DNA of 64,000 nucleotides. It comes from Fictibacillus terranigra. Lineage in GTDB: Bacteria > Bacillota > Bacilli > Bacillales > Fictibacillaceae. The stretch covers positions 1-64,000 of the forward strand of contig NZ_JAUHLN010000008.1 in the NCBI RefSeq assembly GCF_030412265.1. Direction: 5' to 3'. Each line of letters opens with the position of its first letter. The stretch's first letter is position 1. A model generated the notes under the pieces. That model searched no databases. It saw nothing but the letters and a program-made list of their open reading frames with translations, and had not been told where the DNA came from. Both the position numbers and the translations under genes were made by a program. This document shows, one piece after another, positions 1-64,000 of the stretch.

Positions 1-170
1 TAATAACACGTCTCTAAATAAAACTTGACCGGTTAGCTGAGCCGATGCAGAAAATTAAGCGCCATACAACTAACGGATTTCCTTCTTTGCCGTGTGTGGG
101 TCTATCCCGGACGGCCAGCGAAAGCAAACGGTTCCGACGGTAACCGTTGTGTTCCGGCACAGGGATTCAG

Positions 171-196
171 GGCAGAATAAAGAATTGCCTTTTTCG
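171..196 (+). terminator. possible weak terminator
   Basis: A short stem (GGCA-AAT pairing with AATTGCC) is followed by TTTTT. It could end transcription entering from the left of the window. I see no gene in bases 1-170. Confidence 0.3.
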
Positions 197-241
197 AGTT
201 TAGCCCTCGCCTTAGATTATTCATTTTTATTCTTTTAGTAA

Positions 242-935
242 AATGTAAATATAAATAGTTGCTTCATCAAGATCGCTAAAACTTTTCATTTCTTGATTCG
301 ATTTGTAATTGGTCACCTTTATTGTTCGAGAAAGGTTCGTTCCGATAAAAAACGAGACGTCAAACCGACAATTTCTAGCCATCTCAAAAATTGTATATAT
401 CGCTTGTCCTACATCACGAATACACCGGTTAAGGATGTGGCCGAAACCATATGCGAAAAAGGACTGCAATCGAGGAACGTGCTGGACTACTTATCTCAAT
501 TTTTCCGAAGAGATCTGCAGTTTCTTAATACCGTTTATATGGGCGATTGGGGACGGGAATCATTACAGAAGAAAATGCAATCAGGGAAGAATGAGCGGAT
601 CACCATTCGCTTTACTCCAGCAACCTATGAAAACATCTATTCCCTGTCTCGCGCATTGGACGTGACCCCATCAAAAGCGACAGCACTATTAATAGATGCC
701 AGTATCCGAAACACTCATCTATTGAATGCTTTCGTAAAGTGCTATCTGCATCAGCATATAGATGCAGCCAGAATGAAGGAATTAAAACAGGTACCGGAAA
801 TACATCAATAAAAACAATCCATACAACGAGGAAATTTCCTAGTTTGCCTTGCTTGCGATGATCTTTGAAGACATAAAGGAAGGGACCAGCAATCTAAAAG
901 ACGTCATTCATAACTGGATGGAAAAATACAAATAA
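242..935 (+). pseudogene. frameshifted hypothetical gene
   Basis: An open frame runs from 242 to 811, but its only usable start is a TTG at 293 without a convincing ribosome binding site. After about position 790 the likely continuation lies in the +1 frame: it reads through a TAG at 840-842 and ends with the peptide FALLAMIFEDIKEG... and a stop at 933-935. The intact ancestor would have had 210 or more residues. The middle (about residues 100-150) has a helix-rich, ribbon-helix-helix-like look (KNERITIRFTPATYENIY, then two helices), so a DNA-binding role is possible, but I do not recognise the family. Frameshift plus nonsense codon make a decayed gene the best reading. Confidence 0.5.
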
Positions 936-1070
936 TTTTATTCATTTTTTCAAGAAATATCGTTAATAGAAATTCCGACCATAATACCTACGTGGGAAGG
1001 CAAGCTGTTTACAGCCATCATTTCCTGCATTCTCGTCGGACTGGTGTGGAAAAGGCTTAAAACACGGTAA
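936..1070 (+). pseudogene. possible C-terminal remnant of a membrane protein
   Basis: An open stretch without a start codon encodes a tail with one hydrophobic segment (LFTAIISCILVGLVW) followed by basic residues KRLKTR and a stop. It lies directly behind the decayed gene and looks like the 3' end of a lost membrane protein gene. I do not recognise the family. Confidence 0.2.
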
Positions 1071-1234
1071 GGCTCATGTTGGGAAAATGCCTAAAAAACA
1101 TCAGGAGTTGGGTTTTATGGTGTTTTTTGGTACTTTATATGCATTTTTATTTTATCGGTTGCTTGGTACAAGAATTTTCGTATAAAGTGATATTGTTGTA
1201 TTTTTTCCAAATCCATGTAAGGAGGCAAAAGTGT

Positions 1235-1792
1235 ATGAGCATGAAAAAATCGTTGATCTGTTTTTCAGCAGCAGGATTTCTTGCACTGCAAGCTTTACTC
1301 CCAGCCGCGGCGAACGCTAGTTCCGAGGTGAAATCAGAAAAAATGAGCGTGGCAGATCCTTATCCCGGGCACGTCATTAAATACGGGGACCGTGGATCTG
1401 ATGTTAGAAAAGTACAAACACAGCTAAACAAGAATCGGATACCGATTACGGTGGATGGAATCTTTGGTAAGGTGACTCTTAAGAAAGTGAAGCAGTTTCA
1501 ATACTATCGCTACTTAAAGACGGATGGTCTTGTGGGTCCCTCCACATGGCATGCTCTATATCACACGCCAGTGCCTTATCCTGGACACGTCATTAAGCTG
1601 GGTGACCGAGGCCAGGATGTAACGAGGATTCAGGCACGCTTAAATGATGCGGGGGGTTCCATTAAAATTGATGGCATCTTTGGACCGAAAACAGAAGTGA
1701 GAGTAAAAGGTTTTCAAAAAAAGCATCACCTTACAGTGGATGGGGTCGTTGGCCGGGAAACATGGGAAGTGTTATTTAATTACGAGGAATAG
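1235..1792 (+). CDS. secreted protein with two peptidoglycan-binding domains
   Basis: Exported protein of 185 residues. The start ATG at 1235 is chosen because AAGGAGG lies at 1219-1225, 9 bases upstream; the frame is open further upstream but without a site. A signal peptide (basic MSMKKS, hydrophobic core, cut near ANAS) is followed by two tandem PG_binding_1-type repeats, about residues 45-105 and 115-180. Each has the pattern LGDRGxDVxxxQ...DGIFGPKT...GLVGxxTW. Such domains bind cell-wall glycan peptides. No catalytic domain is attached, so it is probably a wall-bound accessory protein, not a hydrolase. A related single-repeat protein lies on the minus strand at 14175-14669. A terminator follows at once. 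Confidence 0.85.
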   Translation: MSMKKSLICFSAAGFLALQALLPAAANASSEVKSEKMSVADPYPGHVIKYGDRGSDVRKVQTQLNKNRIPITVDGIFGKVTLKKVKQFQYYRYLKTDGLVGPSTWHALYHTPVPYPGHVIKLGDRGQDVTRIQARLNDAGGSIKIDGIFGPKTEVRVKGFQKKHHLTVDGVVGRETWEVLFNYEE

Positions 1793-1805
1793 AATATAAA
1801 AAATG

Positions 1806-1845
1806 AGGCATCGGGAGAACTCATCCTGGTGTCTTTTTTTGTTGG
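1806..1845 (+). terminator. rho-independent terminator
   Basis: An 11-bp stem with three G-U wobbles (AGGCATCGGGA with TCCTGGTGTCT) is followed by TTTTTTT, right behind the peptidoglycan-binding gene. Confidence 0.6.
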
Positions 1846-2163
1846 GGAAATCATAGCCTCAAAGTAGGGAGGAAGGGATTGAATATTCAGTGCGTATTTT
1901 AAGCCATTGTTTCAATATACGTTTTATCTTTTTGTGCACTAAAGTTACTAGCTGCACAAGGCCAAATATACGGAACATAAAAGGATACTTAAAGAGTTTT
2001 TTAATGACCAAACAAAAGGTAAAAAAACCGGATAAAATGATAGTGTAATAAGTGGTTTGGACTCCTCGCTTTGGAAGCCTTTTTAACGGCTGCTGGCATC
2101 GAACCCTTTCCGTTAGGCGGCAGCAGCCCTTTTCTGTTTTACAGCCGCCAAAAGGGCGGATGG
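1846..2163. other. gap without recognisable gene
   Basis: No coding frame with a ribosome binding site. An inverted repeat GGCTGCTG...CAGCAGCC at about 2086-2133, followed by CTTTT, may be a terminator or part of a lost RNA. Confidence 0.3.
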
Positions 2164-2390
2164 TTTACACGTGACTTTTTATATAGTGGAAATAAGCAAT
2201 TGTCCTTATGTATGGAGGTGAGGTGATGTCATTGGATCAGCGCAGTACTGCCATGTTGTTCCATTTGTCGCAGGCCGAAGCATACATCTCAGTGGATGAA
2301 TTGATCGAGAAATTCAATGTGTAAAAACGTACCATTTACTATGATATTGAAAAAATAAACGAGTGGCTCAGTGATAACGACCTAAAGCCT
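2164..2390 (+). repeat. duplicated 5' end of PRD regulator locus (copy 1)
   Basis: About 227 bases nearly identical to 38427-38656, covering the upstream region, ribosome binding site and first ~55 codons of the PRD/PTS regulator gene. Identity begins sharply at TTTACACGTGAC and stops at CCTAAAGCCT; the flanks differ. The partner copy has three extra bases, which double its start codon. Confidence 0.9.
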
Positions 2391-2430
2391 CAGGCATTTC
2401 GCTCGTGCCCAAGACATTAGAGGAATGGAG
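2226..2430 (+). pseudogene. truncated PRD/PTS transcriptional regulator remnant
   Basis: Begins with GGAGGTG-5-ATG and the same N-terminal helix-turn-helix as the intact gene at 38489 (MSLDQRSTAM..., SVDELIEKFNV). A TCA-to-TAA change at 2322-2324 stops it after about 32 codons. Beyond 2390 a short stretch that still resembles the later LVPKKLE segment follows after a deletion, then homology ends. It cannot make a working regulator. Together with the second repeat at 3241 it suggests that a second copy of the whole PTS operon once stood here. Confidence 0.8.
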
Positions 2431-2490
2431 TTCGGAGCACCATTAGATTTTGAGAATACAAAAGATAGTTTTATGGGTTTTTTATGTCAC

Positions 2491-2658
2491 TTAGTCCCTT
2501 TTCTCATTATCGATCGATTTTTGAACGAAAGATGGATGGAAAACAGAATTTGTTATGTAAAGATAGTTTACACTTTGCTGTTGTCCTTTTATCCAAGATG
2601 CCATAAATATACCAGAAATGACAAGACCTATTACTACAATAAAGAACAGTTGTGACAT
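2491..2658 (-). CDS. small LexA-controlled single-pass membrane protein
   Basis: A 55-residue protein, too short for usual gene calling. ATG at 2658-2656 is preceded by AAGGAGG with 6-7 bases spacing, and the frame ends at TAA 2493-2491. Residues 4-23 form one hydrophobic helix (LFFIVVIGLVISGIFMA); the rest is a polar tail of about 32 residues ending in NEKRD. A near-consensus promoter containing a perfect LexA/DinR box lies 90 bases upstream, so SOS induction is expected. Known SOS-induced small membrane proteins in other bacteria (SosA, SidA, YneA) delay cell division; a type I toxin-like peptide is another option. I do not recognise the family; function is inferred from size, topology and regulation only. 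Confidence 0.65.
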   Translation of the reverse strand: MSQLFFIVVIGLVISGIFMASWIKGQQQSVNYLYITNSVFHPSFVQKSIDNEKRD

Positions 2659-2741
2659 GTTTCATCCTCCTTGAATTTACCAAAATGTCAGTAGGAGATT
2701 CTACTGATCTCGAATCCTAATGTAATCACCCTGTTCAATAA

Positions 2742-2770
2742 ATTATACACGAACATTTGTTCGTATAAAA
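2742..2770 (-). promoter_or_regulatory. SigA promoter of the small SOS gene
   Basis: On the minus strand -35 TTTTAT (2770-2765), a 17-base spacer and -10 TATAAT (2747-2742). The LexA box fills the spacer, a standard repression geometry. Confidence 0.7.
2750..2763. promoter_or_regulatory. LexA/DinR (SOS) box
   Basis: CGAACATTTGTTCG is an exact match to the Bacillus consensus CGAACN4GTTCG and lies between -35 and -10 of the minus-strand promoter. Confidence 0.85.
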
Positions 2771-3071
2771 CATAAAAATCTAAAAATAACCGATTTTCTT
2801 CTAACTCCCTGTTCGATCACTTTGCTCCGTTATGGAAGGTAACATCCTAATGGAATGAAGGCTGTGTGTGTATCTTCAGCGGAAGATACAAGCCATCGTA
2901 TAGATAAGGAACGGGGCCGTTAAGGGAATTTCATATCAAAAGACAGTCGTAAAGCTGGTTACAATAAGGGTTATAGTTTGTAAAGTTGTAAAGAGTTTTT
3001 AAAAAAGGTCTGTTTTTGTTCCTTTTTATTTTGCACAGGTGTTAAAATGAATTTCACGCCACCCCTTTTCG

Positions 3072-3112
3072 ACCCTTTCTCTTAGTCCCTTACGCTAAGA
3101 GAAAGGGTTTTG
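3072..3112 (+). terminator. strong hairpin without a recognised gene
   Basis: A perfect 14-bp stem (3072-3085 with 3095-3108, ACCCTTTCTCTTAG and its complement), 9-base loop and a T-rich tail. No coding gene ends here; it may end a small RNA or a lost gene. Confidence 0.6.
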
Positions 3113-3125
3113 TCCTTTCAAGAGG

Positions 3126-3305
3126 ACATGAACATAATCACTGGAACCATCTATTACAGAACTTAGAATTATTCGTTGTCTAATGAAGTTACAGGAAGAC
3201 TCGCAGCTGCCGGGAAACTCATCGGTATTGATGTACCGGACACCTATCATTAATGCGAAGGCCGAATACACTAGTCTGAAAGAAAAAGGCGATTTGTATT
3301 TATGG
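3126..3305 (+). pseudogene. decayed radC-like (JAB domain) 3' end
   Basis: Frame-broken pieces resemble the C-terminus of RadC/JAB-domain proteins: a HNH-like stretch near 3130, then EVTGRLAAAGKLIGIDV (from 3185), then YTSLKEKG after another shift (about 3269). Family members end with a similar AGKLIGIEVLDH...SLKEKGY pattern. The tail section recurs at 45.4 kb. No start and at least two frameshifts, so non-functional. Recognition is from memory of the family. Confidence 0.45.
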
Positions 3306-3402
3306 GAGGGAAGGAGATCTCCTTTGCTCTTTTTTTAGGGAGAATCGAACTTTCGAAATTAAAAACACAAACGAATTTGCAAGCGGAAATGCTTGCGTTT
3401 CC
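3241..3402 (+). repeat. duplicated 3' flank (copy 1; partner at 45368-45532)
   Basis: About 162 bases share most positions with 45368-45532: the radC-tail coding stretch, a poly-T hairpin region and the segment TTTCGAAATTAAAAACA...GCAAGCGGAAATGCTTG. The partner lies just behind the intact PTS operon, in the same order and orientation as the 2164/38427 repeat. Confidence 0.8.
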
Positions 3403-3580
3403 ATTGCAGGAACATCCAAACAAATTGTATGCAGTCTTCATAGATTATATTACGTAGTATTCTGCGTATTTAAACATTATACTAAAGATTTTTTCGGCAC
3501 TCCTTGCTGAAGGAGATGAGGACAACCTATAGCAGGCAAACGCTAGGCCAAGATAGAGACTGACTTAAGGAGGAGAGAGC

Positions 3581-3730
3581 TTGGAGGTAAGAAGGCATGT
3601 ACTTATTTTGAATCTTCTGCAAATGGGTGTATGGAAAACAAGAGACGGAAGGCGGCTTACTACATTAAGGCTGGATGAATTGGAACGCGAATACTCAAAA
3701 ATGTTGGACAAGAAAGAGGAAAGGGTTTAG
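3581..3730 (+). CDS. FbpA/FbpB-like small basic protein
   Basis: A 49-residue protein starting with TTG at 3581, chosen because AAGGAGG sits at 3567-3573, 7 bases upstream. The pattern LLxMGVWKTRDGRRLTTLRLDELEREY resembles the Fur-regulated basic protein family (FbpA/FbpB), whose members help the FsrA iron-sparing RNA in Bacillus subtilis; many Bacillaceae carry paralogues of unknown role. No clear Fur box is visible upstream. Its stop overlaps the end of the convergent ligase gene by 4 bases. Family assignment is by pattern only. Confidence 0.55.
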   Translation: MEVRRHVLILNLLQMGVWKTRDGRRLTTLRLDELEREYSKMLDKKEERV

Positions 3731-4548
3731 AGAAATTCTTCAAAAGAAGGGGTTCTCAATAAACCAGCTTTTGTATAGTTCCGGAATTTCACTTTTGCTT
3801 TTATAGGATCGGCTGGAAAACGAACAAAATCACCGTACTCTTCATATTTAGAATTATGTGCCATGCTATACACTTTCTGGCGTGCATGAGAAGGGGCGAA
3901 TTCAAGTGTGCCGGCTGGCAATCCGGTGTCAAAATTAAGGATCCATCCAAATTTAGATTTACGGTAACCGGTGATCAGCACATCCTCGAAAGAGTAATTG
4001 ATTACTTTAAGCCAGTTTTTTGAGCGTTGACCAACCATATAAGCAGAATCTTTCCTTTTGAGGAAAATTCCCTCTAACGATTGACTACAGCATAAAGAGA
4101 AAAGCTGTTCACTGTTCAAACCTGAAAGAGACTTTACCTTTGCGATAAGAGGTGAGTCATCGGGCAACACATCAAATAAGAGCAGCTTACGTTGTTCTAA
4201 AGGGAGTGAGGTAACATCCTTGCCCTTGTAATAGAGAATATCAAAAACACAGTACGTAATCTGACCTTTAGAACGAAAGAACCTTTGCATGCAGGATTCA
4301 AAGTCGGGCTTGCCGGCCTCATCTGTAACAACAAGCTCACCATCCAGAATCGTGCCAGCAGGTAACGGATAAGAAAGAAGCTCACCAAAGCGAGCAGAAA
4401 TATCATTTTTGTGCCGAGTGTAAAGTTTAGACTTTTCGCCCATTGTTGAAAAAATAGCGCGAATCCCATCGAGCTTTAACTCAGCAATATAATTTTCACC
4501 ATTAAACGGCTTCTCAATCTTATGTAGAAGCATCGGACTAACGAACAT
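3727..4548 (-). CDS. ATP-dependent DNA ligase (LigD-ligase/YoqV type)
   Basis: A 273-residue ligase. The ATG at 4548 is preferred over an upstream GTG (4557) because TGAGGTG lies 6 bases before it. Motif I ELKLDG gives Lys25 as the adenylation site; DGELVV (motif III), EGIFLK (motif IV) and WLKV (motif V) follow, then an OB-fold region to the end. Size and order match the stand-alone ligases related to the ligase domain of LigD and phage SPbeta YoqV. It would seal nicks using ATP, probably in repair or end joining. No Ku gene is nearby. The unusual LSGL/CSQ linker before motif IV is unremarkable for the family. Confidence 0.85.
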   Translation of the reverse strand: MFVSPMLLHKIEKPFNGENYIAELKLDGIRAIFSTMGEKSKLYTRHKNDISARFGELLSYPLPAGTILDGELVVTDEAGKPDFESCMQRFFRSKGQITYCVFDILYYKGKDVTSLPLEQRKLLLFDVLPDDSPLIAKVKSLSGLNSEQLFSLCCSQSLEGIFLKRKDSAYMVGQRSKNWLKVINYSFEDVLITGYRKSKFGWILNFDTGLPAGTLEFAPSHARQKVYSMAHNSKYEEYGDFVRFPADPIKAKVKFRNYTKAGLLRTPSFEEFL

Positions 4549-4835
4549 GTAGAACACCTCAAGTAAAGCGTATCATTACTTGATCTGACATAGATAACAA
4601 AAAGACACTGGGAACTGATGGAAAGAAGAAGCGGAACATGGATCATAGAATGCGGGTTTCTTCGAATTGGGAGATGTTTACACGCTGCTTTCGTTCAATG
4701 AATCGTTTGCGGTGCAAAACAACTGTAATTGTTTGGCCCTGTCGTCCGGCACAGCACGAACAAACGCCCACCGGTTTTATGAAAGATGGGATATTCCAAG
4801 GTCTTCCATGTTTTTAAAAAAGATTTTGCAACATA

Positions 4836-4875
4836 AAAAAACCGTTGCGCCTTTTGGCGTAACGGTTTTTTTAGT
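4836..4875. terminator. bidirectional terminator
   Basis: AACCGTTGCGCC/GGCGTAACGGTT stem with one G-U pair, flanked by A-tract and T-tract. It ends the minus-strand glsB-like gene just right of it. Between 4549 and 4835 I see no supported gene. Confidence 0.75.
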
Positions 4876-4883
4876 TATCAGTG

Positions 4884-5138
4884 TTATGCGTTTCTTCGCA
4901 TACCACGCAAAATTGCACTGACAATCAATACAATGACAATTGCACCGATAATCGCTGGTATGATGGCAAAACCTGCAACGGTAGGACCCCAGTCACCAAG
5001 GACTAGTCCGCCGAGCCAAGCGCCAACAAAACCTGCGATAATGTTACCAATGATTCCGCCAGGAACGTCACGTCCTGTAATTACTCCTGCTAACCAACCA
5101 ATAATACCACCTATAATAAGTGCCCAAAGAAAACTCAT
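4884..5138 (-). CDS. GlsB/YeaQ/YmgE family stress-response membrane protein
   Basis: An 84-residue, glycine-rich membrane protein with three hydrophobic segments (about 3-20, 28-50, 56-78). The pattern GxIxGWLAGxxxGRDVPGGIIGNIIxGxxGAWLGG is typical of the transglycosylase-associated (PF04226) family. Start ATG 5138 has AAAGGAGG with 8 bases spacing. The biochemical role is unknown; homologues belong to general stress regulons. A SigB-type promoter lies about 55 bases upstream, which supports that here. Confidence 0.9.
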   Translation of the reverse strand: MSFLWALIIGGIIGWLAGVITGRDVPGGIIGNIIAGFVGAWLGGLVLGDWGPTVAGFAIIPAIIGAIVIVLIVSAILRGMRRNA

Positions 5139-5189
5139 TTGTGTGTTCCTCCTTTAAAAATTTTTGTTTTACTGTTTTGTACCGTTAAA

Positions 5190-5215
5190 ATACCCATTGG
5201 CAAATAAAAATAAAC
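5190..5215 (-). promoter_or_regulatory. SigB-type promoter of the glsB-like gene
   Basis: On the minus strand GTTTAT (5215-5210), 14 bases, GGGTAT (5195-5190); consensus is GTTTAA-N13-15-GGGTAT. Only one base deviates. Confidence 0.65.
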
Positions 5216-5792
5216 AAAATAAAAAAAATCCTCAGACATGTGATAAGACAATAAGTTGATGAATTTAAATTATTATCTAGTACCCCAACCATTTTCCTAA
5301 ATAACAACCCAAAGTGGATAATTCCGTACAGGGAGACATTAAAAATACAAACGGATGTTTTAAGATATAAAAGACATATCGGGTTAACTCCTCCTTATAC
5401 GATAAAAAGTTTCTATAATACTCCAACTTGAGGGGGCAGTAACTACCAGCTTTTTTATCATACTATTTAATGGAGAGAAGTCTTTATTACGACTTTTGTA
5501 TGTTTTGTGGAAACGAATTTTTTTGTCCGATGATGCTAGACTGGGAGATTACTAGAGGTTTACTAAGGAACTAGATTGTTAAATCTTGATTTGGGCAAGC
5601 CATCTCCCGCGTTGTGGTGATGTTTTTCTAATGAATTTTGTGGCACCGGGTCGATTTTCAAATAAGGCTATAGAAGCACTTAATGAGTTGAAACTTTTTA
5701 AGTTGAGTAATTGTTAAGAATCTAAGTAGAAAATTATGAATCAGATATTATAGAATAGAGAATAGAAAGAAAGAGAAAGAAGAGGTCACGCA
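5216..5792. other. gap without supported gene
   Basis: AT-rich. A 28-codon frame at 5631-5717 (MNFVAPGRFSNK...) lacks a ribosome binding site and may be a remnant. A promoter for the following rpiR-type gene is expected here but I could not fix one with confidence. Confidence 0.3.
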
Positions 5793-6659
5793 ATGAGCGA
5801 TTTGAGAGTAAATACAAATCCTGGCTTTTTCACCAGAACTAATGCGGCTATGTCAAAGTTGAGGGATTCAGAAAAAAAGATTATAGAGTACATTAAACAA
5901 AATCAAGAAGAAATTATCCATCTTTCAATAACAGAGGTTGCCGAAAGAAGTGAAACAAGTGAATCTTCTGTCGTTCGCTTATGTAAACGGCTAGGATACA
6001 AGGGCTTTCAGGATTTAAAAATAAATTTGGCCAAAGAAGTAATGACCCCAGAAAAAGTTATTCACGAAATTATTGAAAAAGGCGACGATGTTGTAACTAT
6101 AAAAAAGAAGGTTTTCCAGTCCAACATACAAGCCTTATATGATACGATCGAGGTTTGTAATGATGAAGAAATAAAGAAAGCGGTCAATGCCATATCAAAT
6201 GCCCGTCTAATCGAATTTTATGGAACTGGCGGATCAGGTACTGTGGCACTTGATGCGCACCATAAGTTATTGAAATTAGGGATAAAATCATTTGCCTATA
6301 ACGATTCCGTTCTACAAGCTATGTCAGCAAGCGTTTTAACCAATAAAGATGTGGTTATCGGAGTTTCTCATACGGGTTCCAATACAGATGTATTATCTGC
6401 TCTAAAATTAGCAAAAGAAGCAGGAGCAACTCTTATTTGTATAACTGACTCATCCAAATCCCCTATTACAAAGATTTCGGACATTGTATTACAAACAGCA
6501 TCAAATGAAACCTTATTTCGTACCGATGCAATTTCCTCAAGGATAGCTCAATTAACCATAATTGATATTTTGGTCGCTGCTGTAGCTAACCAGAAATATG
6601 AAATGTACTATCAAAACCTTCAGAAAACAAGGAAATCAACGATTGATAAGAAACTTTAA
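5793..6659 (+). CDS. RpiR-family transcriptional regulator
   Basis: A 288-residue regulator. Residues about 12-85 form the N-terminal helix-turn-helix of the RpiR family (SITEVAERSETSESSVVRLCKRLGYKGFQDLK is the recognition region). Residues about 125-255 form a SIS sugar-phosphate-binding domain with the pattern IEFYGTGGSGTVALDAHHK and GVSHTGSNTDVL. Such proteins sense a phosphosugar and usually act on the adjacent genes. Start ATG 5793 follows AGAGGT at suitable distance. It is followed by its own terminator, 240 bases before the catabolic genes, so it is probably a separate transcript controlling that cassette. Confidence 0.9.
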   Translation: MSDLRVNTNPGFFTRTNAAMSKLRDSEKKIIEYIKQNQEEIIHLSITEVAERSETSESSVVRLCKRLGYKGFQDLKINLAKEVMTPEKVIHEIIEKGDDVVTIKKKVFQSNIQALYDTIEVCNDEEIKKAVNAISNARLIEFYGTGGSGTVALDAHHKLLKLGIKSFAYNDSVLQAMSASVLTNKDVVIGVSHTGSNTDVLSALKLAKEAGATLICITDSSKSPITKISDIVLQTASNETLFRTDAISSRIAQLTIIDILVAAVANQKYEMYYQNLQKTRKSTIDKKL

Positions 6660-6692
6660 TTCGTAGTGAAAAAAAGTTTCTCTTTTTATTTT
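6649..6692 (+). terminator. rho-independent terminator behind rpiR-type gene
   Basis: AGAAACTTT (6649-6657, spanning the stop codon) pairs with AAAGTTTCT (6673-6681), followed by CTTTTTATTTTT. Confidence 0.6.
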
Positions 6693-6777
6693 TATTACTT
6701 GAAGGAAATTACCACCACATGCTATTATGGTCTTGTAAGTTATTTTCTGAATATTTAATTGATTCTTTAAAGTTGTA

Positions 6778-6791
6778 TGAAAGCGCATCCA
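6778..6791 (+). promoter_or_regulatory. cre-like site (CcpA)
   Basis: TGAAAGCGCATCCA matches the cre consensus TGWAANCGNTNWCA at all but two positions and lies 110 bases before the dehydrogenase gene. Carbon catabolite control of the cassette is plausible. Confidence 0.45.
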
Positions 6792-6900
6792 GTCTGAAAT
6801 GAGGGGGGAAGGTGCACATAAGGGGGATGTATATTTTTTATTCAGTTGCTTTGTTTAGAAAAATTTTGCCAAAAAACCAAGGATAAAGGAGAAACAGGCC

Positions 6901-7938
6901 ATGAAAGCAGCGGTTTTTCACGGTCCCAACGAACTTAAGCTTCAAGAGGTTCGAAAACCGGAAATCAATGAAAATGAAGTACTTGTTAAGGTTAACGCTA
7001 GTGCCGTCTGCGGTACGGATGTAAGAATCTTTGAAGGAAAAAAGACCAAAGGTGTTCGAACTCCTTCGATTATAGGACATGAACTTGTTGGCACTATTGT
7101 CGAAGTGGGTTTAGAAGTGAAGGATTTTTCTAAAGGGGACAGAGTGGCGGTTATGCCTGTAATTCCTTGCAGGAATTGCTATTACTGCCTGAATGGAAGA
7201 GAGAATGTGTGTGCAAACCGAACAGCCATTGGATATGAGTTTGATGGTGGGTTTGCAGAATATGTAAGGATACCAACTGCTGCCCTGGAGGCTGGAAATC
7301 TTGTTAGAATTCCTGCTCATTTATCCTTTGAACAAGCAGTTGTTTCTGAGCCGCTTGCCTGCTGTATTAATGGACAAAGAAAAGCAAGTGTTAAAATGGG
7401 TGACGTTGTCGTTATTATTGGCGGCGGTCCAATCGGCTTGATGCATGTTCAATTAGCTAAAATAGCAAGGGCTAGGTCTGTTGTTCTAAGTGAACCAATC
7501 GAGCATAGACGGAATAAAGCCACCCTGGCTGGTGCAGATGTTACGGTGAATCCTCTCACTGAATCACTGGAGAATATCGTATTAAGCGAATCCGATGGGT
7601 TAGGTGCTGATGTAGTGATTATGGCAATAGGAGTTCCGTCACTGGTCAATCAATGTGCCACCCTGCTTAAAAAGGGCGGAACATTAAGCTTATTTGCTGG
7701 ATTCACAAATGGTGTAATGTCGGAAATAGATCCGAATGTTATACATTATAACGAGATTAATATAAACGGTACATCGTCTTTAACAAGAGCCGATTACCAC
7801 AAAGCACTTTCTTTGATAACTACCGGTCAAATTAACACAGATGTTTTAACCACTACTGGCTACACTCTGGAGGATATTGAGAAAGCAATTATGGATGTGA
7901 AAAATGGAAATGGCATGAAATCAGTGATTACCCAATAA
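6901..7938 (+). CDS. zinc-dependent MDR alcohol/polyol dehydrogenase
   Basis: A 345-residue medium-chain dehydrogenase of the sorbitol/threonine/galactitol-phosphate type. Catalytic zinc ligands appear in SAVCGTD and GHELVG; the structural zinc cysteines are in CRNCYYCLNGRENVC (about residues 85-99). The Rossmann motif is IIGGGPIGLMHVQLAK. It would oxidise a sugar alcohol or sugar acid hydroxyl with NAD(P). AAAGGAG with 9 bases spacing fixes the ATG at 6901. It is the first gene of a tight five-gene row; the substrate cannot be told from sequence. Confidence 0.88.
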   Translation: MKAAVFHGPNELKLQEVRKPEINENEVLVKVNASAVCGTDVRIFEGKKTKGVRTPSIIGHELVGTIVEVGLEVKDFSKGDRVAVMPVIPCRNCYYCLNGRENVCANRTAIGYEFDGGFAEYVRIPTAALEAGNLVRIPAHLSFEQAVVSEPLACCINGQRKASVKMGDVVVIIGGGPIGLMHVQLAKIARARSVVLSEPIEHRRNKATLAGADVTVNPLTESLENIVLSESDGLGADVVIMAIGVPSLVNQCATLLKKGGTLSLFAGFTNGVMSEIDPNVIHYNEININGTSSLTRADYHKALSLITTGQINTDVLTTTGYTLEDIEKAIMDVKNGNGMKSVITQ

Positions 7939-7962
7939 AAAGTAAGAATAGGAGTGTTGACG

Positions 7963-8790
7963 ATGTCCTTTTTAGGTAAGGAAATTCGTATGAATCGCCT
8001 CTTAAATCAGGGATCTGGAAAGCTTTTGGCAGTGGCAGTCGACCAGGCAATGGCACGTGGGATTTTTGAAGAACTCATGCCAATCCAGCGCAAGATGGAT
8101 GAAATCGTTGTTGGTGGCCCGGATGCTATTACCATGCATAAAGGAATTGCAGATATGTGTTACCGCCCCCATGCGGGTAAAACAGGCTTTATTTTAAAAT
8201 GCTCTACCTTCTCACCATGGCAGCCCAACTATGACGCATGGGTTACAGTGGTTGATGAAGCTGTACGATTAGGAGCTGATGCCGTTTCAATGGGATGTAT
8301 TGTTGGCGGTGATGACCAGCCGGAACAGCTGCGTAATCTTGGGATTATTGCCGGGCAGGCAGCGGCTCACGGACTTCCGATGATTGCCCATATTTATCCA
8401 AGAGGAAATCAAATTCCTGAAGAGGATAAAAATAATTGGAAGAATGTGGCCTATGCCGTTCGTGCAGGCGCTGAACTTGGCGTTGACATTGTAAAAACAA
8501 AGTACACTGGAAATCCAGAAACGTTCCACAAGGTTGTTTCCTCGACTCCAGGAAAGGTAGTCGTAGCAGGCGGGGATAACGGGAATAATATAGAAGATTA
8601 TTTTCAAATGGTCTATGACGTCATTGATGCTGGGGGAGTAGGCATTACTTTTGGAAGGATCGTATGGAACAATCCAAATCCAACTGCGGTTGTAAAAGCA
8701 TTTAAAAATATTATTCATAATAAAGGTACTGTCAAAGAAACGATGGAGCTGTATATCGAGTTGATGGATTCACCAGTAACTTCATACTAA
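7963..8790 (+). CDS. class I aldolase of the DhnA/FbaB/LsrF family
   Basis: A 275-residue TIM-barrel aldolase. ATG 7963 is chosen since TAGGAG lies 8 bases upstream; GTG/TTG codons just before it overlap the site. The family signature includes AVDQAM near the N-terminus, ADAVSMGC, and the Schiff-base lysine in GVDIVKTKYTG. The phosphate-binding GGxxxG and GITFGRIVW segments are present. Relatives are archaeal-type fructose-1,6-bisphosphate aldolase and LsrF, which handles phospho-autoinducer-2. Next to an FGGY kinase it probably cleaves or thiolyses the phosphorylated intermediate made by that kinase. Confidence 0.85.
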   Translation: MSFLGKEIRMNRLLNQGSGKLLAVAVDQAMARGIFEELMPIQRKMDEIVVGGPDAITMHKGIADMCYRPHAGKTGFILKCSTFSPWQPNYDAWVTVVDEAVRLGADAVSMGCIVGGDDQPEQLRNLGIIAGQAAAHGLPMIAHIYPRGNQIPEEDKNNWKNVAYAVRAGAELGVDIVKTKYTGNPETFHKVVSSTPGKVVVAGGDNGNNIEDYFQMVYDVIDAGGVGITFGRIVWNNPNPTAVVKAFKNIIHNKGTVKETMELYIELMDSPVTSY

Positions 8791-8802
8791 GGGTGATGAG
8801 CC

Positions 8803-10344
8803 GTGTCTCACATTATTGGAATAGATATTGGAACGAGCGGTATTAAAGTAGGTGCGATGAACAAGGAAGGAGCGCTGGAATTTCTTGAGTTCCAGCCTCT
8901 GTCCCTTGTTTACCCATTAATGGGTTGGGTGGAAATTGACTTAGAGGATACATGGAATAAGACGAAAACATTGCTTTTGAAAGTATGGGAGCAAGTAGAT
9001 ACCATTGGCTCAGTTGATGCCATTTCTCTTTCTACTTTTTGCAACAGTTCTGTGTTTTTAAATGAAAAGGGAGATCCCCTTTACCCCGGTATTGTTTACT
9101 TAGACCAAAGAAGCAGGGATGAATCTGAGCTTATTAAAGAAACTGTGGGTAAAGAGTTATTGTTTAACATCACAAAAAACCGGATAGAGCCTGGGATGTA
9201 TACGGTTACAACACATCTATGGTTTAAGAACCATTATCCCGATTTGTATCAGCAAACATATAAGTGGGGAAACCTTTCAACATTTATTTTGCACAAACTC
9301 ACAGGGAACTTTTTAATGGATTGGACACAATGTTCGTACACTGGAATTTTTGATATTGAAAAATATAATTGGTCACCAGAAATCTACGAGAAGGTGGGTA
9401 TTGATGCCAGGAAGCTTCCTGAGGTTGTGGATCCGAGTTCGGTTATTGGAAACTTCCTGCCTGATTTTTCATCTTATAGTATTCCGGTTATAGCAGGGGC
9501 GGCTGATACAGCCTGTTCAGCAGCGGCACTTGGTCTCGGCGTGAATGAAATGTTTGAATCCGTTGGAACCTCAAATGTTTTAACCGTCTGTACAGACCAG
9601 CCTGATTGTTTGGATAAGCGATTTTTGAATAGATGCCATGTTATGAAAAATCGTTGGCTGTCCCATGGGGCAATGTCTTTCCCCGGTTTAGCCATCCAAT
9701 GGTTCTACGAGCAGTTTTTAAAACCGGAAGGCCATTCAAAACGTATTTTAGAGGATTTGCCCAAGCAATCGATTGCGGGTGCGAACGGTGTATTCTTCCT
9801 GCCGTATATGCAGGGGGAACGAGTACCGATTTGGGATACTAACGCACGTGGGGTCTTTGTAGGCATCCATTTGAATACTGTAAAAGCCGATATGTATCGT
9901 GCCATTTTGGAAGGCTGTTCATATGGTCTAAGACAGATCAATGAAATTATTGAAGAGTGTTACAAATTACAGGCAGAAAGCATGTCTTCCATCGGCGGGG
10001 GATCTAAAAACAGGGAATGGGCCCAAATCAAAGCGAATGTTCTGGAGAAAAAAATTAAGATTAAAGCTATTTCCGAAACGGGTGTATTAGGAGCCTGTAT
10101 CATAGCCGGCACTGCTATTGGCTATTTTTCCTCTCTGGAAGAAGCAGCTACTGCTATAGGGAATGGAACCATATATACGGCTAAGCCTGAGGTCGGCATG
10201 CGGGAAACGTATTCTCAGCTTTATCATATATTCAACGAATTGTATCCTTCATTAAAAACTTTCTTTGCAATTAGCACAGGACAAAGTGCCAAAGGTGGAG
10301 TACAAGTTGAGACCAACCATATATATAACGAGGTTACTACCTAA
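8803..10344 (+). CDS. FGGY-family carbohydrate kinase
   Basis: A 513-residue sugar kinase of the gluconokinase/xylulokinase/LsrK superfamily. GTG at 8803 is the start; AGGGTGATGAG directly precedes it. The phosphate-1 motif is GIDIGTSGIKVG at residues 4-15, the N-terminal FGGY domain runs to about 245 and the C-terminal domain (GAADTACSAAALGLG onward, with SIGGGSKNREWAQIKANV) to about 460. It would phosphorylate the imported or oxidised substrate before aldolase cleavage. Its last 13 codons overlap the start of the next gene. Confidence 0.9.
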   Translation: MSHIIGIDIGTSGIKVGAMNKEGALEFLEFQPLSLVYPLMGWVEIDLEDTWNKTKTLLLKVWEQVDTIGSVDAISLSTFCNSSVFLNEKGDPLYPGIVYLDQRSRDESELIKETVGKELLFNITKNRIEPGMYTVTTHLWFKNHYPDLYQQTYKWGNLSTFILHKLTGNFLMDWTQCSYTGIFDIEKYNWSPEIYEKVGIDARKLPEVVDPSSVIGNFLPDFSSYSIPVIAGAADTACSAAALGLGVNEMFESVGTSNVLTVCTDQPDCLDKRFLNRCHVMKNRWLSHGAMSFPGLAIQWFYEQFLKPEGHSKRILEDLPKQSIAGANGVFFLPYMQGERVPIWDTNARGVFVGIHLNTVKADMYRAILEGCSYGLRQINEIIEECYKLQAESMSSIGGGSKNREWAQIKANVLEKKIKIKAISETGVLGACIIAGTAIGYFSSLEEAATAIGNGTIYTAKPEVGMRETYSQLYHIFNELYPSLKTFFAISTGQSAKGGVQVETNHIYNEVTT

Positions 10345-11272
10345 GGATGTAATCGACAAACTTTCAATCGATTTAAATGTAAGGATGTGGGAAGAGGAGG
10401 AAATCCCGGTACCGAGGGAAATTTTACTCAGGGAAATTAAAAATGCAGATGGCCTCTTATGCTTATTGACAGACATGGTTGATGAAGAGGTCATTAATGA
10501 AGCAACCCGTTTAAAGATTATCAGTAACATGGCAGTCGGCTTTAATAATATCGATATACACTCGGCTCAAAAAAAGGGGATTATTGTAACTAATACTCCT
10601 GGTGTACTCACTGAAACAACCGCAGATTTAACGTTTGCCCTATTAATGGCAACAGCCCGGAGGCTCATAGATGCGTCTGACTGCCTTCGCAAAGGGGAAT
10701 GGGGAGCTTGGTCCCCGATGCAGCATACAGGCCAGGAAGTATATGGTGCAACGTTAGGGATAGTTGGATTAGGAAGAATAGGGGAAGCGCTTGTAAAGTG
10801 GGCGAAAGGATTTAACATGAATGTCCTTTATTATAATCGCACGCAAAAATTTTATAAAGAGAGGGAGCTGGAGATCCATTTCACGAAACTGCGGGACTTA
10901 TTGAAGCAAGCGGATTTTGTCTGCCTTCTCCTTCCGTTTAGTCACGAGGTTTACCACTTCATTGGGAAAGAGGAATTATCGCTTATGAAAAGCAATGCCA
11001 TTCTCATTAATACCGCAAGAGGCGGGATTGTTGATGAAGACGCATTATTTGACGCATTAAAGAAAGGCAAGATTTGGGCTGCCGGTCTTGATGTATTTGA
11101 AGAGGAACCGGTCTCTTCTGATCATCCTTTACTTTCCCTACCTAATGTTGTCACGCTTCCTCATATCGGAAGTGCAAGTGTTCAAACAAGAATCAACATG
11201 GCCAAATTAGCTGCTGATAATATTCTGAATGTTCTAAGTGAAAAAAAGCCAATTACCCCAGTTAAACTTTAA
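10307..11272 (+). CDS. D-isomer-specific 2-hydroxyacid dehydrogenase (GyaR/SerA-like)
   Basis: Start TTG at 10307 is chosen because AAAGGTGGAG ends 6 bases upstream, giving a usual-length protein of 321 residues; a TTG 14 codons earlier lacks a site. The NAD-binding motif is GLGRIG (about residues 145-150) and the catalytic Arg-Glu-His set can be seen in NTARGGIVDEDAL, EEEPV and LPHIGSAS. Such enzymes reduce glyoxylate or hydroxypyruvate or oxidise 2-hydroxyacids. In this row it may recycle the small keto acid or aldehyde acid released by the aldolase. The gene overlaps the kinase gene by 38 bases in another frame. Confidence 0.88.
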   Translation: MRPTIYITRLLPKDVIDKLSIDLNVRMWEEEEIPVPREILLREIKNADGLLCLLTDMVDEEVINEATRLKIISNMAVGFNNIDIHSAQKKGIIVTNTPGVLTETTADLTFALLMATARRLIDASDCLRKGEWGAWSPMQHTGQEVYGATLGIVGLGRIGEALVKWAKGFNMNVLYYNRTQKFYKERELEIHFTKLRDLLKQADFVCLLLPFSHEVYHFIGKEELSLMKSNAILINTARGGIVDEDALFDALKKGKIWAAGLDVFEEEPVSSDHPLLSLPNVVTLPHIGSASVQTRINMAKLAADNILNVLSEKKPITPVKL

Positions 11273-11677
11273 AAAATGATTATTTCTGATATCGCGGGAA
11301 GACAAAGATATAGTGATCCTCCAGATATAGGACAAGAAGCATGAGTAGGTAAATATAAGCTTTTGCTGTCTCTTACATAACATGGCTGTCTAAAAATTGC
11401 TGATAATAGGAGTATTACAGGAAAGAATGGCCATGGAGAAACATCCAGAAAGATTATTTGTTAAATACTCCGCTATCGAAAAGCTGCAGAATTAAACGGA
11501 TTAGTAGAACTGTTGGTTAGTGAACTGCTCGGATGATCGCAAGAGCAGCTATTATTTTTTATTTTTTATGTCTGAATAGTTTGAAAATAAATGCCTGGTT
11601 TGTTCTTTACACCCAGATACTTACTTATGTGAATCTGATTTTTTTATATCATTTTAATTTATTGTTGGAGGGTGAAA
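11273..11677. other. gap with short remnants
   Basis: No supported gene. CTGCTC...GAGCAG near 11522-11546 followed by a T-rich stretch may be a weak terminator behind the dehydrogenase. Short coding-like pieces around 11440-11540 lack a start. Confidence 0.3.
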
Positions 11678-13027
11678 ATGATGGCAGTACCTCAATCCAA
11701 AATTAAGGCTGTACCATCAACAAAGACAAAATCAAGCTTTCGCTGGGTAGTCTTGACTATTATTTTTGGTGCCTATTTTGTATGTTACGCTGACCGAACG
11801 AATATTGGAGTTGTTTTACCGTTTATTCAAAAAGAGTTTACTCTAAATAACTTCCAGGCTGGTGCGGTTGCGAGTTTCTTTTTCCTGGGATATGCCATTA
11901 CACAAATTCCGGCAGGTTTTGCTCTGGGTAAAAAGGGGTCAAGGGGTATAGGTGCACTTGCAATCCTTGCCTTCTCACTTGTAACATTCCTACTTGGTAC
12001 AGTAAAAAATGCAACCTCTTTGGTATTGCTTCGTTTAGGATTAGGGATTGCAGAAGGACCTGCACCTGTAACTATGACTTCTACAATTAACCAGTGGTTC
12101 CCTGCTAGGGAGAAGGCTACGGCTACAGGTGTATTTATTGCCTCAACCCAGCTGGCGCCGATTGTGGTTCCTATTATCGCTTCATGGATAGCTGTCACCC
12201 AAGGCTGGCGATCTGTGTTCTATTGGTTTGCTATACCGGGTATTATTATGGCAATTATCTGGTATGCCTTTGTACGAACTAAACCTGAGGATTCTCCAAA
12301 TGTTTCCGAAGCGGAAGCTAGGTATATTCGCGAAAGTCAAGCAATCCAAGTAAGTTCTGGCAAGGAAAAATCCTTTGGCTGGCTCGATAAATTCATTCGT
12401 TATCAAAAAGCAGCACCTTTAACTACATTTAAAAGTGTCTTTGCTTCCTGGAATATTTGGGGAAATACCCTTACTTATTTTTTAATGAACAGTGTAATAT
12501 ATGGAATTTTGACTTGGGTTCCAAGTTATTTGGTGGTTGCAAAAGGGTACTCTTTTATGAAAATGGGATTCGTAGCATCGATGCCGGCTGTTGGCGGTTT
12601 ATTGGGAGCTATTCTTGGCGGATTTTTATCAGATAAAGTTTTCGAGAAAAGACGCAAACCTACTATGTTAATAACTGCTACTGCTGCAGCCGTCATGATG
12701 TTTGTTATTATCAATATTCCGGATAACGGAGCGCTTGTTGCTCTCTGTCTGGGTCTTGCTGGTTTCTTCCTTAATATAGGCTGGCCTGCTTTTACGGCAT
12801 ATCCAATGGGTTTAACCACCAGAGATACCTACCCAGTAGCGATAGCTACAGTAAACAGCGGCGGCAATCTTGGCGGTTTTTTTTCCCCAATGATCGTAGG
12901 AGCTATTTTGGATACAACAAACAATTATAACCTTGCGTTTGGTTACTTTGGATTCCTACTTATTCTAGGGTTCCTAATCATTCTAAGTTTAAAAGAACCA
13001 ATTCAGCATGAATATAAAACTTCATAA
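11678..13027 (+). CDS. MFS transporter, anion:cation symporter (ACS) type
   Basis: A 449-residue permease with 12 hydrophobic segments. ATG 11678 has GGAGGG 6-8 bases upstream. The stretch YADRTNIGVVLPFIQKEF followed by FFLGYAITQIPAG is typical of the ACS group that includes glucarate, galactonate, hexuronate and phthalate carriers, so a sugar acid or similar organic anion is the likely cargo. It lies 400 bases behind the catabolic row and ahead of a strong terminator, so it may have its own promoter. The presence of an aldonate-type carrier suggests the substrate enters unphosphorylated, fitting an internal kinase. Confidence 0.88.
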   Translation: MMAVPQSKIKAVPSTKTKSSFRWVVLTIIFGAYFVCYADRTNIGVVLPFIQKEFTLNNFQAGAVASFFFLGYAITQIPAGFALGKKGSRGIGALAILAFSLVTFLLGTVKNATSLVLLRLGLGIAEGPAPVTMTSTINQWFPAREKATATGVFIASTQLAPIVVPIIASWIAVTQGWRSVFYWFAIPGIIMAIIWYAFVRTKPEDSPNVSEAEARYIRESQAIQVSSGKEKSFGWLDKFIRYQKAAPLTTFKSVFASWNIWGNTLTYFLMNSVIYGILTWVPSYLVVAKGYSFMKMGFVASMPAVGGLLGAILGGFLSDKVFEKRRKPTMLITATAAAVMMFVIINIPDNGALVALCLGLAGFFLNIGWPAFTAYPMGLTTRDTYPVAIATVNSGGNLGGFFSPMIVGAILDTTNNYNLAFGYFGFLLILGFLIILSLKEPIQHEYKTS

Positions 13028-13162
13028 ACTTCAGCCCCCTGACCGTTCTGTTCGCAAAGGTTGATGTCCCTTCAAACAAAGAAGGGCGCTGTTAATACTA
13101 TGGAAGCAGTTTATGAAATTCAACGTATCAAAGGCAATATAACTTAATGACTGTCAAAAAGT

Positions 13163-13205
13163 AAAACCCGCTTTCAAATTTTCATTTGAGAGCGGGTTTT
13201 TGTTT
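13163..13205. terminator. bidirectional terminator
   Basis: AAAACCCGCT-TCAAA pairs with TTTGAGAGCGGGTTTT around a 6-base loop, followed by TTTTT; ends the MFS transcript and possibly the minus-strand STAS gene. Confidence 0.75.
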
Positions 13206-13392
13206 CTTCCAACGAAGCATTGTAGTCCTCGTTCGTTGCCATAGTCGGTGAAGGAGTCCAAGCCTTCGCATTGCAATTGTTTGTTGATAGAAATAATAGA
13301 TTGAATGGCCGCCCCTTTTTTGGTTAACTTTCCCTTCATTTGTATATCTTCTTTTAGAATCTGAACAAAGGACACGTACCTGACTTACATCA

Positions 13393-13707
13393 TTATATTA
13401 GTCCTGTTACCTCAAATAACCTGCGGACGTGATTCTTCATGCCTTTAAGTATTAAAGTACTGTTGCTCCTTTTCGTTAATTTAAAGGCTCCAGCGAACAC
13501 TCCTAACCCAATACTATCTATAAAATCAATTTTCTCAACATCAATAATGATTTTTTGTTTAGTTTGTTCGGACAAGGGGAAAAGTATTGCTTTTAACTTG
13601 GGTGCTGTGTAGCTCTGAACTTCTCCGACTAATTCCAAATAATGTGTACCGTTCAATTTTTCATGTGTAATATTAAGATCCATCACATTCCCCATTGACA
13701 TACTCAT
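13393..13707 (-). CDS. STAS-domain anti-sigma factor antagonist-like protein
   Basis: A 104-residue single-domain STAS protein, similar in size to RsbV/SpoIIAA. ATG 13707 is preferred as TGGAGG lies 7-8 bases upstream. The conserved loop reads DFIDSIGLG with Ser65 as the expected phosphorylation site. RsbV-type proteins bind an anti-sigma kinase and release a sigma factor. No RsbW/SpoIIAB kinase or sigma gene is nearby, so it is an orphan that would need a partner elsewhere. Confidence 0.75.
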   Translation of the reverse strand: MSMSMGNVMDLNITHEKLNGTHYLELVGEVQSYTAPKLKAILFPLSEQTKQKIIIDVEKIDFIDSIGLGVFAGAFKLTKRSNSTLILKGMKNHVRRLFEVTGLI

Positions 13708-14140
13708 AAGCAAACCTCCAGGAGAAAGATTAGAAAACTTTTATCGTAATTGAGGACCTTCTGTCTTTCCTATCGCTCGTTGATTATTGTCACCTCATTT
13801 ATTTAATAGTGTAACACGCAAATATAAAAGCTTATTGATTAGTTTTTATTAATTTGGATTCGTTTTGTTTTGACAAACGCTTATTGCCCTGATTTTATAA
13901 AAAACGAGCAAATGAAACAAGGGGTGTCTGCAGTATTAAAGCAGCACCCAGTGGCGTGCTTAAGATGACGTAAAAATGATTAGATAAAGCGATGGATTCT
14001 AGTGAAAGCTAAAAACCCATGGTACCCATATAATTATTATAGTTTTCTTCATTGTTTTTGTTACTGGAACTATCATGCCAATTTATAAAAACCTTTATTT
14101 TATGTAAATAAAAAACAGGTCTTTTCTTAACAAATAAAAT
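13708..14140. other. gap without supported gene
   Basis: AT-rich stretch between the STAS gene and the terminator of the next minus-strand gene. I see no gene or clear site in it. Confidence 0.3.
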
Positions 14141-14169
14141 AACCCATTGGCTCTTTAAACCAATGGGTT
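14130..14169 (-). terminator. terminator of the minus-strand PG-binding gene
   Basis: AACCCATTGG (14141-14150) pairs perfectly with CCAATGGGTT (14160-14169); read on the minus strand it is followed by ATTTTATTTG. Confidence 0.75.
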
Positions 14170-14174
14170 GCTGT

Positions 14175-14669
14175 TTACTTGGCGTATAGCCGATAACCAT
14201 CCGATTTATCCGTTCCATTACCAAAAATGGTTGTTGTTGAAGGAGAGGAATCTGACTTATTGTCATACTTCCACTCCATTCTTAAGCCCATAAACCCGCC
14301 AACTCCATAGGTGGAATTATTTTTCTTCTTTATATACTGTGAAAAACTGTTCCAGGTTTTTGGGCCGACGATGCCATCGGCCATTAATCCATTTTCTTTT
14401 TGATATTTCTTTACACCGGCGGCTGTTTTCGGCCCAAATATTCCATCAACATCAACGAGCCCAGTTTCAGTGTAAAAAGACATCACGTTAAGGATATACT
14501 GCATATTCCTAACCTCTTTGTTCGCCTTACCTTGCTTAAGAACAGAATTTTGCTTCCAATTCTCAGGATGATGAAACCCGCTTGCCGAGGCAATGGAAGG
14601 GGTTGACAACATAAAAGTCAGTAATGCAACAAGGATACCTGTCATCCACTTTTTATTAAATTTCAACAT
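14175..14669 (-). CDS. secreted protein with one peptidoglycan-binding domain
   Basis: A 164-residue exported protein. ATG 14669 follows AAAAGGAGAAGTT. A signal peptide (MLKFNKKW, hydrophobic core, cut near ASA-SG) leads into a PG_binding_1 domain at about residues 45-115 (LKQGKANKEVRNMQ...VDGIFGPKTAAGVKKYQ...DGIVGPKTW). The C-terminal 45 residues (YGVGGFMGLRMEWKYDNKSD...) are unlike the family and may bind something else. Related to the two-repeat protein at 1235. Role in wall binding is known for the domain; the tail is unexplained. Confidence 0.82.
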   Translation of the reverse strand: MLKFNKKWMTGILVALLTFMLSTPSIASASGFHHPENWKQNSVLKQGKANKEVRNMQYILNVMSFYTETGLVDVDGIFGPKTAAGVKKYQKENGLMADGIVGPKTWNSFSQYIKKKNNSTYGVGGFMGLRMEWKYDNKSDSSPSTTTIFGNGTDKSDGYRLYAK

Positions 14670-14714
14670 AATAACTTCTCCTTTTCTCCCTTTATTTTCA
14701 TTGTTTAAACTCAT

Positions 14715-15272
14715 AACAATAGTCGTTAGAGGGAAAGAAAAGGTTACAAAATAATTGATCGATTAAAAAATAAATAGGTTAATTATTAAAGGGCAGCGTG
14801 CCTACAGTCCTTCTCAAAGAGTAATTAGAGGTAAAAAAACGAGGAATGGAGAGGTTCTTCCAAGGGTTTTAGGCGGAGGAACCAACAAAGTAATAAGCTG
14901 TATTTGTCTTTCTTCCTCGGAAAAATATAGCCGGTTCAGCCAACAGAAGCAAGTCCAGTTTAGGACTGCTTTTTTTTTCGACAGCGGAATTGATAAATAT
15001 CATTTTCCTGGTTGCTCTGGGCCCATTCTTTCTTCGCTGCCACGTTGATGAATAAACGGGAGTCATTTAAACTCATTCACTTTAAAAACATTCTCAGGTT
15101 GTTTTATCAAAGATTGGTGCGCCTTTAAACAATGAATACAGATAGGAAGTAAATTAGGAATGACGTTGGGGAATTAGCAAGTGATTTATGAGGTGAAGGA
15201 GGAACGTAAAGAGTTAAATAGATTATTGGATGTTATTTTCGTGCAAGGGGCTTATAATCCATCGATAGTGTA
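14715..15272. other. gap with one possible terminator
   Basis: At 14949-14978 AGTCC/GGACT with a GC-flank is followed by nine T on the plus strand, a possible terminator of a lost transcript. No supported coding gene. Confidence 0.35.
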
Positions 15273-16685
15273 TTACCGAATTTTTCGTATCATAAAATTA
15301 TCTTCAAGCAGCAGCCGATTTTGCGGGAATGGGTAGCCAAGTACCCAATAACTAATCCCGCGCAGTCCATAGTCTTTTACTGTATCAAATTTAGATTGGG
15401 CGCTGCGAGCATCCTCAAACCAGACTTCATGTTGGCGCCCCTGTGCATCCGTATAGCGGAAAAATGGAGCTTGTGAAGTGGGATCATAATGAATGGGCAC
15501 TCCATATTGAATGGCCCTGCGGACCGCTTCCTGCTGGCTGAATGTTTCAGCCTCTTGGCCTTTAACATGCGGGAGCAGCCAGTCCCTTGCGTAAACCTGA
15601 AAGCCAAAAAATATTTTGTTTCTCGGTATAACAGTGACGGCGTAATCTAGCACTCTTTTTATTTGATTGAGGGGGGAAATCGCCTGTGGCGGCCCTAAAC
15701 GGTATCCCCATTCATAGGTCATTAACACAACAAAATCAACGATTCTTCCGTGTGCAGGATAATCATGGGCTTCAACTAACAATCCTTTTTGTTCGCCGCT
15801 CGTTTTTGGGGCAAGGGCGGTCGATACAAAATATCCTTCAGGATGCAAGCGACTGACAGTACGTTGTAAAAATTGGTTGTATAATTCACGGTCTGATTGA
15901 TAGACGTTTTCAAAGTCCACGTTCAGCCCAACATATCCTTTTTCTTTCATTATTTTAATGATATTGGTTAACAATTGATCTTGGATTGCACTACTTGAAA
16001 GTATCGTGTGAGCAAGGCGAGAACCCGGATCTTTAGCTGTGAAATTGGTAATACATAGGACTGGCATAACCCTCTCGGCTGCACAAGCTTGAATAATGGG
16101 AGTATCATTGATGGAACTCAGCTCGCCATCTTCTCGCATTCTATAGGCAAAAGGCATCCAATAGGTTAAATACCGGCCGGTTTCCCGAACCTCACGGGCT
16201 CCTGCTTCTCCTTCATTGTTCGTATACGCGTTAACATCAATGACTGGTTTCTTAAAAGGAATGATTAAAACAGAGCCGGGCGAGATCATATTCGGATTTT
16301 GGATTCCATTCGCTCTCATGATCTCTTGAACAGTCGTGCCATATCGCTGTGCAATTTGCCATAACTTTTCTCCGGGTTGAACAGTATATGTTCTCGCAGG
16401 TACGACTAACACCATGCCGGGATGAAACCGGGAAGGGTCTGTAATGTGGTTTATGTGCAGAATCGCTTGTACCGTTGTTCCATATTTATGGGCAATCTTC
16501 CATAATGATTCTCCAGTCCGGACAGTATGCATCCTATGAGCCGTAGGAATGACAAGCGCCAAACCACTGACCAGTTTATTAGGCTCTTCTAAATGGTTCG
16601 CAGTTATTATATGATTTATCGTTACGCCATATCGCTGGGAAATCGCCCAAACTGATTCACCACGTTGTACTACATGAATTTGCAC
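15273..16685 (-). CDS. spore-cortex-type GH18 glycosidase with three LysM domains (SleL/YaaH-like)
   Basis: A 470-residue protein. GTG 16685 is chosen as AAGGAGG lies 7 bases upstream. Three LysM repeats (about 2-46, 50-95, 98-143; each HxVxxGExxWxIAxxYG...NxIxxPxxxxxGxxLxIP) bind cortex peptidoglycan. A glycoside hydrolase family 18 domain fills the rest, with the catalytic segment GLNVDFENVYQSDRELY. SleL, YaaH and YdhD have the same plan with two LysM repeats and act as N-acetylglucosaminidases or epimerase-like enzymes during germination; this one has an extra repeat. No signal peptide, as usual for proteins placed on the spore from the mother cell. Confidence 0.88.
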   Translation of the reverse strand: MQIHVVQRGESVWAISQRYGVTINHIITANHLEEPNKLVSGLALVIPTAHRMHTVRTGESLWKIAHKYGTTVQAILHINHITDPSRFHPGMVLVVPARTYTVQPGEKLWQIAQRYGTTVQEIMRANGIQNPNMISPGSVLIIPFKKPVIDVNAYTNNEGEAGAREVRETGRYLTYWMPFAYRMREDGELSSINDTPIIQACAAERVMPVLCITNFTAKDPGSRLAHTILSSSAIQDQLLTNIIKIMKEKGYVGLNVDFENVYQSDRELYNQFLQRTVSRLHPEGYFVSTALAPKTSGEQKGLLVEAHDYPAHGRIVDFVVLMTYEWGYRLGPPQAISPLNQIKRVLDYAVTVIPRNKIFFGFQVYARDWLLPHVKGQEAETFSQQEAVRRAIQYGVPIHYDPTSQAPFFRYTDAQGRQHEVWFEDARSAQSKFDTVKDYGLRGISYWVLGYPFPQNRLLLEDNFMIRKIR

Positions 16686-16724
16686 TCTCTTCCCTCCTTC
16701 AAAAAGATTTTCCTCCACAATTTC

Positions 16725-16750
16725 ATGTATGCAGAATTAGATAATTCTAT
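16725..16750 (-). promoter_or_regulatory. possible SigE promoter
   Basis: On the minus strand CATACAT (16731-16725) resembles the SigE -10 CATACANT, with ATAG 15 bases upstream as a partial -35. YaaH/YdhD genes are SigE-dependent in Bacillus subtilis, which makes it plausible. Confidence 0.4.
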
Positions 16751-17097
16751 TCCCCTTAATAGAGTTGGCTTCCAAAAATAAGAGCGAGCAACATCTATAT
16801 AATGTTTCTACGCAGAGCAGTTTGTTGATAGGCGTTACACGAAGGGATAAATTGTAGCGTTATCATCACGTTACGGATACGATTCAAAAATACGTATTTA
16901 CAAAGTTATAATACCATTATAATATACAAGTATGAGAAAAATAATAAAGAAGAAGGAGGGTAATTGGTTTTATAAACGGCAGTCAATGCCTCCTTTACGT
17001 GTTTAAGCCAGCAATTTATAGTATACTAATAGGAAGGGGACAGCGATCTCCATTACTATGCTATTGTAAGTGGCACGATAAAGGAGAGTTCTTTTCA

Positions 17098-17343
17098 GTG
17101 GAGGTAGAAGGAAAAATTCGAAAAATCGGTAACTCTTTAGGCGTACTTTTGCCTTCTTTTATGGCAAAATCCATTGGGATTGAAGAAGGAGATTCCGTGT
17201 ACATTCGTGTGGAGAATGATGCGATAAAAATTTCGTGTACACCTAACAATGATCAAGAGGATTATCTGGTATTTAAGAAAAAGGTAATAGCGATTGTGGA
17301 AGAGTACCTGCAAGACCGAGAACAGGGAAAGAAGCCGGAATAA
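17098..17343 (+). CDS. AbrB/MazE-like DNA-binding protein
   Basis: An 81-residue protein starting with GTG at 17098; AAAGGAG lies 10 bases upstream. Residues 1-45 (GKIRKIGNSLGVLLPSFMAKSIGIEEGDSVYI) are a swapped-hairpin SpoVT/AbrB fold as in MazE antitoxins. The C-terminal 35 residues are charged. No toxin gene follows; a terminator overlaps the stop codon, so it is monocistronic and could be a small regulator or orphan antitoxin. A TATAAT box at about 16918 may belong to its promoter, which would give a leader near 170 bases. Confidence 0.75.
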   Translation: MEVEGKIRKIGNSLGVLLPSFMAKSIGIEEGDSVYIRVENDAIKISCTPNNDQEDYLVFKKKVIAIVEEYLQDREQGKKPE

Positions 17344-17360
17344 ACGGCTTCTTTTTTGTT
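17329..17360 (+). terminator. rho-independent terminator
   Basis: AAGAAGCCGG pairs with CGGCTTCTT around AATAAA, then TTTTT. The left arm lies in the last codons of the AbrB-like gene. Confidence 0.8.
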
Positions 17361-17568
17361 TTATATATACCTAGTCCATTGACGTTTTTGAAAATTCTCT
17401 TGGCCCAGTAGTCATTAAATGGTTTAAGTTGGTTCCCTTATTGTCTTCTTCGCTGTTATTTTTTGATCATGCAAAACCAGGAACATTGACTCATATACAA
17501 AACGCTCACCTTCTTGTATGTTTTAATTAAGTTTCAACAAGGTTAAAACATTTTAAAGGAGGCTTTTT

Positions 17569-17640
17569 ATGAAAAAACATTACTCACTTTTTCATCAACC
17601 GCGTTCTTCGTATGTAATCGCAAAACCAGGAACCGAGTAA
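17569..17640 (+). CDS. 23-codon frame with strong ribosome binding site
   Basis: AAAGGAGG at 17556-17563 precedes ATG 17569; the frame encodes a 23-residue peptide starting MKKHYSLF and ending AKPGTE. In the next frame the same bases resemble a signal-peptide core (LLTFSSTAFFV), so it may be the shifted start of a decayed secreted-protein gene. A short leader peptide is the alternative. Confidence 0.3.
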   Translation: MKKHYSLFHQPRSSYVIAKPGTE

Positions 17641-17709
17641 TCCAACGAATAGTCGGGTTTCATTGGAAATTGTTGTGTAAGGTAACTTTCATGATAAGGA
17701 GCGATTAAG

Positions 17710-18312
17710 ATGAAAAAAAGAAACGTTAAAAAAATGGGTGTAGCTCTTGTGTTCTCGGTATCTGTATTTACCGGGGTTGGAATTGGACATGCCTTTGCAG
17801 ATACTTTTCAGGAAACTGCAAAGATGTCTGGCCCCCATTACAGTAATGATGCACATTTAAAGTATCTTCCAACTTTACCGGATGACGGTTACAGGCCGGC
17901 TGAGGAAGCGTATACGGGATGGGAGTATGAAAAGGTAACAAAATCGAAACACAAGAAAACCTATTGGGATCATGAAGCAGACAATTCCAAAAACAAAGAG
18001 AAACGGACAGTTTCTATGAGTGTTGAAAGATCTAAATATACAAGTTCATCGGCTTCATCAACAGGCAGTCTTAAAGCAGCCGTTGCGGAAATTGCGATCC
18101 ATTATGAAACTGGGTGGGGTAAGACAAAGAGGGTTAGTACCACTTGTACGTATACTATTCCTGCAAAGCAAAAACATCTTCTGAAGTTTGGAAGTAAATA
18201 TGTAAAATCGGCTGGATATGAACGCTACTATAATATGGGCAAATTGAAAAAGAAAAGATCCATCCATAATAAGTGGACATATCGGGAGTATTCAGCACAA
18301 GAACCGATTTAA
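17710..18312 (+). CDS. secreted protein of unknown function
   Basis: A 200-residue protein with AAGGAG 8 bases before ATG 17710. A clear signal peptide (MKKRNVKKMG, hydrophobic to about 30, cut near AFA-D) is followed by a lysine- and tyrosine-rich region with no cysteine pairs apart from one in TTCTYTIP. Its codon use resembles the neighbours. It ends 12 bases before the next gene, so both are probably one transcript. I do not recognise the family; a wall-associated or secreted peptide-like role is only a guess. Confidence 0.65.
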   Translation: MKKRNVKKMGVALVFSVSVFTGVGIGHAFADTFQETAKMSGPHYSNDAHLKYLPTLPDDGYRPAEEAYTGWEYEKVTKSKHKKTYWDHEADNSKNKEKRTVSMSVERSKYTSSSASSTGSLKAAVAEIAIHYETGWGKTKRVSTTCTYTIPAKQKHLLKFGSKYVKSAGYERYYNMGKLKKKRSIHNKWTYREYSAQEPI

Positions 18313-18324
18313 AGGATGAGGAGA

Positions 18325-18939
18325 ATGAACAAATTTTTGGCTGCCTTGATATTATTTATAGCCATCACAGGTTGTTCCAATGAGGAAAACCAATCTGATC
18401 CTAAAGAGAAAGAAGCCTCAACCCAAGAATCTGAAGCAAATAAAAGACAAACAGCGGAGTTAACTGACGAAGAAAGACTGGATTTTGGTAAACGGTTTGA
18501 TAATTTCAATTTTCATCCAACCTCATTTAAGGTACACATTAAGGATCATAAGCTCGTTCTTGATATGGACTATCAATTAAGTGCAAAGCTTGTAAATTTC
18601 TTATCACATGGAATCGTTTACTCCTATGGAATTGGTTTTCCTGATCAGACTGTTCAAGTAACTTCGCTGGAACAATCCACATTTAAGCCTGGCCCATCTT
18701 TTTCAAAGGGTGATTCACAGGGGAAGTTTTGTCATTTACGCTTAGTTGAAGACATCCCTCATCGCTTAACGAAAAAGCAAATCAATACTCTAGAAACGCA
18801 CATCAAAGGTTATTCTTTCGTTATATTAAATAAAGATAACGATACTGTATTTATCATGAATGACATTTATGAGCGGTCAACGATAGACCCTGGGAATGCG
18901 ATACAGGAGGACTTAGGAAAAGTGGAGATTAAAAGTTAA
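18325..18939 (+). CDS. lipoprotein of unknown function
   Basis: A 204-residue lipoprotein. ATG 18325 is preferred over 18316 because GAGGAG overlaps the earlier codon. The lipobox is IAITGC at about residues 13-18, followed by an acidic, glutamate-rich linker and a globular region to the end. It is the second gene of a two-gene unit with the secreted protein before it, suggesting that they work together at the cell surface. Family not recognised. Confidence 0.65.
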   Translation: MNKFLAALILFIAITGCSNEENQSDPKEKEASTQESEANKRQTAELTDEERLDFGKRFDNFNFHPTSFKVHIKDHKLVLDMDYQLSAKLVNFLSHGIVYSYGIGFPDQTVQVTSLEQSTFKPGPSFSKGDSQGKFCHLRLVEDIPHRLTKKQINTLETHIKGYSFVILNKDNDTVFIMNDIYERSTIDPGNAIQEDLGKVEIKS

Positions 18940-19241
18940 TATGGATTTACCACGAGCGTTGTTCAAATAGACAAATCCCCTTTACTTCTAAGGATCACGA
19001 ATTTGAACACAATTATAAATGCTTGCGATTATGTAAACATAAACGCATATATAAACACAATTGTATTTGGATATAAAAATAAGAAAATTACACCATAAAG
19101 AAGAAAGGACTGAATGAGAGATTTTAAATGATGGTGTTTAAGCAACAAAATGAAAGGGCCAGGGTAGTGCGGAAGCGAAAGCCACAGAAGATGGCTATAA
19201 CAAAGTAAGGATTACCTGCCGCTGTTTTTTAACCATAGAAA
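18940..19241. other. gap without supported gene
   Basis: AT-rich with a coding-like but broken stretch near 19145-19230 (pieces such as AEAKATEDGYNK). No start or ribosome binding site. Confidence 0.3.
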
Positions 19242-19273
19242 AGCCGATTTCTGCTAAGGAATCGGCTCTTTTC
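19242..19273 (+). terminator. rho-independent terminator
   Basis: AGCCGATT pairs with AATCGGCT, followed by CTTTTC; likely end of the two-gene secreted/lipoprotein unit or a lost gene. Confidence 0.55.
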
Positions 19274-19433
19274 ATAAAGAGTGAGGTTAAGTATCCAAAT
19301 TGTGTTGCACAGAGGGGCTCGTTTTTTCTTGGCCCTCAGCGATTTACTCTTCGTCAACGGTTGAAATCTTACAATTTGATTTAATGACAATAAGAAAAGG
19401 ATGGATCGGAATAATCCATCTCTGTTTTTATAA

Positions 19434-19829
19434 TCATCGCCTATTTTTTAAGACAGTTATCACTTTATCCAATGCTTCCGTATTTTCTTTCGACATCTGA
19501 TTCGTGGACTTCTGCTGCTCTAATAACTGAATCAAACGGTTTCGAATCTGTTCTTCCTTGTGGCCATTTTTTGTTGGCTGTTTTTGACTATGAAGTGACT
19601 TTATTTCATTGTGCAATGCGATCATCTCTTCCCGTAAGGCTTTGACTTCATTAGGGACATTTTTATTATCTCTTTTTGCTACCACAGATCTGGAGTCGAT
19701 ATTCTGAGGTTTTCTTTCTTCTACTTGAATTTTCACATCGGCTTTTTCATTCGCTACTACTTTTGCGGTTCCAATCACACCCGCTATCCCTAATAATCCA
19801 GCCAGCATGAGAACGGTTGCTCGTTTCAT
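19434..19829 (-). CDS. secreted coiled-coil protein of unknown function
   Basis: A 131-residue exported protein. AGGAG lies 9 bases before ATG 19829. An N-terminal signal peptide (MKRATVLMLAGLLGIAGVIG, cut near VVA-NE) leads into a charged region with heptad-like spacing, ALREEMIALHNEIKSLHSQ (about 64-83) and a second helix IRNRLIQLLEQQK. Such small helical secreted proteins are common in Bacillaceae and mostly unstudied. It stands alone. Family not recognised. Confidence 0.6.
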   Translation of the reverse strand: MKRATVLMLAGLLGIAGVIGTAKVVANEKADVKIQVEERKPQNIDSRSVVAKRDNKNVPNEVKALREEMIALHNEIKSLHSQKQPTKNGHKEEQIRNRLIQLLEQQKSTNQMSKENTEALDKVITVLKNRR

Positions 19830-20188
19830 TTCCTTAAACTCCTAAAACAGTGTCATACACTTAGTTTAGACAAGGAATTTAATATTAGTCCGGCAAATTC
19901 AACAATACACCCTGTGACGATTTGTAGATAAACAACCCGTTCCATCGAACAAAATTCATAGTTCTTCAAATTCACCATTTGAAAGCTTTATGAAAAGCAG
20001 GTTTTCAAGACCGCGGGCAAATCAAATATGGACCGGTTGGACCTGATATGTGCTGCACCTAGATATATAAATCTCATCGTTTTATTTTCTGATAATCGTG
20101 TAATAAATTCTAGAGTTGATGAAATTAGAAGGTATTTTTTAGTTTTTCTTGTATAGAGGGAGTAACGAAACTAGGAGGAATGAAGAAG
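19830..20188. other. gap without supported gene
   Basis: Divergent region between the minus-strand coiled-coil gene and the Gfo/Idh genes; promoters for both must lie here but I could not assign them. Confidence 0.3.
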
Positions 20189-21253
20189 ATGACAAATCAT
20201 ATTTCAATCGGATTAATTGGTTTAGGCGGCATGGCAAATCACCATATCAATCTTTTATCTCAATTAAAAAATGTTTCGGTTAGCGCTGTATCAGATGTGA
20301 ATAAAGAGCAGCTCCAGATGATTGGAGACAAGCTGAATATCCCTCAGAATAAAAGATACGAAGATTATGAGGAACTGATAAAAGATTCAGAGGTAGATGC
20401 TGTCATTTCAATCGTACCCAATTATTTACACGCCAAAATTATAAGTGATTGCATTCAGCATCAAAAGCCGATTATGACAGAAAAACCATTCACATTAAAT
20501 TTTGAAGAAGCTGCAGAACTTAAAAAACAGTATGAAAAACAACCCATTCCGTGCATGGTCGGGTTTTCTTACCGTTATGTTGCTTCGTTCCGCTATGCTA
20601 AAGATTTGCTTCAGCAGAATAAGATAGGAAAGCTGCGGCATATCTCGGTCCGTTATTTACAGGACTGGGGCATCCCAGCGGTTCAAACCCCTTTAACTTG
20701 GCGCTTCAAGAAAGCGCTTTCTGGTTCGGGTGCACTCGGAGATCTTGGTTCACACATGATCGATACAGCCCGTTTTTTTGCTGGAGAGTTTCAGCATCTT
20801 AAAAGTTTAAATACTACATTTATAAATAAAAGAGCCTCCCTGGACCAAACCAAACAGCTTGAAGAAGTAGATGTTGATGATTATTCGGCGTTTATCGCGG
20901 TGCTCGATCATGAAATTGTGGGACAGTTTATGACAACTAGGAATGCGGTCGGTTTTTCGAACGCATTAGAGGTTACCCTTTTTGGAGATGAAGGAACGAT
21001 GGAGTTTTCTTGCGAGCGCCCTGACGAAATTAGTTTGATTCAATTCAATCATGAACAGAAAACGAGAGATAGAACGAGCCTAGAAGTCCCTTTAAACTAT
21101 AAAAGGAATCAGCTCGAGGACTTCATAGATTTAATTAACGGTGTTTCACCAGAGGACTGCCCAACCTTTTATGATGGCTATGAAAATCAAAAGGTGCTTC
21201 ATCAAATTCTTGAAGACGCGACAATCACCTCTGAGCATGAGGTGATAAAGTGA
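20189..21253 (+). CDS. Gfo/Idh/MocA-family oxidoreductase (first of pair)
   Basis: A 354-residue dehydrogenase. GGAGG is 10 bases before ATG 20189 and too close to an ATG at 20180. The N-terminal Rossmann fold has GLIGLGGMANHH (about residues 7-18); the family signature EKPFTLN follows near residue 100 and the C-terminal alpha/beta domain contains the DLGSHMIDTARFF segment with the catalytic histidine. Such enzymes oxidise or reduce sugars or sugar derivatives with NAD(P). It overlaps the next gene by 4 bases (translational coupling). Next to an alpha-glucan uptake locus it may modify imported oligosaccharides, as glucoside 3-dehydrogenases do. Confidence 0.88.
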   Translation: MTNHISIGLIGLGGMANHHINLLSQLKNVSVSAVSDVNKEQLQMIGDKLNIPQNKRYEDYEELIKDSEVDAVISIVPNYLHAKIISDCIQHQKPIMTEKPFTLNFEEAAELKKQYEKQPIPCMVGFSYRYVASFRYAKDLLQQNKIGKLRHISVRYLQDWGIPAVQTPLTWRFKKALSGSGALGDLGSHMIDTARFFAGEFQHLKSLNTTFINKRASLDQTKQLEEVDVDDYSAFIAVLDHEIVGQFMTTRNAVGFSNALEVTLFGDEGTMEFSCERPDEISLIQFNHEQKTRDRTSLEVPLNYKRNQLEDFIDLINGVSPEDCPTFYDGYENQKVLHQILEDATITSEHEVIK

Positions 21254-22305
21254 AACAAATTAAAGTAGGTGTAATCGGAGCGAGCTGGTTTGCAGATTTA
21301 TGGTATTTACCCGTTCTCAGCCTACACCCGAATGCTGAGCTGTCAGCCATCTGCAGTGAGAAAGGAAACAATGCCCGTTTAATGGCTGGAAAATACGGAA
21401 TCCCAAGAAGCTATACTTCCTATGAAGAAATGATAGTTACAGAGAATTTAGACGGTGTGTGTATCATCACACCGAATAGGACACATGCTGATATGGTCTT
21501 AACAGCAGCAAAGAACGGTCTGCACATTATTTGTGAGAAGCCTTTAACGCTTAATGCAGAGGAATCTGCAAAAATAGTAGATGCTGTAAAAAATTCGTCT
21601 ATCATTCATGCAGTAAACTTTACATATCGTGAAAATCCTGCTATTAAAAAGATGAAGAATGAGCTGCTGAAACATAGAATAGGAAACATCCTTGAAGCTG
21701 ATTTTGAATACACCGGTGATTATGGAATACAATCCTCACCCGGGTGGAGAAGTGATGTCCAGCTTGGTGGAGAAGGCGGTGTCCTTGCTGATCTTGGGTC
21801 TCATCTTATTGATCTGGCACATTATCTGTTTGATGGATCGATTCGTCCCCTGTCGGCTTCCACTCAGATTTTAAAACGAGACCATCACGAAAAAGAGAAA
21901 GCACCCGATTCGGTGTTCTTTGCAGCAAAACTGCCTAATGACGCAATCGCAAACTTTCAGACTAGCTGGGTTCGCTACCAAGGGGACAGGGGACAAACGA
22001 TTAAGATCAATCTTTACGGTGACAAAGGAAAAATAAAACTGTTATCAACAGAGTTCGGCATTCAGCTTTCTATTCAGGACGAAAGAAACGAAACCTATAA
22101 GTGGAAAGAAACAGAAGAAAGCGGAGAAGAAAATTTCCGTCCATGGCGGTTAACACCAGGAAACGAAATATGGAAGTGGATAGACAGGATATCCAGCCAA
22201 AATTCAGCGATTCAGCAGCCGGATTTCTACGATGGGCATCAGGTACAGAACGTTATGGAGCAGATTCTACAACTGTCTTCAAAACAAAATAACAAGCTTT
22301 TCTAG
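21250..22305 (+). CDS. Gfo/Idh/MocA-family oxidoreductase (second of pair)
   Basis: A 351-residue paralogue of the preceding gene. GTG 21250 follows GAGGTGATAAA. Motifs: GVIGASWFADLW at the N-terminus, EKPLTLN near residue 97, and DLGSHLIDLAHYLFDG. Pairs of such enzymes often carry out successive or reversible oxidation steps on one substrate. A weak hairpin after the stop may end the unit. The pair precedes the ABC operon and may serve the same sugar, though this is inference from position. Confidence 0.87.
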   Translation: MKQIKVGVIGASWFADLWYLPVLSLHPNAELSAICSEKGNNARLMAGKYGIPRSYTSYEEMIVTENLDGVCIITPNRTHADMVLTAAKNGLHIICEKPLTLNAEESAKIVDAVKNSSIIHAVNFTYRENPAIKKMKNELLKHRIGNILEADFEYTGDYGIQSSPGWRSDVQLGGEGGVLADLGSHLIDLAHYLFDGSIRPLSASTQILKRDHHEKEKAPDSVFFAAKLPNDAIANFQTSWVRYQGDRGQTIKINLYGDKGKIKLLSTEFGIQLSIQDERNETYKWKETEESGEENFRPWRLTPGNEIWKWIDRISSQNSAIQQPDFYDGHQVQNVMEQILQLSSKQNNKLF

Positions 22306-22308
22306 CTT

Positions 22309-22358
22309 AAGGTGTATTATTTCTCTTTTAAAAAGGGATATAGTGCACCTTTTTTTAC
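22309..22358 (+). terminator. probable terminator behind the Gfo/Idh pair
   Basis: AAGGTG...CACCTT with a long internal region, followed by TTTTTTT. Weak stem. Confidence 0.4.
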
Positions 22359-22409
22359 AACACAAACCGAAGCCAGTCCTTTGTGGAAGATTATACACCA
22401 TTTAAATAA

Positions 22410-22423
22410 TGAAAGCGGTTACT
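22410..22423 (+). promoter_or_regulatory. cre-like site upstream of ABC operon
   Basis: TGAAAGCGGTTACT differs from the cre consensus only at the last base. A near-identical GCGGTTAC core precedes the GH66 gene, so the two transcripts may share CcpA control. Confidence 0.55.
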
Positions 22424-22479
22424 AATAGTCTGACTATTTTCAATAATGGAACTAACAACAATAAAAGGGGAATTAAAAA

Positions 22480-23757
22480 ATGAAAACACCTTTTTCTAAA
22501 GTGTTAGGAATCTTGTCCATTATTGCCTTGCTTTTCGTAAGCGCTTGCTCATCCTCTGATAGCTCTTCGGAAGAGAGTTCAGATGGAAAAGTAACCATTG
22601 AATATTGGCATACTTACAGTGATCAAGAAGAAAAAGTATTAAAAGAAAAGATTAAACCGATTTTTGAAAAAGAACATCCCAATATAAAGTTGAAATTAAC
22701 GCGCATGCCTTATGAAGGGCTTAAGCAGCAAGTTATTGCAGGTGTCTCAGGAAACGCAGCACCTGACCTCATGCGAATGGACATCATCTGGGTGCCAGAG
22801 TTCGCAAAAATGGGAGCTTTAAAGGAAGTCAGCAGCTTAGACGGCTTTGATAAAGTAAAATCGTCTGTATTTGAAAGTCCTATGGCTACAAATATGTTTG
22901 ACGGAAAATATTATGGTGTTCCAGTCAATACGAACACAAAAATAGCTATCTATGACAAAAAAGTGTTAGACCAAGCCGGTGTAACCGAAGCTCCAAAAAC
23001 AATGCAAGAGCTTGCGGCAGCTGCAAAAAAAGCAAAGGATGCAGGAGCTAAAGGCGGAATCACAGTCGGAGGGGCCAATGCATGGGGTGTGCTTCCATAT
23101 TTCTGGAGCTTAGGCGGCAAATTAACCAATGAAGACTACACAAAAATGGATGGGTTTGTAAACAGCCCTGAAAGTGTAAAAGCGTTAGAACAGATCATTC
23201 TGTGGAAAAAAGACGGTCTTTTAAGCCCGACCATTCTTGGAGGAGAGCCAGGTGCATGGGACGGGATCAAGAAGCATGAATATATGATGCTTGATGACGG
23301 ACCTTGGTTCTACAGTGTCTTGATGAATGAAGAGAAGAAAAAAGAAGACCCATTAGAATATACGGTGCGCGGACTTATACCTGAAGGTCCTGGTGGCAGC
23401 CGTTCTGTAATTGGTGGAGAGGATCTCGTAATCTTTGCAAACTCCAAGCATCCAGAAGAAGCTTGGACATTTGCACAATGGATGCTGACAAAAGAGCCTC
23501 AAAAACTTATGTCTGAAACAGGCTTAATCCCTACGAACCTGAACGCGGCAAAAGACCCTGAGTTTTTAAAAGTTCCGTTTGTAAAAGAGTATGTCGACCA
23601 ATTGGAAACAGCATTACCACGCACACCGATTCCACAGTGGTCTGAATTTGAAAAAGTGTTTAACTTAAACATTGAAAAAGCCATCCGAGGAAAGATGTCA
23701 GTAAAAGAAGCGTTGGATGATACGGCTAAACAAGGAGAAGCCATCCTTAAGAAATAA
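22480..23757 (+). CDS. sugar ABC transporter substrate-binding lipoprotein
   Basis: A 425-residue extracytoplasmic binding protein of the family that includes MalE and MsmE. The lipobox FVSAC (about residues 19-23) is followed by a serine linker, then the bilobal domain starting VTIEYWHTYSDQEEK, and the typical segment GGEDLVIFANSKHPEEAWTF near residue 310. It captures oligosaccharides outside the membrane for the two permeases that follow. No ATPase gene is in the operon; as for many such importers a shared MsmX-type ATPase elsewhere is expected. AAAGGGGAATT precedes ATG 22480. A paralogue is at 29599. Confidence 0.9.
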   Translation: MKTPFSKVLGILSIIALLFVSACSSSDSSSEESSDGKVTIEYWHTYSDQEEKVLKEKIKPIFEKEHPNIKLKLTRMPYEGLKQQVIAGVSGNAAPDLMRMDIIWVPEFAKMGALKEVSSLDGFDKVKSSVFESPMATNMFDGKYYGVPVNTNTKIAIYDKKVLDQAGVTEAPKTMQELAAAAKKAKDAGAKGGITVGGANAWGVLPYFWSLGGKLTNEDYTKMDGFVNSPESVKALEQIILWKKDGLLSPTILGGEPGAWDGIKKHEYMMLDDGPWFYSVLMNEEKKKEDPLEYTVRGLIPEGPGGSRSVIGGEDLVIFANSKHPEEAWTFAQWMLTKEPQKLMSETGLIPTNLNAAKDPEFLKVPFVKEYVDQLETALPRTPIPQWSEFEKVFNLNIEKAIRGKMSVKEALDDTAKQGEAILKK

Positions 23758-23767
23758 AAATCCGCAG

Positions 23768-23792
23768 ATGCACTTCACATAGTGGAGTGCAT
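23768..23792 (+). terminator. intercistronic hairpin between binding protein and permease
   Basis: An 11-bp stem with one wobble (ATGCACTTCAC / GTGGAGTGCAT), loop ATA, then TTTG. Such stems often let the binding-protein mRNA accumulate above the permease mRNA. Confidence 0.55.
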
Positions 23793-23833
23793 TTGTTCAA
23801 CTATCAGATCATTAATCGCAAGGGGGGAGAAAG

Positions 23834-24811
23834 ATGGCATCTGTAAAACCAGAATTAAACCAAGCACCTAAATACAATCAGCAGCCAAATCCCAGATCAG
23901 AAGGAAAGAAAAAAGCCATTACAAAAGGAATCAAACAATGGGGAGAAGTGTTTCCTTTTATTATTATTGGCTTGATTGGAGCCGTTGTTTTTGTTATTTA
24001 TCCCTTGATTAAGGGGGTAATTATGAGCTTTCAAGATTACAGTATCATCCCTGGGGCAGAGAGTCCTTTTGTTGGTCTTGAAAACTATAAAGAAGCATTC
24101 CGCGATGAACAATTTAAATATGCGGTCAGAAATACACTGTTAAACACAGTGGTGACCGTACCGATCAACTGGTTTTTAGGTTTGGTATTTGCTGTACTGA
24201 TCAACATGCATTTTATTAAATATAAAATTGCGTTCAGAACGCTTTACTATTTACCTATCATCACATCCTGGATCGTCGTAGCTTTTTTATTCCGCTTTCT
24301 ATTTGCAGATGGAGAGAGTGGGCTTATAAATTTTTTGTTGCATACAAAGCTCGGGCTCATCGATGAACCGATCAGCTGGCTACAGAATCAATGGACAGCC
24401 ATGTTGGTAATCTGGACATTTCATATTTGGAAAACAGTAGGGTGGACGGTTGTAATCTATTTGGCGGCTTTGCAAGGAATCCCGAAAGAGCTGTATGAAG
24501 CGGCAAGTATCGACGGAGCAAACGGATTAAGACTTTTCCGAAATGTCACCATTCCATTGTTAGGTCCGGTGACGATCTTTGTATTGATCAACCTTGTGAT
24601 CGGCGCATTTAATATTTTTCCGCAAGTGTACTTCATTACCAATGGCGGTCCGATCGGTCAGACTGAAGTTTTACAAAGCATGATCTATAAGGAAGCTTTC
24701 AACAACTTTAATTTTGGGTATTCGTCTGCACTCGGTGTCATGATGGGGCTTACGATCTTTTTCGTAACCTGGACGCAGCAAAAGAAAATTGGAAACCAGC
24801 GATACTTTTAA
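23834..24811 (+). CDS. sugar ABC transporter permease (MalF/UgpA-like)
   Basis: A 325-residue permease with six hydrophobic segments and the ABC-contact loop EAASIDGANGLRLFRNVTIP near residues 215-235. GGGGGAGAAAG precedes ATG 23834. It would form the membrane channel together with the next gene product. The N-terminal ~35 residues are polar and extended compared with minimal members. Confidence 0.9.
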   Translation: MASVKPELNQAPKYNQQPNPRSEGKKKAITKGIKQWGEVFPFIIIGLIGAVVFVIYPLIKGVIMSFQDYSIIPGAESPFVGLENYKEAFRDEQFKYAVRNTLLNTVVTVPINWFLGLVFAVLINMHFIKYKIAFRTLYYLPIITSWIVVAFLFRFLFADGESGLINFLLHTKLGLIDEPISWLQNQWTAMLVIWTFHIWKTVGWTVVIYLAALQGIPKELYEAASIDGANGLRLFRNVTIPLLGPVTIFVLINLVIGAFNIFPQVYFITNGGPIGQTEVLQSMIYKEAFNNFNFGYSSALGVMMGLTIFFVTWTQQKKIGNQRYF

Positions 24812-24839
24812 CTTTGTCTTTTAGAAAGGAGGACAAATC

Positions 24840-25682
24840 GTGTATACAACAAAAACGAGTTTGTTTTGGAAGTTTGTCGTATATGCCGTACTGATATTAG
24901 GTGTAGCCGTATTTATTATTCCGTTTATCTATATGCTTTTAACGACGTTTGTGGACAATGCGTATACACTGCCAAGGCCGAGCGAGGTTTTCTCGGTAAC
25001 ACCGAATCTGGATAACTATGAAACGGTTTGGAATAGGAATAACTTTTTTCGTTATTTCTTAAATAGTTTATTGATTGCAGGTGTCTCGATGGTTGGCAGC
25101 TTGTTTTTAGGTGCGCTGACAGCATATGCGTTCGCACGTTTTCAATTTCCGTTTAAAGAGTTTCTATTTCGTATGTTCCTTTTTACGATGATGATTCCAG
25201 TTGTACTGGCAATCGTTCCTCAATTTACAGTCATCAGCAATCTTGGACTCGTAAATACGTATGCTGGACTGTGGCTTCTCTACATCGGCGGTGGAGTAGT
25301 CGGTTCAACATTCTTTCTACGGGGCTTTTTTGAAACAATTCCGAAAGAGCTAGAAGATTCCATCCGGATTGACGGCGGTGGAAATTGGCGTATTTTTTGG
25401 AATATTTACTTGCCATTATCAAAACCGGCGTTAGGAACGATGGCGATCTTTTCGTTTTCAGGAACATGGGATGAGTACTTTGTGGCCCTTACGATTATTA
25501 AAGATGAAGCCCTTCGTACACTGCCGATCGCACTTATGATGTTTCAGGGCCAGCACGCCAGCAACTGGGCCTGGATCTTTGCAGCGTCTATCATCGCACT
25601 GCTGCCAGTGGTCTTGATCTATATCATCTTCCAAAAACATTTTGTGAAGAGCGGTTTAAGTGAAGGAAGTATGAAAGGATGA
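24840..25682 (+). CDS. sugar ABC transporter permease (MalG/UgpE-like)
   Basis: A 280-residue permease with six hydrophobic segments. GTG 24840 is preceded by AAAGGAGGAC. The coupling loop reads LEDSIRIDGGGNWRIFWNIYLP, an EAA-type motif. It partners the permease before it. Its stop overlaps the ATG of the decayed GH66 gene by 4 bases, showing that the enzyme was once part of this operon. Confidence 0.9.
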   Translation: MYTTKTSLFWKFVVYAVLILGVAVFIIPFIYMLLTTFVDNAYTLPRPSEVFSVTPNLDNYETVWNRNNFFRYFLNSLLIAGVSMVGSLFLGALTAYAFARFQFPFKEFLFRMFLFTMMIPVVLAIVPQFTVISNLGLVNTYAGLWLLYIGGGVVGSTFFLRGFFETIPKELEDSIRIDGGGNWRIFWNIYLPLSKPALGTMAIFSFSGTWDEYFVALTIIKDEALRTLPIALMMFQGQHASNWAWIFAASIIALLPVVLIYIIFQKHFVKSGLSEGSMKG

Positions 25683-26205
25683 GAAAGAAAATCGTCATTT
25701 GTATTGCCGCAGTTTGTTTGCCTAGTACTCTTGCTTACAGGATGCATATCCAAGAGTATTGTCGTTGAAATCGAGGAAAGAGAAGAGAAAAAACCACTAT
25801 TAAAACTCTGTCGATACGGACAAAGCCAGATATAATCCAGGTGACACGATTCACTTCACTTTGGGTCTCAGTCAAAAAATGAACGGAGAGTCACTCGTGA
25901 TTCGTTATCGCAAGGTGACGAGATTGTAAAAGAAGTGGAAAAGAACGCAAAAAACGACAAAACGTTAACATGGGAGTGGAAGTCTCCGAAAGACAATGAA
26001 AAAGGATACTTGGTAGAGTTTCTTTTAAAGAAAGATAAAGAGTATGGACCACTTGATTGGTGCAAAAAAAGAAGTAAAGAACGTATGGATCGCTTCTCCT
26101 GACCATTATTTAGGATCCGATTTTAAGCAAAAAGATGGTAAAATGACTGTAACCATTCCTGCATTGAAATATTGGGATATGCTTGTCATTGAATACGAGA
26201 AATAA
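25679..26205 (+). pseudogene. decayed GH66 (dextranase/CITase-like) lipoprotein gene
   Basis: Starts at an ATGA overlap with the permease gene. Pieces in shifting frames give a lipoprotein signal (LLVLLLTGC), an N-terminal domain resembling that of the large GH66 enzyme (ARYNPGDTIHF versus SRYTPGEKVKM; WEWKSPKDNEKGYLV versus IEWTPPKQDFRGYLV), then directly the C-terminal segment (PDHYLGSDF...PALKYWDMLVIEY versus PDRHKGQLK...PSLEYWEMIVIDR). The whole catalytic core, several hundred codons, is deleted and at least two frameshifts are present. It marks an ancestral cell-bound GH66 enzyme co-transcribed with the importer. Confidence 0.8.
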
Positions 26206-26238
26206 CATCATAATAGTTACAAATGAGGGGCTGGAAAG

Positions 26239-28044
26239 ATGATCCGACACATGTGGCAAAAACAAAGTATTGCTGTAAAACTAATCGCAGCATTCTTGGT
26301 CGTGATTTTAATTCCAGCCTTTTTCTTAAGTTTTTTCTATTACAACTCCTCTTCTTCTATTATTAAACAGAATGTCCGCGAATCTTCTCTTCAGATTACG
26401 AAACAAGCAGCCAACACGCTCTCGTATATCTTTACGGTAGGCAGTGATACATCAGAATTGGTTTATGGAGATTCCGCCGTTCAACAAACGGTCATAATGG
26501 ATGCGGATCCTGCTGCACCAAACATCGAAAAAAAAGAAAGGAATAATATCCTGACTGATAAACTGAATAACTATGTTTTCTCGAGTTCCTTCGTAAAAAT
26601 TATCTATGTGTTAAAAGAAGAGAATACGAGTTGGGGAAGCGGCACCTTCTCTTTTTATAAATGGAATAAGGAAAGAAAATCAGAGCTTGAGTGGCTGAAG
26701 CAGGCACAGGAGAAAGACGGGGAGCTTGTGTGGATGGGTCTGCAGAAAGACAAATACAGCGGCGGCGGAGACAATACAGAGCTCGTTCTTCCAGTCGGCC
26801 GTGTTCTGAAGGATTTTGAAACGCTAAATAATATTGGCTATATTTTAGTGAATTTAGATGGGAAAAATATATTATCCAAGATTAATCAGCTGAAACTTGG
26901 GCAGACCGGAAAATTCTTTGTGGTAAATGAATCAGGGCACATCATGATCCATCCGGATGTCTCCCGAGTTGGAAATCAGCTGAAGAATGCGGATCTGTAT
27001 CATTCTGTCGTACAAGATGAAAGTGCAGAGTTTGAATACGTACATAACAACACGAATTATTATGGTGTTAAACAGCCGCTGAGCAATGGGTGGATGATCG
27101 TAGGAACTGTACCGGTTCACGAAATTACAGAAGAGATGGAGAAGCTGCACCGGCTAGTCCTGCTTTCTTCCATCGGATTAACCATTGCGGCGATTCTGAT
27201 CGGTTTGTTTATCGCTGGCAAAATTACAGATCCTATCAAGCAGCTAACGACCCAGATGAAAAATGTTGAAAAAGGAAACTTAAAAGCCCGCACAAATGTT
27301 GTTTCTGATGATGAAATCGGACTGATGAGCAAACAGTTTAACACGATGATCTGCCGTGTAGAGGATTTAATGGCGAGTGTAAATGATGAACGGAGCAAAA
27401 AGCAGCAGGCAGAATTAAGGGCGATCAAGAACCGAATCAATCCTCATTTCTTGTTTAATACGTTAAGTACAATTAAGTGGCTGATTCAATTTAAACAAAA
27501 TGAAAAAGCGAATGAAGCTATCTCGGCGCTAACCCGGTTATTAGAAGCGAACATGGGGAAGAAAGGAAACCTTATAACGGTTGCGGAAGAACTAGATATT
27601 TTAGAGAAGTACCTAGTGATTCTAAAAATTAGGTATGATCGAGAATTCCATTTGGATATTGAAATCGATGATAAGCTGCTGGATTTTCGGATTCCGAGAA
27701 TGCTGCTGCAGCCGATTGTTGAAAATGCGATTTTTCACGGCATCGTTCCTACTGATACAACAGGGCTGATCCAATTAAAGGGAGAAGAAGAGAAAAGCGG
27801 ATCTATAAGATTTATCATTACGGATAACGGAAAAGGGTTTGACCCGTCAAAATTAAAGCAGATCAAAGATATCGAAACATCCATACAGAATGGTTTTGTA
27901 GGGATTGGATTAGCTCATGTTTACGAGAGTATCCAGCTATATTATTCGCCAAAATCGACGATGATCGTTGAAAGTCAGGAAGGTACGGGAACACAGATAA
28001 CGCTGCTTCTCTATCCGCTGAAGGAGGGTGAAGAACATGTATAA
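26239..28044 (+). CDS. sensor histidine kinase, YesM type
   Basis: A 601-residue membrane kinase. Transmembrane helix about 17-37, extracellular double-Cache-like sensing region to about 300, second helix about 303-325, HAMP about 328-380, then a His_kinase domain with His403 in KNRINPHFLFNT and an ATP-binding domain (NGKGFDP, GIGLAHVYE). YesM-type kinases in Firmicutes sense extracellular oligosaccharides, often through a binding protein. ATG 26239 follows GAGGGGCTGG. The last 8 bases overlap the response regulator gene. It probably controls the alpha-glucan uptake and GH66 genes around it. Confidence 0.9.
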   Translation: MIRHMWQKQSIAVKLIAAFLVVILIPAFFLSFFYYNSSSSIIKQNVRESSLQITKQAANTLSYIFTVGSDTSELVYGDSAVQQTVIMDADPAAPNIEKKERNNILTDKLNNYVFSSSFVKIIYVLKEENTSWGSGTFSFYKWNKERKSELEWLKQAQEKDGELVWMGLQKDKYSGGGDNTELVLPVGRVLKDFETLNNIGYILVNLDGKNILSKINQLKLGQTGKFFVVNESGHIMIHPDVSRVGNQLKNADLYHSVVQDESAEFEYVHNNTNYYGVKQPLSNGWMIVGTVPVHEITEEMEKLHRLVLLSSIGLTIAAILIGLFIAGKITDPIKQLTTQMKNVEKGNLKARTNVVSDDEIGLMSKQFNTMICRVEDLMASVNDERSKKQQAELRAIKNRINPHFLFNTLSTIKWLIQFKQNEKANEAISALTRLLEANMGKKGNLITVAEELDILEKYLVILKIRYDREFHLDIEIDDKLLDFRIPRMLLQPIVENAIFHGIVPTDTTGLIQLKGEEEKSGSIRFIITDNGKGFDPSKLKQIKDIETSIQNGFVGIGLAHVYESIQLYYSPKSTMIVESQEGTGTQITLLLYPLKEGEEHV

Positions 28045-29575
28045 AGTCATGATAGTGGATGATGAACCTGTTATCCGTTATGGATTAAAAGCATCGATAC
28101 CTTTAGATAATGGTATGTACGAACTAACCGGTGCTTTTGCAAACGGAAAAGAAGCGTTACAACAATTTAACGAACAATGTCCCGATATTCTTATAACGGA
28201 TATTAAGATGCCTATTATGGACGGATTAGAGCTAGCTAGACATGCGTTAGACATTCATCCTTCGTTGAAGATTATTTTTGTCAGTAGCTACAGTGATTTT
28301 GATTATGTAAGAGAAGGTCTGAAGCTCGGTGCTGTAGATTACTTACTGAAGCCAACATTAGAACCAGAAGATCTGATTAAGCTGTTGGAAAAATGCACGC
28401 GGCTCATTCAGCAGGAACACAAGATACAGCAAGACCTAGATGAACATAGAGAAACCCAAAAGGGGCTTCACCGCAAGGAATTGGAACAGGAACTGAAGCA
28501 GATGCTTGCTTCAATTGAATATCGAGCTGATCCCGCAAAATGGAACGCGGCGTTTGGTGAAGGCTATATTATCTCATACGGAAGGATTCATAATAAAAAA
28601 GAACTTCAGGAAAAATTCGGCTACCTTTACCCGGGAATTAAAGCAGAAGAAGTTGTTGATACTTTTTACAGGAATTTTGATAGGGGCTCGATGTTTTCAC
28701 TCTATAACTCAGATGTTATTCTCGTTTTGCCTTATTGCAAAGAATTCGAAAGTAATCTTCAGCATGTGAAAAGAAAACTGGAAGCGGATACAGGAATCAC
28801 CTTATATATCGGTTACCAAAAAGGAAAAGTTGCTGCACATATTAATACGTGTTTTTACCAGGCAAAAGAGGCCTGTGACATTCATTTTTATCAAGTATCA
28901 TCGGAAAGTTATCCATATGTTTCCAGCTTTTCAAATGATGAAAGTAAGACCAGCTATTTGGATTATTTAAAAGAAGCTGTCAGAGAAAGTGACGGCGTAA
29001 AAACAGAAATCGTAAAAGAAAAGTGGATAGCTGAGTGGGAAAAAGGCAATAAATCGCCTGATAAAGTCAAACGTGAAGCAGGAGAGATGTTAAGCATACT
29101 GTTTCAAAGAAAAGTAGATATTCCGATCCTTCTTCAAAAAATGGACGAGCTGACCCATACAGAAACATTGGAAGAACTTAAAACACTTTTGAATGCGACG
29201 ATCGCTCAGTGGGAAATGGAACACCCGGTTACATTTGCTTCTATTACCTCCCATCAACAACTCATGGAAAAAGCATTGCATTACATCCAGCAAAATTACA
29301 CGTCCGATCTAACGCTGCAAAAAATTGCTGACTACAGTTTTATAAGCAAAAACTATTTCAGTCTTTTGTTTAAAAAATACATGGATCAGAATTTCATTGA
29401 TTATGTGATTTCATTGCGGGTTAAGAAGGCTGAAGACCTTTTGGCCAATACTTCATTGAAAGTCTATGAAATCGCACACAAGTCGGGCTTTAATGATGTA
29501 AAATATTTCAGCAAACTGTTTAAAAAGCTTACAGGGCTTAGTCCAGTAGACTTTCGAGAAAAAGCTCAAAAATAA
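28037..29575 (+). CDS. response regulator with AraC-type DNA-binding domain, YesN type
   Basis: A 512-residue protein. ATG 28037 is chosen because AAGGAGG lies 9 bases before it; a GTG three codons earlier is too close. The receiver domain (1-120) has the phosphorylation site Asp55 in ITDIKMPIMDG and the lysine in YLLKP. A variable middle follows and two AraC helix-turn-helix motifs lie in the last 100 residues (LQKIADYSFISKNYFSLLFK; VYEIAHKSGFNDVKYFSKLF). Partner of the YesM-type kinase. Expected to activate the ABC and GH66 promoters on sensing the glucan products. Confidence 0.9.
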   Translation: MYKVMIVDDEPVIRYGLKASIPLDNGMYELTGAFANGKEALQQFNEQCPDILITDIKMPIMDGLELARHALDIHPSLKIIFVSSYSDFDYVREGLKLGAVDYLLKPTLEPEDLIKLLEKCTRLIQQEHKIQQDLDEHRETQKGLHRKELEQELKQMLASIEYRADPAKWNAAFGEGYIISYGRIHNKKELQEKFGYLYPGIKAEEVVDTFYRNFDRGSMFSLYNSDVILVLPYCKEFESNLQHVKRKLEADTGITLYIGYQKGKVAAHINTCFYQAKEACDIHFYQVSSESYPYVSSFSNDESKTSYLDYLKEAVRESDGVKTEIVKEKWIAEWEKGNKSPDKVKREAGEMLSILFQRKVDIPILLQKMDELTHTETLEELKTLLNATIAQWEMEHPVTFASITSHQQLMEKALHYIQQNYTSDLTLQKIADYSFISKNYFSLLFKKYMDQNFIDYVISLRVKKAEDLLANTSLKVYEIAHKSGFNDVKYFSKLFKKLTGLSPVDFREKAQK

Positions 29576-29598
29576 ACAAGAGTACAGGAGGTTTACGT

Positions 29599-30894
29599 AT
29601 GGCCAAACAAAGAATGTTCATTCATAAAATGGTGCTGTTTTTTTGTTTAGCTTTATTCGTAAACGGCTGCTCTGATCAAATTATTAGCAATAAGGAAGCT
29701 ATTTCTACACTTCATAAAAAAGAGAAGGTTGAAGAACTTGTTTTCTGGCACACATACAGTGATGAGGAAACAAGGGTGTTTGAGGAAGAGCTTATTCCAC
29801 TCTTTCAAAAGAAATACCCTGAGATAAAAATCACGTCAGTCAGGCAGCCATATAATGAACATTTAAAATCCGCTCTTATTTCAAAAGGATCTTCAGGACA
29901 AGCTCCTGACGTTGTAAGGATTGATATTGCCTGGGTTCCGGAATTCGCATCTCTAGGACTTCTTGAACCATTGGATAGTTTTAAAGGATTTAAACAAAAG
30001 AAAAAAAAATTATACGCAAATGCACTAGAAACCAACCTTTACAACGGTTTATACTACGGTCTTCCCGTTAATCTGACAACAAAAGCAGCCATTTATAACG
30101 AAATATCCTTAAACAGGGCTGGCATTAATGAACCGCCTGAAACAATGAATGACTTTCTGAAACTCGCTGAAAAACAGCATGGTATTGGTTATATCGGGAT
30201 GAAAGGATTAAATGCATGGGACAGCCTTCCTTATTTTTGGGGACTTGGCGGTATGTTAACGAACAGCGATTACACGCAAGCATCTGGATATTTTAACAGT
30301 AAAGAAAGTATTCACGCCGTATCAACAATCAAAAGCTGGAAAGATAAAGGATTGTTGGCACCAAACTTTTCATCGGGATCGATCGATACATGGAACGAAA
30401 TCCTGGAGGGACAGGCTTTTATGGCCGAAGAAGGGCCATGGTTTTACAGTGTGCTCTCCACATCTTATTATACAGTGGATCAGTTGATGAACGTAACGAT
30501 ACCTTATCCTTTCCCTGTTGATAAACAAGGAAAGGGATCTATTCTAGGGGGAGAGAACCTCGTAATTATGAATGGTACTGAACATAGAGATGCTGCGTGG
30601 ACATTTATGAAATGGATGACGAGTGAAGATATTCAGCAGCGTATGTTTAATTCAGGTATCCTCCCTGCAAATAAAGCGGCGGCAAACTCCTCAGCGATGC
30701 TAAAAACACCATACATGAAAGCGTATGTTGAAAGCCTGGAGAACGCCCGTCTTCGTCCACCCGTAAAAAGCTGGTCCCGTATGGAAAACGTATATACGAA
30801 AGCGATGGAAGCTATGATTTACCATAATCAGGATATTAGAACAACCTTAAACGAAGCTGCAAACAAGATGGATCAGCTATTAAAAAGCGAATAA
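29599..30894 (+). CDS. second sugar-binding lipoprotein (paralogue)
   Basis: A 431-residue extracytoplasmic binding protein closely related to the one at 22480: both share FWHTYSDEE / YWHTYSDQE, DVVRIDIAWVPEFA / DLMRMDIIWVPEFA and GGENLVIMNGTEHRDAAWTF / GGEDLVIFANSKHPEEAWTF. Lipobox VNGC near residue 24. AGGAGG precedes ATG 29599. It lies behind the two-component genes and has no permeases of its own. It could feed the same importer, or present ligand to the YesM-type kinase, as some orphan binding proteins do. A terminator follows at 31179. Confidence 0.88.
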   Translation: MAKQRMFIHKMVLFFCLALFVNGCSDQIISNKEAISTLHKKEKVEELVFWHTYSDEETRVFEEELIPLFQKKYPEIKITSVRQPYNEHLKSALISKGSSGQAPDVVRIDIAWVPEFASLGLLEPLDSFKGFKQKKKKLYANALETNLYNGLYYGLPVNLTTKAAIYNEISLNRAGINEPPETMNDFLKLAEKQHGIGYIGMKGLNAWDSLPYFWGLGGMLTNSDYTQASGYFNSKESIHAVSTIKSWKDKGLLAPNFSSGSIDTWNEILEGQAFMAEEGPWFYSVLSTSYYTVDQLMNVTIPYPFPVDKQGKGSILGGENLVIMNGTEHRDAAWTFMKWMTSEDIQQRMFNSGILPANKAAANSSAMLKTPYMKAYVESLENARLRPPVKSWSRMENVYTKAMEAMIYHNQDIRTTLNEAANKMDQLLKSE

Positions 30895-31178
30895 AGAGAT
30901 ATTCAATTATTATATATCTTCATCATTCTTCATTCATTATTCTATCGTTACTTTCATTCACTACCTCATGGTTTGATCAGATAAAAATTTTCAATCTTAT
31001 AAAATGGTTTTTTTATGATGAAAAAATAAATGAATTATTCTTACCCTTTAATAATGGAGATCATACAATTTTGATAGTCTTTTTAAGATGGGAAAAAGAC
31101 AAGTTTCTTAAACGATCGGGTGCATTTAGAAGGAGAAGTGCTCCTTAAAACAAGAACAGACAGTCATAAACATCCGGG
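30895..31178. other. gap without supported gene
   Basis: AT-rich, runs of CATT repeats near 30920-30960; no gene seen. Confidence 0.25.
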
Positions 31179-31209
31179 CACTTATCTTTTATAAGATAAG
31201 TGTTTTTTT
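31179..31209 (+). terminator. rho-independent terminator
   Basis: CACTTATCTT (31179-31188) pairs perfectly with AAGATAAGTG (31193-31202), loop TTAT, then seven T. Ends the two-component/binding-protein transcript. Confidence 0.85.
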
Positions 31210-31314
31210 AATTCGGGTAAGAGATTGAACTATTCATCTGTTTTGTTCCTATTAAATATTTCTTATTCATGCAAAAGAGGGCATTCTCCTTATACGGATT
31301 TCCGCCTTTTTTAT

Positions 31315-31342
31315 TTGACCTTTCAAACAAACATAATATAAG
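31315..31342 (+). promoter_or_regulatory. promoter of the GH66 gene
   Basis: TTGACC (31315-31320), 16 bases, TATAAG (31337-31342), about 125 bases before the start codon. Confidence 0.55.
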
Positions 31343-31357
31343 ACACCTTTTTTATAA

Positions 31358-31371
31358 TGTGAGCGGTTACA
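31358..31371 (+). promoter_or_regulatory. cre-like site in the GH66 promoter
   Basis: TGTGAGCGGTTACA matches the cre consensus except at one position and lies 15 bases behind the -10 box, where CcpA would block transcription. It shares GCGGTTAC with the site at 22410. Confidence 0.6.
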
Positions 31372-31465
31372 TAAAATTGTAATATATGTGAAAATAAAAC
31401 CGCATTTGAAGTGTTATTGATTTTGTAAATGCAACCATACTAGTAATCTTTTGAGGAGGAAAGGT

Positions 31466-34400
31466 ATGAAAATTAATAAAAGTAAACGAAAGCTAATACT
31501 TGTTTGTTTAGTAGCCTTGAACTTGACATTAATCACTCAAACACCTGTAACAAAAGCCCAAACGACAGGACAGCAGATATCTAGTAAACAAATTCAACCA
31601 ATTAAAAATCAGCTGCCAGTTGAACCGATTCAAGCTTTCTTAGTAGATAAATCCAGGTATACTCCAGGGGAAAAAGTGAAGATGTCTATACTATTTGATT
31701 CTTCTAATGATTGGAAAGGGAAGCTTAACCTAGAAGTCTTTCACTTAAACGAAAAAGTAGCCGAGGGAGAGAAGAATATTCAAGTTAGAAAGAATGTAAA
31801 AGGATTGGAAATAGAATGGACACCTCCCAAACAGGATTTTCGCGGATATCTTGTAAAAGCTTCCATCTCGGGTTCTGATCAAATTGTAACAGCAGCAATT
31901 GATGTCTCAAGTGATTGGACACGGTTTCCTCGCTACGGGTATACAACAGAATTCCCTCAAGAGTCAGTTCGCGAAAGTGAAAAGAAGATGAAACAACTGA
32001 CACAAGAGTACTACTTAAATGGTTTTCAATTCTATGATTGGATGTGGCGGCATGATGTATCCGTTTATTCCAAGACAGATCGAAATGGGAATCCGATTCT
32101 AGACGAAAATGGAAATTTTATTACAGAAGAAATCAATAAAGATACTTCCTATAAAGATTTATTAGGACGCAATCTTTTTCCTTTAACTGTAAAACAGCAA
32201 ATTGATGCTGCTAAGAAATATAATGCAGCATCAATGGCCTATCAAATGAACTATGCAGCTAGAGAAAATTATGAAGCATTCGGAATAAAAAGGGAATGGG
32301 GACTCTATAAGAAGAATGCCCAGTTTCCTAATCCGTCACTAGCAAATCAAGAAGGCTTTTACTTTGATTGGGTTAATCCTCCAACGGGTCTATTTCTCCA
32401 AGACCCTGGTAATAAACAATGGCAAAAATATATTAACAGAGAGTTTGTTAGAAGTGTAAACGAATTTGGATTTGATGGAATGCATCTTGATCAGTGGGGC
32501 TTTCACGATAATGATTATTTATATGATTATAATGGTAATAAGCGCCATTTTTCTAAAGACTATGATTCTCTTATTAATTCCGTAAAAGATTCTTTAGTAG
32601 AAAATAATGAGAAAAAGAATTTTGTAACGTTTAATATGGTTGGTGGAAATGAAGGTTATCAAGATGTTCCTGTTTCCTCAACAAAAACAGATTTTGATTA
32701 TAGTGAAATTTGGCAGGATAAAGATAATTACCGTGATCTATTAAATGTTGTTGAGGAAACCCGTAAAACGAATGGCGGGAAAGCCGTTGTCATTGCTGGC
32801 TATATGAATTATAAGCAGGCAACTGGAAAACACTATGAGGTAGCAGATGTAAAAGGTGTTCCTAAGTCAGAGCAATTTTTCTCACGTGTTCAAAAGCTTC
32901 CTGGTTGGGTTGGAGATTTTGGAAAACAAGATGAAGATAAGATCATATGGACGGTTGATGTACCTGAATCAGGAACTTATGATGTAGCTCTCAAATACGG
33001 ACATGATAATGGTAGTAGTCCAGAAGGAAAAATATCAGTGAATAATCAACTCGTTGAGAGCACGATATCTTTTAATGAAAAAACGGGATGGGGAAATCCA
33101 GTTGCAGTAAAAAACCTATCCTTACATTTGGAAAAAGGTACAAATGAAATTAAACTACAGTTAAATACTAATAATCTTTGGTTAAATGTAGACAGTATTG
33201 TTGTTAAAAGGGACTCCTTTGAGAAAGAATATGAAGCTGAAGATGCTGAGCTAATCAGCTGTAAAGTTGATAAATATGGACATGTGTATAATTTCGAAAC
33301 GGATGGAGACTTTATTGAGTTTACAGTAAATGCAGCTCAGGCAGGATCCTATCCAATCAGCTTCAACTATGGGGTTGAAAGAACGGCCGTAAATCGTCAT
33401 TTGTACGTTAATAATGAACTTGTCAGTGATTCCATTAAGTTCGAACCAACAGGTGGATGGGAATCACTTGAAAAATCAGAAATCGTTCAAACACCATTAA
33501 AAGCAGGTGAAAATAAAGTCGTCCTAAAAGTAAAAAATGTAAACGATACAGGTGCAAAGATAGATTACATGACAGTTGGAGATACACGATACCAAGCTGA
33601 AAAAGCTAGAATTGGTTGGGAACCATCACAGCAACCTGTATTGGAAAAATCAACAAAACAGATTAACAACTTTAAACAACAGGGAGATTTTATCTCTTTC
33701 AAAATGGATTCAGATACTGCAAAAGAGGTACCGATCTCTATTTTCTATATAAACTCTGGTCAGGAAACAAAACGCAGCTTACTAGTTAATGGAAAAAAAG
33801 CGGGTGTAGTAATGTTACCACAAACAGAGGGAGAAAACTGGAGTAAAGCCGAAACCAAAATTTATCTTTATAAAGGATTGAATGAGGTTCAGATGAAGAT
33901 GGAAGATCAGACATCTGAAACAGGAATTGAAGTAGACAAATTTGAAATAAATAATACGGTTATAGAAGGAGAACAAGCTGAAATCGGCTGGAGTCCTGAT
34001 ATAGCAAAAACAAGCGAGGTTTCCGTATCTCCTGGATTTACAAACAATCTAGGCAAAGCGGGTCAACGAGTCATTTTTAATGTTAATAATGAAAAAGAGA
34101 CTAATACTCTTCGTTTTAAATATAGAACTGCGAATAATCCTAAAGTAAATATATATGTTGATGGAGAATTAATTCCTTCAAACAACACATATGTTGATGG
34201 AAAGACGATCTCTGAAAACATATTTGCTAGTACACCAGGTGGTTGGGATGGAGCAATGGTTGAAAAATCTATAAAAGCTACTGTACCTGTTGGTGAACAT
34301 GAAGTAGTTTTTGAATTAGCATCGAATGGTGAATATATCAATTTAGATAGCTTACTTGTTGGGGAACAGGAATATCAGGTTGAAGAAGCTGCATTTGCTC

Positions 34401-35764
34401 CAGAAGGTCATGGAATCTCAACAACTATTGGCCACATTTACGATTTCCAAGATGAAGGGGATTTCTTAACCTTTGATGTTAATGCTCAAAAAGCAGGAAA
34501 GTATGACTTGACATGGAGATATAATAATGATGCTTCCTCAAAACGTGATGCAAAACGTTCAGTCTATGTAAATGATGAAAAAATAGAAACTATTATTTTC
34601 CCATCTAGTGATGGATGGAAGGATCTTACTATGGGAGGAATTTCTTTAAAAGAAGGTAAAAACACGATCACGATCAAAGTCGAGAACTTAGATGATGATG
34701 GTGTAAAGCTTGATTATCTCAAAATTGAAGATAAAAAATATCATTCAGAATCTGCGAGTATGATTCCTCCTATGCACATCTATAAAGATACACTATTACA
34801 TTTTGGTCATGTAGGTGACGAGGTAACATTTGATGTGGATATAGAAGACGAAGGAGAAACTAGTTTTATCTTCACATATGCTAATGCAGGAGCAGATACA
34901 GAACGGACCATTTATGTGGATGGAAAACCACTGCTAGATGAGAAAGGCAATCCTTATACAGTTACATTTAAAAGCACGGGAAATATTGACTCATATAGTG
35001 AAGATGGGTACGTCGTTTTACCACATTTAAAACCAGGGAAACATAAGTTCACACTAAAACAGGAAGAGGGACAGAAAGGGTCCATTCATTTACGTCGCAT
35101 GACAATTGGACTGTTTGACGAACCTTCCGTACGCTTAATGGATGCTGGATTAGCTGCAATGGGGGCAACACATATTGAAATGGGTACAGCTGAGAAGTAT
35201 GAACAAGGGCCAAATATGTTAGCTCATGAATATTACCCAAATCGAAGCAAAAAAATGACCGGTTCTTTAAAGGAATCAATGAAAGACTACTACAAGTTTT
35301 TCGCTGCTTACGAAAATCTTCTATTCGATAGTAAAGAGACTGATACGATGATTAAAGTAGAAAACGAAGGTCAGCCACTTGTGATTAGTAGAGATGGAGA
35401 GAAGAACACAATATGGTCTATAGTAAGGGATAATAAGAACAATAAAGGCTTTGAAGAGTACGATGTCGTTCATCTCGTTAACCTATTAAATAATGATTCG
35501 AATTGGAGAAATGCAGCAGCACAACCGAAAAAGTATAATGATTTAAAAATAAAATACCCAATTGGCAAGAATGAAAAAGAATTACCTAACTTAAAGGTTT
35601 ATTCAGCGAGTCCCGATCGGCACAAAGGACAATTAAAAGAAATTCAGTACCAATGGGAGGACAAGGAATTAGTCATTAACCTACCTAGTTTAGAATATTG
35701 GGAAATGATTGTAATTGACCGTGATGGAGTTGGGGATATTAAGCCATCTAAGATTAAATATTAA
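31466..35764 (+). CDS. very large secreted GH66 enzyme (dextranase/cycloisomaltooligosaccharide glucanotransferase-like) with inserted binding modules
   Basis: A 1432-residue exported enzyme; GAGGAGG precedes ATG 31466. Signal peptide to about residue 31. An N-terminal Ig-like domain (about 50-140) is followed by the GH66 TIM barrel from RFPRYGYTTEF. Asp342 in DGMHLDQWG and Glu414 in DFDYSEIW are the likely nucleophile and acid/base; their 72-residue distance fits the family. From about residue 455 to 1215 the barrel is interrupted by six tandem CBM35/CBM6-like beta-sandwich modules (starts such as EYEAEDAEL, RYQAEKARIGW, VIEGEQAEIGW, EYQVEEAAF, KYHSESASM). Then the barrel resumes (SVRLMDAGLAAMGATHIEMG) and a C-terminal beta domain closes. 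Known CI-glucanotransferases carry one CBM35 at this place. It would cleave or cyclise dextran for the ABC importer. Confidence 0.88.
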   Translation: MKINKSKRKLILVCLVALNLTLITQTPVTKAQTTGQQISSKQIQPIKNQLPVEPIQAFLVDKSRYTPGEKVKMSILFDSSNDWKGKLNLEVFHLNEKVAEGEKNIQVRKNVKGLEIEWTPPKQDFRGYLVKASISGSDQIVTAAIDVSSDWTRFPRYGYTTEFPQESVRESEKKMKQLTQEYYLNGFQFYDWMWRHDVSVYSKTDRNGNPILDENGNFITEEINKDTSYKDLLGRNLFPLTVKQQIDAAKKYNAASMAYQMNYAARENYEAFGIKREWGLYKKNAQFPNPSLANQEGFYFDWVNPPTGLFLQDPGNKQWQKYINREFVRSVNEFGFDGMHLDQWGFHDNDYLYDYNGNKRHFSKDYDSLINSVKDSLVENNEKKNFVTFNMVGGNEGYQDVPVSSTKTDFDYSEIWQDKDNYRDLLNVVEETRKTNGGKAVVIAGYMNYKQATGKHYEVADVKGVPKSEQFFSRVQKLPGWVGDFGKQDEDKIIWTVDVPESGTYDVALKYGHDNGSSPEGKISVNNQLVESTISFNEKTGWGNPVAVKNLSLHLEKGTNEIKLQLNTNNLWLNVDSIVVKRDSFEKEYEAEDAELISCKVDKYGHVYNFETDGDFIEFTVNAAQAGSYPISFNYGVERTAVNRHLYVNNELVSDSIKFEPTGGWESLEKSEIVQTPLKAGENKVVLKVKNVNDTGAKIDYMTVGDTRYQAEKARIGWEPSQQPVLEKSTKQINNFKQQGDFISFKMDSDTAKEVPISIFYINSGQETKRSLLVNGKKAGVVMLPQTEGENWSKAETKIYLYKGLNEVQMKMEDQTSETGIEVDKFEINNTVIEGEQAEIGWSPDIAKTSEVSVSPGFTNNLGKAGQRVIFNVNNEKETNTLRFKYRTANNPKVNIYVDGELIPSNNTYVDGKTISENIFASTPGGWDGAMVEKSIKATVPVGEHEVVFELASNGEYINLDSLLVGEQEYQVEEAAFAPEGHGISTTIGHIYDFQDEGDFLTFDVNAQKAGKYDLTWRYNNDASSKRDAKRSVYVNDEKIETIIFPSSDGWKDLTMGGISLKEGKNTITIKVENLDDDGVKLDYLKIEDKKYHSESASMIPPMHIYKDTLLHFGHVGDEVTFDVDIEDEGETSFIFTYANAGADTERTIYVDGKPLLDEKGNPYTVTFKSTGNIDSYSEDGYVVLPHLKPGKHKFTLKQEEGQKGSIHLRRMTIGLFDEPSVRLMDAGLAAMGATHIEMGTAEKYEQGPNMLAHEYYPNRSKKMTGSLKESMKDYYKFFAAYENLLFDSKETDTMIKVENEGQPLVISRDGEKNTIWSIVRDNKNNKGFEEYDVVHLVNLLNNDSNWRNAAAQPKKYNDLKIKYPIGKNEKELPNLKVYSASPDRHKGQLKEIQYQWEDKELVINLPSLEYWEMIVIDRDGVGDIKPSKIKY

Positions 35765-35784
35765 ACGGAAATTTTAGTTTTTAT

Positions 35785-35819
35785 AAAAAAGGGTGCTCAA
35801 AACATGAGCATCCTTTTTT
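35785..35819 (+). terminator. rho-independent terminator behind the GH66 gene
   Basis: GGGTGCTC/GAGCATCC with one wobble, A-tract before and TTTTTT after. Confidence 0.85.
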
Positions 35820-35972
35820 ATGTGATAGAGACAAAATTTCTCCAGTACTGTCACATTCAAGACAACGTTCGTAACCCTCGTGTATTTCTGGAACCAATGT
35901 TAGTTTTTTTTAAAATAGTACACTTCAAGGATCACATTATCGCAAAAAGTAAAAAGACTATTACTTGTTAAA

Positions 35973-36408
35973 TGCAATATCGAGGATAAAGATTCAATAT
36001 CAAAACGTCTTTTGTCTGAACGGATAAGGGAATTGACAGAAGTTAAAATTGGAAATGCTGAAACAGGTGAAGATTCTCCAGATATGAAACTTTATATCCT
36101 AAAGATGTCCCAGGGAGTGGTAATAAAAAGTACACGCTCTATCTGAGTGAGTATAATAATGGAGGATACGGAGAATTAAAAACCGATAGCCTGAAAATTT
36201 ATTTTAAAGATGGTACTTTCCAGATCATCAAAAGGGACACGACCATTTATGAATATAATTCTTTAATTTAGAACCTTATTTAGTTGAGTATGGTACAGGG
36301 TTGACCCAAAATAGCAAAGTGACCATCGGAACAGTTATTTTTAAAGTCAACGAGCTAGAGGATATGACTGAAGAAACGAATCCAACCCCTGAAGAAGATC
36401 CAGCGTAG
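35973..36408 (+). pseudogene. frameshifted hypothetical gene
   Basis: Three coding-like pieces in different frames follow each other: one with KRLLSERIRELTEVKIG, one with KKYTLYLSEYNNGGYGELKTD ending at a stop near 36270, and one with GTGLTQNSKVTIGTVIFK ending ...PEEDPA at 36406-36408. The compositions suit a beta-rich, possibly secreted protein of 140-150 residues, but two frame breaks disable it. Family not recognised. Confidence 0.45.
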
Positions 36409-36688
36409 GAAAGAGAAACATGAAGTCTAAGTTCTTTGAAATCTATGGGAGCTGTGTATCCGGCGAAGTTTTTTAGGCCGGGTCTACATATGCTGGACCT
36501 TTAGACACGAATTAAATGCTATTCCCATCCGAGACATGACTATTGGTTATATAACGGCCATGTTTCATCTTCTTTTAGTCATTTTATTTAAAAGAAACAA
36601 ATACCCTATTAAAGTTAAGACTTTGTTCAATACATCATTTTTTTTCTTTAATGCCAATTGTGTTTATTGGCCTTATAGGGCTTTCTTA

Positions 36689-36728
36689 GGGGTCCCGCCA
36701 ACATTTTAACGAAAATATACGCTAAGCC
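36689..36728 (+). repeat. left inverted repeat of mini-Tn3
   Basis: Shares a 22-bp exact core, CCAACATTTTAAC and onward, with the right end. Its inner ten bases also form the left arm of a terminator. Confidence 0.8.
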
Positions 36729-36756
36729 TTCTGATGTGACCGGCTTAGCGTTTTTT
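36719..36756 (+). terminator. terminator at the left end of the mini-Tn3
   Basis: ACGCTAAGCC (36719-36728) pairs with GGCTTAGCGT (36742-36751), then TTTTTT. It would shield the cargo from outside transcription. Confidence 0.75.
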
Positions 36757-36841
36757 CTTACTCCCGAAGGGACATGAGGCTCTTTTTCGAGTATACTGGA
36801 ATTAAATGTGGGTTATATTGCAAATACTGGAGGTTAAAAAC

Positions 36842-37588
36842 TTGTCCATCGAATCAGAACACGATCTCATCGCTCTGCAGAGGATCGGCCGTATTGTCGC
36901 AATGGCCCGTGAAGAGATGCTGTCCTCTGTCCGGGCGGGAGTTACAACGGCAGAGCTCGACCGTATCGGCAAAAGGGTGCTGGATGAGCATGGAGCTATC
37001 TCCGCGCCTGATATCACCTACGGTTTTCCGGGAACAACCTGTATCTCCGTGAATGAGGTGGCTGCGCATGGCATTCCAGGCCCTCGGATACTGGAGGAAG
37101 GGGACGTCGTTAATATTGATGTGTCGGCGGAGCTGGGCGGATATTTTGCTGACACCGGGGCAACGATAGTGGTAGGAACCCGTTCGCCGCACAAGGAAAA
37201 GCTGTGTCAGAGCTCGCTTCGCGCACTGCATCAGGGGCTTCAGAAGGCCAGGGCGGGTGCGAAGATCAGCGGCATCGGACGGGCGATTCACAACGAAGCC
37301 CGCAAGGACGGCTTCACCGTGATCCGCAATTTGTCCGGGCACGGCATTGGCCGCGAACTGCATGAGATGCCGGATAGCATTCTGAATTACTATGATCCGC
37401 GAGACAGCAGGCTGCTTACGAACGGACTGGTGCTCGCGGTGGAAACCTTTGTATCGGACGGAGCGGAATATGTAGTAGAGAGCGCTGACGGTTGGGGGAT
37501 GCTTCTGCCGGACCATCACTACGCCGCACAGTTTGAGCACACGATTGTCATTACCAAAGATAAGCCGCTCATTTTAACAGCGGTGTAA
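36842..37588 (+). CDS. type I methionine aminopeptidase (MapB-like), transposon cargo
   Basis: A 248-residue enzyme that removes N-terminal methionine from new proteins. TTG 36842 is the start: TGGAGG lies 8 bases before it and the length equals MapB/YflG of Bacillus subtilis. All metal ligands are in place: His76 (AAHGIPG), Asp93 (NIDVSAE), Asp104 (ADTG), His167 (SGHGIGRELHEMP), Glu201 (VETF) and Glu232 (FEHT). GC content and codon use differ sharply from neighbours (many GCG, CGG, CTG codons). It has its own terminator and sits alone in the mini-transposon. An extra aminopeptidase copy could protect against MetAP inhibitors; this is speculation. Confidence 0.9.
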   Translation: MSIESEHDLIALQRIGRIVAMAREEMLSSVRAGVTTAELDRIGKRVLDEHGAISAPDITYGFPGTTCISVNEVAAHGIPGPRILEEGDVVNIDVSAELGGYFADTGATIVVGTRSPHKEKLCQSSLRALHQGLQKARAGAKISGIGRAIHNEARKDGFTVIRNLSGHGIGRELHEMPDSILNYYDPRDSRLLTNGLVLAVETFVSDGAEYVVESADGWGMLLPDHHYAAQFEHTIVITKDKPLILTAV

Positions 37589-37612
37589 TGTCACCTCGGA
37601 TCTTAATCATTT

Positions 37613-37652
37613 GAAAAAACGGCTGCCTTCACTTGAATGGCAGCCGTTTTTT
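37613..37652 (+). terminator. rho-independent terminator behind the aminopeptidase gene
   Basis: ACGGCTGCC (37619-37627) with GGCAGCCGT (37639-37647), flanked by A- and T-tracts. Confidence 0.9.
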
Positions 37653-37713
37653 CGTGCGCATTCAGAGTAAGTTCAGCAGCGTCTGGTGGCAGCCATTCGC
37701 GGATTACCTCTGA

Positions 37714-37896
37714 ATGGAGATATTAAAAAGCTCAAGTCTCGTGGTGGGATTTACAAATGAGGAAAGCATGTATTTTTTGCAATACCGAATGAAATATGGC
37801 TGGGATAATGGCACCGGGTACAAATTTTTGTTTGGAGCAGTGGGTGTGATTACGAAATTTAAGATCACTCCGGAAGACGGTCAATTGCTAGAATAA
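37714..37896 (+). CDS. possible small protein, probably a fragment
   Basis: A 60-codon frame without a good ribosome binding site encodes MEILKSSSLVVG... and ends directly at a strong terminator, so the 3' end of some gene is preserved here. It lies inside the mini-transposon. Likely a truncated cargo gene; family not recognised. Confidence 0.25.
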   Translation: MEILKSSSLVVGFTNEESMYFLQYRMKYGWDNGTGYKFLFGAVGVITKFKITPEDGQLLE

Positions 37897-37934
37897 AGCC
37901 GATAATTCCTTAGAATAAGGAATATCGGCTTTCA
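37895..37934 (+). terminator. rho-independent terminator
   Basis: AAAGCCGAT-ATTCCTTA pairs with TAAGGAAT-ATCGGCTTT, a long stem next to the right end of the mini-transposon. Confidence 0.8.
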
Positions 37935-37945
37935 TGGTCGTTTTT

Positions 37946-37985
37946 GACTTAGCATATATTTTCGTTAAAATGTTGGAGGTATCCC
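37946..37985 (-). repeat. right inverted repeat of mini-Tn3
   Basis: Reverse complement matches the left end at 35 of 40 positions; outermost bases GGG followed by ATACC in place of GTCCC. Confidence 0.8.
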
Positions 37986-38426
37986 TGTTATTTTTTCGGA
38001 GGGGGAAATATCATTGTCCCGTCCGTTAAAATTTTAATAGGTTTCTTAGTCACATGGTTAGTAGATCTTTAACTGCATAATCACTTCTAAAACCTGTTTT
38101 ACCGGACCACCATGGGTCTGCTCACAGGCTGATAAGGCTACAAACAACGCAGCCTAACATCTTTTGGCATATCGCTTCCCCCTAAAAACCAGCGAACAAC
38201 AGACCGCTGTTCGTATTTTCCGGTGTGGTCATAAACATATGACATTAATAAAAATGATAATAGCAACGATGTTGTTATAAATTGATAAGGTAATGACATT
38301 GGTAAATGTTTATGCGAGTGCAATGGCGCAGAAAGTTGCCTCTACCAGACCGGAATAGGTATAACACAAAGATCAAATTTCCAGTCCGATTTTTGCACAA
38401 ATTTCTATCCAACATTTGGTCTCCTC
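37986..38426. other. gap without supported gene
   Basis: Between the mini-transposon and the PTS operon. A minus-strand frame (38323-38138) with one hydrophobic stretch and broken lipoprotein-like pieces near 38060-38160 look like gene decay; no start is supported. Confidence 0.3.
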
Positions 38427-38656
38427 TTTACACGTGACTTTTTATATAGTGGAAATAAGCAATTGTCCTTATGAATGGAGGTGAAGTGATGATGTCATTG
38501 GATCAGCGCAGTACTGCCATGCTGTCCCATTTGTCGCAGGCCCAAGGATACATCTCAGTGGATGAATTGATCGAGAAATTCAATGTGTCAAAACGTACCA
38601 TTTACTATGATATTGAAAAAATCAACGGGTGGCTCAGTGATAATGACCTAAAGCCT
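38427..38656 (+). repeat. duplicated 5' end of PRD regulator locus (copy 2, intact)
   Basis: Partner of 2164-2390, covering the leader (TTTACACGTGACTTTTTATA) and first codons. Conservation of the leader in both copies marks it as the likely promoter/operator region. Confidence 0.9.
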
Positions 38657-40603
38657 ATCCAACATGTGAGGACGGCCGGCTTTCATCTTGAGGATAAAGA
38701 CGCCGCACTCGTTCCCAAAAAGCTTGAAAGGCTTCAAACCTGGCATTACGAATTTTCTATAAAAGAGCGAAAAGCATGGCTTGCCATTTATTTAATGGCC
38801 AGGGACGCTCCGCTGTACCTGGAGGATTTAATGGAGAAGATTCGGGTCAGCCGGAATACGACCATTGAGGACATTAAGCAACTAAAAGAAGAACTAGTGC
38901 GGTTTAACCTGCACCTCTCATTTGATCGTAAGGACGGCTATGTTATCGGTGGAGATGAAGACGACAAGCGGAAAGCAATCGCTTATTACTTGCAACATGT
39001 TCTTCCTCAGCAAAGCTGGCGAACTTTGCTTTCTCAATTGCCTTCCATACTCTCAGATAAAAATGACGGATTCGGGCTTTTTGATTGTAATAGACTGAGT
39101 GCCATTCAATCCATCCTAACAGAATGCGAAACTAAGCTTAACATCCAGTTTACCGATGAGTTTCTACATCATCTCAGCTTTCGGCTGCTCCTTTTTGGCA
39201 AAAGGCTTGCCTACAGAAAGTACATCTATATTAATCAGGCGGAAAAGGACGTCCTCCGGGAGACCAAAGAATACGATGCAGCACAGCACATTAGCCACCA
39301 GCTGTCGATATTGTTTCAGGTTGATTTTCCGGAGGATGAAGTTGTTTACATTACCAAGCACCTACTAAGCTCAAGAATCCAATTTTCTGAAGATCTGCTT
39401 GCCCCAACCCATTTTAAAGATACAAAGCTATTGTCAGAGGTTGTATCAAACATGGTGACGGACTTTCAGCGATACTCATGTGTGTTTTTTGAAAACCGTG
39501 AAGAAGTGGAGAACCACCTTCTTTTGCATATAAAACCCGCCTATTACCGTGTGAAGTACGAACTTGAGGTTGAAAATAATGCGGTGAATTCCATTATGGA
39601 AAAATATCATGACATTTATCAGATTTCGAGTAAAGTCATCTGTCATCTTGAAGCCGCAGCCGGAAAAGCAGTAAGTAAGAATGAAACCGCCTTGATTGCC
39701 ATGCATTTCGGTGGGTGGATGGAAAAGATAGGCGCAAAACCGGCACATCGGAGAAGAGCGCTTCTCGTATGCACAAATGGGATAGGAACCTCACGTCTCC
39801 TTCTTCATCAATTAGAAGGCCTGTTTTCAACCGTTGATATTATTGGGTGCTACTCACTAAGAGACTATGAAAAGAAACCAATTGATTCGGACTTTATTAT
39901 TTCAACAATTAATTTGCCTGAAAAAGATAAACCGGTGTTTGTGGTAAGTCCTGTTTTAACAGATTCAGAGAAAGAGCGTCTGCTGCAAAAGGTCAATGCG
40001 CTTATCGATGCCAAGCAACAGCGTTCGTCCGTTCAGGCGATGATGAGTATGATAAAAAAATATGCGGATGTGTTTGAAGAAGAACGCCTCCATAAAGAAT
40101 TAACGCAATATATCTATAAACCAACTGCGCCACCTAAGGATGTAACAAAGCCAGAATTAAGTGAATTGCTTCCATTGCAACACATTCAGATGGAGGAACG
40201 TGTCCCGGATTGGAAGAGCGCCATTCGTCTGGCCTCACAACCTTTACGGAAAGCCGATTCTATTACAGCTTCCTATATTGAAGTGATGATGAATAACCTA
40301 GAGAAAATGGGCCCTTATGTGGTCGTCTCACCGGGTGTGGCGATACCGCACGCCAGGCCAGAAGATGGTGTCAAGCGATTGGGAATGAGTTTGTTGCGGA
40401 TCAAGAATAGTATTCCTTTTACCGATCAAGGGACACATCGCGTTCATCTTGTGATTGTCCTTGCAGCGATTGACGGTGATACTCATTTAAAAGCGTTATC
40501 TCAATTAACTGCCATGATGAATGAGCCCGGAATCAAAGAAACACTCTTTTCCACCAACTCCCCTGAGAAAATTTATGAGCTGATGCAGGCATACTCGGAT
40601 TAA
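38489..40603 (+). CDS. PRD-domain transcriptional activator with EIIB and EIIA domains (MtlR/LicR type)
   Basis: A 704-residue regulator. ATG 38489 follows GGAGGTG with 5 bases spacing. Domains in order: winged helix-turn-helix (about 10-60, SVDELIEKFNVSKRTIYYDI), second HTH/Mga-like region (to about 170), PRD1 (about 190-290), PRD2 (about 300-410), a GatB-type EIIB domain (LLVCTNGIGTSRLL near 425) and an EIIA domain of the mannitol/fructose type (VVSPGVAIPHARPEDGVK near 610, His in IPHARP). PTS-dependent phosphorylation of PRD, EIIB and EIIA sites tunes such activators. It is first in the operon and likely activates it when the PTS substrate is present. Confidence 0.9.
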   Translation: MMSLDQRSTAMLSHLSQAQGYISVDELIEKFNVSKRTIYYDIEKINGWLSDNDLKPIQHVRTAGFHLEDKDAALVPKKLERLQTWHYEFSIKERKAWLAIYLMARDAPLYLEDLMEKIRVSRNTTIEDIKQLKEELVRFNLHLSFDRKDGYVIGGDEDDKRKAIAYYLQHVLPQQSWRTLLSQLPSILSDKNDGFGLFDCNRLSAIQSILTECETKLNIQFTDEFLHHLSFRLLLFGKRLAYRKYIYINQAEKDVLRETKEYDAAQHISHQLSILFQVDFPEDEVVYITKHLLSSRIQFSEDLLAPTHFKDTKLLSEVVSNMVTDFQRYSCVFFENREEVENHLLLHIKPAYYRVKYELEVENNAVNSIMEKYHDIYQISSKVICHLEAAAGKAVSKNETALIAMHFGGWMEKIGAKPAHRRRALLVCTNGIGTSRLLLHQLEGLFSTVDIIGCYSLRDYEKKPIDSDFIISTINLPEKDKPVFVVSPVLTDSEKERLLQKVNALIDAKQQRSSVQAMMSMIKKYADVFEEERLHKELTQYIYKPTAPPKDVTKPELSELLPLQHIQMEERVPDWKSAIRLASQPLRKADSITASYIEVMMNNLEKMGPYVVVSPGVAIPHARPEDGVKRLGMSLLRIKNSIPFTDQGTHRVHLVIVLAAIDGDTHLKALSQLTAMMNEPGIKETLFSTNSPEKIYELMQAYSD

Positions 40604-40644
40604 GGAAAAAGAGGTAATACACTGTAGCAGAGAGGATTATCAAG

Positions 40645-41073
40645 ATGAAATTTTTAGAAGAACATTTAGTGAATTTGGATGTTTCTGTATCCTCGGCCGA
40701 AGAAGCGATCCGTATGGCTGGCCGGCTACTGGTAGAAGACGATTTAGCAGATCCACGGTATGTCGATGCGATGGTGGACTCGTACAAAATAAACGGCCCT
40801 TACTTTGTGTTATCTCCTCAAATCGCGTTGCCACACGCAAGGCCGGAGGATGGTGTAAAAGAAGCATCTGTTTCGTTTGTGCGATTAAAGGAACCTGTCG
40901 TGTTTGGCCATGCAGCCAATGATCCCGTTCAACTGGTATTTGGGCTTGGGGCGTCTTCTAGCGAAGAGCATTTGAAATTGTTACAAAAGCTTATGAGATT
41001 GTTAGGAACATCTTCAAATATAGAAAAGCTGAAAAACGCACCGTGCTTCAGCGAGATAACAAAACTTTTTTAG
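40645..41073 (+). CDS. PTS EIIA component (ascorbate/fructose-mannitol type)
   Basis: A 142-residue EIIA. AGAGGATT precedes ATG 40645. The phosphorylation histidine is in LPHARPEDGVKEAS; the same motif occurs in the regulator's EIIA domain, so the two domains are related. It passes phosphate from HPr to the EIIB encoded next. Second gene of the operon, 41 bases behind the regulator. Confidence 0.88.
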   Translation: MKFLEEHLVNLDVSVSSAEEAIRMAGRLLVEDDLADPRYVDAMVDSYKINGPYFVLSPQIALPHARPEDGVKEASVSFVRLKEPVVFGHAANDPVQLVFGLGASSSEEHLKLLQKLMRLLGTSSNIEKLKNAPCFSEITKLF

Positions 41074-41086
41074 GAGGAATAAACAT

Positions 41087-41353
41087 ATGAAAATTTTATG
41101 TGTATGCGGATTAGGTCAGGGAACTAGCTTAATTTTACGAATGAACGTGGAAACCGTTTTAAGGGATCTCGGCATTTCCGCTGATGTCGAAAATACGGAT
41201 GTATCTGCTGCATCCAGCATGCCATCGGATTACATTATCACAAGCAACGAACTGGCGCAAACGCTCGAAGCAGCCTCCGCCGATGTTATTGTTGTCCATA
41301 ACTATTTTGACATAAGTGAGATCAAGGGGGCATTGCAAGATAAGATCTACTAA
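41087..41353 (+). CDS. PTS EIIB component (UlaB/SgaB-like)
   Basis: An 88-residue EIIB of the lactose/ascorbate type. The P-loop CVCGLGQGTSL near residue 5 holds the phosphocysteine. AGGAGG precedes ATG 41087. It phosphorylates the sugar carried by the EIIC encoded behind it. Confidence 0.88.
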   Translation: MKILCVCGLGQGTSLILRMNVETVLRDLGISADVENTDVSAASSMPSDYIITSNELAQTLEAASADVIVVHNYFDISEIKGALQDKIY

Positions 41354-41373
41354 CACATATAGGGGGGAAACAA

Positions 41374-42669
41374 ATGGATATTATCAAATGGATTGCTACC
41401 AATGTTTTTGGAACACCGGCGATTTTGCTCGGATTCATTGTGTTTCTGGGCCTCTTTCTGCAAAAGAAAAATGCGAGCCAGCTGGTAAGCGGGACATTTA
41501 AAGCAGTGATCGGTTTCTTGATTATCGGTGCCGGGTCTGGTGTTATTGTAAGCGCTTTAAATGTTTTTGAGCCGATGTGGAAGGAAGTTTTCAACCTAAA
41601 AGCAGAATCATTTGGCAAGTTTATGGGTCAAGAAGGCTTTAACGCAAAATACGGAAGTGCAGTTACGCTTGCGATGACCCTCGGTTTTTTAATCAATGTG
41701 CTACTTGCAAGGTTTACAAGATTCAAATTCATCTATTTGACGGGCCATATGATGTTCTGGAACACCACCATTTTTGCAGGAATCATTGTCCATACGTCCG
41801 GACAGGTTCCGTTTATCAAATTGGTTGTCTTTTTATCCATTCTGATGGGGATTTACTGGACCCTTCAGCCTGCCATTACTCAGCCCTTCATGCGTAGAAT
41901 TACAGGTAATGACAATATCGCTTTAGGACACACCTCTGCTTCCGTGGCTCTTTTGGCGGCGCTTGTGGGTAAAGTGGCTGGTAATAAAAATAACGATTCA
42001 GAAAAGCTTAGATTGCCAAAAGGACTTGAGTTTTTGCGTGACTCCAATGTGATTACCGCGCTGACCATGGGCTTGCTGTTTCTTATTGGGGCCATTATTT
42101 TATCCACCAAAGGAACACCGGAAGCAAAAGAGCTGCTCGCGAAATCAGGCGACCAAAACTTTATCATCTATTCAATCGTCCAGTCGTTTACGTTTGCGGG
42201 CGGGATTGCTATCGTGTTACTGGGTGTACGAATGTTTATCGGTGAAATCGTGCCCGCCTTTAACGGAATCGCCACGAAACTTGTGCCAGGAGCCAAGCCT
42301 GCGCTCGACTGTCCAATCGTTTTTCCATACGCGCCCAACGCGGTCATCCTCGGATTTGTCGGTGCATTTGCGGGGGCCTTAATCTGGTTGGCTGTTCTTG
42401 GCAACACGGCAAGCTATGTCTTCGTGCCAACGATGATTGTGCTCTTCTTCCATGGAGCAACCGCTGGTGTGTTTGGCAATTCAACAGGGGGTGTTCGTGG
42501 TGCGCTCCTGGGAGGATTCATTACCTCGACGGTCGTTGCCTGGGGTCAATTTATTATGGTGAAAATGTTGATTTCGAGCACGGTGCCTGACACCGCAATG
42601 TGGGCCGCAGACTCTGACATGTTTATCCTTGGACCCATCGTTAAATTCCTGGCACAGCTTCTCTTTTAG
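41374..42669 (+). CDS. PTS EIIC component (UlaA/SgaT ascorbate family)
   Basis: A 431-residue membrane permease with about 11 hydrophobic segments. It has hallmarks of the UlaA/SgaT family, for example SGTFKAVIGFLIIGAGSGVI near the N-terminus and FFHGATAGVFGNSTGG near the C-terminus. GGGGGGAAAC precedes ATG 41374. The family transports L-ascorbate and related compounds, but the catabolic genes here are not those of the ula pathway, so the substrate is likely different. Confidence 0.88.
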   Translation: MDIIKWIATNVFGTPAILLGFIVFLGLFLQKKNASQLVSGTFKAVIGFLIIGAGSGVIVSALNVFEPMWKEVFNLKAESFGKFMGQEGFNAKYGSAVTLAMTLGFLINVLLARFTRFKFIYLTGHMMFWNTTIFAGIIVHTSGQVPFIKLVVFLSILMGIYWTLQPAITQPFMRRITGNDNIALGHTSASVALLAALVGKVAGNKNNDSEKLRLPKGLEFLRDSNVITALTMGLLFLIGAIILSTKGTPEAKELLAKSGDQNFIIYSIVQSFTFAGGIAIVLLGVRMFIGEIVPAFNGIATKLVPGAKPALDCPIVFPYAPNAVILGFVGAFAGALIWLAVLGNTASYVFVPTMIVLFFHGATAGVFGNSTGGVRGALLGGFITSTVVAWGQFIMVKMLISSTVPDTAMWAADSDMFILGPIVKFLAQLLF

Positions 42670-42735
42670 CTATTCACAAGGGTATAGGCTTCTCATGGCT
42701 CTCTGCCCTTTCATCTTTATTTGGAGGTGCTCATC

Positions 42736-43728
42736 ATGAGTTTTATTCGTACATTGCTTGGAGACATACCGCCAGAGGAACTCGGATTTACTTATTCACA
42801 TGAACATATCGTTTGCCGTCCTGCTTATTGGAAGGAACGGGACGGAGATGACCTTTTGCTTGATGATAAGGAAAAGTCTAAAAAAGACGTGGCCGACTTC
42901 AAGCACCATGGCGGACGATCGATTATTGACGCAACAGCTGTTGATTATGGAAGGGATGTACAGGCTGTTCAGGAAATTTCCGAAGAATTGGACATTCATA
43001 TCGTTGGCACGGCCGGTTTTAACAAGAGCTTTTTATGGAATGCCAACATTAAACCGGAACTTCGGGTAACGCTCGGAAACTATAAAACCTACAATGAATG
43101 GATTGATAGCAAAAGCATTAATGAGCTTACGGATTTTGTTGTCAAGGAAGTAGAAGAAGGGCTGGAAGGAACACCGTACAAAGCCGGCCAGGTTAAATTT
43201 GGAACAGGATATAATCGCATCGCCCCGCTAGAGGAAAAAACATTGCGCGCTGTGGCCCGAGCCCACTATGAAACGAAGGCGCCGGTTCATTCTCACACGG
43301 AAGCAGGCACCATGGCCCTTGAACAAATTGAATTGTTAAAAAGTGAATCGGTGAATCTTTCCTATATGAGCTTCGGCCATATGGATCGCAACCCTGATCC
43401 GTATTATCATGAGCAAATCGCAAAAACGGGCGCTTACCTGTGCTTCGACGGCATTGCAAAGATTAAATATGCGCCGGAAAGCACACGTATTCATTGTCTG
43501 CTTGAGCTTGTCAATAAAGGGTACGAAAATCAAATTCTTGTAAGCGGGGATACGGCGCGCAAAACCTATTATAAGCATTATGATTACGGTCCTGGGCTTG
43601 AGTTCATTATCGCAAAATGGGTCCCTAGATTTATTGATGATGCCAACCGCCAAGGCTTTGATGGGGAAGCATTGGTGCATAAATTCTTTATCGACAATCC
43701 GGCAAGGTGTTTTACGTTTAAAAAATAG
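42736..43728 (+). CDS. phosphotriesterase-family metal hydrolase
   Basis: A 330-residue amidohydrolase-fold enzyme. ATG 42736 is chosen because GGAGGTG lies 6 bases upstream. Metal-ligand motifs: TYSHEHIV near residue 20, the bridging Lys/Glu region near 150 (AGQVKFGTGYNRI), SHTEAGT, FGHMDRNPDP and the late aspartate in LVSGDTAR. Family members act as lactonases and phosphoesterases, including PhnP-like and sugar-lactone enzymes. In this operon it probably opens a phosphorylated lactone or cleaves a phospho-sugar conjugate after PTS uptake. Confidence 0.85.
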   Translation: MSFIRTLLGDIPPEELGFTYSHEHIVCRPAYWKERDGDDLLLDDKEKSKKDVADFKHHGGRSIIDATAVDYGRDVQAVQEISEELDIHIVGTAGFNKSFLWNANIKPELRVTLGNYKTYNEWIDSKSINELTDFVVKEVEEGLEGTPYKAGQVKFGTGYNRIAPLEEKTLRAVARAHYETKAPVHSHTEAGTMALEQIELLKSESVNLSYMSFGHMDRNPDPYYHEQIAKTGAYLCFDGIAKIKYAPESTRIHCLLELVNKGYENQILVSGDTARKTYYKHYDYGPGLEFIIAKWVPRFIDDANRQGFDGEALVHKFFIDNPARCFTFKK

Positions 43729-43740
43729 GAGGGACAGCTG

Positions 43741-44466
43741 ATGATGTTTCAAAATGAAACATCCTACACCGTAAAAGAAAAGATTGATGAAAGTCAGATC
43801 GCTATTTTGCCGATTGGAGCGGTAGAGGCGCATGGTCCACATCTTCCCCTTGGCACCGACAATTATCTGGCGGAACGGCTCGCCGAAAAAGTGGCCGCCA
43901 GAACGGGTGCATTGGTGCTACCTACCCTTCCATACGGTCAGGTATGGAGCCTGAAAAACTTTCCTGGAAGCATCAATATCACCAATGAATCTCTTATCCG
44001 CTTTTTGTTTGATATGGGTATAAGCCTGTATGAACAAGGGTTCCGTTTATTTGTGATGCTCAATGGTCATCTGGGAAATGCTGTCGCCCTGAAAGAAGCA
44101 GCACGACAGCTTTACAACAAATTTCCCGACTTTAGAGTGCTTTATCTTTTTTATCCGGGAGTCAAACAGGTAACGGAAGAAGTAAGAGAAACCCCGACCG
44201 CGCATACCACCTATTTTCATGCATGCGAAATTGAAACGTCGTATATGCAGTATCTCGCGGAAGAGTTCGTTGATATGTCAAAAGCCATTTCTGACATTCC
44301 TCACATTCCTCCGAGCGCGGATATCACGCCAATCCCATGGGAGATGTTTACCTCTTCCGCAGTCCTGGGGGATGCCACACTGGCAACAAAAGAAAAAGGC
44401 GAGAAAATTATTAAAATTGCGATTAAAAATATGGTTCAGCTGATCAAGGAGATGAAAGGAGAATAA
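43741..44466 (+). CDS. creatininase-family amidohydrolase
   Basis: A 241-residue enzyme. AGGAGGG precedes ATG 43741. The family signature is plain: LPIGAVEAHGPHLPLGTDNY (metal-binding Glu, His, Asp) and NGHLGN in the middle. Members hydrolyse cyclic amides such as creatinine, or formamides in MftE and ArfB. With a phosphotriesterase-like enzyme and a SIS protein behind a PTS, an amide-bearing sugar derivative is a reasonable but unproven substrate. Confidence 0.85.
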   Translation: MMFQNETSYTVKEKIDESQIAILPIGAVEAHGPHLPLGTDNYLAERLAEKVAARTGALVLPTLPYGQVWSLKNFPGSINITNESLIRFLFDMGISLYEQGFRLFVMLNGHLGNAVALKEAARQLYNKFPDFRVLYLFYPGVKQVTEEVRETPTAHTTYFHACEIETSYMQYLAEEFVDMSKAISDIPHIPPSADITPIPWEMFTSSAVLGDATLATKEKGEKIIKIAIKNMVQLIKEMKGE

Positions 44467-44467
44467 C

Positions 44468-45202
44468 ATGCTCACCACCTATTTTGAAAAGGCCAAGGAA
44501 CAGCTCGATCTTGTTATGGAACATGAAAGAGATCAGATGAGGCTCACGGCTAAAAAAGTAGCGACTTCGATTATGAACGGAGGCATTATTCAGCTGTTTG
44601 GTTGTGGTCATTCCCACATTTTAACGGAAGAAGTCTTTTACCGGGCGGGTGGGCTTGTCCCAATTAAGCCCATTTTAGTGGAGCCCCTAATGCTTCATGA
44701 AGGCGCCTTGCGTTCGTCTCATTACGAGCGGCAAAATGACTATGCAAGTGAGTTTTTGAAGGAGCAGGATGTGCGCACCGAAGATGTGGTCTTTGTTTTG
44801 TCGACTTCTGGGCGAAACCCAGTACCCGTTGATGTTGCTCAGTACGCCCGCGAGCAAGGCGCATATGTCATTGGTGTTACCTCTCTGGAGTACGCGCAAA
44901 GCCAGCCATCCCGCCACAAAAGTGGGAAGCATTTATTTAACTCAGTTGATACCGTTATTAATAATTACTCCGCAAAAGGGGATGCCATTTTGTCCTATGA
45001 TAAAGTGGCCGTCCCATTCGGGCCCACTTCCACCGTGGTTGGCGCCGCTATCTTAAACGCCATTTTCGCAGAAGCGATCACCTTCATGGCAGATCAGGGT
45101 TTTAAACCGCCGGTCTTTTTGAGCGGAAATATTGATGGTGCAGACGGGCATAATAAGGCACTGGTTGAGAAGTATTACGAGCGGATTTCACTGTTATCAT
45201 AG
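44468..45202 (+). CDS. SIS-domain protein (UPF0309 family)
   Basis: A 244-residue sugar-isomerase-like protein starting one base after the stop of the creatininase-family gene; AAAGGAG lies in that gene's last codons. The SIS fold has IQLFGCGHSHILTEEVFYRAGG near residue 40 and VVFVLSTSGRNPVPVDVA near 107. UPF0309 members are related to GmhA and to phosphosugar deaminases/isomerases. It closes the operon and probably isomerises or deaminates the phosphosugar released upstream. Confidence 0.87.
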   Translation: MLTTYFEKAKEQLDLVMEHERDQMRLTAKKVATSIMNGGIIQLFGCGHSHILTEEVFYRAGGLVPIKPILVEPLMLHEGALRSSHYERQNDYASEFLKEQDVRTEDVVFVLSTSGRNPVPVDVAQYAREQGAYVIGVTSLEYAQSQPSRHKSGKHLFNSVDTVINNYSAKGDAILSYDKVAVPFGPTSTVVGAAILNAIFAEAITFMADQGFKPPVFLSGNIDGADGHNKALVEKYYERISLLS

Positions 45203-45204
45203 GT

Positions 45205-45241
45205 AAAGGCTGTGGGGGAAATCTCCCAGAGCCTTTTTTAT
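45205..45241 (+). terminator. terminator of the PTS operon
   Basis: AAAGGCT-TGGG-G / C-TCCCA-AGCCTTT with small bulges, then TTTTTT. Confidence 0.8.
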
Positions 45242-45367
45242 ATGTTTTTGTTAAATTAGACTAATTAGATGTTAGCTAGAGGGATTCTAAATCGAAAAAC
45301 GTGTGTGAACAAGAGCATAAAAGGCTAATTACGCCGAATTAGGGTTTTAAAGACTGCAAGACAATTA

Positions 45368-45532
45368 CACATATCATTAATACGAAGACCGAATACACTA
45401 GTCTGAAAGAAAAAGGCTATATTTACAGGAAGGGAAGGACATCTCCTTCCTCTTTTTTTAGAGAGGCGAAAAATAATTTCTTTCGAAATTAAAAACATAA
45501 ACAAATTTGCAAGCGGAAATGCTTGTGTTTCC
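45368..45532 (+). repeat. duplicated 3' flank (copy 2) with radC tail
   Basis: Partner of 3241-3402. Contains the coding remnant YTSLKEKGY of a RadC-like C-terminus, a T-rich hairpin and the GCAAGCGGAAATGCTTG palindrome. The upstream part of radC is missing here. Confidence 0.75.
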
Positions 45533-45564
45533 TCGATTTTGATTATCCTGTTTTATAACTTTTT

Positions 45565-45792
45565 TTACTTAAGAGTAATGACACCCGCAATAACAAAAAC
45601 TGCTGCAATAATATAAAGTCCCCCGTATACACTTCCGGTAGCGTCTTTTATTGCGCCTAGCACATACGGACCAACAAATCCGCCCAGGGTGGCGATGGAG
45701 TTAATCGAAGCAATCCCAACCGCTGCCGATGTTCCTGTGAGAAATAATGAAGGTAGTGCCCAAAACGGATCATATATCGCGTAACTTGCGCC
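45565..45792 (-). pseudogene. C-terminal fragment of an MFS transporter
   Basis: Read on the minus strand the frame gives YDPFWALPSLFLTGTSAAVG, INSIATLGGFVGPYVLG and a final hydrophobic segment before TAA 45567-45565. This matches the last two or three helices of ACS-type MFS carriers. The preceding 350 codons are missing. Confidence 0.7.
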
Positions 45793-45826
45793 AAAGATGC
45801 GTTTATCACCATTAGGGAAACCCGTT

Positions 45827-45993
45827 TTAATGAAGGGTTAGGCTGTATACATTCGGGAGCTTAAAGGTAAAGCGGAACGGCAAGTATGAAATAGGGGTAT
45901 TTGAAATGTCATTGAAAGACTTTCCGCAGTCACGACAGAGGTATCGTTGTCTATCTTTCAATAAAGCGTTAGCATATTTATTTGTTTGCTTAA
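45827..45993 (-). pseudogene. IS1595-like transposase fragment
   Basis: The minus-strand frame contains DRQRYLCRDCGKSFNDISNTP, close to the zinc-ribbon segment at the N-terminus of IS1595-family transposases. Only about 30 codons are recognisable. It abuts the acyl-CoA ligase fragment. Confidence 0.5.
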
Positions 45994-46128
45994 CTAATAT
46001 ACGATTTCCAGTGGATCCCCTAGTTCATTCAACCATATAATTGCAATTCTATTATCCTTATGTGCAAACTTTTCAGCTTCTTCAGTAAAGTTGTAATACT
46101 CCGGGGCAATTAAGTATTCCCTTTTCAT
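45994..46128 (-). pseudogene. N-terminal fragment of an acyl-CoA synthetase
   Basis: GAGGAGGG precedes ATG 46128. The 44 codons (MKREYLIAPEYYNFTEEAEKF... AIIWLNELGD) resemble the start of acetyl/medium-chain acyl-CoA ligases (AcsA/AcsM type), which have about 530 residues. TAG at 45996-45994 falls at the junction with the transposase fragment, so the gene was cut by an insertion. Confidence 0.55.
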
Positions 46129-46200
46129 TTTAATCCCTCCTCTATATCATTCCAATATAGTGATAGATAACGTCAGCCGTTGCAATCATTCAATACATGT

Positions 46201-46236
46201 AAAAAAGGTTAACCAGTTAACAATATCTGATTAACC
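46201..46236 (-). terminator. terminator of the alcohol dehydrogenase gene
   Basis: On the minus strand GGTTAATCAG pairs with CTGGTTAACC (one mismatch), followed by TTTTTT. Confidence 0.65.
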
Positions 46237-46321
46237 CTAAGAAAGATGAAATAATAATCATTAAATAATTACCTTCAGTAAACTCTTACACCCGAGCTTC
46301 AAAAGGCAAAGATACGAAACA

Positions 46322-47461
46322 TTACTTATTCGACACCAATGGTTCAGCATTGCGATAGCTTTCATCAATAATTAAAATTGGTTTAATAGTTTTACCGCTA
46401 TTGGAATCTGCAGCTGCTTGATTGATTTCATCGAATTTATATAACTTCACTAGTTTATCAAATGGAAATTTGCCTTCTTTATGGTATTGAATAAGCTGTG
46501 GAACCGCAAGTTGTGGCACTGCATCACCCATTAAGACACCTACTAGCTTACGGTTTGCCAGTACTAAGTCCATAAAGGTATTAAATTCAACGGAGTTTGG
46601 TGTTACAGCTACAGGTGCACTAACACCACCAATCCCAAGAACATCAATGGATGCTTTCATAACAGCTGAAATGCCTGTTGTATCGACTGAATAGTTAACC
46701 CCTAGACCCTCTGTAATTTCAGCTATACGCTCTTCCAAATTTTCAGTCCTACTATTTATGGTGTGTGTCGCACCAAGTTCTCTGGCTGTTTCTAAGCGAG
46801 AGTCATGAATATCAACTGCGATAATGATTGAAGCCCCTTCAATTTTTGCTGCCATGAGTGCACCAAGTCCAACTGCTCCTGTACCAAATACAGCAAAGGA
46901 GGATGAGGTTTTTGGCTTTAATCCATTAAGTACGGTACCAAAACCGGTTAACAAGCCACAGCCTAGCGGGGCCACCAAACGCAAATCTGCTTCTGGATCT
47001 ACTTTAATTAAGTTATTTTTATTTGTAATGGTATATGTGGTAAACGAACTTTGTGTGAAGAAGTTTGACACTGGTGTCCCATCTGCTTTAAAAAAAATGT
47101 AACTGCCATCTGGACGGGCACCAGTAAAATTTAACGTGGTCCATTCCTCACAGGAAGACGGATGGCCAGTACGACAACCCGCACATGTACCGCAGTAATT
47201 GTAAGCCATTACTACTTGATCACCCACATTGAAGTTTTTGACGGCGTCTCCAACCTTCTCAATAATGCCTGCCCCTTCATGACCGAAAACAGCAGGTATC
47301 GGATGTGCTGCGTCACCCATACGCAGTGCCTCGTCTGAATGACAAATGCCTGATGCTACCATTTTCACAACAACCTCATCGGGATAAAGCTGCCCAAGTG
47401 TTAACTCTTCAAGTTGGTATTCTTCATTGATTCCATTAACAACTGCTGCGGTAATTTTCAT
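46322..47461 (-). CDS. zinc-dependent NAD(P) alcohol dehydrogenase (aryl/benzyl-alcohol type)
   Basis: A 379-residue MDR enzyme. ATG 47461 is chosen; GGGGGA lies 8 bases upstream. Catalytic zinc: GICHSDEALRMG and VFGHEGAGI; structural zinc: CGTCAGCRTGHPSSC. The Rossmann motif is FGTGAVGLGALMAAK, then VDIHDSRLETA. It resembles AreB/XylB-like aryl-alcohol dehydrogenases and AdhB-type class III relatives. It is transcribed away from a sigma-54 activator, and a consensus -24/-12 promoter lies 290 bases upstream, so expression probably needs that activator and an alcohol or aldehyde inducer. Confidence 0.87.
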   Translation of the reverse strand: MKITAAVVNGINEEYQLEELTLGQLYPDEVVVKMVASGICHSDEALRMGDAAHPIPAVFGHEGAGIIEKVGDAVKNFNVGDQVVMAYNYCGTCAGCRTGHPSSCEEWTTLNFTGARPDGSYIFFKADGTPVSNFFTQSSFTTYTITNKNNLIKVDPEADLRLVAPLGCGLLTGFGTVLNGLKPKTSSSFAVFGTGAVGLGALMAAKIEGASIIIAVDIHDSRLETARELGATHTINSRTENLEERIAEITEGLGVNYSVDTTGISAVMKASIDVLGIGGVSAPVAVTPNSVEFNTFMDLVLANRKLVGVLMGDAVPQLAVPQLIQYHKEGKFPFDKLVKLYKFDEINQAAADSNSGKTIKPILIIDESYRNAEPLVSNK

Positions 47462-47752
47462 AATAAATTCCCCCATTTTTTTAGTTTAACCTTAAAGTTT
47501 ACATAGACGTTTTTTGAGCCAACCAGCTAATTGATGTCGAAATATAACCGTAAGCTTTGATCTCATCAACCAACTTCCTGTGCTCAATGGATACATACCA
47601 GTGACAAAGTAAGCTTCAAACCAACGATGATAACTTGGAGTCTAGGAATTTTTAGTCCGCCCTATATGTGGTTGGTAACCCTTAATTAAATAGTCTATTA
47701 TTGCATCGCATTCCTCCTTAGGTAAGTGAAGTTTGCTTTCAATATTAATTCA
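47462..47752 (-). other. long leader of the alcohol dehydrogenase gene with decayed coding pieces
   Basis: Between the sigma-54 promoter and the dehydrogenase start. Minus-strand pieces such as EECDAIIDYLIKGYQPHIG and YHRWFEAYF appear in different frames without a start, so this looks like a small decayed gene or transposase scrap. Confidence 0.35.
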
Positions 47753-47768
47753 TGCAAAAACTGTGCCA
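47753..47768 (-). promoter_or_regulatory. sigma-54 (-24/-12) promoter
   Basis: Minus strand TGGCAC (47768-47763), 5 bases, TTGCA (47757-47753): an exact fit to TGGCACN5TTGCW. It faces the alcohol dehydrogenase gene and lies beside the gene for a GAFTGA-type activator. Confidence 0.8.
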
Positions 47769-47897
47769 AAACGGAAACCGCTTACATACACGTTTTAACT
47801 TTTAAGTGTTGTACCATTATGAAACATGTGTACAGGATCAGATGGAACATGATACATTATTTTATAACTGAATATTCTGCAAAAAAGGAGATTTGTT

Positions 47898-49748
47898 ATG
47901 GTCGGATCCAACGAACAGTTATTAAAGTCATGGGCACGAAGTCAAATGTATAGACCCAGCTTCACAAGTGCCAAAGACGCTATTCTTTCTGAATATGAGT
48001 TCAAACAATATAAGGAAAAAAAAGAAGCTTTTCTAAACGATATTCATCCAACAATTGAACAATTAGCTCATAGGATAAAACCCTCAGGTTCGGTCGTAAT
48101 TATCTCCGATACAAATAGTTTTATACTTGAAAATATTGGCGAACCGAAATTTTTGGAAGACACCAAAAGAATATATTTACAGAATGGGGCTTGTTATTCT
48201 GAAAAAATACGGGGAACAAATTCACTTGGCACGGTTTCCATCGAGAAAAAGACGCTTGCTGTCGTAGGCAAAGAGCATTATTTAGAAGCACATCATAAGC
48301 TTTACTGTATTGGCTCTCCTATCTTTGATCCTTCTGGCACACTGTTAGCGGTTTTAAATATTAGCGGCTACAAAGACCTATATCAACCTCAAATGCTCTG
48401 TATGATAGATAACATGGCCCGAACAATAGAGGATTCGTTTCTTATTCGCCAACCTAATCCTCAACTTATTCTCTCATTATCTTCAGAACAACAACCAAAC
48501 TATCAAGCCTTACTGGCTTTAAATGAAGATGGTCTCATCACAGGTGCTAATCGAGAAGCAAGAAATCTTTTAAATTTAGAAACATTGATTCCAGAAAAGA
48601 TACATATTGATGATGTATTAATAGGAGCCAATAGTATATTGAACGGAGAAGTGCATAAAGGCTTAATTTTCCTTCACAAAAAAGATAATGAACAAAGTCG
48701 TTTGCTTTGTTCTATTTGGCACGATTCTCGTATTCCACTTTTTACTTTTTCAAAAGATAATTCGCAATCAAAACCATCTGTCAATTCTAAGCAACCAATG
48801 AGAAACAACAACGATGCTTTTAATAATATTTATGGGGAAGACGAGGTATTTCAAAAAGTTATTGACACAGCTAGAAACGCAAGCTCTACGAACTATATGA
48901 TTATGGTAACGGGCGAGAGCGGAACAGGAAAAGATATGATTAGCCAAGCGATCCATTATTCTAGTTCACGCTCTAACAAGCCATTTGTAGCTCTGAATTG
49001 CGGAGGAATTACAAATAGTTTAATGGAGAGTGAATTATTTGGGTATGAAGCTGGTGCTTTTACTGGAGCTAAGCAGTCAGGCCATCCAGGGAAATTCGAG
49101 CAAGCTAATGGGGGAACTCTATTCCTTGATGAAATCGGGGAAATGCCAAAGGAGATGCAAATTGCTCTTTTGCGAGTATTGCAGGATTTTACCATCACAC
49201 GGATCGGTGGTATAAAGCCGATTGACCTAGATGTTCGAATCATTACAGCAACTCATACAGATCTATGGAAAAAAGTTCAAGAGGGTAGTTTTCGTTCTGA
49301 TTTATTTTATCGTTTGCAAGGTGTACGAATTATGCTCCCTCCGTTTCGAGAGCGAACCGATCGATTGAACCTTGCTGAGCTACTGTTAAAACAAGTTGAA
49401 AAAGAACTTGAAAACAAGACTCTTACTTTTTCTGCGGAAGCAAAACACTTAATTGGGACTTACACATGGCCAGGTAACGTTCGTCAGGTACTAGGTGCTC
49501 TACGAGAAGCAGCATTTTTATCAAAAGATGGGTTGGTTGATATTGATTGTTTCCCTACATACATTTTATCGAGCTATCAACAACCTAAAATTAAAAACTC
49601 CTCACTAAAACACAAAGAATCTCAAGAAATTATTGAAGTTCTGAAAAAAACCGACGGAAATATATCGGAATCCGCAAGAATTCTTGGCATCGGCCGAACC
49701 ACATTATACCGAAAAATAAAAAAACTTTCCAATTTCATAGATGAATGA
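47898..49748 (+). CDS. sigma-54-dependent transcriptional activator (AcoR-like)
   Basis: A 616-residue enhancer-binding protein; AAAAGGAG precedes ATG 47898. N-terminal GAF-type sensing region (about 60-210, with CYSEKIRGTNSLGT), a PAS-like stretch (about 200-290), AAA+ domain from about 310 with Walker A GESGTGKD near 339 and the sigma-54 contact loop GAFTGA near 386, Walker B GGTLFLDEIG, then a Fis-type helix-turn-helix (GNISESARILGIGRTTLYRKI, 585-612). AcoR relatives respond to small alcohols, ketones or related metabolites. It is divergent from the alcohol dehydrogenase and almost surely its activator. Confidence 0.92.
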   Translation: MVGSNEQLLKSWARSQMYRPSFTSAKDAILSEYEFKQYKEKKEAFLNDIHPTIEQLAHRIKPSGSVVIISDTNSFILENIGEPKFLEDTKRIYLQNGACYSEKIRGTNSLGTVSIEKKTLAVVGKEHYLEAHHKLYCIGSPIFDPSGTLLAVLNISGYKDLYQPQMLCMIDNMARTIEDSFLIRQPNPQLILSLSSEQQPNYQALLALNEDGLITGANREARNLLNLETLIPEKIHIDDVLIGANSILNGEVHKGLIFLHKKDNEQSRLLCSIWHDSRIPLFTFSKDNSQSKPSVNSKQPMRNNNDAFNNIYGEDEVFQKVIDTARNASSTNYMIMVTGESGTGKDMISQAIHYSSSRSNKPFVALNCGGITNSLMESELFGYEAGAFTGAKQSGHPGKFEQANGGTLFLDEIGEMPKEMQIALLRVLQDFTITRIGGIKPIDLDVRIITATHTDLWKKVQEGSFRSDLFYRLQGVRIMLPPFRERTDRLNLAELLLKQVEKELENKTLTFSAEAKHLIGTYTWPGNVRQVLGALREAAFLSKDGLVDIDCFPTYILSSYQQPKIKNSSLKHKESQEIIEVLKKTDGNISESARILGIGRTTLYRKIKKLSNFIDE

Positions 49749-49886
49749 TTTTACAATTCAAACCCCTTGTCTCAAGCGTTTCAGCATGAAAAAAAGATTA
49801 CCTCCCCCAATTCTTGTATATTGTAAGTGACCAAACGAACACGAACATAAATAAGAAGAGGGGTACGACAAGGAAGCCTGGTTGAC

Positions 49887-50403
49887 ATGCAGGATTTATA
49901 TGAATTGAACCATGTAAACGGTTTGAACATGTTTTTTCCATGCTTCACATCGAGCCATTATTGCGAGCCGTTCATAAAAAAAACGTTTACGGTGCGCCTG
50001 CAAAGCTGAATTATCCCGCCATGTTCTACGGACTGGTCGCCCGTATTTCAGAGGGAATTCCTACCATTAAAGATCTTGTTAAACGCCTGAAGCAGGATAT
50101 GAGATTGCGGGTTCTTATTCTCGGATCGAATTTCATCGGAAGCGTCTTTCTCCCGTTTTACAGCTAAATTAAGCGAGTGCAATGCCTTTGAAGAAGTTCA
50201 GGAATCTCTTCTCCAACAAGCCATTCAAGAAGGGTTTATTAGATGAAGCCGTGGCTATTGATGCCTCTCATTTTGAGTCTCGCGACCGTATCAATGTGGA
50301 CAATGTTACCGTTTTATCAAAAGCAGCCGTAAAAGAACATCCAACACCTGTAAAACCACGGCCGCTCTTAAACATTGCGATTGCTCTCGCTTGTATGATG
50401 TAG
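49887..50403 (+). pseudogene. decayed IS4/IS1182-type transposase
   Basis: Pieces in changing frames match the N-terminal half of a DDE transposase: KNVYGAPAKLNYPAMFYGLV, GIPTIKDLVKRLKQDM, LLQQAIQEGF and AVAIDASHFESRD (first catalytic Asp region), ending KEHPTPVKPR. At least three frame breaks and loss of the catalytic C-terminal half. Confidence 0.65.
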
Positions 50404-50476
50404 TTATTGATTCGTTAGGAATTTTCTCTGTTTATTTCTTGTTAATTTATTTGCGTAATAAAAATAGAGATAAAGG

Positions 50477-50518
50477 AAGCTTCTATTCATTTAGGTGAAT
50501 AAAAGCTTTTTTTATATT
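50477..50518 (+). terminator. rho-independent terminator
   Basis: AAGCTT-TATTCA pairs with TGAATA-AAGCTT, then TTTTTTT. Confidence 0.65.
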
Positions 50519-50715
50519 ATGCGTTTCACAAGCGTTTATGCTTGCGTATACGATTATGGGTACATTTGGATTTTAACGAATAAAACCTAGAGAAAAGAAG
50601 CTCGGCTGTCTTTTTTCCTCCTTTTTTCTTCCCAGTATTGTATTTGGCAATATAAAAATGCATCAAATGGCAATTAAAAATGCTGTCTTGCCAACATCGC
50701 TCTTATATTCCATTT

Positions 50716-51438
50716 TTACTTGGTTTGAAGCAACGATTCCCGGTAACGATGGCTTTCGCCACTGAACACCACCAGATGTGAATGGTGAATCAGGCGGTGT
50801 ATGACAGCTTCTGTTAAAATGGGATCGCCAAACACATGGTTCCATTGCCCAAATTGAAGATTGGTTGTGATGATCATGCTCTTTGCTTCGTAACACATAG
50901 AGATGACTTGAAAGAGGAGTTCTGCTCCTTGTTTATGAAGCGGAATATATCCCAATTCATCCAGGACGAGTACATCCAGTTTCTCAATCTGCTTGAACAA
51001 TCGGCTCAGCGAGCCTTTCTCGTGGGCATCCAAGAGCTGATTCACTAAGGATGCCGCCGTATAGAATTTCACTTTCTTTCCCTGTTGCTGAATGGCGTAA
51101 AGACTAATTAGACTGGCCAGAAACGTCTTTCCTGTTCCAACCCCGCCATAAAAGATCAGGTTTTCCTGATTCTCCAAAAAACCACCATGCAGAATATAAT
51201 CTTTCGTTAAACCTTGCCCCAGCTTGATGTCCTTCCAGTCAAACGGGATTCCGGCCACCTTCGGCAGCGTTGCCTGCTGAAGCAGAAGGTTGGTTTTTCG
51301 TTCCTCACGGTGCTGAATTTCATGTTCCATTAACCGCAATAAATACTCTTCGTGACTCTCTGCCTTAATCTCATGATAATGCTCCCGAGTCCAGCTTAAC
51401 TTCAAGCGTTTAGCGCATTCTTGAATGTGTGGGTTCAT
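50716..51438 (-). CDS. istB: IS21-family helper ATPase IstB
   Basis: A 240-residue AAA+ protein of usual length. Walker A GGVGTGKTFLA near residue 100, Walker B VLVLDELGY near 160, and the segment SMIITTNLQFGQW are typical of IstB, which stimulates IstA-mediated transposition. ATG 51438 overlaps the end of the istA remnant by 4 bases, the normal IS21 arrangement. istB itself seems intact, but with istA broken the element cannot move alone. Confidence 0.85.
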   Translation of the reverse strand: MNPHIQECAKRLKLSWTREHYHEIKAESHEEYLLRLMEHEIQHREERKTNLLLQQATLPKVAGIPFDWKDIKLGQGLTKDYILHGGFLENQENLIFYGGVGTGKTFLASLISLYAIQQQGKKVKFYTAASLVNQLLDAHEKGSLSRLFKQIEKLDVLVLDELGYIPLHKQGAELLFQVISMCYEAKSMIITTNLQFGQWNHVFGDPILTEAVIHRLIHHSHLVVFSGESHRYRESLLQTK

Positions 51439-51907
51439 CCTGCGTCACCGCGTGTTTCCATCAAATAATCATAATGGGACAGCCCTCTAACGGCAGAAGG
51501 CACATCAGGTAGAGACTTCTGCACATCAATTTCTTTTCGCTGACCTCTCCCATTAAGAGGCTGATAGAAGATTTGTTTAATGGAGTCGACCGAAGGATGA
51601 CCGCGCTCGGAGGCAAGACGCAACGCTTCTGTAGGCGTTTGAAAGTCATGTTCCTTCAAGAATACAGAGAGAAGCTGGAGAGCTTGCTGTTTTTCATGAA
51701 CCGTACACTGCTCAAGATACGTCTGCCATTTTACCTTGTTTTTGCTCTCCATATAACCGTTCATGGCTAACAATCAAGTTGAAATCCTCGGTCAATAGCT
51801 TCACTTGGTTGTACGAAATCTTTGCCAAAACCTTCTGTTTAGCAAAGCGCGGGGAAGATGAGTAGATCTTGTTTTTGATTCGAACATAGCCGTATTTATC
51901 TGCCTTA
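51435..51907 (-). pseudogene. istA transposase C-terminal remnant (IS21)
   Basis: The minus-strand sequence reads ADKYGYVRIKNKIYSSSPRF and KVLAKISYNQVKLLTEDF, then after a frameshift near 51750 continues as KVKWQTYLEQCTVHEKQQ... to the stop at 51435. This is the C-terminal third of an IS21 IstA. The DDE catalytic core is gone; the break at about 51907 joins a piece of a different IS21 element. Confidence 0.75.
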
Positions 51908-52110
51908 ACCGATTAAGAAAAGCTGACCAACAGGAGAAACTAGAGACAAAGATAAGAACGTTTGTAAAATCATCAGTCCTTATCATCGATTAAATTGGCT
52001 ATATAAAACTGGATTCGCACAGTGCACATTACTTGTTTCAAGTAATATTAAGCAGGTATGAACGTGGTTCGATCATTTTGACTTCAACTAAAGGATTTGG
52101 GGAACGGACA
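51908..52110 (+). pseudogene. istB fragment from a second IS21-type element
   Basis: Plus-strand pieces KADQQEKLETKIRTF, VLIID-stop-IGYIKLD and YLFQVILSRYERGSIILTST match the middle of IstB around Walker B. A TAA replaces the expected Glu codon. It is oriented opposite to the intact istB and differs from it in sequence, so it comes from another element. Confidence 0.6.
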
Positions 52111-52145
52111 GAATCACCTATAAAGAAAATAAGACAAATATCTAA

Positions 52146-52829
52146 TTAACCTAACGAAGATTCCGGCTCGTCCATTTGCTTACTTAAGGCAGTATTCGCT
52201 ACCTTTAAACTTCTTTGGATATGAGCCTCCATTTTTTCTTCAGCTTTTGCCGGATCCCGTTCCTTTAGGGCGAGAAAAATTTCCTCATGGTCGCTCACTA
52301 ATACGGCAAAACTTTCTGAGCGTTCCTTCAAAATACAGTTTCGTATATAAAGCACCTTCGCGTTAATCACTTCAAATAATTGAATGAGCTGCTTATTTCG
52401 GGAAGCAAAGGCAATCGTATCATGGAATTTTTGATTTAAGCTTGTGAGCTTTTGCGTATCAGGCATGGCCAGGGCTTTTTTTGATTCATTGATGATTTGT
52501 TCCAGCTGTTCTAATTGTTGATCTGTAATATTTCGTGCTGCTAGTTTGGCTGAAAGAGACTCCAGGCTTTTCCGGCATTCGTAAATATCCAAAATATCCT
52601 GGGCATCAGGGTGGTACACAAATAAACTATTTTCTTTTTGGGCGAGCAGGTCATCTTTTGTAAGCATACGAAACGCTTCCCGGACTGTACCCCTGCTGAC
52701 ACCCAGGTTTTCTGCCACTTTTGTTTCTACCATACGTTCACCAGGCTGATATTTCCCCTCCATGATCATTTCTTTTACTATATGATAAACCTGGCTATGG
52801 AGCGGTTCGGTTTTTTTTATCTCTCTCAT
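52146..52829 (-). CDS. GntR-family regulator (FadR/FCD type)
   Basis: A 227-residue repressor-type protein; AGGGGGATATT precedes ATG 52829. Residues 5-72 form the GntR winged helix (GERMVETKVAENLGVSRGTVREAFRML), residues about 80-210 the all-helical FCD ligand domain with metal-ligand histidines (HDTIAFASRN, DHEEIFLAL, HIQRS). FCD regulators bind small organic acids. It is divergent from the CoA-transferase operon and the palindrome at 52988 in that operon's promoter is its probable operator. Confidence 0.9.
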   Translation of the reverse strand: MREIKKTEPLHSQVYHIVKEMIMEGKYQPGERMVETKVAENLGVSRGTVREAFRMLTKDDLLAQKENSLFVYHPDAQDILDIYECRKSLESLSAKLAARNITDQQLEQLEQIINESKKALAMPDTQKLTSLNQKFHDTIAFASRNKQLIQLFEVINAKVLYIRNCILKERSESFAVLVSDHEEIFLALKERDPAKAEEKMEAHIQRSLKVANTALSKQMDEPESSLG

Positions 52830-52987
52830 AAAATATCCCCCTGCGATTCTTGTTTTCTGCGATTACGTTCATATTTCTTTATAGGTTAAGTGTACAATAG
52901 TTCCAATTTATATCAAAGCTTTTCATGCAGTAAGACAAAGGTCTGTTTATTGCTTCCATAGTAAGAATAAAGTCTGAATTGTTTATT

Positions 52988-53007
52988 GTTAACTGTTGAC
53001 AGTTAAC
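52988..53007. promoter_or_regulatory. palindromic operator
   Basis: Two perfect 9-bp arms, GTTAACTGT and ACAGTTAAC, separated by TG. It overlaps the -35 box of the operon promoter, so binding of the divergent GntR protein would repress. Confidence 0.7.
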
Positions 53008-53024
53008 TCTCCCAAGGGTATTAT
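52996..53024 (+). promoter_or_regulatory. promoter of the organic-acid operon
   Basis: TTGACA (52996-53001, inside the palindrome), exactly 17 bases, TATTAT (53019-53024), 75 bases before the CoA-transferase start. Confidence 0.8.
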
Positions 53025-53098
53025 AGAAAAAATGAAATCGCTTACTGTAATTAATGAAAATACATAATAACAAAACTTTATTTCAGGAGATGTTCACC

Positions 53099-54298
53099 AT
53101 GGGAAAAAAAGCGCTTGAAGGATTAAGAGTTTTAGAGATGGGGCAATTGATCGCAGGACCATCCGCTTCCAGGCTTCTGGGTGAGTTCGGTGCGGAAATC
53201 ATTAAGGTCGAGACTCCAGAAACAGGGGATCCAATCCGCAATTGGCGCGTGGTAGAAAACGGAACCAGCCTTTGGTGGTATGTCCAGTCCCGCAATAAGA
53301 AATCGGTCACGATCAATTTGCGTGAGGCAGAAGGGCAGCAGCTAATTCGCGAATTGGTAAAAGAGATCGATATATTAATAGAAAATTTCCGGCCTGGCAC
53401 CATGGAAAAATGGGGGTTGGGATACGAAGACCTGAAGGCAATCAATCCGGGATTGATCATGATCCGTGTGTCTGGATACGGTCAAGATGGGCCGTATCGG
53501 GATAAACCGGGATTTGGTTCGATTGCTGAAGCCCTGGGAGGGCTCCGCTACATTACCGGTTATCCTGACCGCCCGCCAACGCGTGTTGGAATCAGTATCG
53601 GGGATTCTCTATCGGCACTTTATTCTGTGATAGGGGCATTGATGGCTGTATTTCACAGAGATGTGAACAAAACAGGTGAAGGACAAGTCATTGACGTAGC
53701 GCTATATGAATCTGTCTTTAGCATGATGGAAAGCACACTTCCTGAATTTGACCGTAAAGGAGTCATTCGTGAAAGGACAGGAAGCACACTGCCGGGAATC
53801 ACGCCATCTAACACATATTTATGTGCGGATGGCAAGTATGTCGTCATCGGGGCTAATGGAGATGCAATCTTCAAGCGACTCATGAACGCTATGGGCCGGG
53901 CTGATACAGCAGAGGATCCCCGTTTTGAAAATAATTCAAAACGGTCCGAACATGCCGACTACCTTGATAATTTAATTGAAGACTGGACCAAGAGCATGCC
54001 TTTTGATGAAGTGATGAGGCACCTGGATGAAGCAAAGGTACCGGCAGGAGCGATATACTCCATTGAAGATATTGTAAATGATCCGCATTACCATTCCCGC
54101 CAAATGATCCAGGAAGTCAATGTGGAGGAGCTTGGGAAATTAAAAATGCCTGGAATCGTACCTAAGATGAGTGAAACGCCAGGCCAGATCGAATGGGCAG
54201 GCCCAAAATTAGGCCAGCACACCGAAGGAGTGCTCGCTGACAAAACCAATTTATCCACCGAAGATATACAGGTTCTCAGGGAAAAAGGGATTATCTAA
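53099..54298 (+). CDS. family III CoA-transferase (CaiB/BaiF type)
   Basis: A 399-residue enzyme. ATG 53099 is chosen: CAGGAG lies 9 bases upstream. Starts LEGLRVLEMGQLIAGP with the CoA-binding ARLLGEFGAEIIKVE region; the likely nucleophilic Asp is in RVGISIGDSLSALYS. The family moves CoA between carboxylic acids (formyl-CoA/oxalate, carnitine, succinate with itaconate or mesaconate-type acids). First gene of the operon; it would activate the dicarboxylate or hydroxy-dicarboxylate as a CoA thioester for the lyase encoded downstream. Confidence 0.9.
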   Translation: MGKKALEGLRVLEMGQLIAGPSASRLLGEFGAEIIKVETPETGDPIRNWRVVENGTSLWWYVQSRNKKSVTINLREAEGQQLIRELVKEIDILIENFRPGTMEKWGLGYEDLKAINPGLIMIRVSGYGQDGPYRDKPGFGSIAEALGGLRYITGYPDRPPTRVGISIGDSLSALYSVIGALMAVFHRDVNKTGEGQVIDVALYESVFSMMESTLPEFDRKGVIRERTGSTLPGITPSNTYLCADGKYVVIGANGDAIFKRLMNAMGRADTAEDPRFENNSKRSEHADYLDNLIEDWTKSMPFDEVMRHLDEAKVPAGAIYSIEDIVNDPHYHSRQMIQEVNVEELGKLKMPGIVPKMSETPGQIEWAGPKLGQHTEGVLADKTNLSTEDIQVLREKGII

Positions 54299-54314
54299 AA
54301 AAGGGGTAATAACG

Positions 54315-55592
54315 ATGGGAATGACAATGTCAGAAAAAATCCTTGCAAAGGCTTCTGGCCAGGCAAATGTCAAAGCAGGGGATATTGTATGGGTCAAGGT
54401 TGATATTGCCATGATGCACGACCTTTTGGGACCATGGCTTGTGGATGGGGGATTTCAAAGATTAGGCGGGAAACTGTTCGATAAAGAAAAGGTCGTTGTC
54501 GTTTCTGATCATTGTACGCCTCCGGCAACGGTGCAGCAGGCAGATATCCTTAAATTTACAAGGGATTGGTCACGGGATCAAGAGCTTCCTTATTATTATG
54601 AGTTCGAAGGGCCATGCCATCAGGTCATTGTAGAACATGGTCATGTGCGTCCGGGGAGATTGATACTGGGGACTGATTCCCATACTTGCATGGCAGGAGG
54701 ATTGGGGGCTTTTGCAACCGGCATCGGTTCTACGGAAATGATCGGTGTTTTATTGACAGGCGAAACATGGCTGAAGGTTCCTGAAACTATAAAAGTCGTT
54801 TGGGATGGCCGGCTGCCTCATGGAGTATATGCCAAGGATATGGTACTTAAAACGATAAAGGATCTCGGACATGCGGGTGCAACCTACCAAACGATTGAGT
54901 TTTCCGGAAGTGCGATCAGCGAGTTATCGATGGATGAAAGATTGGTATTATCCAATATGGCTGTCGAAGCGGGCGCTAAAACCGGATTGATTGAGCCCGA
55001 CCATAAAGTTGCGGAATATTTAAGGTCAAAGGGAGTAACGGAAGAAATTGATATGATCTCCAGTGATGAAGACGCTGCCTATTCAAGGGTCTTATATTAC
55101 AATGCTTCTGAATTGGAACCGCAGGTAGCCTGTCCGCATGAAGTGGATAATGTTCATCCAGTGAGTTCAGTGGAAGGAAAGGCAGTAGACCAGGTTTATT
55201 TAGGTTCTTGTACGAACGGCAGGATCAGTGACTTGAGGATTGCAGCACAAATCCTGAAAGGGAAGAAGATTTCAAAAAACATTCGCTGCCTGGTTGTACC
55301 TGCTTCCCAGCATATCTGGATGCAGGCCAACAAAGAAGGGATCCTGGACATTTTGACGGAGGCAGGATGCATTGTGAACATGCCTTCATGCGGGGCCTGC
55401 GGCGGATTTACAAGCGGAGTCATCGGGGCCGGTGAAGTGGTCATGTCTTCCTCAAACAGGAACTTCAGGGGACGGATGGGGAGTCCAAAGGGAGAAGTTT
55501 ATCTAGGGTCGCCTGCTGCTGTCGCCGCGACAGCGATCGAAGGGAAAATCACTGACCCGAGAAAGTATTTGCCTAAGGAGGTCATGGTGTAA
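54315..55592 (+). CDS. aconitase/3-isopropylmalate dehydratase-family large subunit
   Basis: A 425-residue hydro-lyase subunit. The 4Fe-4S cysteines are in LGSCTNGRISDLRIA and PSCGACGG; the substrate loops SDHCTPP and GTDSHTCMAGGLGAFATGIGSTEM are typical of the LeuC/homoaconitase branch. AGGGGTAATA precedes ATG 54315. With the small subunit next to it the enzyme hydrates a C=C bond of a dicarboxylate; maleate, citraconate, mesaconate or dimethylmaleate hydration are known in this branch. Not a leucine-pathway copy by context. Confidence 0.9.
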   Translation: MGMTMSEKILAKASGQANVKAGDIVWVKVDIAMMHDLLGPWLVDGGFQRLGGKLFDKEKVVVVSDHCTPPATVQQADILKFTRDWSRDQELPYYYEFEGPCHQVIVEHGHVRPGRLILGTDSHTCMAGGLGAFATGIGSTEMIGVLLTGETWLKVPETIKVVWDGRLPHGVYAKDMVLKTIKDLGHAGATYQTIEFSGSAISELSMDERLVLSNMAVEAGAKTGLIEPDHKVAEYLRSKGVTEEIDMISSDEDAAYSRVLYYNASELEPQVACPHEVDNVHPVSSVEGKAVDQVYLGSCTNGRISDLRIAAQILKGKKISKNIRCLVVPASQHIWMQANKEGILDILTEAGCIVNMPSCGACGGFTSGVIGAGEVVMSSSNRNFRGRMGSPKGEVYLGSPAAVAATAIEGKITDPRKYLPKEVMV

Positions 55593-56089
55593 TGTCATTC
55601 ATCATTAGGGGACGAGTTTGGACATATGGCGACAACATCAACACTGATATCATTTCGCCTGGCCAATATATGAGTTTGCCTGTGGAAAAACAGGCAGTGC
55701 ATGCAATGGAAGCGATCGACCCGTCCTTTTCTGAAAAAGTCCAGCCGGGTGATATTTTGGTAGCCGGGCATAACTTTGGCTCAGGTTCCAGCCGGGAAAC
55801 AGCGCAGATGGTATTAAAGCATCACCGGATTGGCGCCATAGTTGCATATTCCTTTGCACGCATTTTTTACCGCAATTCTATCAATGTAGGGCTGCCTGTA
55901 GTGGAAATGGCGGATACCTCTGTCATTTCGGAAGGTGATGAGCTTGAAATCAACCTTTTGGAAGGGAAAATCATAAACCATACGAAAGGGACCGAGTATA
56001 AAGGAACCAAACTGCCTGAGCATTTAATTGAAATGGTTAAGCTTGGCGGCCTGGAGCCATACCTTGCGAAGAAGCTAGGAATCTCTTAA
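55592..56089 (+). CDS. aconitase/3-isopropylmalate dehydratase-family small subunit
   Basis: A 165-residue swivelling-domain subunit. Its ATG shares a base with the stop of the large-subunit gene (TAATG), so translation is coupled. Typical segments: VWTYGDNINTDIISPG, GHNFGSGSSRE (substrate-binding serine-arginine loop) and FARIFYRNSINVGLPV. Completes the hydratase with the preceding gene product. Confidence 0.9.
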   Translation: MSFIIRGRVWTYGDNINTDIISPGQYMSLPVEKQAVHAMEAIDPSFSEKVQPGDILVAGHNFGSGSSRETAQMVLKHHRIGAIVAYSFARIFYRNSINVGLPVVEMADTSVISEGDELEINLLEGKIINHTKGTEYKGTKLPEHLIEMVKLGGLEPYLAKKLGIS

Positions 56090-56112
56090 ATCGTTAAAGG
56101 AGCATGATACAT

Positions 56113-57024
56113 ATGGATTTGCCCAAAAAGGTAGAAATCATAGAGGTCGGCCCAAGGGATGGGCTGCAAAATGAAGCCGATTTTATTCCGACCGAAAAAA
56201 AGATTCAACTTATAAATGCTTTAAACAAGACCGGTATTAAAAGAATGGAAGCCACTTCCTTTGTACACCCGGTTTATGTACCTCAAATGAAGGATGCCAA
56301 AGAAGTCCTGGAGGGGATTGAACAAGATCCTTCCATTCAGTATATGGCCTTGATCCCAAATGAAAAGGGGTATGAACGCGCAATCAAGAACGGGGTACGC
56401 GCACTCTCTCTCGTAGTCGGCGCAAGTGACAGCTTTAACATCAAAAATGTCAAAATGACAAGGGAAGAATCCATCAATAAGTTCGATACTGTCGTGGAAA
56501 AGGCAAAGGATAACGGGATTTTCCTTCGTTATAATATCGCCACTTCATTCTGGTGTCCCTATGAGGGAAAGGTGGATAGCGATCTTGTAATGGACATGGT
56601 GACACGAATTGACCGTTCAGGAGTGGATGAGATCGTGATCTGCGACACGATCGGCAGGGCAAACCCAGCTCAGGTATACGGCTTATTTAGCCGAATTTTT
56701 GATGAACTGCAGCCGCAAGCGATGATTGCTGCCCATTTCCACGATACATATGGCCTGGCACAGGCAAATGTTGTGGCAGCACTTCAAACAGGGGTGACAA
56801 GATTTGATACATCAATCGGCGGGCTTGGCGGATGCCCGTTCGCTCCAGGAGCAGCAGGCAATGTCGCAACCGAGGATGTGGTCTTTATGCTTCACGAAAT
56901 GGGGATCGACACAGGAATCGACCTTTCTTCACTCCTTTCTTGTGTAGAAATCGTAAAACCGCTGACCAGCAGAGAATTAACCGGGCATTTTCACAAAATC
57001 AACGTAAACCAACCACAAATGTAA
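56113..57024 (+). CDS. hydroxymethylglutaryl-CoA lyase-family enzyme
   Basis: A 303-residue DRE-TIM metallolyase. ATG 56113 is preferred, with AAAGGAG at 11 bases; an in-frame ATG three codons earlier is too close. Key residues: EVGPRDGLQNE (metal Asp, catalytic Arg), AHFHDTYGLA (metal histidines) and the cysteine loop GGLGGCPFAPGAAGNVATED. It splits a 3-hydroxy-3-methyl acyl-CoA-like compound into acetyl-CoA plus a keto acid. After the CoA-transferase, cleavage of a citramalyl-CoA-type thioester to acetyl-CoA and pyruvate is the simplest idea. Confidence 0.88.
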   Translation: MDLPKKVEIIEVGPRDGLQNEADFIPTEKKIQLINALNKTGIKRMEATSFVHPVYVPQMKDAKEVLEGIEQDPSIQYMALIPNEKGYERAIKNGVRALSLVVGASDSFNIKNVKMTREESINKFDTVVEKAKDNGIFLRYNIATSFWCPYEGKVDSDLVMDMVTRIDRSGVDEIVICDTIGRANPAQVYGLFSRIFDELQPQAMIAAHFHDTYGLAQANVVAALQTGVTRFDTSIGGLGGCPFAPGAAGNVATEDVVFMLHEMGIDTGIDLSSLLSCVEIVKPLTSRELTGHFHKINVNQPQM

Positions 57025-57039
57025 TCAGGAGGAATCATA

Positions 57040-57795
57040 ATGACTAAAAATTATCGAGTAGGTCTTATCGTACCAAGTTCAAATACTACAATGGAAACGG
57101 AAATTCCGGCAATGCTTCAATCAAGAATGCAAATCAAGCCGGAAGAAACCTTTACATTCCACTCCGCACGCATGAGGATGATGCATGTTAACCCGGATGA
57201 GTTGAAAAAGATGGACGTGGATAGCGACCGATGCGCTGTTGAGCTTTCTGACGCCCGCTGTGACGTGCTTGCATATGCATGTCTCGTCGCTATAATGTGC
57301 CAGGGTCCGGGATACCATCAAATTTCTGAAGAACGTTTAGGAAAGGTTACTGAAGTCAATGGAGGGGCAGCTCCGATCGTCAGCAGTGCAGGCGCATTAA
57401 TTGAAGGGCTTGAAACCATCGGGGCTAAAAAGGTTTCCATCATCACCCCGTATATGAAACCACTCACACAAACAGTCATTGAATATTTGAACGGTGCCGG
57501 CATTGAAGTCATTGATTCGATCAGCCTTGAAGTGGCGGATAATCTTGAAGTGGGCCGCCTTGATCCCGAAAACCTGATTGGCCATGCGGACCGCCTGAAT
57601 ATTGAAGGAGCTGACGCTGTAGTATTATCGGCATGCGTGCAGATGCCATCACTTCCCGCGATCCAAAAGGTTCAGGACCGTCTTGGCCTTCCCGTTTTGT
57701 CTGCCGGCGTAGCAACTGTATATAAAATATTGAAGGAATTAAACCTTTCCACTGAAGTACCTAACGCAGGCCACCTGTTATCCGGGAAATTTTAA
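57040..57795 (+). CDS. maleate cis-trans isomerase-family (Asp/Glu racemase superfamily) enzyme
   Basis: A 251-residue protein; AGGAGG precedes ATG 57040. It begins VGLIVPSSNTTMETEIP, as maleate isomerases and arylmalonate decarboxylases do, and carries the two catalytic cysteines in YACLVAIM and LSACVQMP. Maleate isomerase turns maleate into fumarate; methylated relatives such as citraconate could be accepted. In this operon it would interconvert cis and trans forms before or besides hydration. Confidence 0.87.
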   Translation: MTKNYRVGLIVPSSNTTMETEIPAMLQSRMQIKPEETFTFHSARMRMMHVNPDELKKMDVDSDRCAVELSDARCDVLAYACLVAIMCQGPGYHQISEERLGKVTEVNGGAAPIVSSAGALIEGLETIGAKKVSIITPYMKPLTQTVIEYLNGAGIEVIDSISLEVADNLEVGRLDPENLIGHADRLNIEGADAVVLSACVQMPSLPAIQKVQDRLGLPVLSAGVATVYKILKELNLSTEVPNAGHLLSGKF

Positions 57796-57824
57796 TAGCC
57801 CAAATCGGGAAGGAGAGCGAAACG

Positions 57825-58928
57825 TTGAAAAAAATATATAAAATTGCCGTTATTGCAGGAGACGGTATCGGGCCGGAGGTAATCAGCGAGGGGATAAAAG
57901 TGGTGGACAAAGTGGCCGAACTGGACGGTTCATTTGAATTTGAATTCACTCACTTTCCATGGGGCTGTGAATATTATCTTGATCACGGGCAGATGATGCC
58001 GATTGACGGTTTGCAGCAGCTTCGCTCATTCGATGCCATATATCTTGGAGCAGTGGGTTATCCGGGAGTTCCCGACCATATTTCGCTTTGGGATTTACTA
58101 CTAAAAATCCGCAAGGGCTTCAATCAGTATGTCAATCTGCGTCCGATCACATTGTTGGAAGGGGCTCCATGCCCTCTGAACGATGTATCCCGCGATCAGA
58201 TCGATATGCTGGTCATCCGGGAAAATAGTGAAGGAGAATACGCTGGGGCCGGAGATTGGCTATTTAAAGGAAAACCTCATGAGGTGGTACTGCAAACCGG
58301 GGTATTTTCCCGCGTAGGAACTGAACGGATCATTAGATATGCGTTTGAGGAAGCCCGCAAGCAGAGAAAATCTCTGACAAGCATTAGCAAGGGGAACGCC
58401 TTGAATTATTCCATGGTCTTTTGGGATCAAGTGTTTGACGAAGTGTCGAAAGAGTATCCTGATGTTGAAACGCATTCCTATTTGGTTGATGCGGCAGCCA
58501 TGTTCTTTGTCAAGCAGCCATGGCGCTTTGAGATCGTTGTCACTTCCAATCTGTTCGGTGATATCATCACGGACTTAGGGGCAGCCATTTCCGGCGGGTT
58601 AGGGCTTGCAGCAGGCGCCAACATCAATCCAGAACGGGAATACCCATCGATGTTTGAACCGATTCACGGTTCAGCACCGGATATCGCGGGCAAAGGCATT
58701 GCGAATCCATTGGCTTCCATCTGGTCAGCAAGCCAAATGCTCGATTTCTTTGGCCATGAGGATTGGGGTAAAAGAATATTGGCTGCAATGGAACAAGTAA
58801 TGGTTGAAGGGAACACACTGACGCCTGACATGGGCGGAACCGCAAACACAAACCAAGTCGGGGATGCAGTGGCAGAAAAAATACAGGTTATCGATGCAAC
58901 TGATATGCCGACTACAGCACCGCGTTAA
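57825..58928 (+). CDS. beta-decarboxylating dehydrogenase (tartrate/D-malate dehydrogenase-like)
   Basis: A 367-residue member of the isocitrate/isopropylmalate dehydrogenase family. TTG 57825 follows GAAGGAGAGCG. Family features: AGDGIGPEVISEG, IRENSEGEYAGAG, the metal-binding NLFGDIITDLGA and PIHGSAPDIAGKGIANP. Closest in pattern to TtuC/DmlA/YeaU, which oxidise tartrate or D-malate to a keto acid with loss of CO2. Since maleate-type hydratases yield D-malate, it may convert the hydrated product to pyruvate or 2-oxobutyrate. Confidence 0.88.
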   Translation: MKKIYKIAVIAGDGIGPEVISEGIKVVDKVAELDGSFEFEFTHFPWGCEYYLDHGQMMPIDGLQQLRSFDAIYLGAVGYPGVPDHISLWDLLLKIRKGFNQYVNLRPITLLEGAPCPLNDVSRDQIDMLVIRENSEGEYAGAGDWLFKGKPHEVVLQTGVFSRVGTERIIRYAFEEARKQRKSLTSISKGNALNYSMVFWDQVFDEVSKEYPDVETHSYLVDAAAMFFVKQPWRFEIVVTSNLFGDIITDLGAAISGGLGLAAGANINPEREYPSMFEPIHGSAPDIAGKGIANPLASIWSASQMLDFFGHEDWGKRILAAMEQVMVEGNTLTPDMGGTANTNQVGDAVAEKIQVIDATDMPTTAPR

Positions 58929-58996
58929 CACTGGGGTCAGACCCCTGGTGCGGTAATGCGTTAATCCGGTGGGGGACAGACCCCCACAGAAGATGC
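58923..58996 (+). repeat. tandem GGGGTCAGACCCC-type palindromes
   Basis: Two small palindromes, GGGGTCAGACCCC (58933-58945) and GGGGGACAGACCCCC (58971-58985), lie between three copies of GCGTTAA, the first at the stop codon of the dehydrogenase gene. Such units recur through some Bacillaceae genomes as intergenic repeats. Confidence 0.65.
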
Positions 58997-59270
58997 GTTA
59001 AATTTATATACTTCAAGGAAAGGGCGGAGGCTTGTTGCGTTATATACTGAAAGGGTCGAAAGAGTAAGTTACATAAAGGTTATTAAGAACTGAGTTCTGA
59101 ATCTGGGGGAATAAAGAGGATCATTTAAGAAGGCTTTTCTAAAGAAATTGAAATAATATTATGATTATCATTTTGAACCCTTTTGTTCAGACTTTCCAGC
59201 AGTCCCCAAATCCAAGTCCCCATTGTCGTAAATTGATAGGGGGGATAAGGGGTTGTTTTTAAAAGAAATA
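58997..59270. other. gap without supported gene
   Basis: Leader region of the carrier gene; no gene seen. It ends in the cre-like site. Confidence 0.3.
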
Positions 59271-59284
59271 TGTAAGCGCTTTAG
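59271..59284 (+). promoter_or_regulatory. cre-like site before the carrier gene
   Basis: TGTAAGCGCTTTAG agrees with the cre consensus except for the last two bases, 90 bases before the carrier start. Confidence 0.45.
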
Positions 59285-59372
59285 ACTGACATGCAACTTC
59301 AGGCTATCTGCACAACCGATGCACTGATCGCCAAATACATTTTAGAACAATTGAAATCAGGAGGCGAAATCT

Positions 59373-60662
59373 ATGAGTTTGGAAATCATTACTCTTATTG
59401 TCCTGTTAGCCATGTTCATCATTGGCTCAGTCATCTCGGTGAATATGGGCGTTTTAGGTATTGTGGCAGCTTTTATCGTTGGTACATATGTGAGCGGGTT
59501 ATCCCTTGAGGACCTTTACGCGGCTTTTCCGGTCGATATGTTCATTCTTTTGGCAGGGGTCACATATTTGTTCGCAATTGCCTTGAACAACGGAACCCTC
59601 GACATGATCATTTCAGGCGGGCTTAAATTGGTAAAAGGGAATGTAGGGCTCCTTCCGTGGGTGTTGTTTTTCTTGAGTGCCCTGCTATCCGCAGTGGGAG
59701 CTTCGACCGTTGCCGTTGGCCCGATCTTATTCCCAATCGCGCTGCGTTTGGCTTATCAACACAAAATCAATCCTATTCTAATGGGTACATTGATTTCTAC
59801 CGGAATGTATGCGGGCTCCTTCTCTCCGCTAAATATCTTTGGTTTGGTAGTAAACGGTATCATGAAATCTGAAAAGATACCTCATTCACCTATCATGCTT
59901 TTTATCAACTGTTTTATTTTCTACGTTTTAATTTCATTGGTTGTCTTCATTGCATTCGGGGGGCTAAGGTTGCTTAAACCCCGAACCGGTGCCGAATTGG
60001 AAGTGGCGGCTGCCGCAGAAGGCGGAGCTGGCGCGGTAAATGCAAAAACTGAAAGCAACGAATCAACCTGGTATAAAATCGCTACGCTGCTTGGAATCGG
60101 TCTCCTTATTACATTGGCTATCGGATTCGATATGGATATGGGATTCGGCGCATTGATGATCGGTCTTGTTTTGGCCCTGATGGCTCCTAAAAACCAGGCG
60201 GATATCATCAAGCAAATGCCCTGGGGCGTAATGTTAATGGTAACGGGTATCATGACGTATGTAGGTGTTATGGAAAAAGTCGGGACGATGGAATTCATGA
60301 CTGACCAAATTGCAAGCATCGGAAATCCAGTACTTGCATCCCTTATGGCGTCATATGTTGGGGGGGTAATATCGGCTTTTGCTTCTACAACAGGATTCCT
60401 GGCAGCCGTTATCCCGCTTTCAGCTCCAATTCTGCAAGATCCGACCATGTCAGCGATCGGTGTAGTATCAGCACTTTCCGTTGCGGCGAGTGTTGTTGAT
60501 ATCAGTCCATTCTCCACAAACGGAGCCCTGATCATGGCAAACGTACAAGGTGTGAATGAACGTTCATTCTTCAGGAAGCTCTTGATGATTGCAGGCCTTT
60601 TCATCGCTCTTGGGCCGGGTCTTGCATGGCTCTTATTCGTACTAATTGGAACACCTTGGTAA
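59373..60662 (+). CDS. MatC-type dicarboxylate carrier
   Basis: A 429-residue membrane protein with about 11-12 hydrophobic segments. AGGAGG precedes ATG 59373. The N-terminal half (ISVNMGVLGIVAAFIVGTYV; LLAGVTYLFAIALNNGTLDM) matches the MatC N-terminal family of malonate/dicarboxylate carriers within the ion-transporter superfamily. A hydrophilic loop near residues 205-230 divides the halves. It would bring in the dicarboxylate that feeds the operon; its own leader with a cre-like box suggests a second promoter. Confidence 0.88.
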   Translation: MSLEIITLIVLLAMFIIGSVISVNMGVLGIVAAFIVGTYVSGLSLEDLYAAFPVDMFILLAGVTYLFAIALNNGTLDMIISGGLKLVKGNVGLLPWVLFFLSALLSAVGASTVAVGPILFPIALRLAYQHKINPILMGTLISTGMYAGSFSPLNIFGLVVNGIMKSEKIPHSPIMLFINCFIFYVLISLVVFIAFGGLRLLKPRTGAELEVAAAAEGGAGAVNAKTESNESTWYKIATLLGIGLLITLAIGFDMDMGFGALMIGLVLALMAPKNQADIIKQMPWGVMLMVTGIMTYVGVMEKVGTMEFMTDQIASIGNPVLASLMASYVGGVISAFASTTGFLAAVIPLSAPILQDPTMSAIGVVSALSVAASVVDISPFSTNGALIMANVQGVNERSFFRKLLMIAGLFIALGPGLAWLLFVLIGTPW

Positions 60663-60712
60663 AATAAGGATAAACAATAGTGTTCTATTTTGAATGAATG
60701 GGAGGATTTTGG

Positions 60713-61693
60713 ATGAAAGCGATTGTTATAACTGAATTTGGCGGACCAGAAGTGTTGAAGTACACGGAGATTGAGAAACCCGCCCTTGGGCCAAAGCAAG
60801 TGTTAATCCGTGTTATAGCAACTGCAGTAAACTTTGCGGACATTAAAGCCAGATACGGCAAATATCATGGAACGGGGCAGCCTCCGTTCGTTCCGGGTTT
60901 GGATGCTGCCGGGACAGTTGAAGCGGTTGGGGAAGGCGTAAAACGTTTAAAAGCCGGGGACAGGGTAATAGCTTTCCCCAAAAATGGTTCCTATGCGGAG
61001 TATATTGTCGCCGATGAAAATCTCACCTTTGCAATTCCGGACAGTATCGACTTTGAAACGGCCGCGGCCTGCCCAACCGTTTCCTTTACCTCATATAAGC
61101 TTTTGGCAGATGTCGCAAGGCTTCAGCACGGAGAAACGGTATTGATACATGCCGCAGCAGGTGGTATTGGTACGACTGCGATTCAGCTTGCCAAGGTATT
61201 AGGGGCGAAGCGCGTAATCGGAACCATAGGAAATGAAAGTAAAAAAGCTGCAGCACTGGAAGCTGGTGCAGATTATGTCATCTGCTATGAAACCGAAGAT
61301 TTTGCTGCGAAAGTAAATGAACTGACGGATGGGCGGGGTGCCGATGTCATTCTGGATTCGATCTCCGGATGGGTTGCAGAAAAAAGTCTTGAATGTCTTG
61401 CGTATTATGGAAGATTGGTCAATTTCGGCAATGCCGCCGGGGGCATGGTAGGCCAAGTCAAAACAACGGATCTGCATTCCCGCTGCCGTTCTGTTATGGG
61501 GTTCAGCTTGGGAACCACCCGCGACAGACGCCCATACCTTTTGCAGGATACGGCTGACCAGGTGCTTCCTTATTTGGCGGATGGCCGCCTGCAAATGAAG
61601 ATCGGTTCACGTTTTTCCATTGAGGATGCGGCAAAGGCACATGAACTGGTGGAAAGCAGACAAAGTACCGGTAAGATATTGCTAACGTTATAA
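60713..61693 (+). CDS. NADPH:quinone oxidoreductase-family (zinc-free MDR) enzyme
   Basis: A 326-residue enzyme. ATG 60713 is chosen as GGGAGG lies 8 bases upstream. It lacks the zinc cysteines of alcohol dehydrogenases. Motifs: GLDAAGTVEAVGEGV, HAAAGGIGTTAIQLAK (nucleotide binding) and GADVILDSISG. Members reduce quinones or the C=C bond of enones with NADPH. Last gene of the operon; it may reduce an unsaturated intermediate, or simply detoxify. Confidence 0.88.
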   Translation: MKAIVITEFGGPEVLKYTEIEKPALGPKQVLIRVIATAVNFADIKARYGKYHGTGQPPFVPGLDAAGTVEAVGEGVKRLKAGDRVIAFPKNGSYAEYIVADENLTFAIPDSIDFETAAACPTVSFTSYKLLADVARLQHGETVLIHAAAGGIGTTAIQLAKVLGAKRVIGTIGNESKKAAALEAGADYVICYETEDFAAKVNELTDGRGADVILDSISGWVAEKSLECLAYYGRLVNFGNAAGGMVGQVKTTDLHSRCRSVMGFSLGTTRDRRPYLLQDTADQVLPYLADGRLQMKIGSRFSIEDAAKAHELVESRQSTGKILLTL

Positions 61694-61702
61694 AATTTCT
61701 AA

Positions 61703-61733
61703 GGCAGGGAACCTACCCTGTCTTTTTCACTTT
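61703..61733 (+). terminator. terminator of the organic-acid operon
   Basis: GGCAGGG with CCCTGTC around ACCTA, then TTTTTC. Confidence 0.75.
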
Positions 61734-61789
61734 TTTTCTACCTAATTTACTAATAGAATACCCAGGAATCCATCAGTTGTATGTTCGGT

Positions 61790-62205
61790 TGTGTTGGAAG
61801 AGATGCTGGGACGGTTGAATTACTCGGCGGAACGGTAGCTTTTTGCAGTATGGACAGGTGAATGCGGATTGGGCAAAACGATGGCCATCCGTAAATTGAC
61901 GGATCAGCTCGATGCGTCTCTTTACAAACTTCTCTACCTGTCCGACTCCAAACTGACGCCTCGCCATTTTTATAAGGGGATGTTGGAACAGCTTGGACTC
62001 GAATCAAAATTTTATCGAGGGGATGCCAAGCGCCAACTCCACCGAGAAATTGAGCTAATGAAAGGCATTCATCAGCGGACCCCAGTGGTGGTCGTGGATG
62101 AAGCCCATCTGCTGGACCGGGAGATGTAGGAAGAAGTGTGTTTTCTCCTGAATTTCCGAATGGATGCCCAGCCCATGACACTGCTACAACAGGAAAAGCA
62201 TTATT
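61790..62205 (+). pseudogene. ExeA/TniB-like AAA ATPase fragment of an insertion element
   Basis: The frame reads LEEMLGRLNYSAER-stop-LFAVWTGECGLGKT (Walker A), then KLLYLSDSKLTPRHFYKG, VVVVDEAHLLDREM (Walker B), a TAG, and FLLNFRMDAQPMTLL. This is the ATPase partner of a transposase in several insertion elements. Two nonsense codons and loss of both ends make it inactive; no transposase remains. Confidence 0.7.
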
Positions 62206-62416
62206 AATCCAAATGTTAACAAATTAAATTTTTAAAACTCCAAATGATTTACTTTAAAGGTAAGTAAATATTCAGATCGGGATTAAGGAATGACTCCGAA
62301 TCTATGAAAACAAATGTGCTGCAGCTGCTTTCTAGGTTCGGTGATCTCAAGAAAAAATATGTTTAGGGGAAAGAAGAGTTGTTAGCAGGAAAGGTTGGGT
62401 TCTGGGGTGGAATAAC

Positions 62417-62447
62417 AAAAGCCACAGAAATGGCTTCTGTGACTTAT
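62417..62447 (-). terminator. terminator of the S15 peptidase gene
   Basis: On the minus strand AAGTCACAGAA pairs with TTCTGTGGCTT (one mismatch), followed by TTGTTATT. Confidence 0.65.
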
Positions 62448-62458
62448 CTTCCACAAGT

Positions 62459-64000
62459 TTATTTAGTCTTTTTGACTCCCACTAAAGGCAGTTCTGCGTA
62501 ACTTTGTCCAAGGTGCACGTCGTAAGTGGCCCCAGTGGTTGACGCAACGGTGCGTCTGTAGTCGCTTCCCGCAACAATGACTCCGATACGGTGTCCCGCT
62601 TTAAATACATAGTCTTCAGGCAAGGTGTTCCATTGGAACCTGTACGTTTTCTCTGGCCTTAGCTCGTCCTCGATTAAGATCGATTTCCAGTTCTGAGGAT
62701 CGAACCATCCTCTTGTTACCACCTCATAAGGTGCGGTATGGATCGTTTTTTCTGTCTCTTTATAGCATGCATCATCTGCAGCCGAGCTTTCTCCCCAGCA
62801 GCTTTCCTCAGTAAGAGTCCGGATTCCTTCACCTTTGCTTTCATGATCTATACGAGTATCGGTTCCGTAATCCACGATGAGCACCGTCAAATTCGAATCT
62901 GGCTTGTCTACGCCTGCACGCAGGGAAATTTTAGGTCTGCCGCTTAAACGAACATTATTCTTCAATGTATCCGTCAGGAAAACCAACCGGTCGCTTTTTA
63001 CCGTCGTTTCATTCGTTACCATGTCCGTTTCGGTTTGCTTGGGGTTATCCGTAAAACTTTGGGTGGACATTCTTTTCTTCACAGGGGCTGGAGATAAGAT
63101 GCCGTTTGAATCTTTATTTGGTCCCGGCAAAAAGCGCAGTTTCAGTGGGTGAGCCTTCTTATCTGGCCATGATGAATAAGTTTCCCAGTTATCTGCTCCG
63201 CGTTCAATATCAACAGCTGGTTCCTTCATAATGCCATTTTCAATGTCAAGCAGCCAATAATCAAACCATTGATGTAAGGTATCAACCCACTCAGCCCTAC
63301 GGAAATCAAATGGATCGACGTGACCGATCTGAGATAACCATAGTTTGCGAGGAACATCCTCCTTGGAAAGTGCCTCCCACCAATCAGCGAATTGATTCAT
63401 CTTCACGTTGTAGTCATTGAGGCCATGTACAGCAAACACACTTGCCTTAACGTTCTTTACATCTTTTATATAATTTCTCTCATTCCAAAAATCATTATAG
63501 TCACCAGTTTGATCATCAGCCTCTTTATTCAAACGGTCAAAAACAGGCTGACAAGCCTCTTTTCTAGCGGTACTGGTCACCGTCCGGGCTAAGCCGCCAG
63601 GACCATTTTTATAATATGTAAGTCCTTCATAGCGATAATAATTGTACCAGCTGCTTATGGCACCAATCGGCACGATGGTTTTTAACCCCTCGACTCCGGT
63701 TGCAGCGACACCATTAGCTAAAGTACCATCATAAGATTTACCAATCATTCCGACATTGCCCGTTGTCCACTCTGCTTCTACAACTTTACCGTTCTTATCC
63801 CTGGCAGTGGCTCGTCCATTCAACCAATCTATTACTACTTTGATACTTTCAATCTCCTCGTATCCGCCAGTCGTTGCACATCCGTCTGATTGGTTTGTCC
63901 CCACCATTTCTGGATGCACCACAGCATACCCTCTAGGGACGAAATAGTTATCGTAGAAAAGTGGAAACTTCTCATTGATACCATCTTTGTCCTTGTCTTT
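62459..64000 (-). CDS. Xaa-Pro dipeptidyl-peptidase (S15/CocE family), partial
   Basis: The 3' 514 codons of a minus-strand gene that runs off the right edge; the frame stays open to 64000 (KDKDGINEKFPLFYDNYFVPRGYAVV precedes the first in-frame GTG at 63922). Catalytic serine in GMIGKSYDGTLA, aspartate in VFAVHGLNDYNVK and histidine in QIGHVDPFDFR form the alpha/beta-hydrolase triad. The C-terminal jelly-roll domain (from about DNPKQTETDM) closes the protein. It would remove X-Pro dipeptides; some relatives are secreted, which cannot be judged without the N-terminus. Confidence 0.88.
   Translation of the reverse strand, partial: KDKDKDGINEKFPLFYDNYFVPRGYAVVHPEMVGTNQSDGCATTGGYEEIESIKVVIDWLNGRATARDKNGKVVEAEWTTGNVGMIGKSYDGTLANGVAATGVEGLKTIVPIGAISSWYNYYRYEGLTYYKNGPGGLARTVTSTARKEACQPVFDRLNKEADDQTGDYNDFWNERNYIKDVKNVKASVFAVHGLNDYNVKMNQFADWWEALSKEDVPRKLWLSQIGHVDPFDFRRAEWVDTLHQWFDYWLLDIENGIMKEPAVDIERGADNWETYSSWPDKKAHPLKLRFLPGPNKDSNGILSPAPVKKRMSTQSFTDNPKQTETDMVTNETTVKSDRLVFLTDTLKNNVRLSGRPKISLRAGVDKPDSNLTVLIVDYGTDTRIDHESKGEGIRTLTEESCWGESSAADDACYKETEKTIHTAPYEVVTRGWFDPQNWKSILIEDELRPEKTYRFQWNTLPEDYVFKAGHRIGVIVAGSDYRRTVASTTGATYDVHLGQSYAELPLVGVKKTK

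Follow-up and report, generated by a model that had tools for sequence, protein, structure and literature searches.

An SOS-type promoter over a probable DUF5316-type relic, present three times in the genome of Fictibacillus terranigra

The window analysed here, a stretch of DNA of 64,000 nt, contains an exact LexA (SOS) box within a promoter, followed by a 55-codon open reading frame (ORF). Given these elements, it was originally predicted that the ORF encodes a new SOS effector, perhaps a division inhibitor or a toxin-like peptide. The locus raises the question of whether such a promoter must mark a working gene, or whether it can also stand over a gene that has lost its function. We consider it probable that the second is the case here, and that an intact-looking SOS promoter now drives a relic, a truncated DUF5316-type pseudogene lying on a piece of copied mosaic scrap.

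The promoter and its LexA box

The promoter and the ORF consist of the following elements.

2750-2763, no strand assigned: exact LexA (SOS) box CGAACATTTGTTCG, with the same letters in all three genomic copies
2742-2769, minus strand: promoter TTTATA-16-TATAAT (two hexamers and a 16-nt spacer), with the LexA box within the spacer
2666-2672, minus strand: ribosome binding site AAGGAGG, 7 nt upstream of the ATG (2658)
2491-2658, minus strand: 55-codon ORF, with a DUF5316-like N-terminal half and a tail of frameshifted look; probable pseudogene
2560-2643, minus strand: codons 6-33 of the ORF, aligned to DUF5316 (PF17247 positions 11-38; E=0.085, 13.1 bits, cut-off 28.7)
2491-2532, minus strand: tail of the ORF, in another frame than in L024; an indel of one base lies beside 2532

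As originally described, an exact LexA box occupies the spacer of a TATAAT promoter, and it is followed by a strong ribosome binding site and the 55-codon ORF. The hydropathy of the ORF reaches a maximum of 2.5 (19-residue span) from residue 5, which fits the one predicted N-terminal helix. The box is the sole exact one in the window, and its overlap with the promoter is the arrangement by which a putative member of the LexA regulon is recognised at the sequence level. As judged from these letters, the promoter looks real and looks SOS-controlled, with LexA binding and induction presumed.

It might be argued that the box arose by chance and that the promoter is not controlled by LexA, since LexA boxes by themselves are not enriched. 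In the whole genome, there are 6 exact sites, of which 3 are the repeat copies described below, versus 5 for a reversed control pattern, and 87 one-mismatch sites versus 174 for the control. Within the window, boxes with up to two mismatches number 16 versus an expected 17.7. However, it is the combination of the box with the -10 element, rather than the box alone, that stands out. Sites at which TATAAT follows a box by no more than 6 nt number 3 in the 4.97-Mb genome, all of them repeat copies, and 0 for the control pattern. When the window was shuffled 200 times with its dinucleotides preserved, an exact box turned up in 2 of the shuffles and the combination in none. Likewise, box-NN-TATAAT with at most one mismatch has a single match in the window, in the 2491-2763 unit, and none in 100 shuffles. 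In addition, the promoter stretch shares an 84% alignment of 50 nt with an intergenic region of another genome (G187) whose flanking ORFs we take to be lexA-like and yneA-like. With these findings against it, a chance origin of the box is regarded as highly improbable.

A mosaic segment in three copies

A segment of about 0.8 kb that carries this promoter is found three times in the genome, with 97-99% identity and in surroundings that are otherwise unrelated: once in the window, once at C9:38.6-39.5 kb (the L022 copy), and once at C9:1381.6-1382.5 kb (the L024 copy). Its parts, and those that adjoin it in the window, are as follows.

2486-3266, no strand assigned: core of the three-copy segment, by pairwise alignment
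2619-2802, no strand assigned: block of 184 bp, identical in all three copies, with the box, promoter, 5' leader, ribosome site, and first 13 codons
2960-3236, no strand assigned: block of 277 bp, identical in all three copies, with a strong terminator hairpin and part of the radC scrap
3071-3109, plus strand: terminator-like hairpin, 16 pairs
3179-3291, plus strand: remnant of the radC C-terminus, its frame broken in the window
2390-2480, plus strand: N-terminal piece of a transposase gene, IS110-like by a weak match of the L022 copy to PF01548 (E=0.22, 11.7 bits)

Outside gaps, the core is 98.6% identical between the window and L022, 97.8% between the window and L024, and 97.3% between L022 and L024; 74 alignment columns near 2846 are missing from the window and present in the other two. 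Between the window and L022, the similarity extends leftwards to 2382, across the IS110-like fragment; between the window and L024, it extends rightwards to about 3418. When the initial 12 kb of the window were compared by blastn with the 8-9 kb loci of the other copies, nothing further in common emerged.

The flanking pieces bear out the suggestion that the ORF sits in decayed DNA, as it lies between the radC and IS110-like fragments. The identity of radC comes from a match of the L024 copy to PF04002 (E=5.8e-4, 20.2 bits) that falls slightly short of the cut-off of 22.1. In L022 the radC frame continues into other sequence, a fragment of a SMODS nucleotidyltransferase (PF18144, E=6.1e-10). 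Stretches that match the transposase fragment (G213, G163, and G260; L026-L028) begin with the same N-terminus in frames that run, stop to stop, for 184, 444, and 450 residues, and we assume the name IS110 for them from the weak Pfam hit.

Several other features were observed nearby. The SMODS-type fragment, at L022 4384-4965, adjoins the right end of the repeat and matches profile positions 106-162 of 164; we take it to be CBASS-like. On the minus strand of the window, a 276-residue ORF at 3727-4557 contains a domain of ATP-dependent DNA ligases (PF01068, E=9.6e-29). An Rfam scan of positions 1-6000 found nothing within the repeat segment and two sub-threshold matches at 4832-4922. The match at 4835-4917 (minus strand), to the OrzO-P antitoxin RNA, scores 33.9 bits versus a gathering threshold of 60 and is possibly due to chance or to a terminator.

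Two blocks of the segment do not vary among the three copies, whereas elsewhere the copies diverge by a few per cent. In the case of the 184-bp block, selection on the promoter could explain this. However, the 277-bp block, with its radC scrap, is equally identical, and recent exchange between the copies would suffice as an explanation. Consequently, because the second identical block holds radC scrap and a terminator, identity alone is no evidence of selection on the ORF. A functional RNA within the 277-bp block was considered and is not claimed; the fold z-score is -2.07 for the plus strand, with 2 of 100 shuffles folding as well, and -1.67 for the minus strand, with 8 of 100, and the terminator hairpin is the most prominent element.

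The surroundings of L024 raise the possibility that the promoter belongs, or once belonged, to a phage. There, the copy adjoins a DUF3102-like gene and a gene for a terminase small subunit, both on the promoter strand, and the stretch that contains them (L024 2185-4019) is probably a prophage remnant. The SOS promoter might have served these genes, or might in L024 still serve them, with the ORF as a leader only. The layout in L024 would permit this, given that the ORF copy ends at 4137, a frame on the same strand starts at 4019, and the terminase small subunit (phrog_51, E=4.3e-13) is encoded further on, at 2640-2185 on that strand. Yet in the window and in L022, the ORF lists, inspected by eye, have no recognisable same-strand gene after the ORF, and that of the neighbouring 16 kb (L076) has by eye no phage gene. 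Furthermore, the DUF3102-like protein matches phages weakly, in 7 records with 25-28% identity and 61-65% coverage. Service to prophage genes is thus thought to be quite unlikely.

Kinship and selection of the 55-codon frame

If the promoter is under SOS control, what does it express? Scans of the ORF against Pfam, NCBIfam, and PHROGs yielded no confident family. The best sub-threshold matches were to DUF5316 (E=0.085) and phrog_20526 (E=0.08), with none in NCBIfam. The window copy scores 13.1 bits and the L024 copy 13.8 bits against DUF5316 in Pfam, L022 has no Pfam hit, and the gathering cut-off of 28.7 is reached by none of the three copies. Stronger evidence for the same family comes from a search of other genomes with the ORF itself. 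Among 99 other genomes, five matches to the ORF were obtained at E<=1e-3 (G097, G054, G043, G038, and G001), and all five coincide with DUF5316 genes that had been located independently by the family model. At E<=1, 71 of 100 genomes (own included) were matched, mostly by what looks like noise, and the weaker matches are mixed, with L009 and L011 being DUF5316 and L008 and L010, by look, not. The family model itself matched 90 of 299 genomes at E<=0.001, 86 of them above cut-off, and the genome of the window has a separate DUF5316 gene above cut-off at C13:34543-34746. The alignment of the ORF with the family spans ISGIF..xW..GQQQ..N, and with all five of the above matches falling in the family, the N-terminal half of the ORF is judged homologous to DUF5316. 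A short match between the tail of the ORF and a protein in L036, unrelated by look, was judged to be chance.

Relative to this family, the ORF is truncated. Intact DUF5316 relatives among the five have frames of about 70 residues (the relative in G097 has a 48-residue frame, itself broken by a stop), and a second hydrophobic stretch is visible in the relatives L003, L005, and L006. All three copies of the ORF end ahead of this second helix, and no downstream frame shows it. Furthermore, a one-base indel between the window and L024 turns the tail HPSFVQKSIDNEKRD into HPSFRSKIDR, and the L024 version of the ORF has 50 codons. Because HPSFRSKIDR is closer to the HRDFRMKIA of DUF5316 than HPSFVQKSIDNEKRD is, the tails of the window and L022 are probably the products of a frameshift. 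The ancestral frame would then be the L024 type, the direction of change being taken from this resemblance only.

LexA boxes were looked for, in both orientations, at 38 DUF5316 loci, of which 37 came from the DUF5316 model and one (L007) from resemblance only. At none of the 38 do the 350 nt upstream of the match contain a box, whether exact or with one mismatch, where distances run from the start of the match rather than that of the gene and are invalid for L067, at a contig end. The loci as a whole (115,917 bases) contain four one-mismatch boxes, none of them in L067, and no exact one, which is close to the figure of about 3.4 that chance would give if all bases were equally frequent; the one closest to a DUF5316 match, in L049, is about 370 nt upstream.

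Searches for the unit itself also bear on the original prediction, which called for homologues with a conserved frame. A tblastn search with the ORF in plasmids and phages found no match, the DNA of 2486-3266 found none in the same collections, and comparison of the ORF with genome_contigs and viral_contigs gave 211 and 9 pattern stretches, respectively, none of them a relative; each of these four collections may leave out records of the window's own genome. In 6 genomes of the same genus and 27 others of the same family, the ORF finds nothing better than a DUF5316 gene, and the promoter-plus-ORF DNA finds short matches only, the box and gene together not being conserved there. When this DNA was used against 100 genomes (own included), with seven candidates scored per genome, 55 were matched at E<=0.1. 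In the 99 other genomes, the matches span 18-65 bp and reach at best E=5.9e-4; one in G004 and one in G006 correspond to the LexA boxes of YvrJ genes (see below). Thus, in the collections searched, no other genome yielded a homologue that keeps the 55-residue frame in full.

The ratio of substitutions had been named as a further check. The ORFs of the window and L022 differ at 4 of 130.5 nonsynonymous and 2 of 34.5 synonymous sites (pN 0.031, pS 0.058). If sites were hit at random, roughly 4.7 of these 6 changes would be nonsynonymous, which is near the observed 4 of 6. The nonsynonymous changes are I14N, within the helix, W22L, K24E, and an I to L change at codon 35. The comparison gives no indication of purifying selection on the ORF, although with six substitutions its power is low. 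Both of these checks, on homologues and on substitutions, speak against the original prediction.

Could the ORF still be a working peptide, derived recently from half of a DUF5316 gene and encoded three times in the genome, which acts upon SOS induction as a division brake or in a toxin-like manner? The start, the strong ribosome site, the single helix, and the LexA-type promoter are kept in all three copies, and the 55-codon frame is kept in two (the window and L022). However, the same frame is found in no relative outside the genome in the collections searched, the helix of L022 carries the I14N change, L024 has the indel, and the comparison of copies gives no sign of purifying selection. 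Taken with two further points that emerge below from known SOS systems, a working peptide is considered unlikely. What remains of the original interpretation is the LexA-type promoter in decayed DNA; the new SOS effector, whether division inhibitor or toxin-like peptide, finds no support in a truncated DUF5316 half that shows no sign of purifying selection.

These results have led to the relic hypothesis given at the outset. In this model, the ORF would be the N-terminal half of a gene for a DUF5316-type small membrane protein that has lost its second helix, and the window copy would probably also have gone out of frame near the end of the ORF. The promoter, the half gene, and the radC scrap with its opposite-pointing terminators would be part of an approximately 0.8-kb piece of mosaic scrap that has been copied to three places, an order of events that we infer, as we do the loss of function of the ORF. 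Upon DNA damage, LexA would release the promoter, and a short transcript would yield at most a hydrophobic peptide of 55 residues, presumably with no selected function. The locus also offers a caution, since a perfect LexA box, a promoter, a ribosome site, and a helix can all occur on a pseudogene. It is a long shot that the half DUF5316 gene, copied three times under its LexA promoter, is instead a young, lineage-specific SOS-induced membrane peptide. If so, an SOS effector would be seen here in the course of its birth, or of its death.

Comparison with known SOS systems and a conserved YvrJ-family gene

The closest systems in outward form are the SOS division inhibitors. According to PMC6851548, the characterised Gram-positive inhibitors have a single helix, are encoded beside lexA, and often have a LysM domain; LysM is given there as present in YneA and ChiZ and as absent from SosA and DivS. 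According to PMC13396833, YneA requires both its helix and LysM, and its target is FtsW. The ORF resembles inhibitors of the YneA/SosA type in having a LexA-type promoter and a small product with one N-terminal helix. Unlike them, it is not beside lexA and no conservation of it was found in the genomes searched, and unlike YneA and ChiZ, it has no LysM in the Pfam scan. The lexA of this genome lies at C9:407 kb with a divergent yneA-like gene of 94 residues (LysM E=7.7e-8), and the intergenic region between the two has box-like sites with 1, 2, and 2 mismatches. That a yneA-like gene is already present beside lexA is the first of the two further points against a working peptide.

The second concerns TisB/IstR, in which an SOS toxin is paired with an antisense RNA encoded nearby. 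TisB, like the ORF, is a short hydrophobic peptide with a LexA-type box and a leader of about 80 nt. An antisense pair of this kind was not supported here, as duplex energy was no better than that of shuffles in the two stretches tested: 300 of 300 shuffles were as good for 3041-3113, and 117 of 300 for 2801-3113.

The DUF5316 family (PF17247) comprises small membrane proteins of unknown function, on which a literature search by name returned nothing. The ORF shares with it the N-terminal helix and the aligned motif. In contrast to DUF5316, the ORF has no second helix, its tail is probably frameshifted, and it has a LexA box, compared with none of 0 or 1 mismatch at the 38 loci over the distance searched.

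A different gene of the same genome, outside the window, offers a further comparison. At C8:101948-102181 (L021 4949-5182) lies a YvrJ-family gene of 78 residues (PF12841, E=6.9e-12), and an exact LexA box starts 48 nt upstream of its start. A search with this gene matched 26 of 40 genomes (own included) at E<=1e-5. All 16 close homologues, which comprise 7 of 7 from the genus, 8 of 8 from genus g4, and 1 of 1 from g3, have a LexA box upstream, exact in 11 and with one mismatch in 5. Of seven named Fictibacillus contigs, six agree with loci analysed here across the 300 bases compared, and the seventh, that of F. aquaticus, has a box with one mismatch. The 10 distant homologues (8 in genus g2, 2 in other families) lack a box in their upstream 200 nt even when two mismatches are allowed. 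In each of the 16, the frame next to the YvrJ gene encodes a similar, MKLFLILGA-like membrane protein, presumably DUF423/YwdK. A literature search found nothing that joins YvrJ with LexA, and the YvrJ papers, by title, do not deal with this.

Like the 55-codon ORF, the YvrJ-family gene encodes a small membrane protein and has an exact LexA box. Unlike in the ORF, both gene and box are conserved, and pN/pS is 0.11-0.28 in the 10 pairs formed by five same-genus genes of 78 codons, two other same-genus genes having been left out since their start or length was read differently. The YvrJ-family gene is thus a candidate for a conserved SOS small membrane protein. Being conserved in the same bacterial family, it offers a better target than the 55-codon ORF for the question of SOS effectors.
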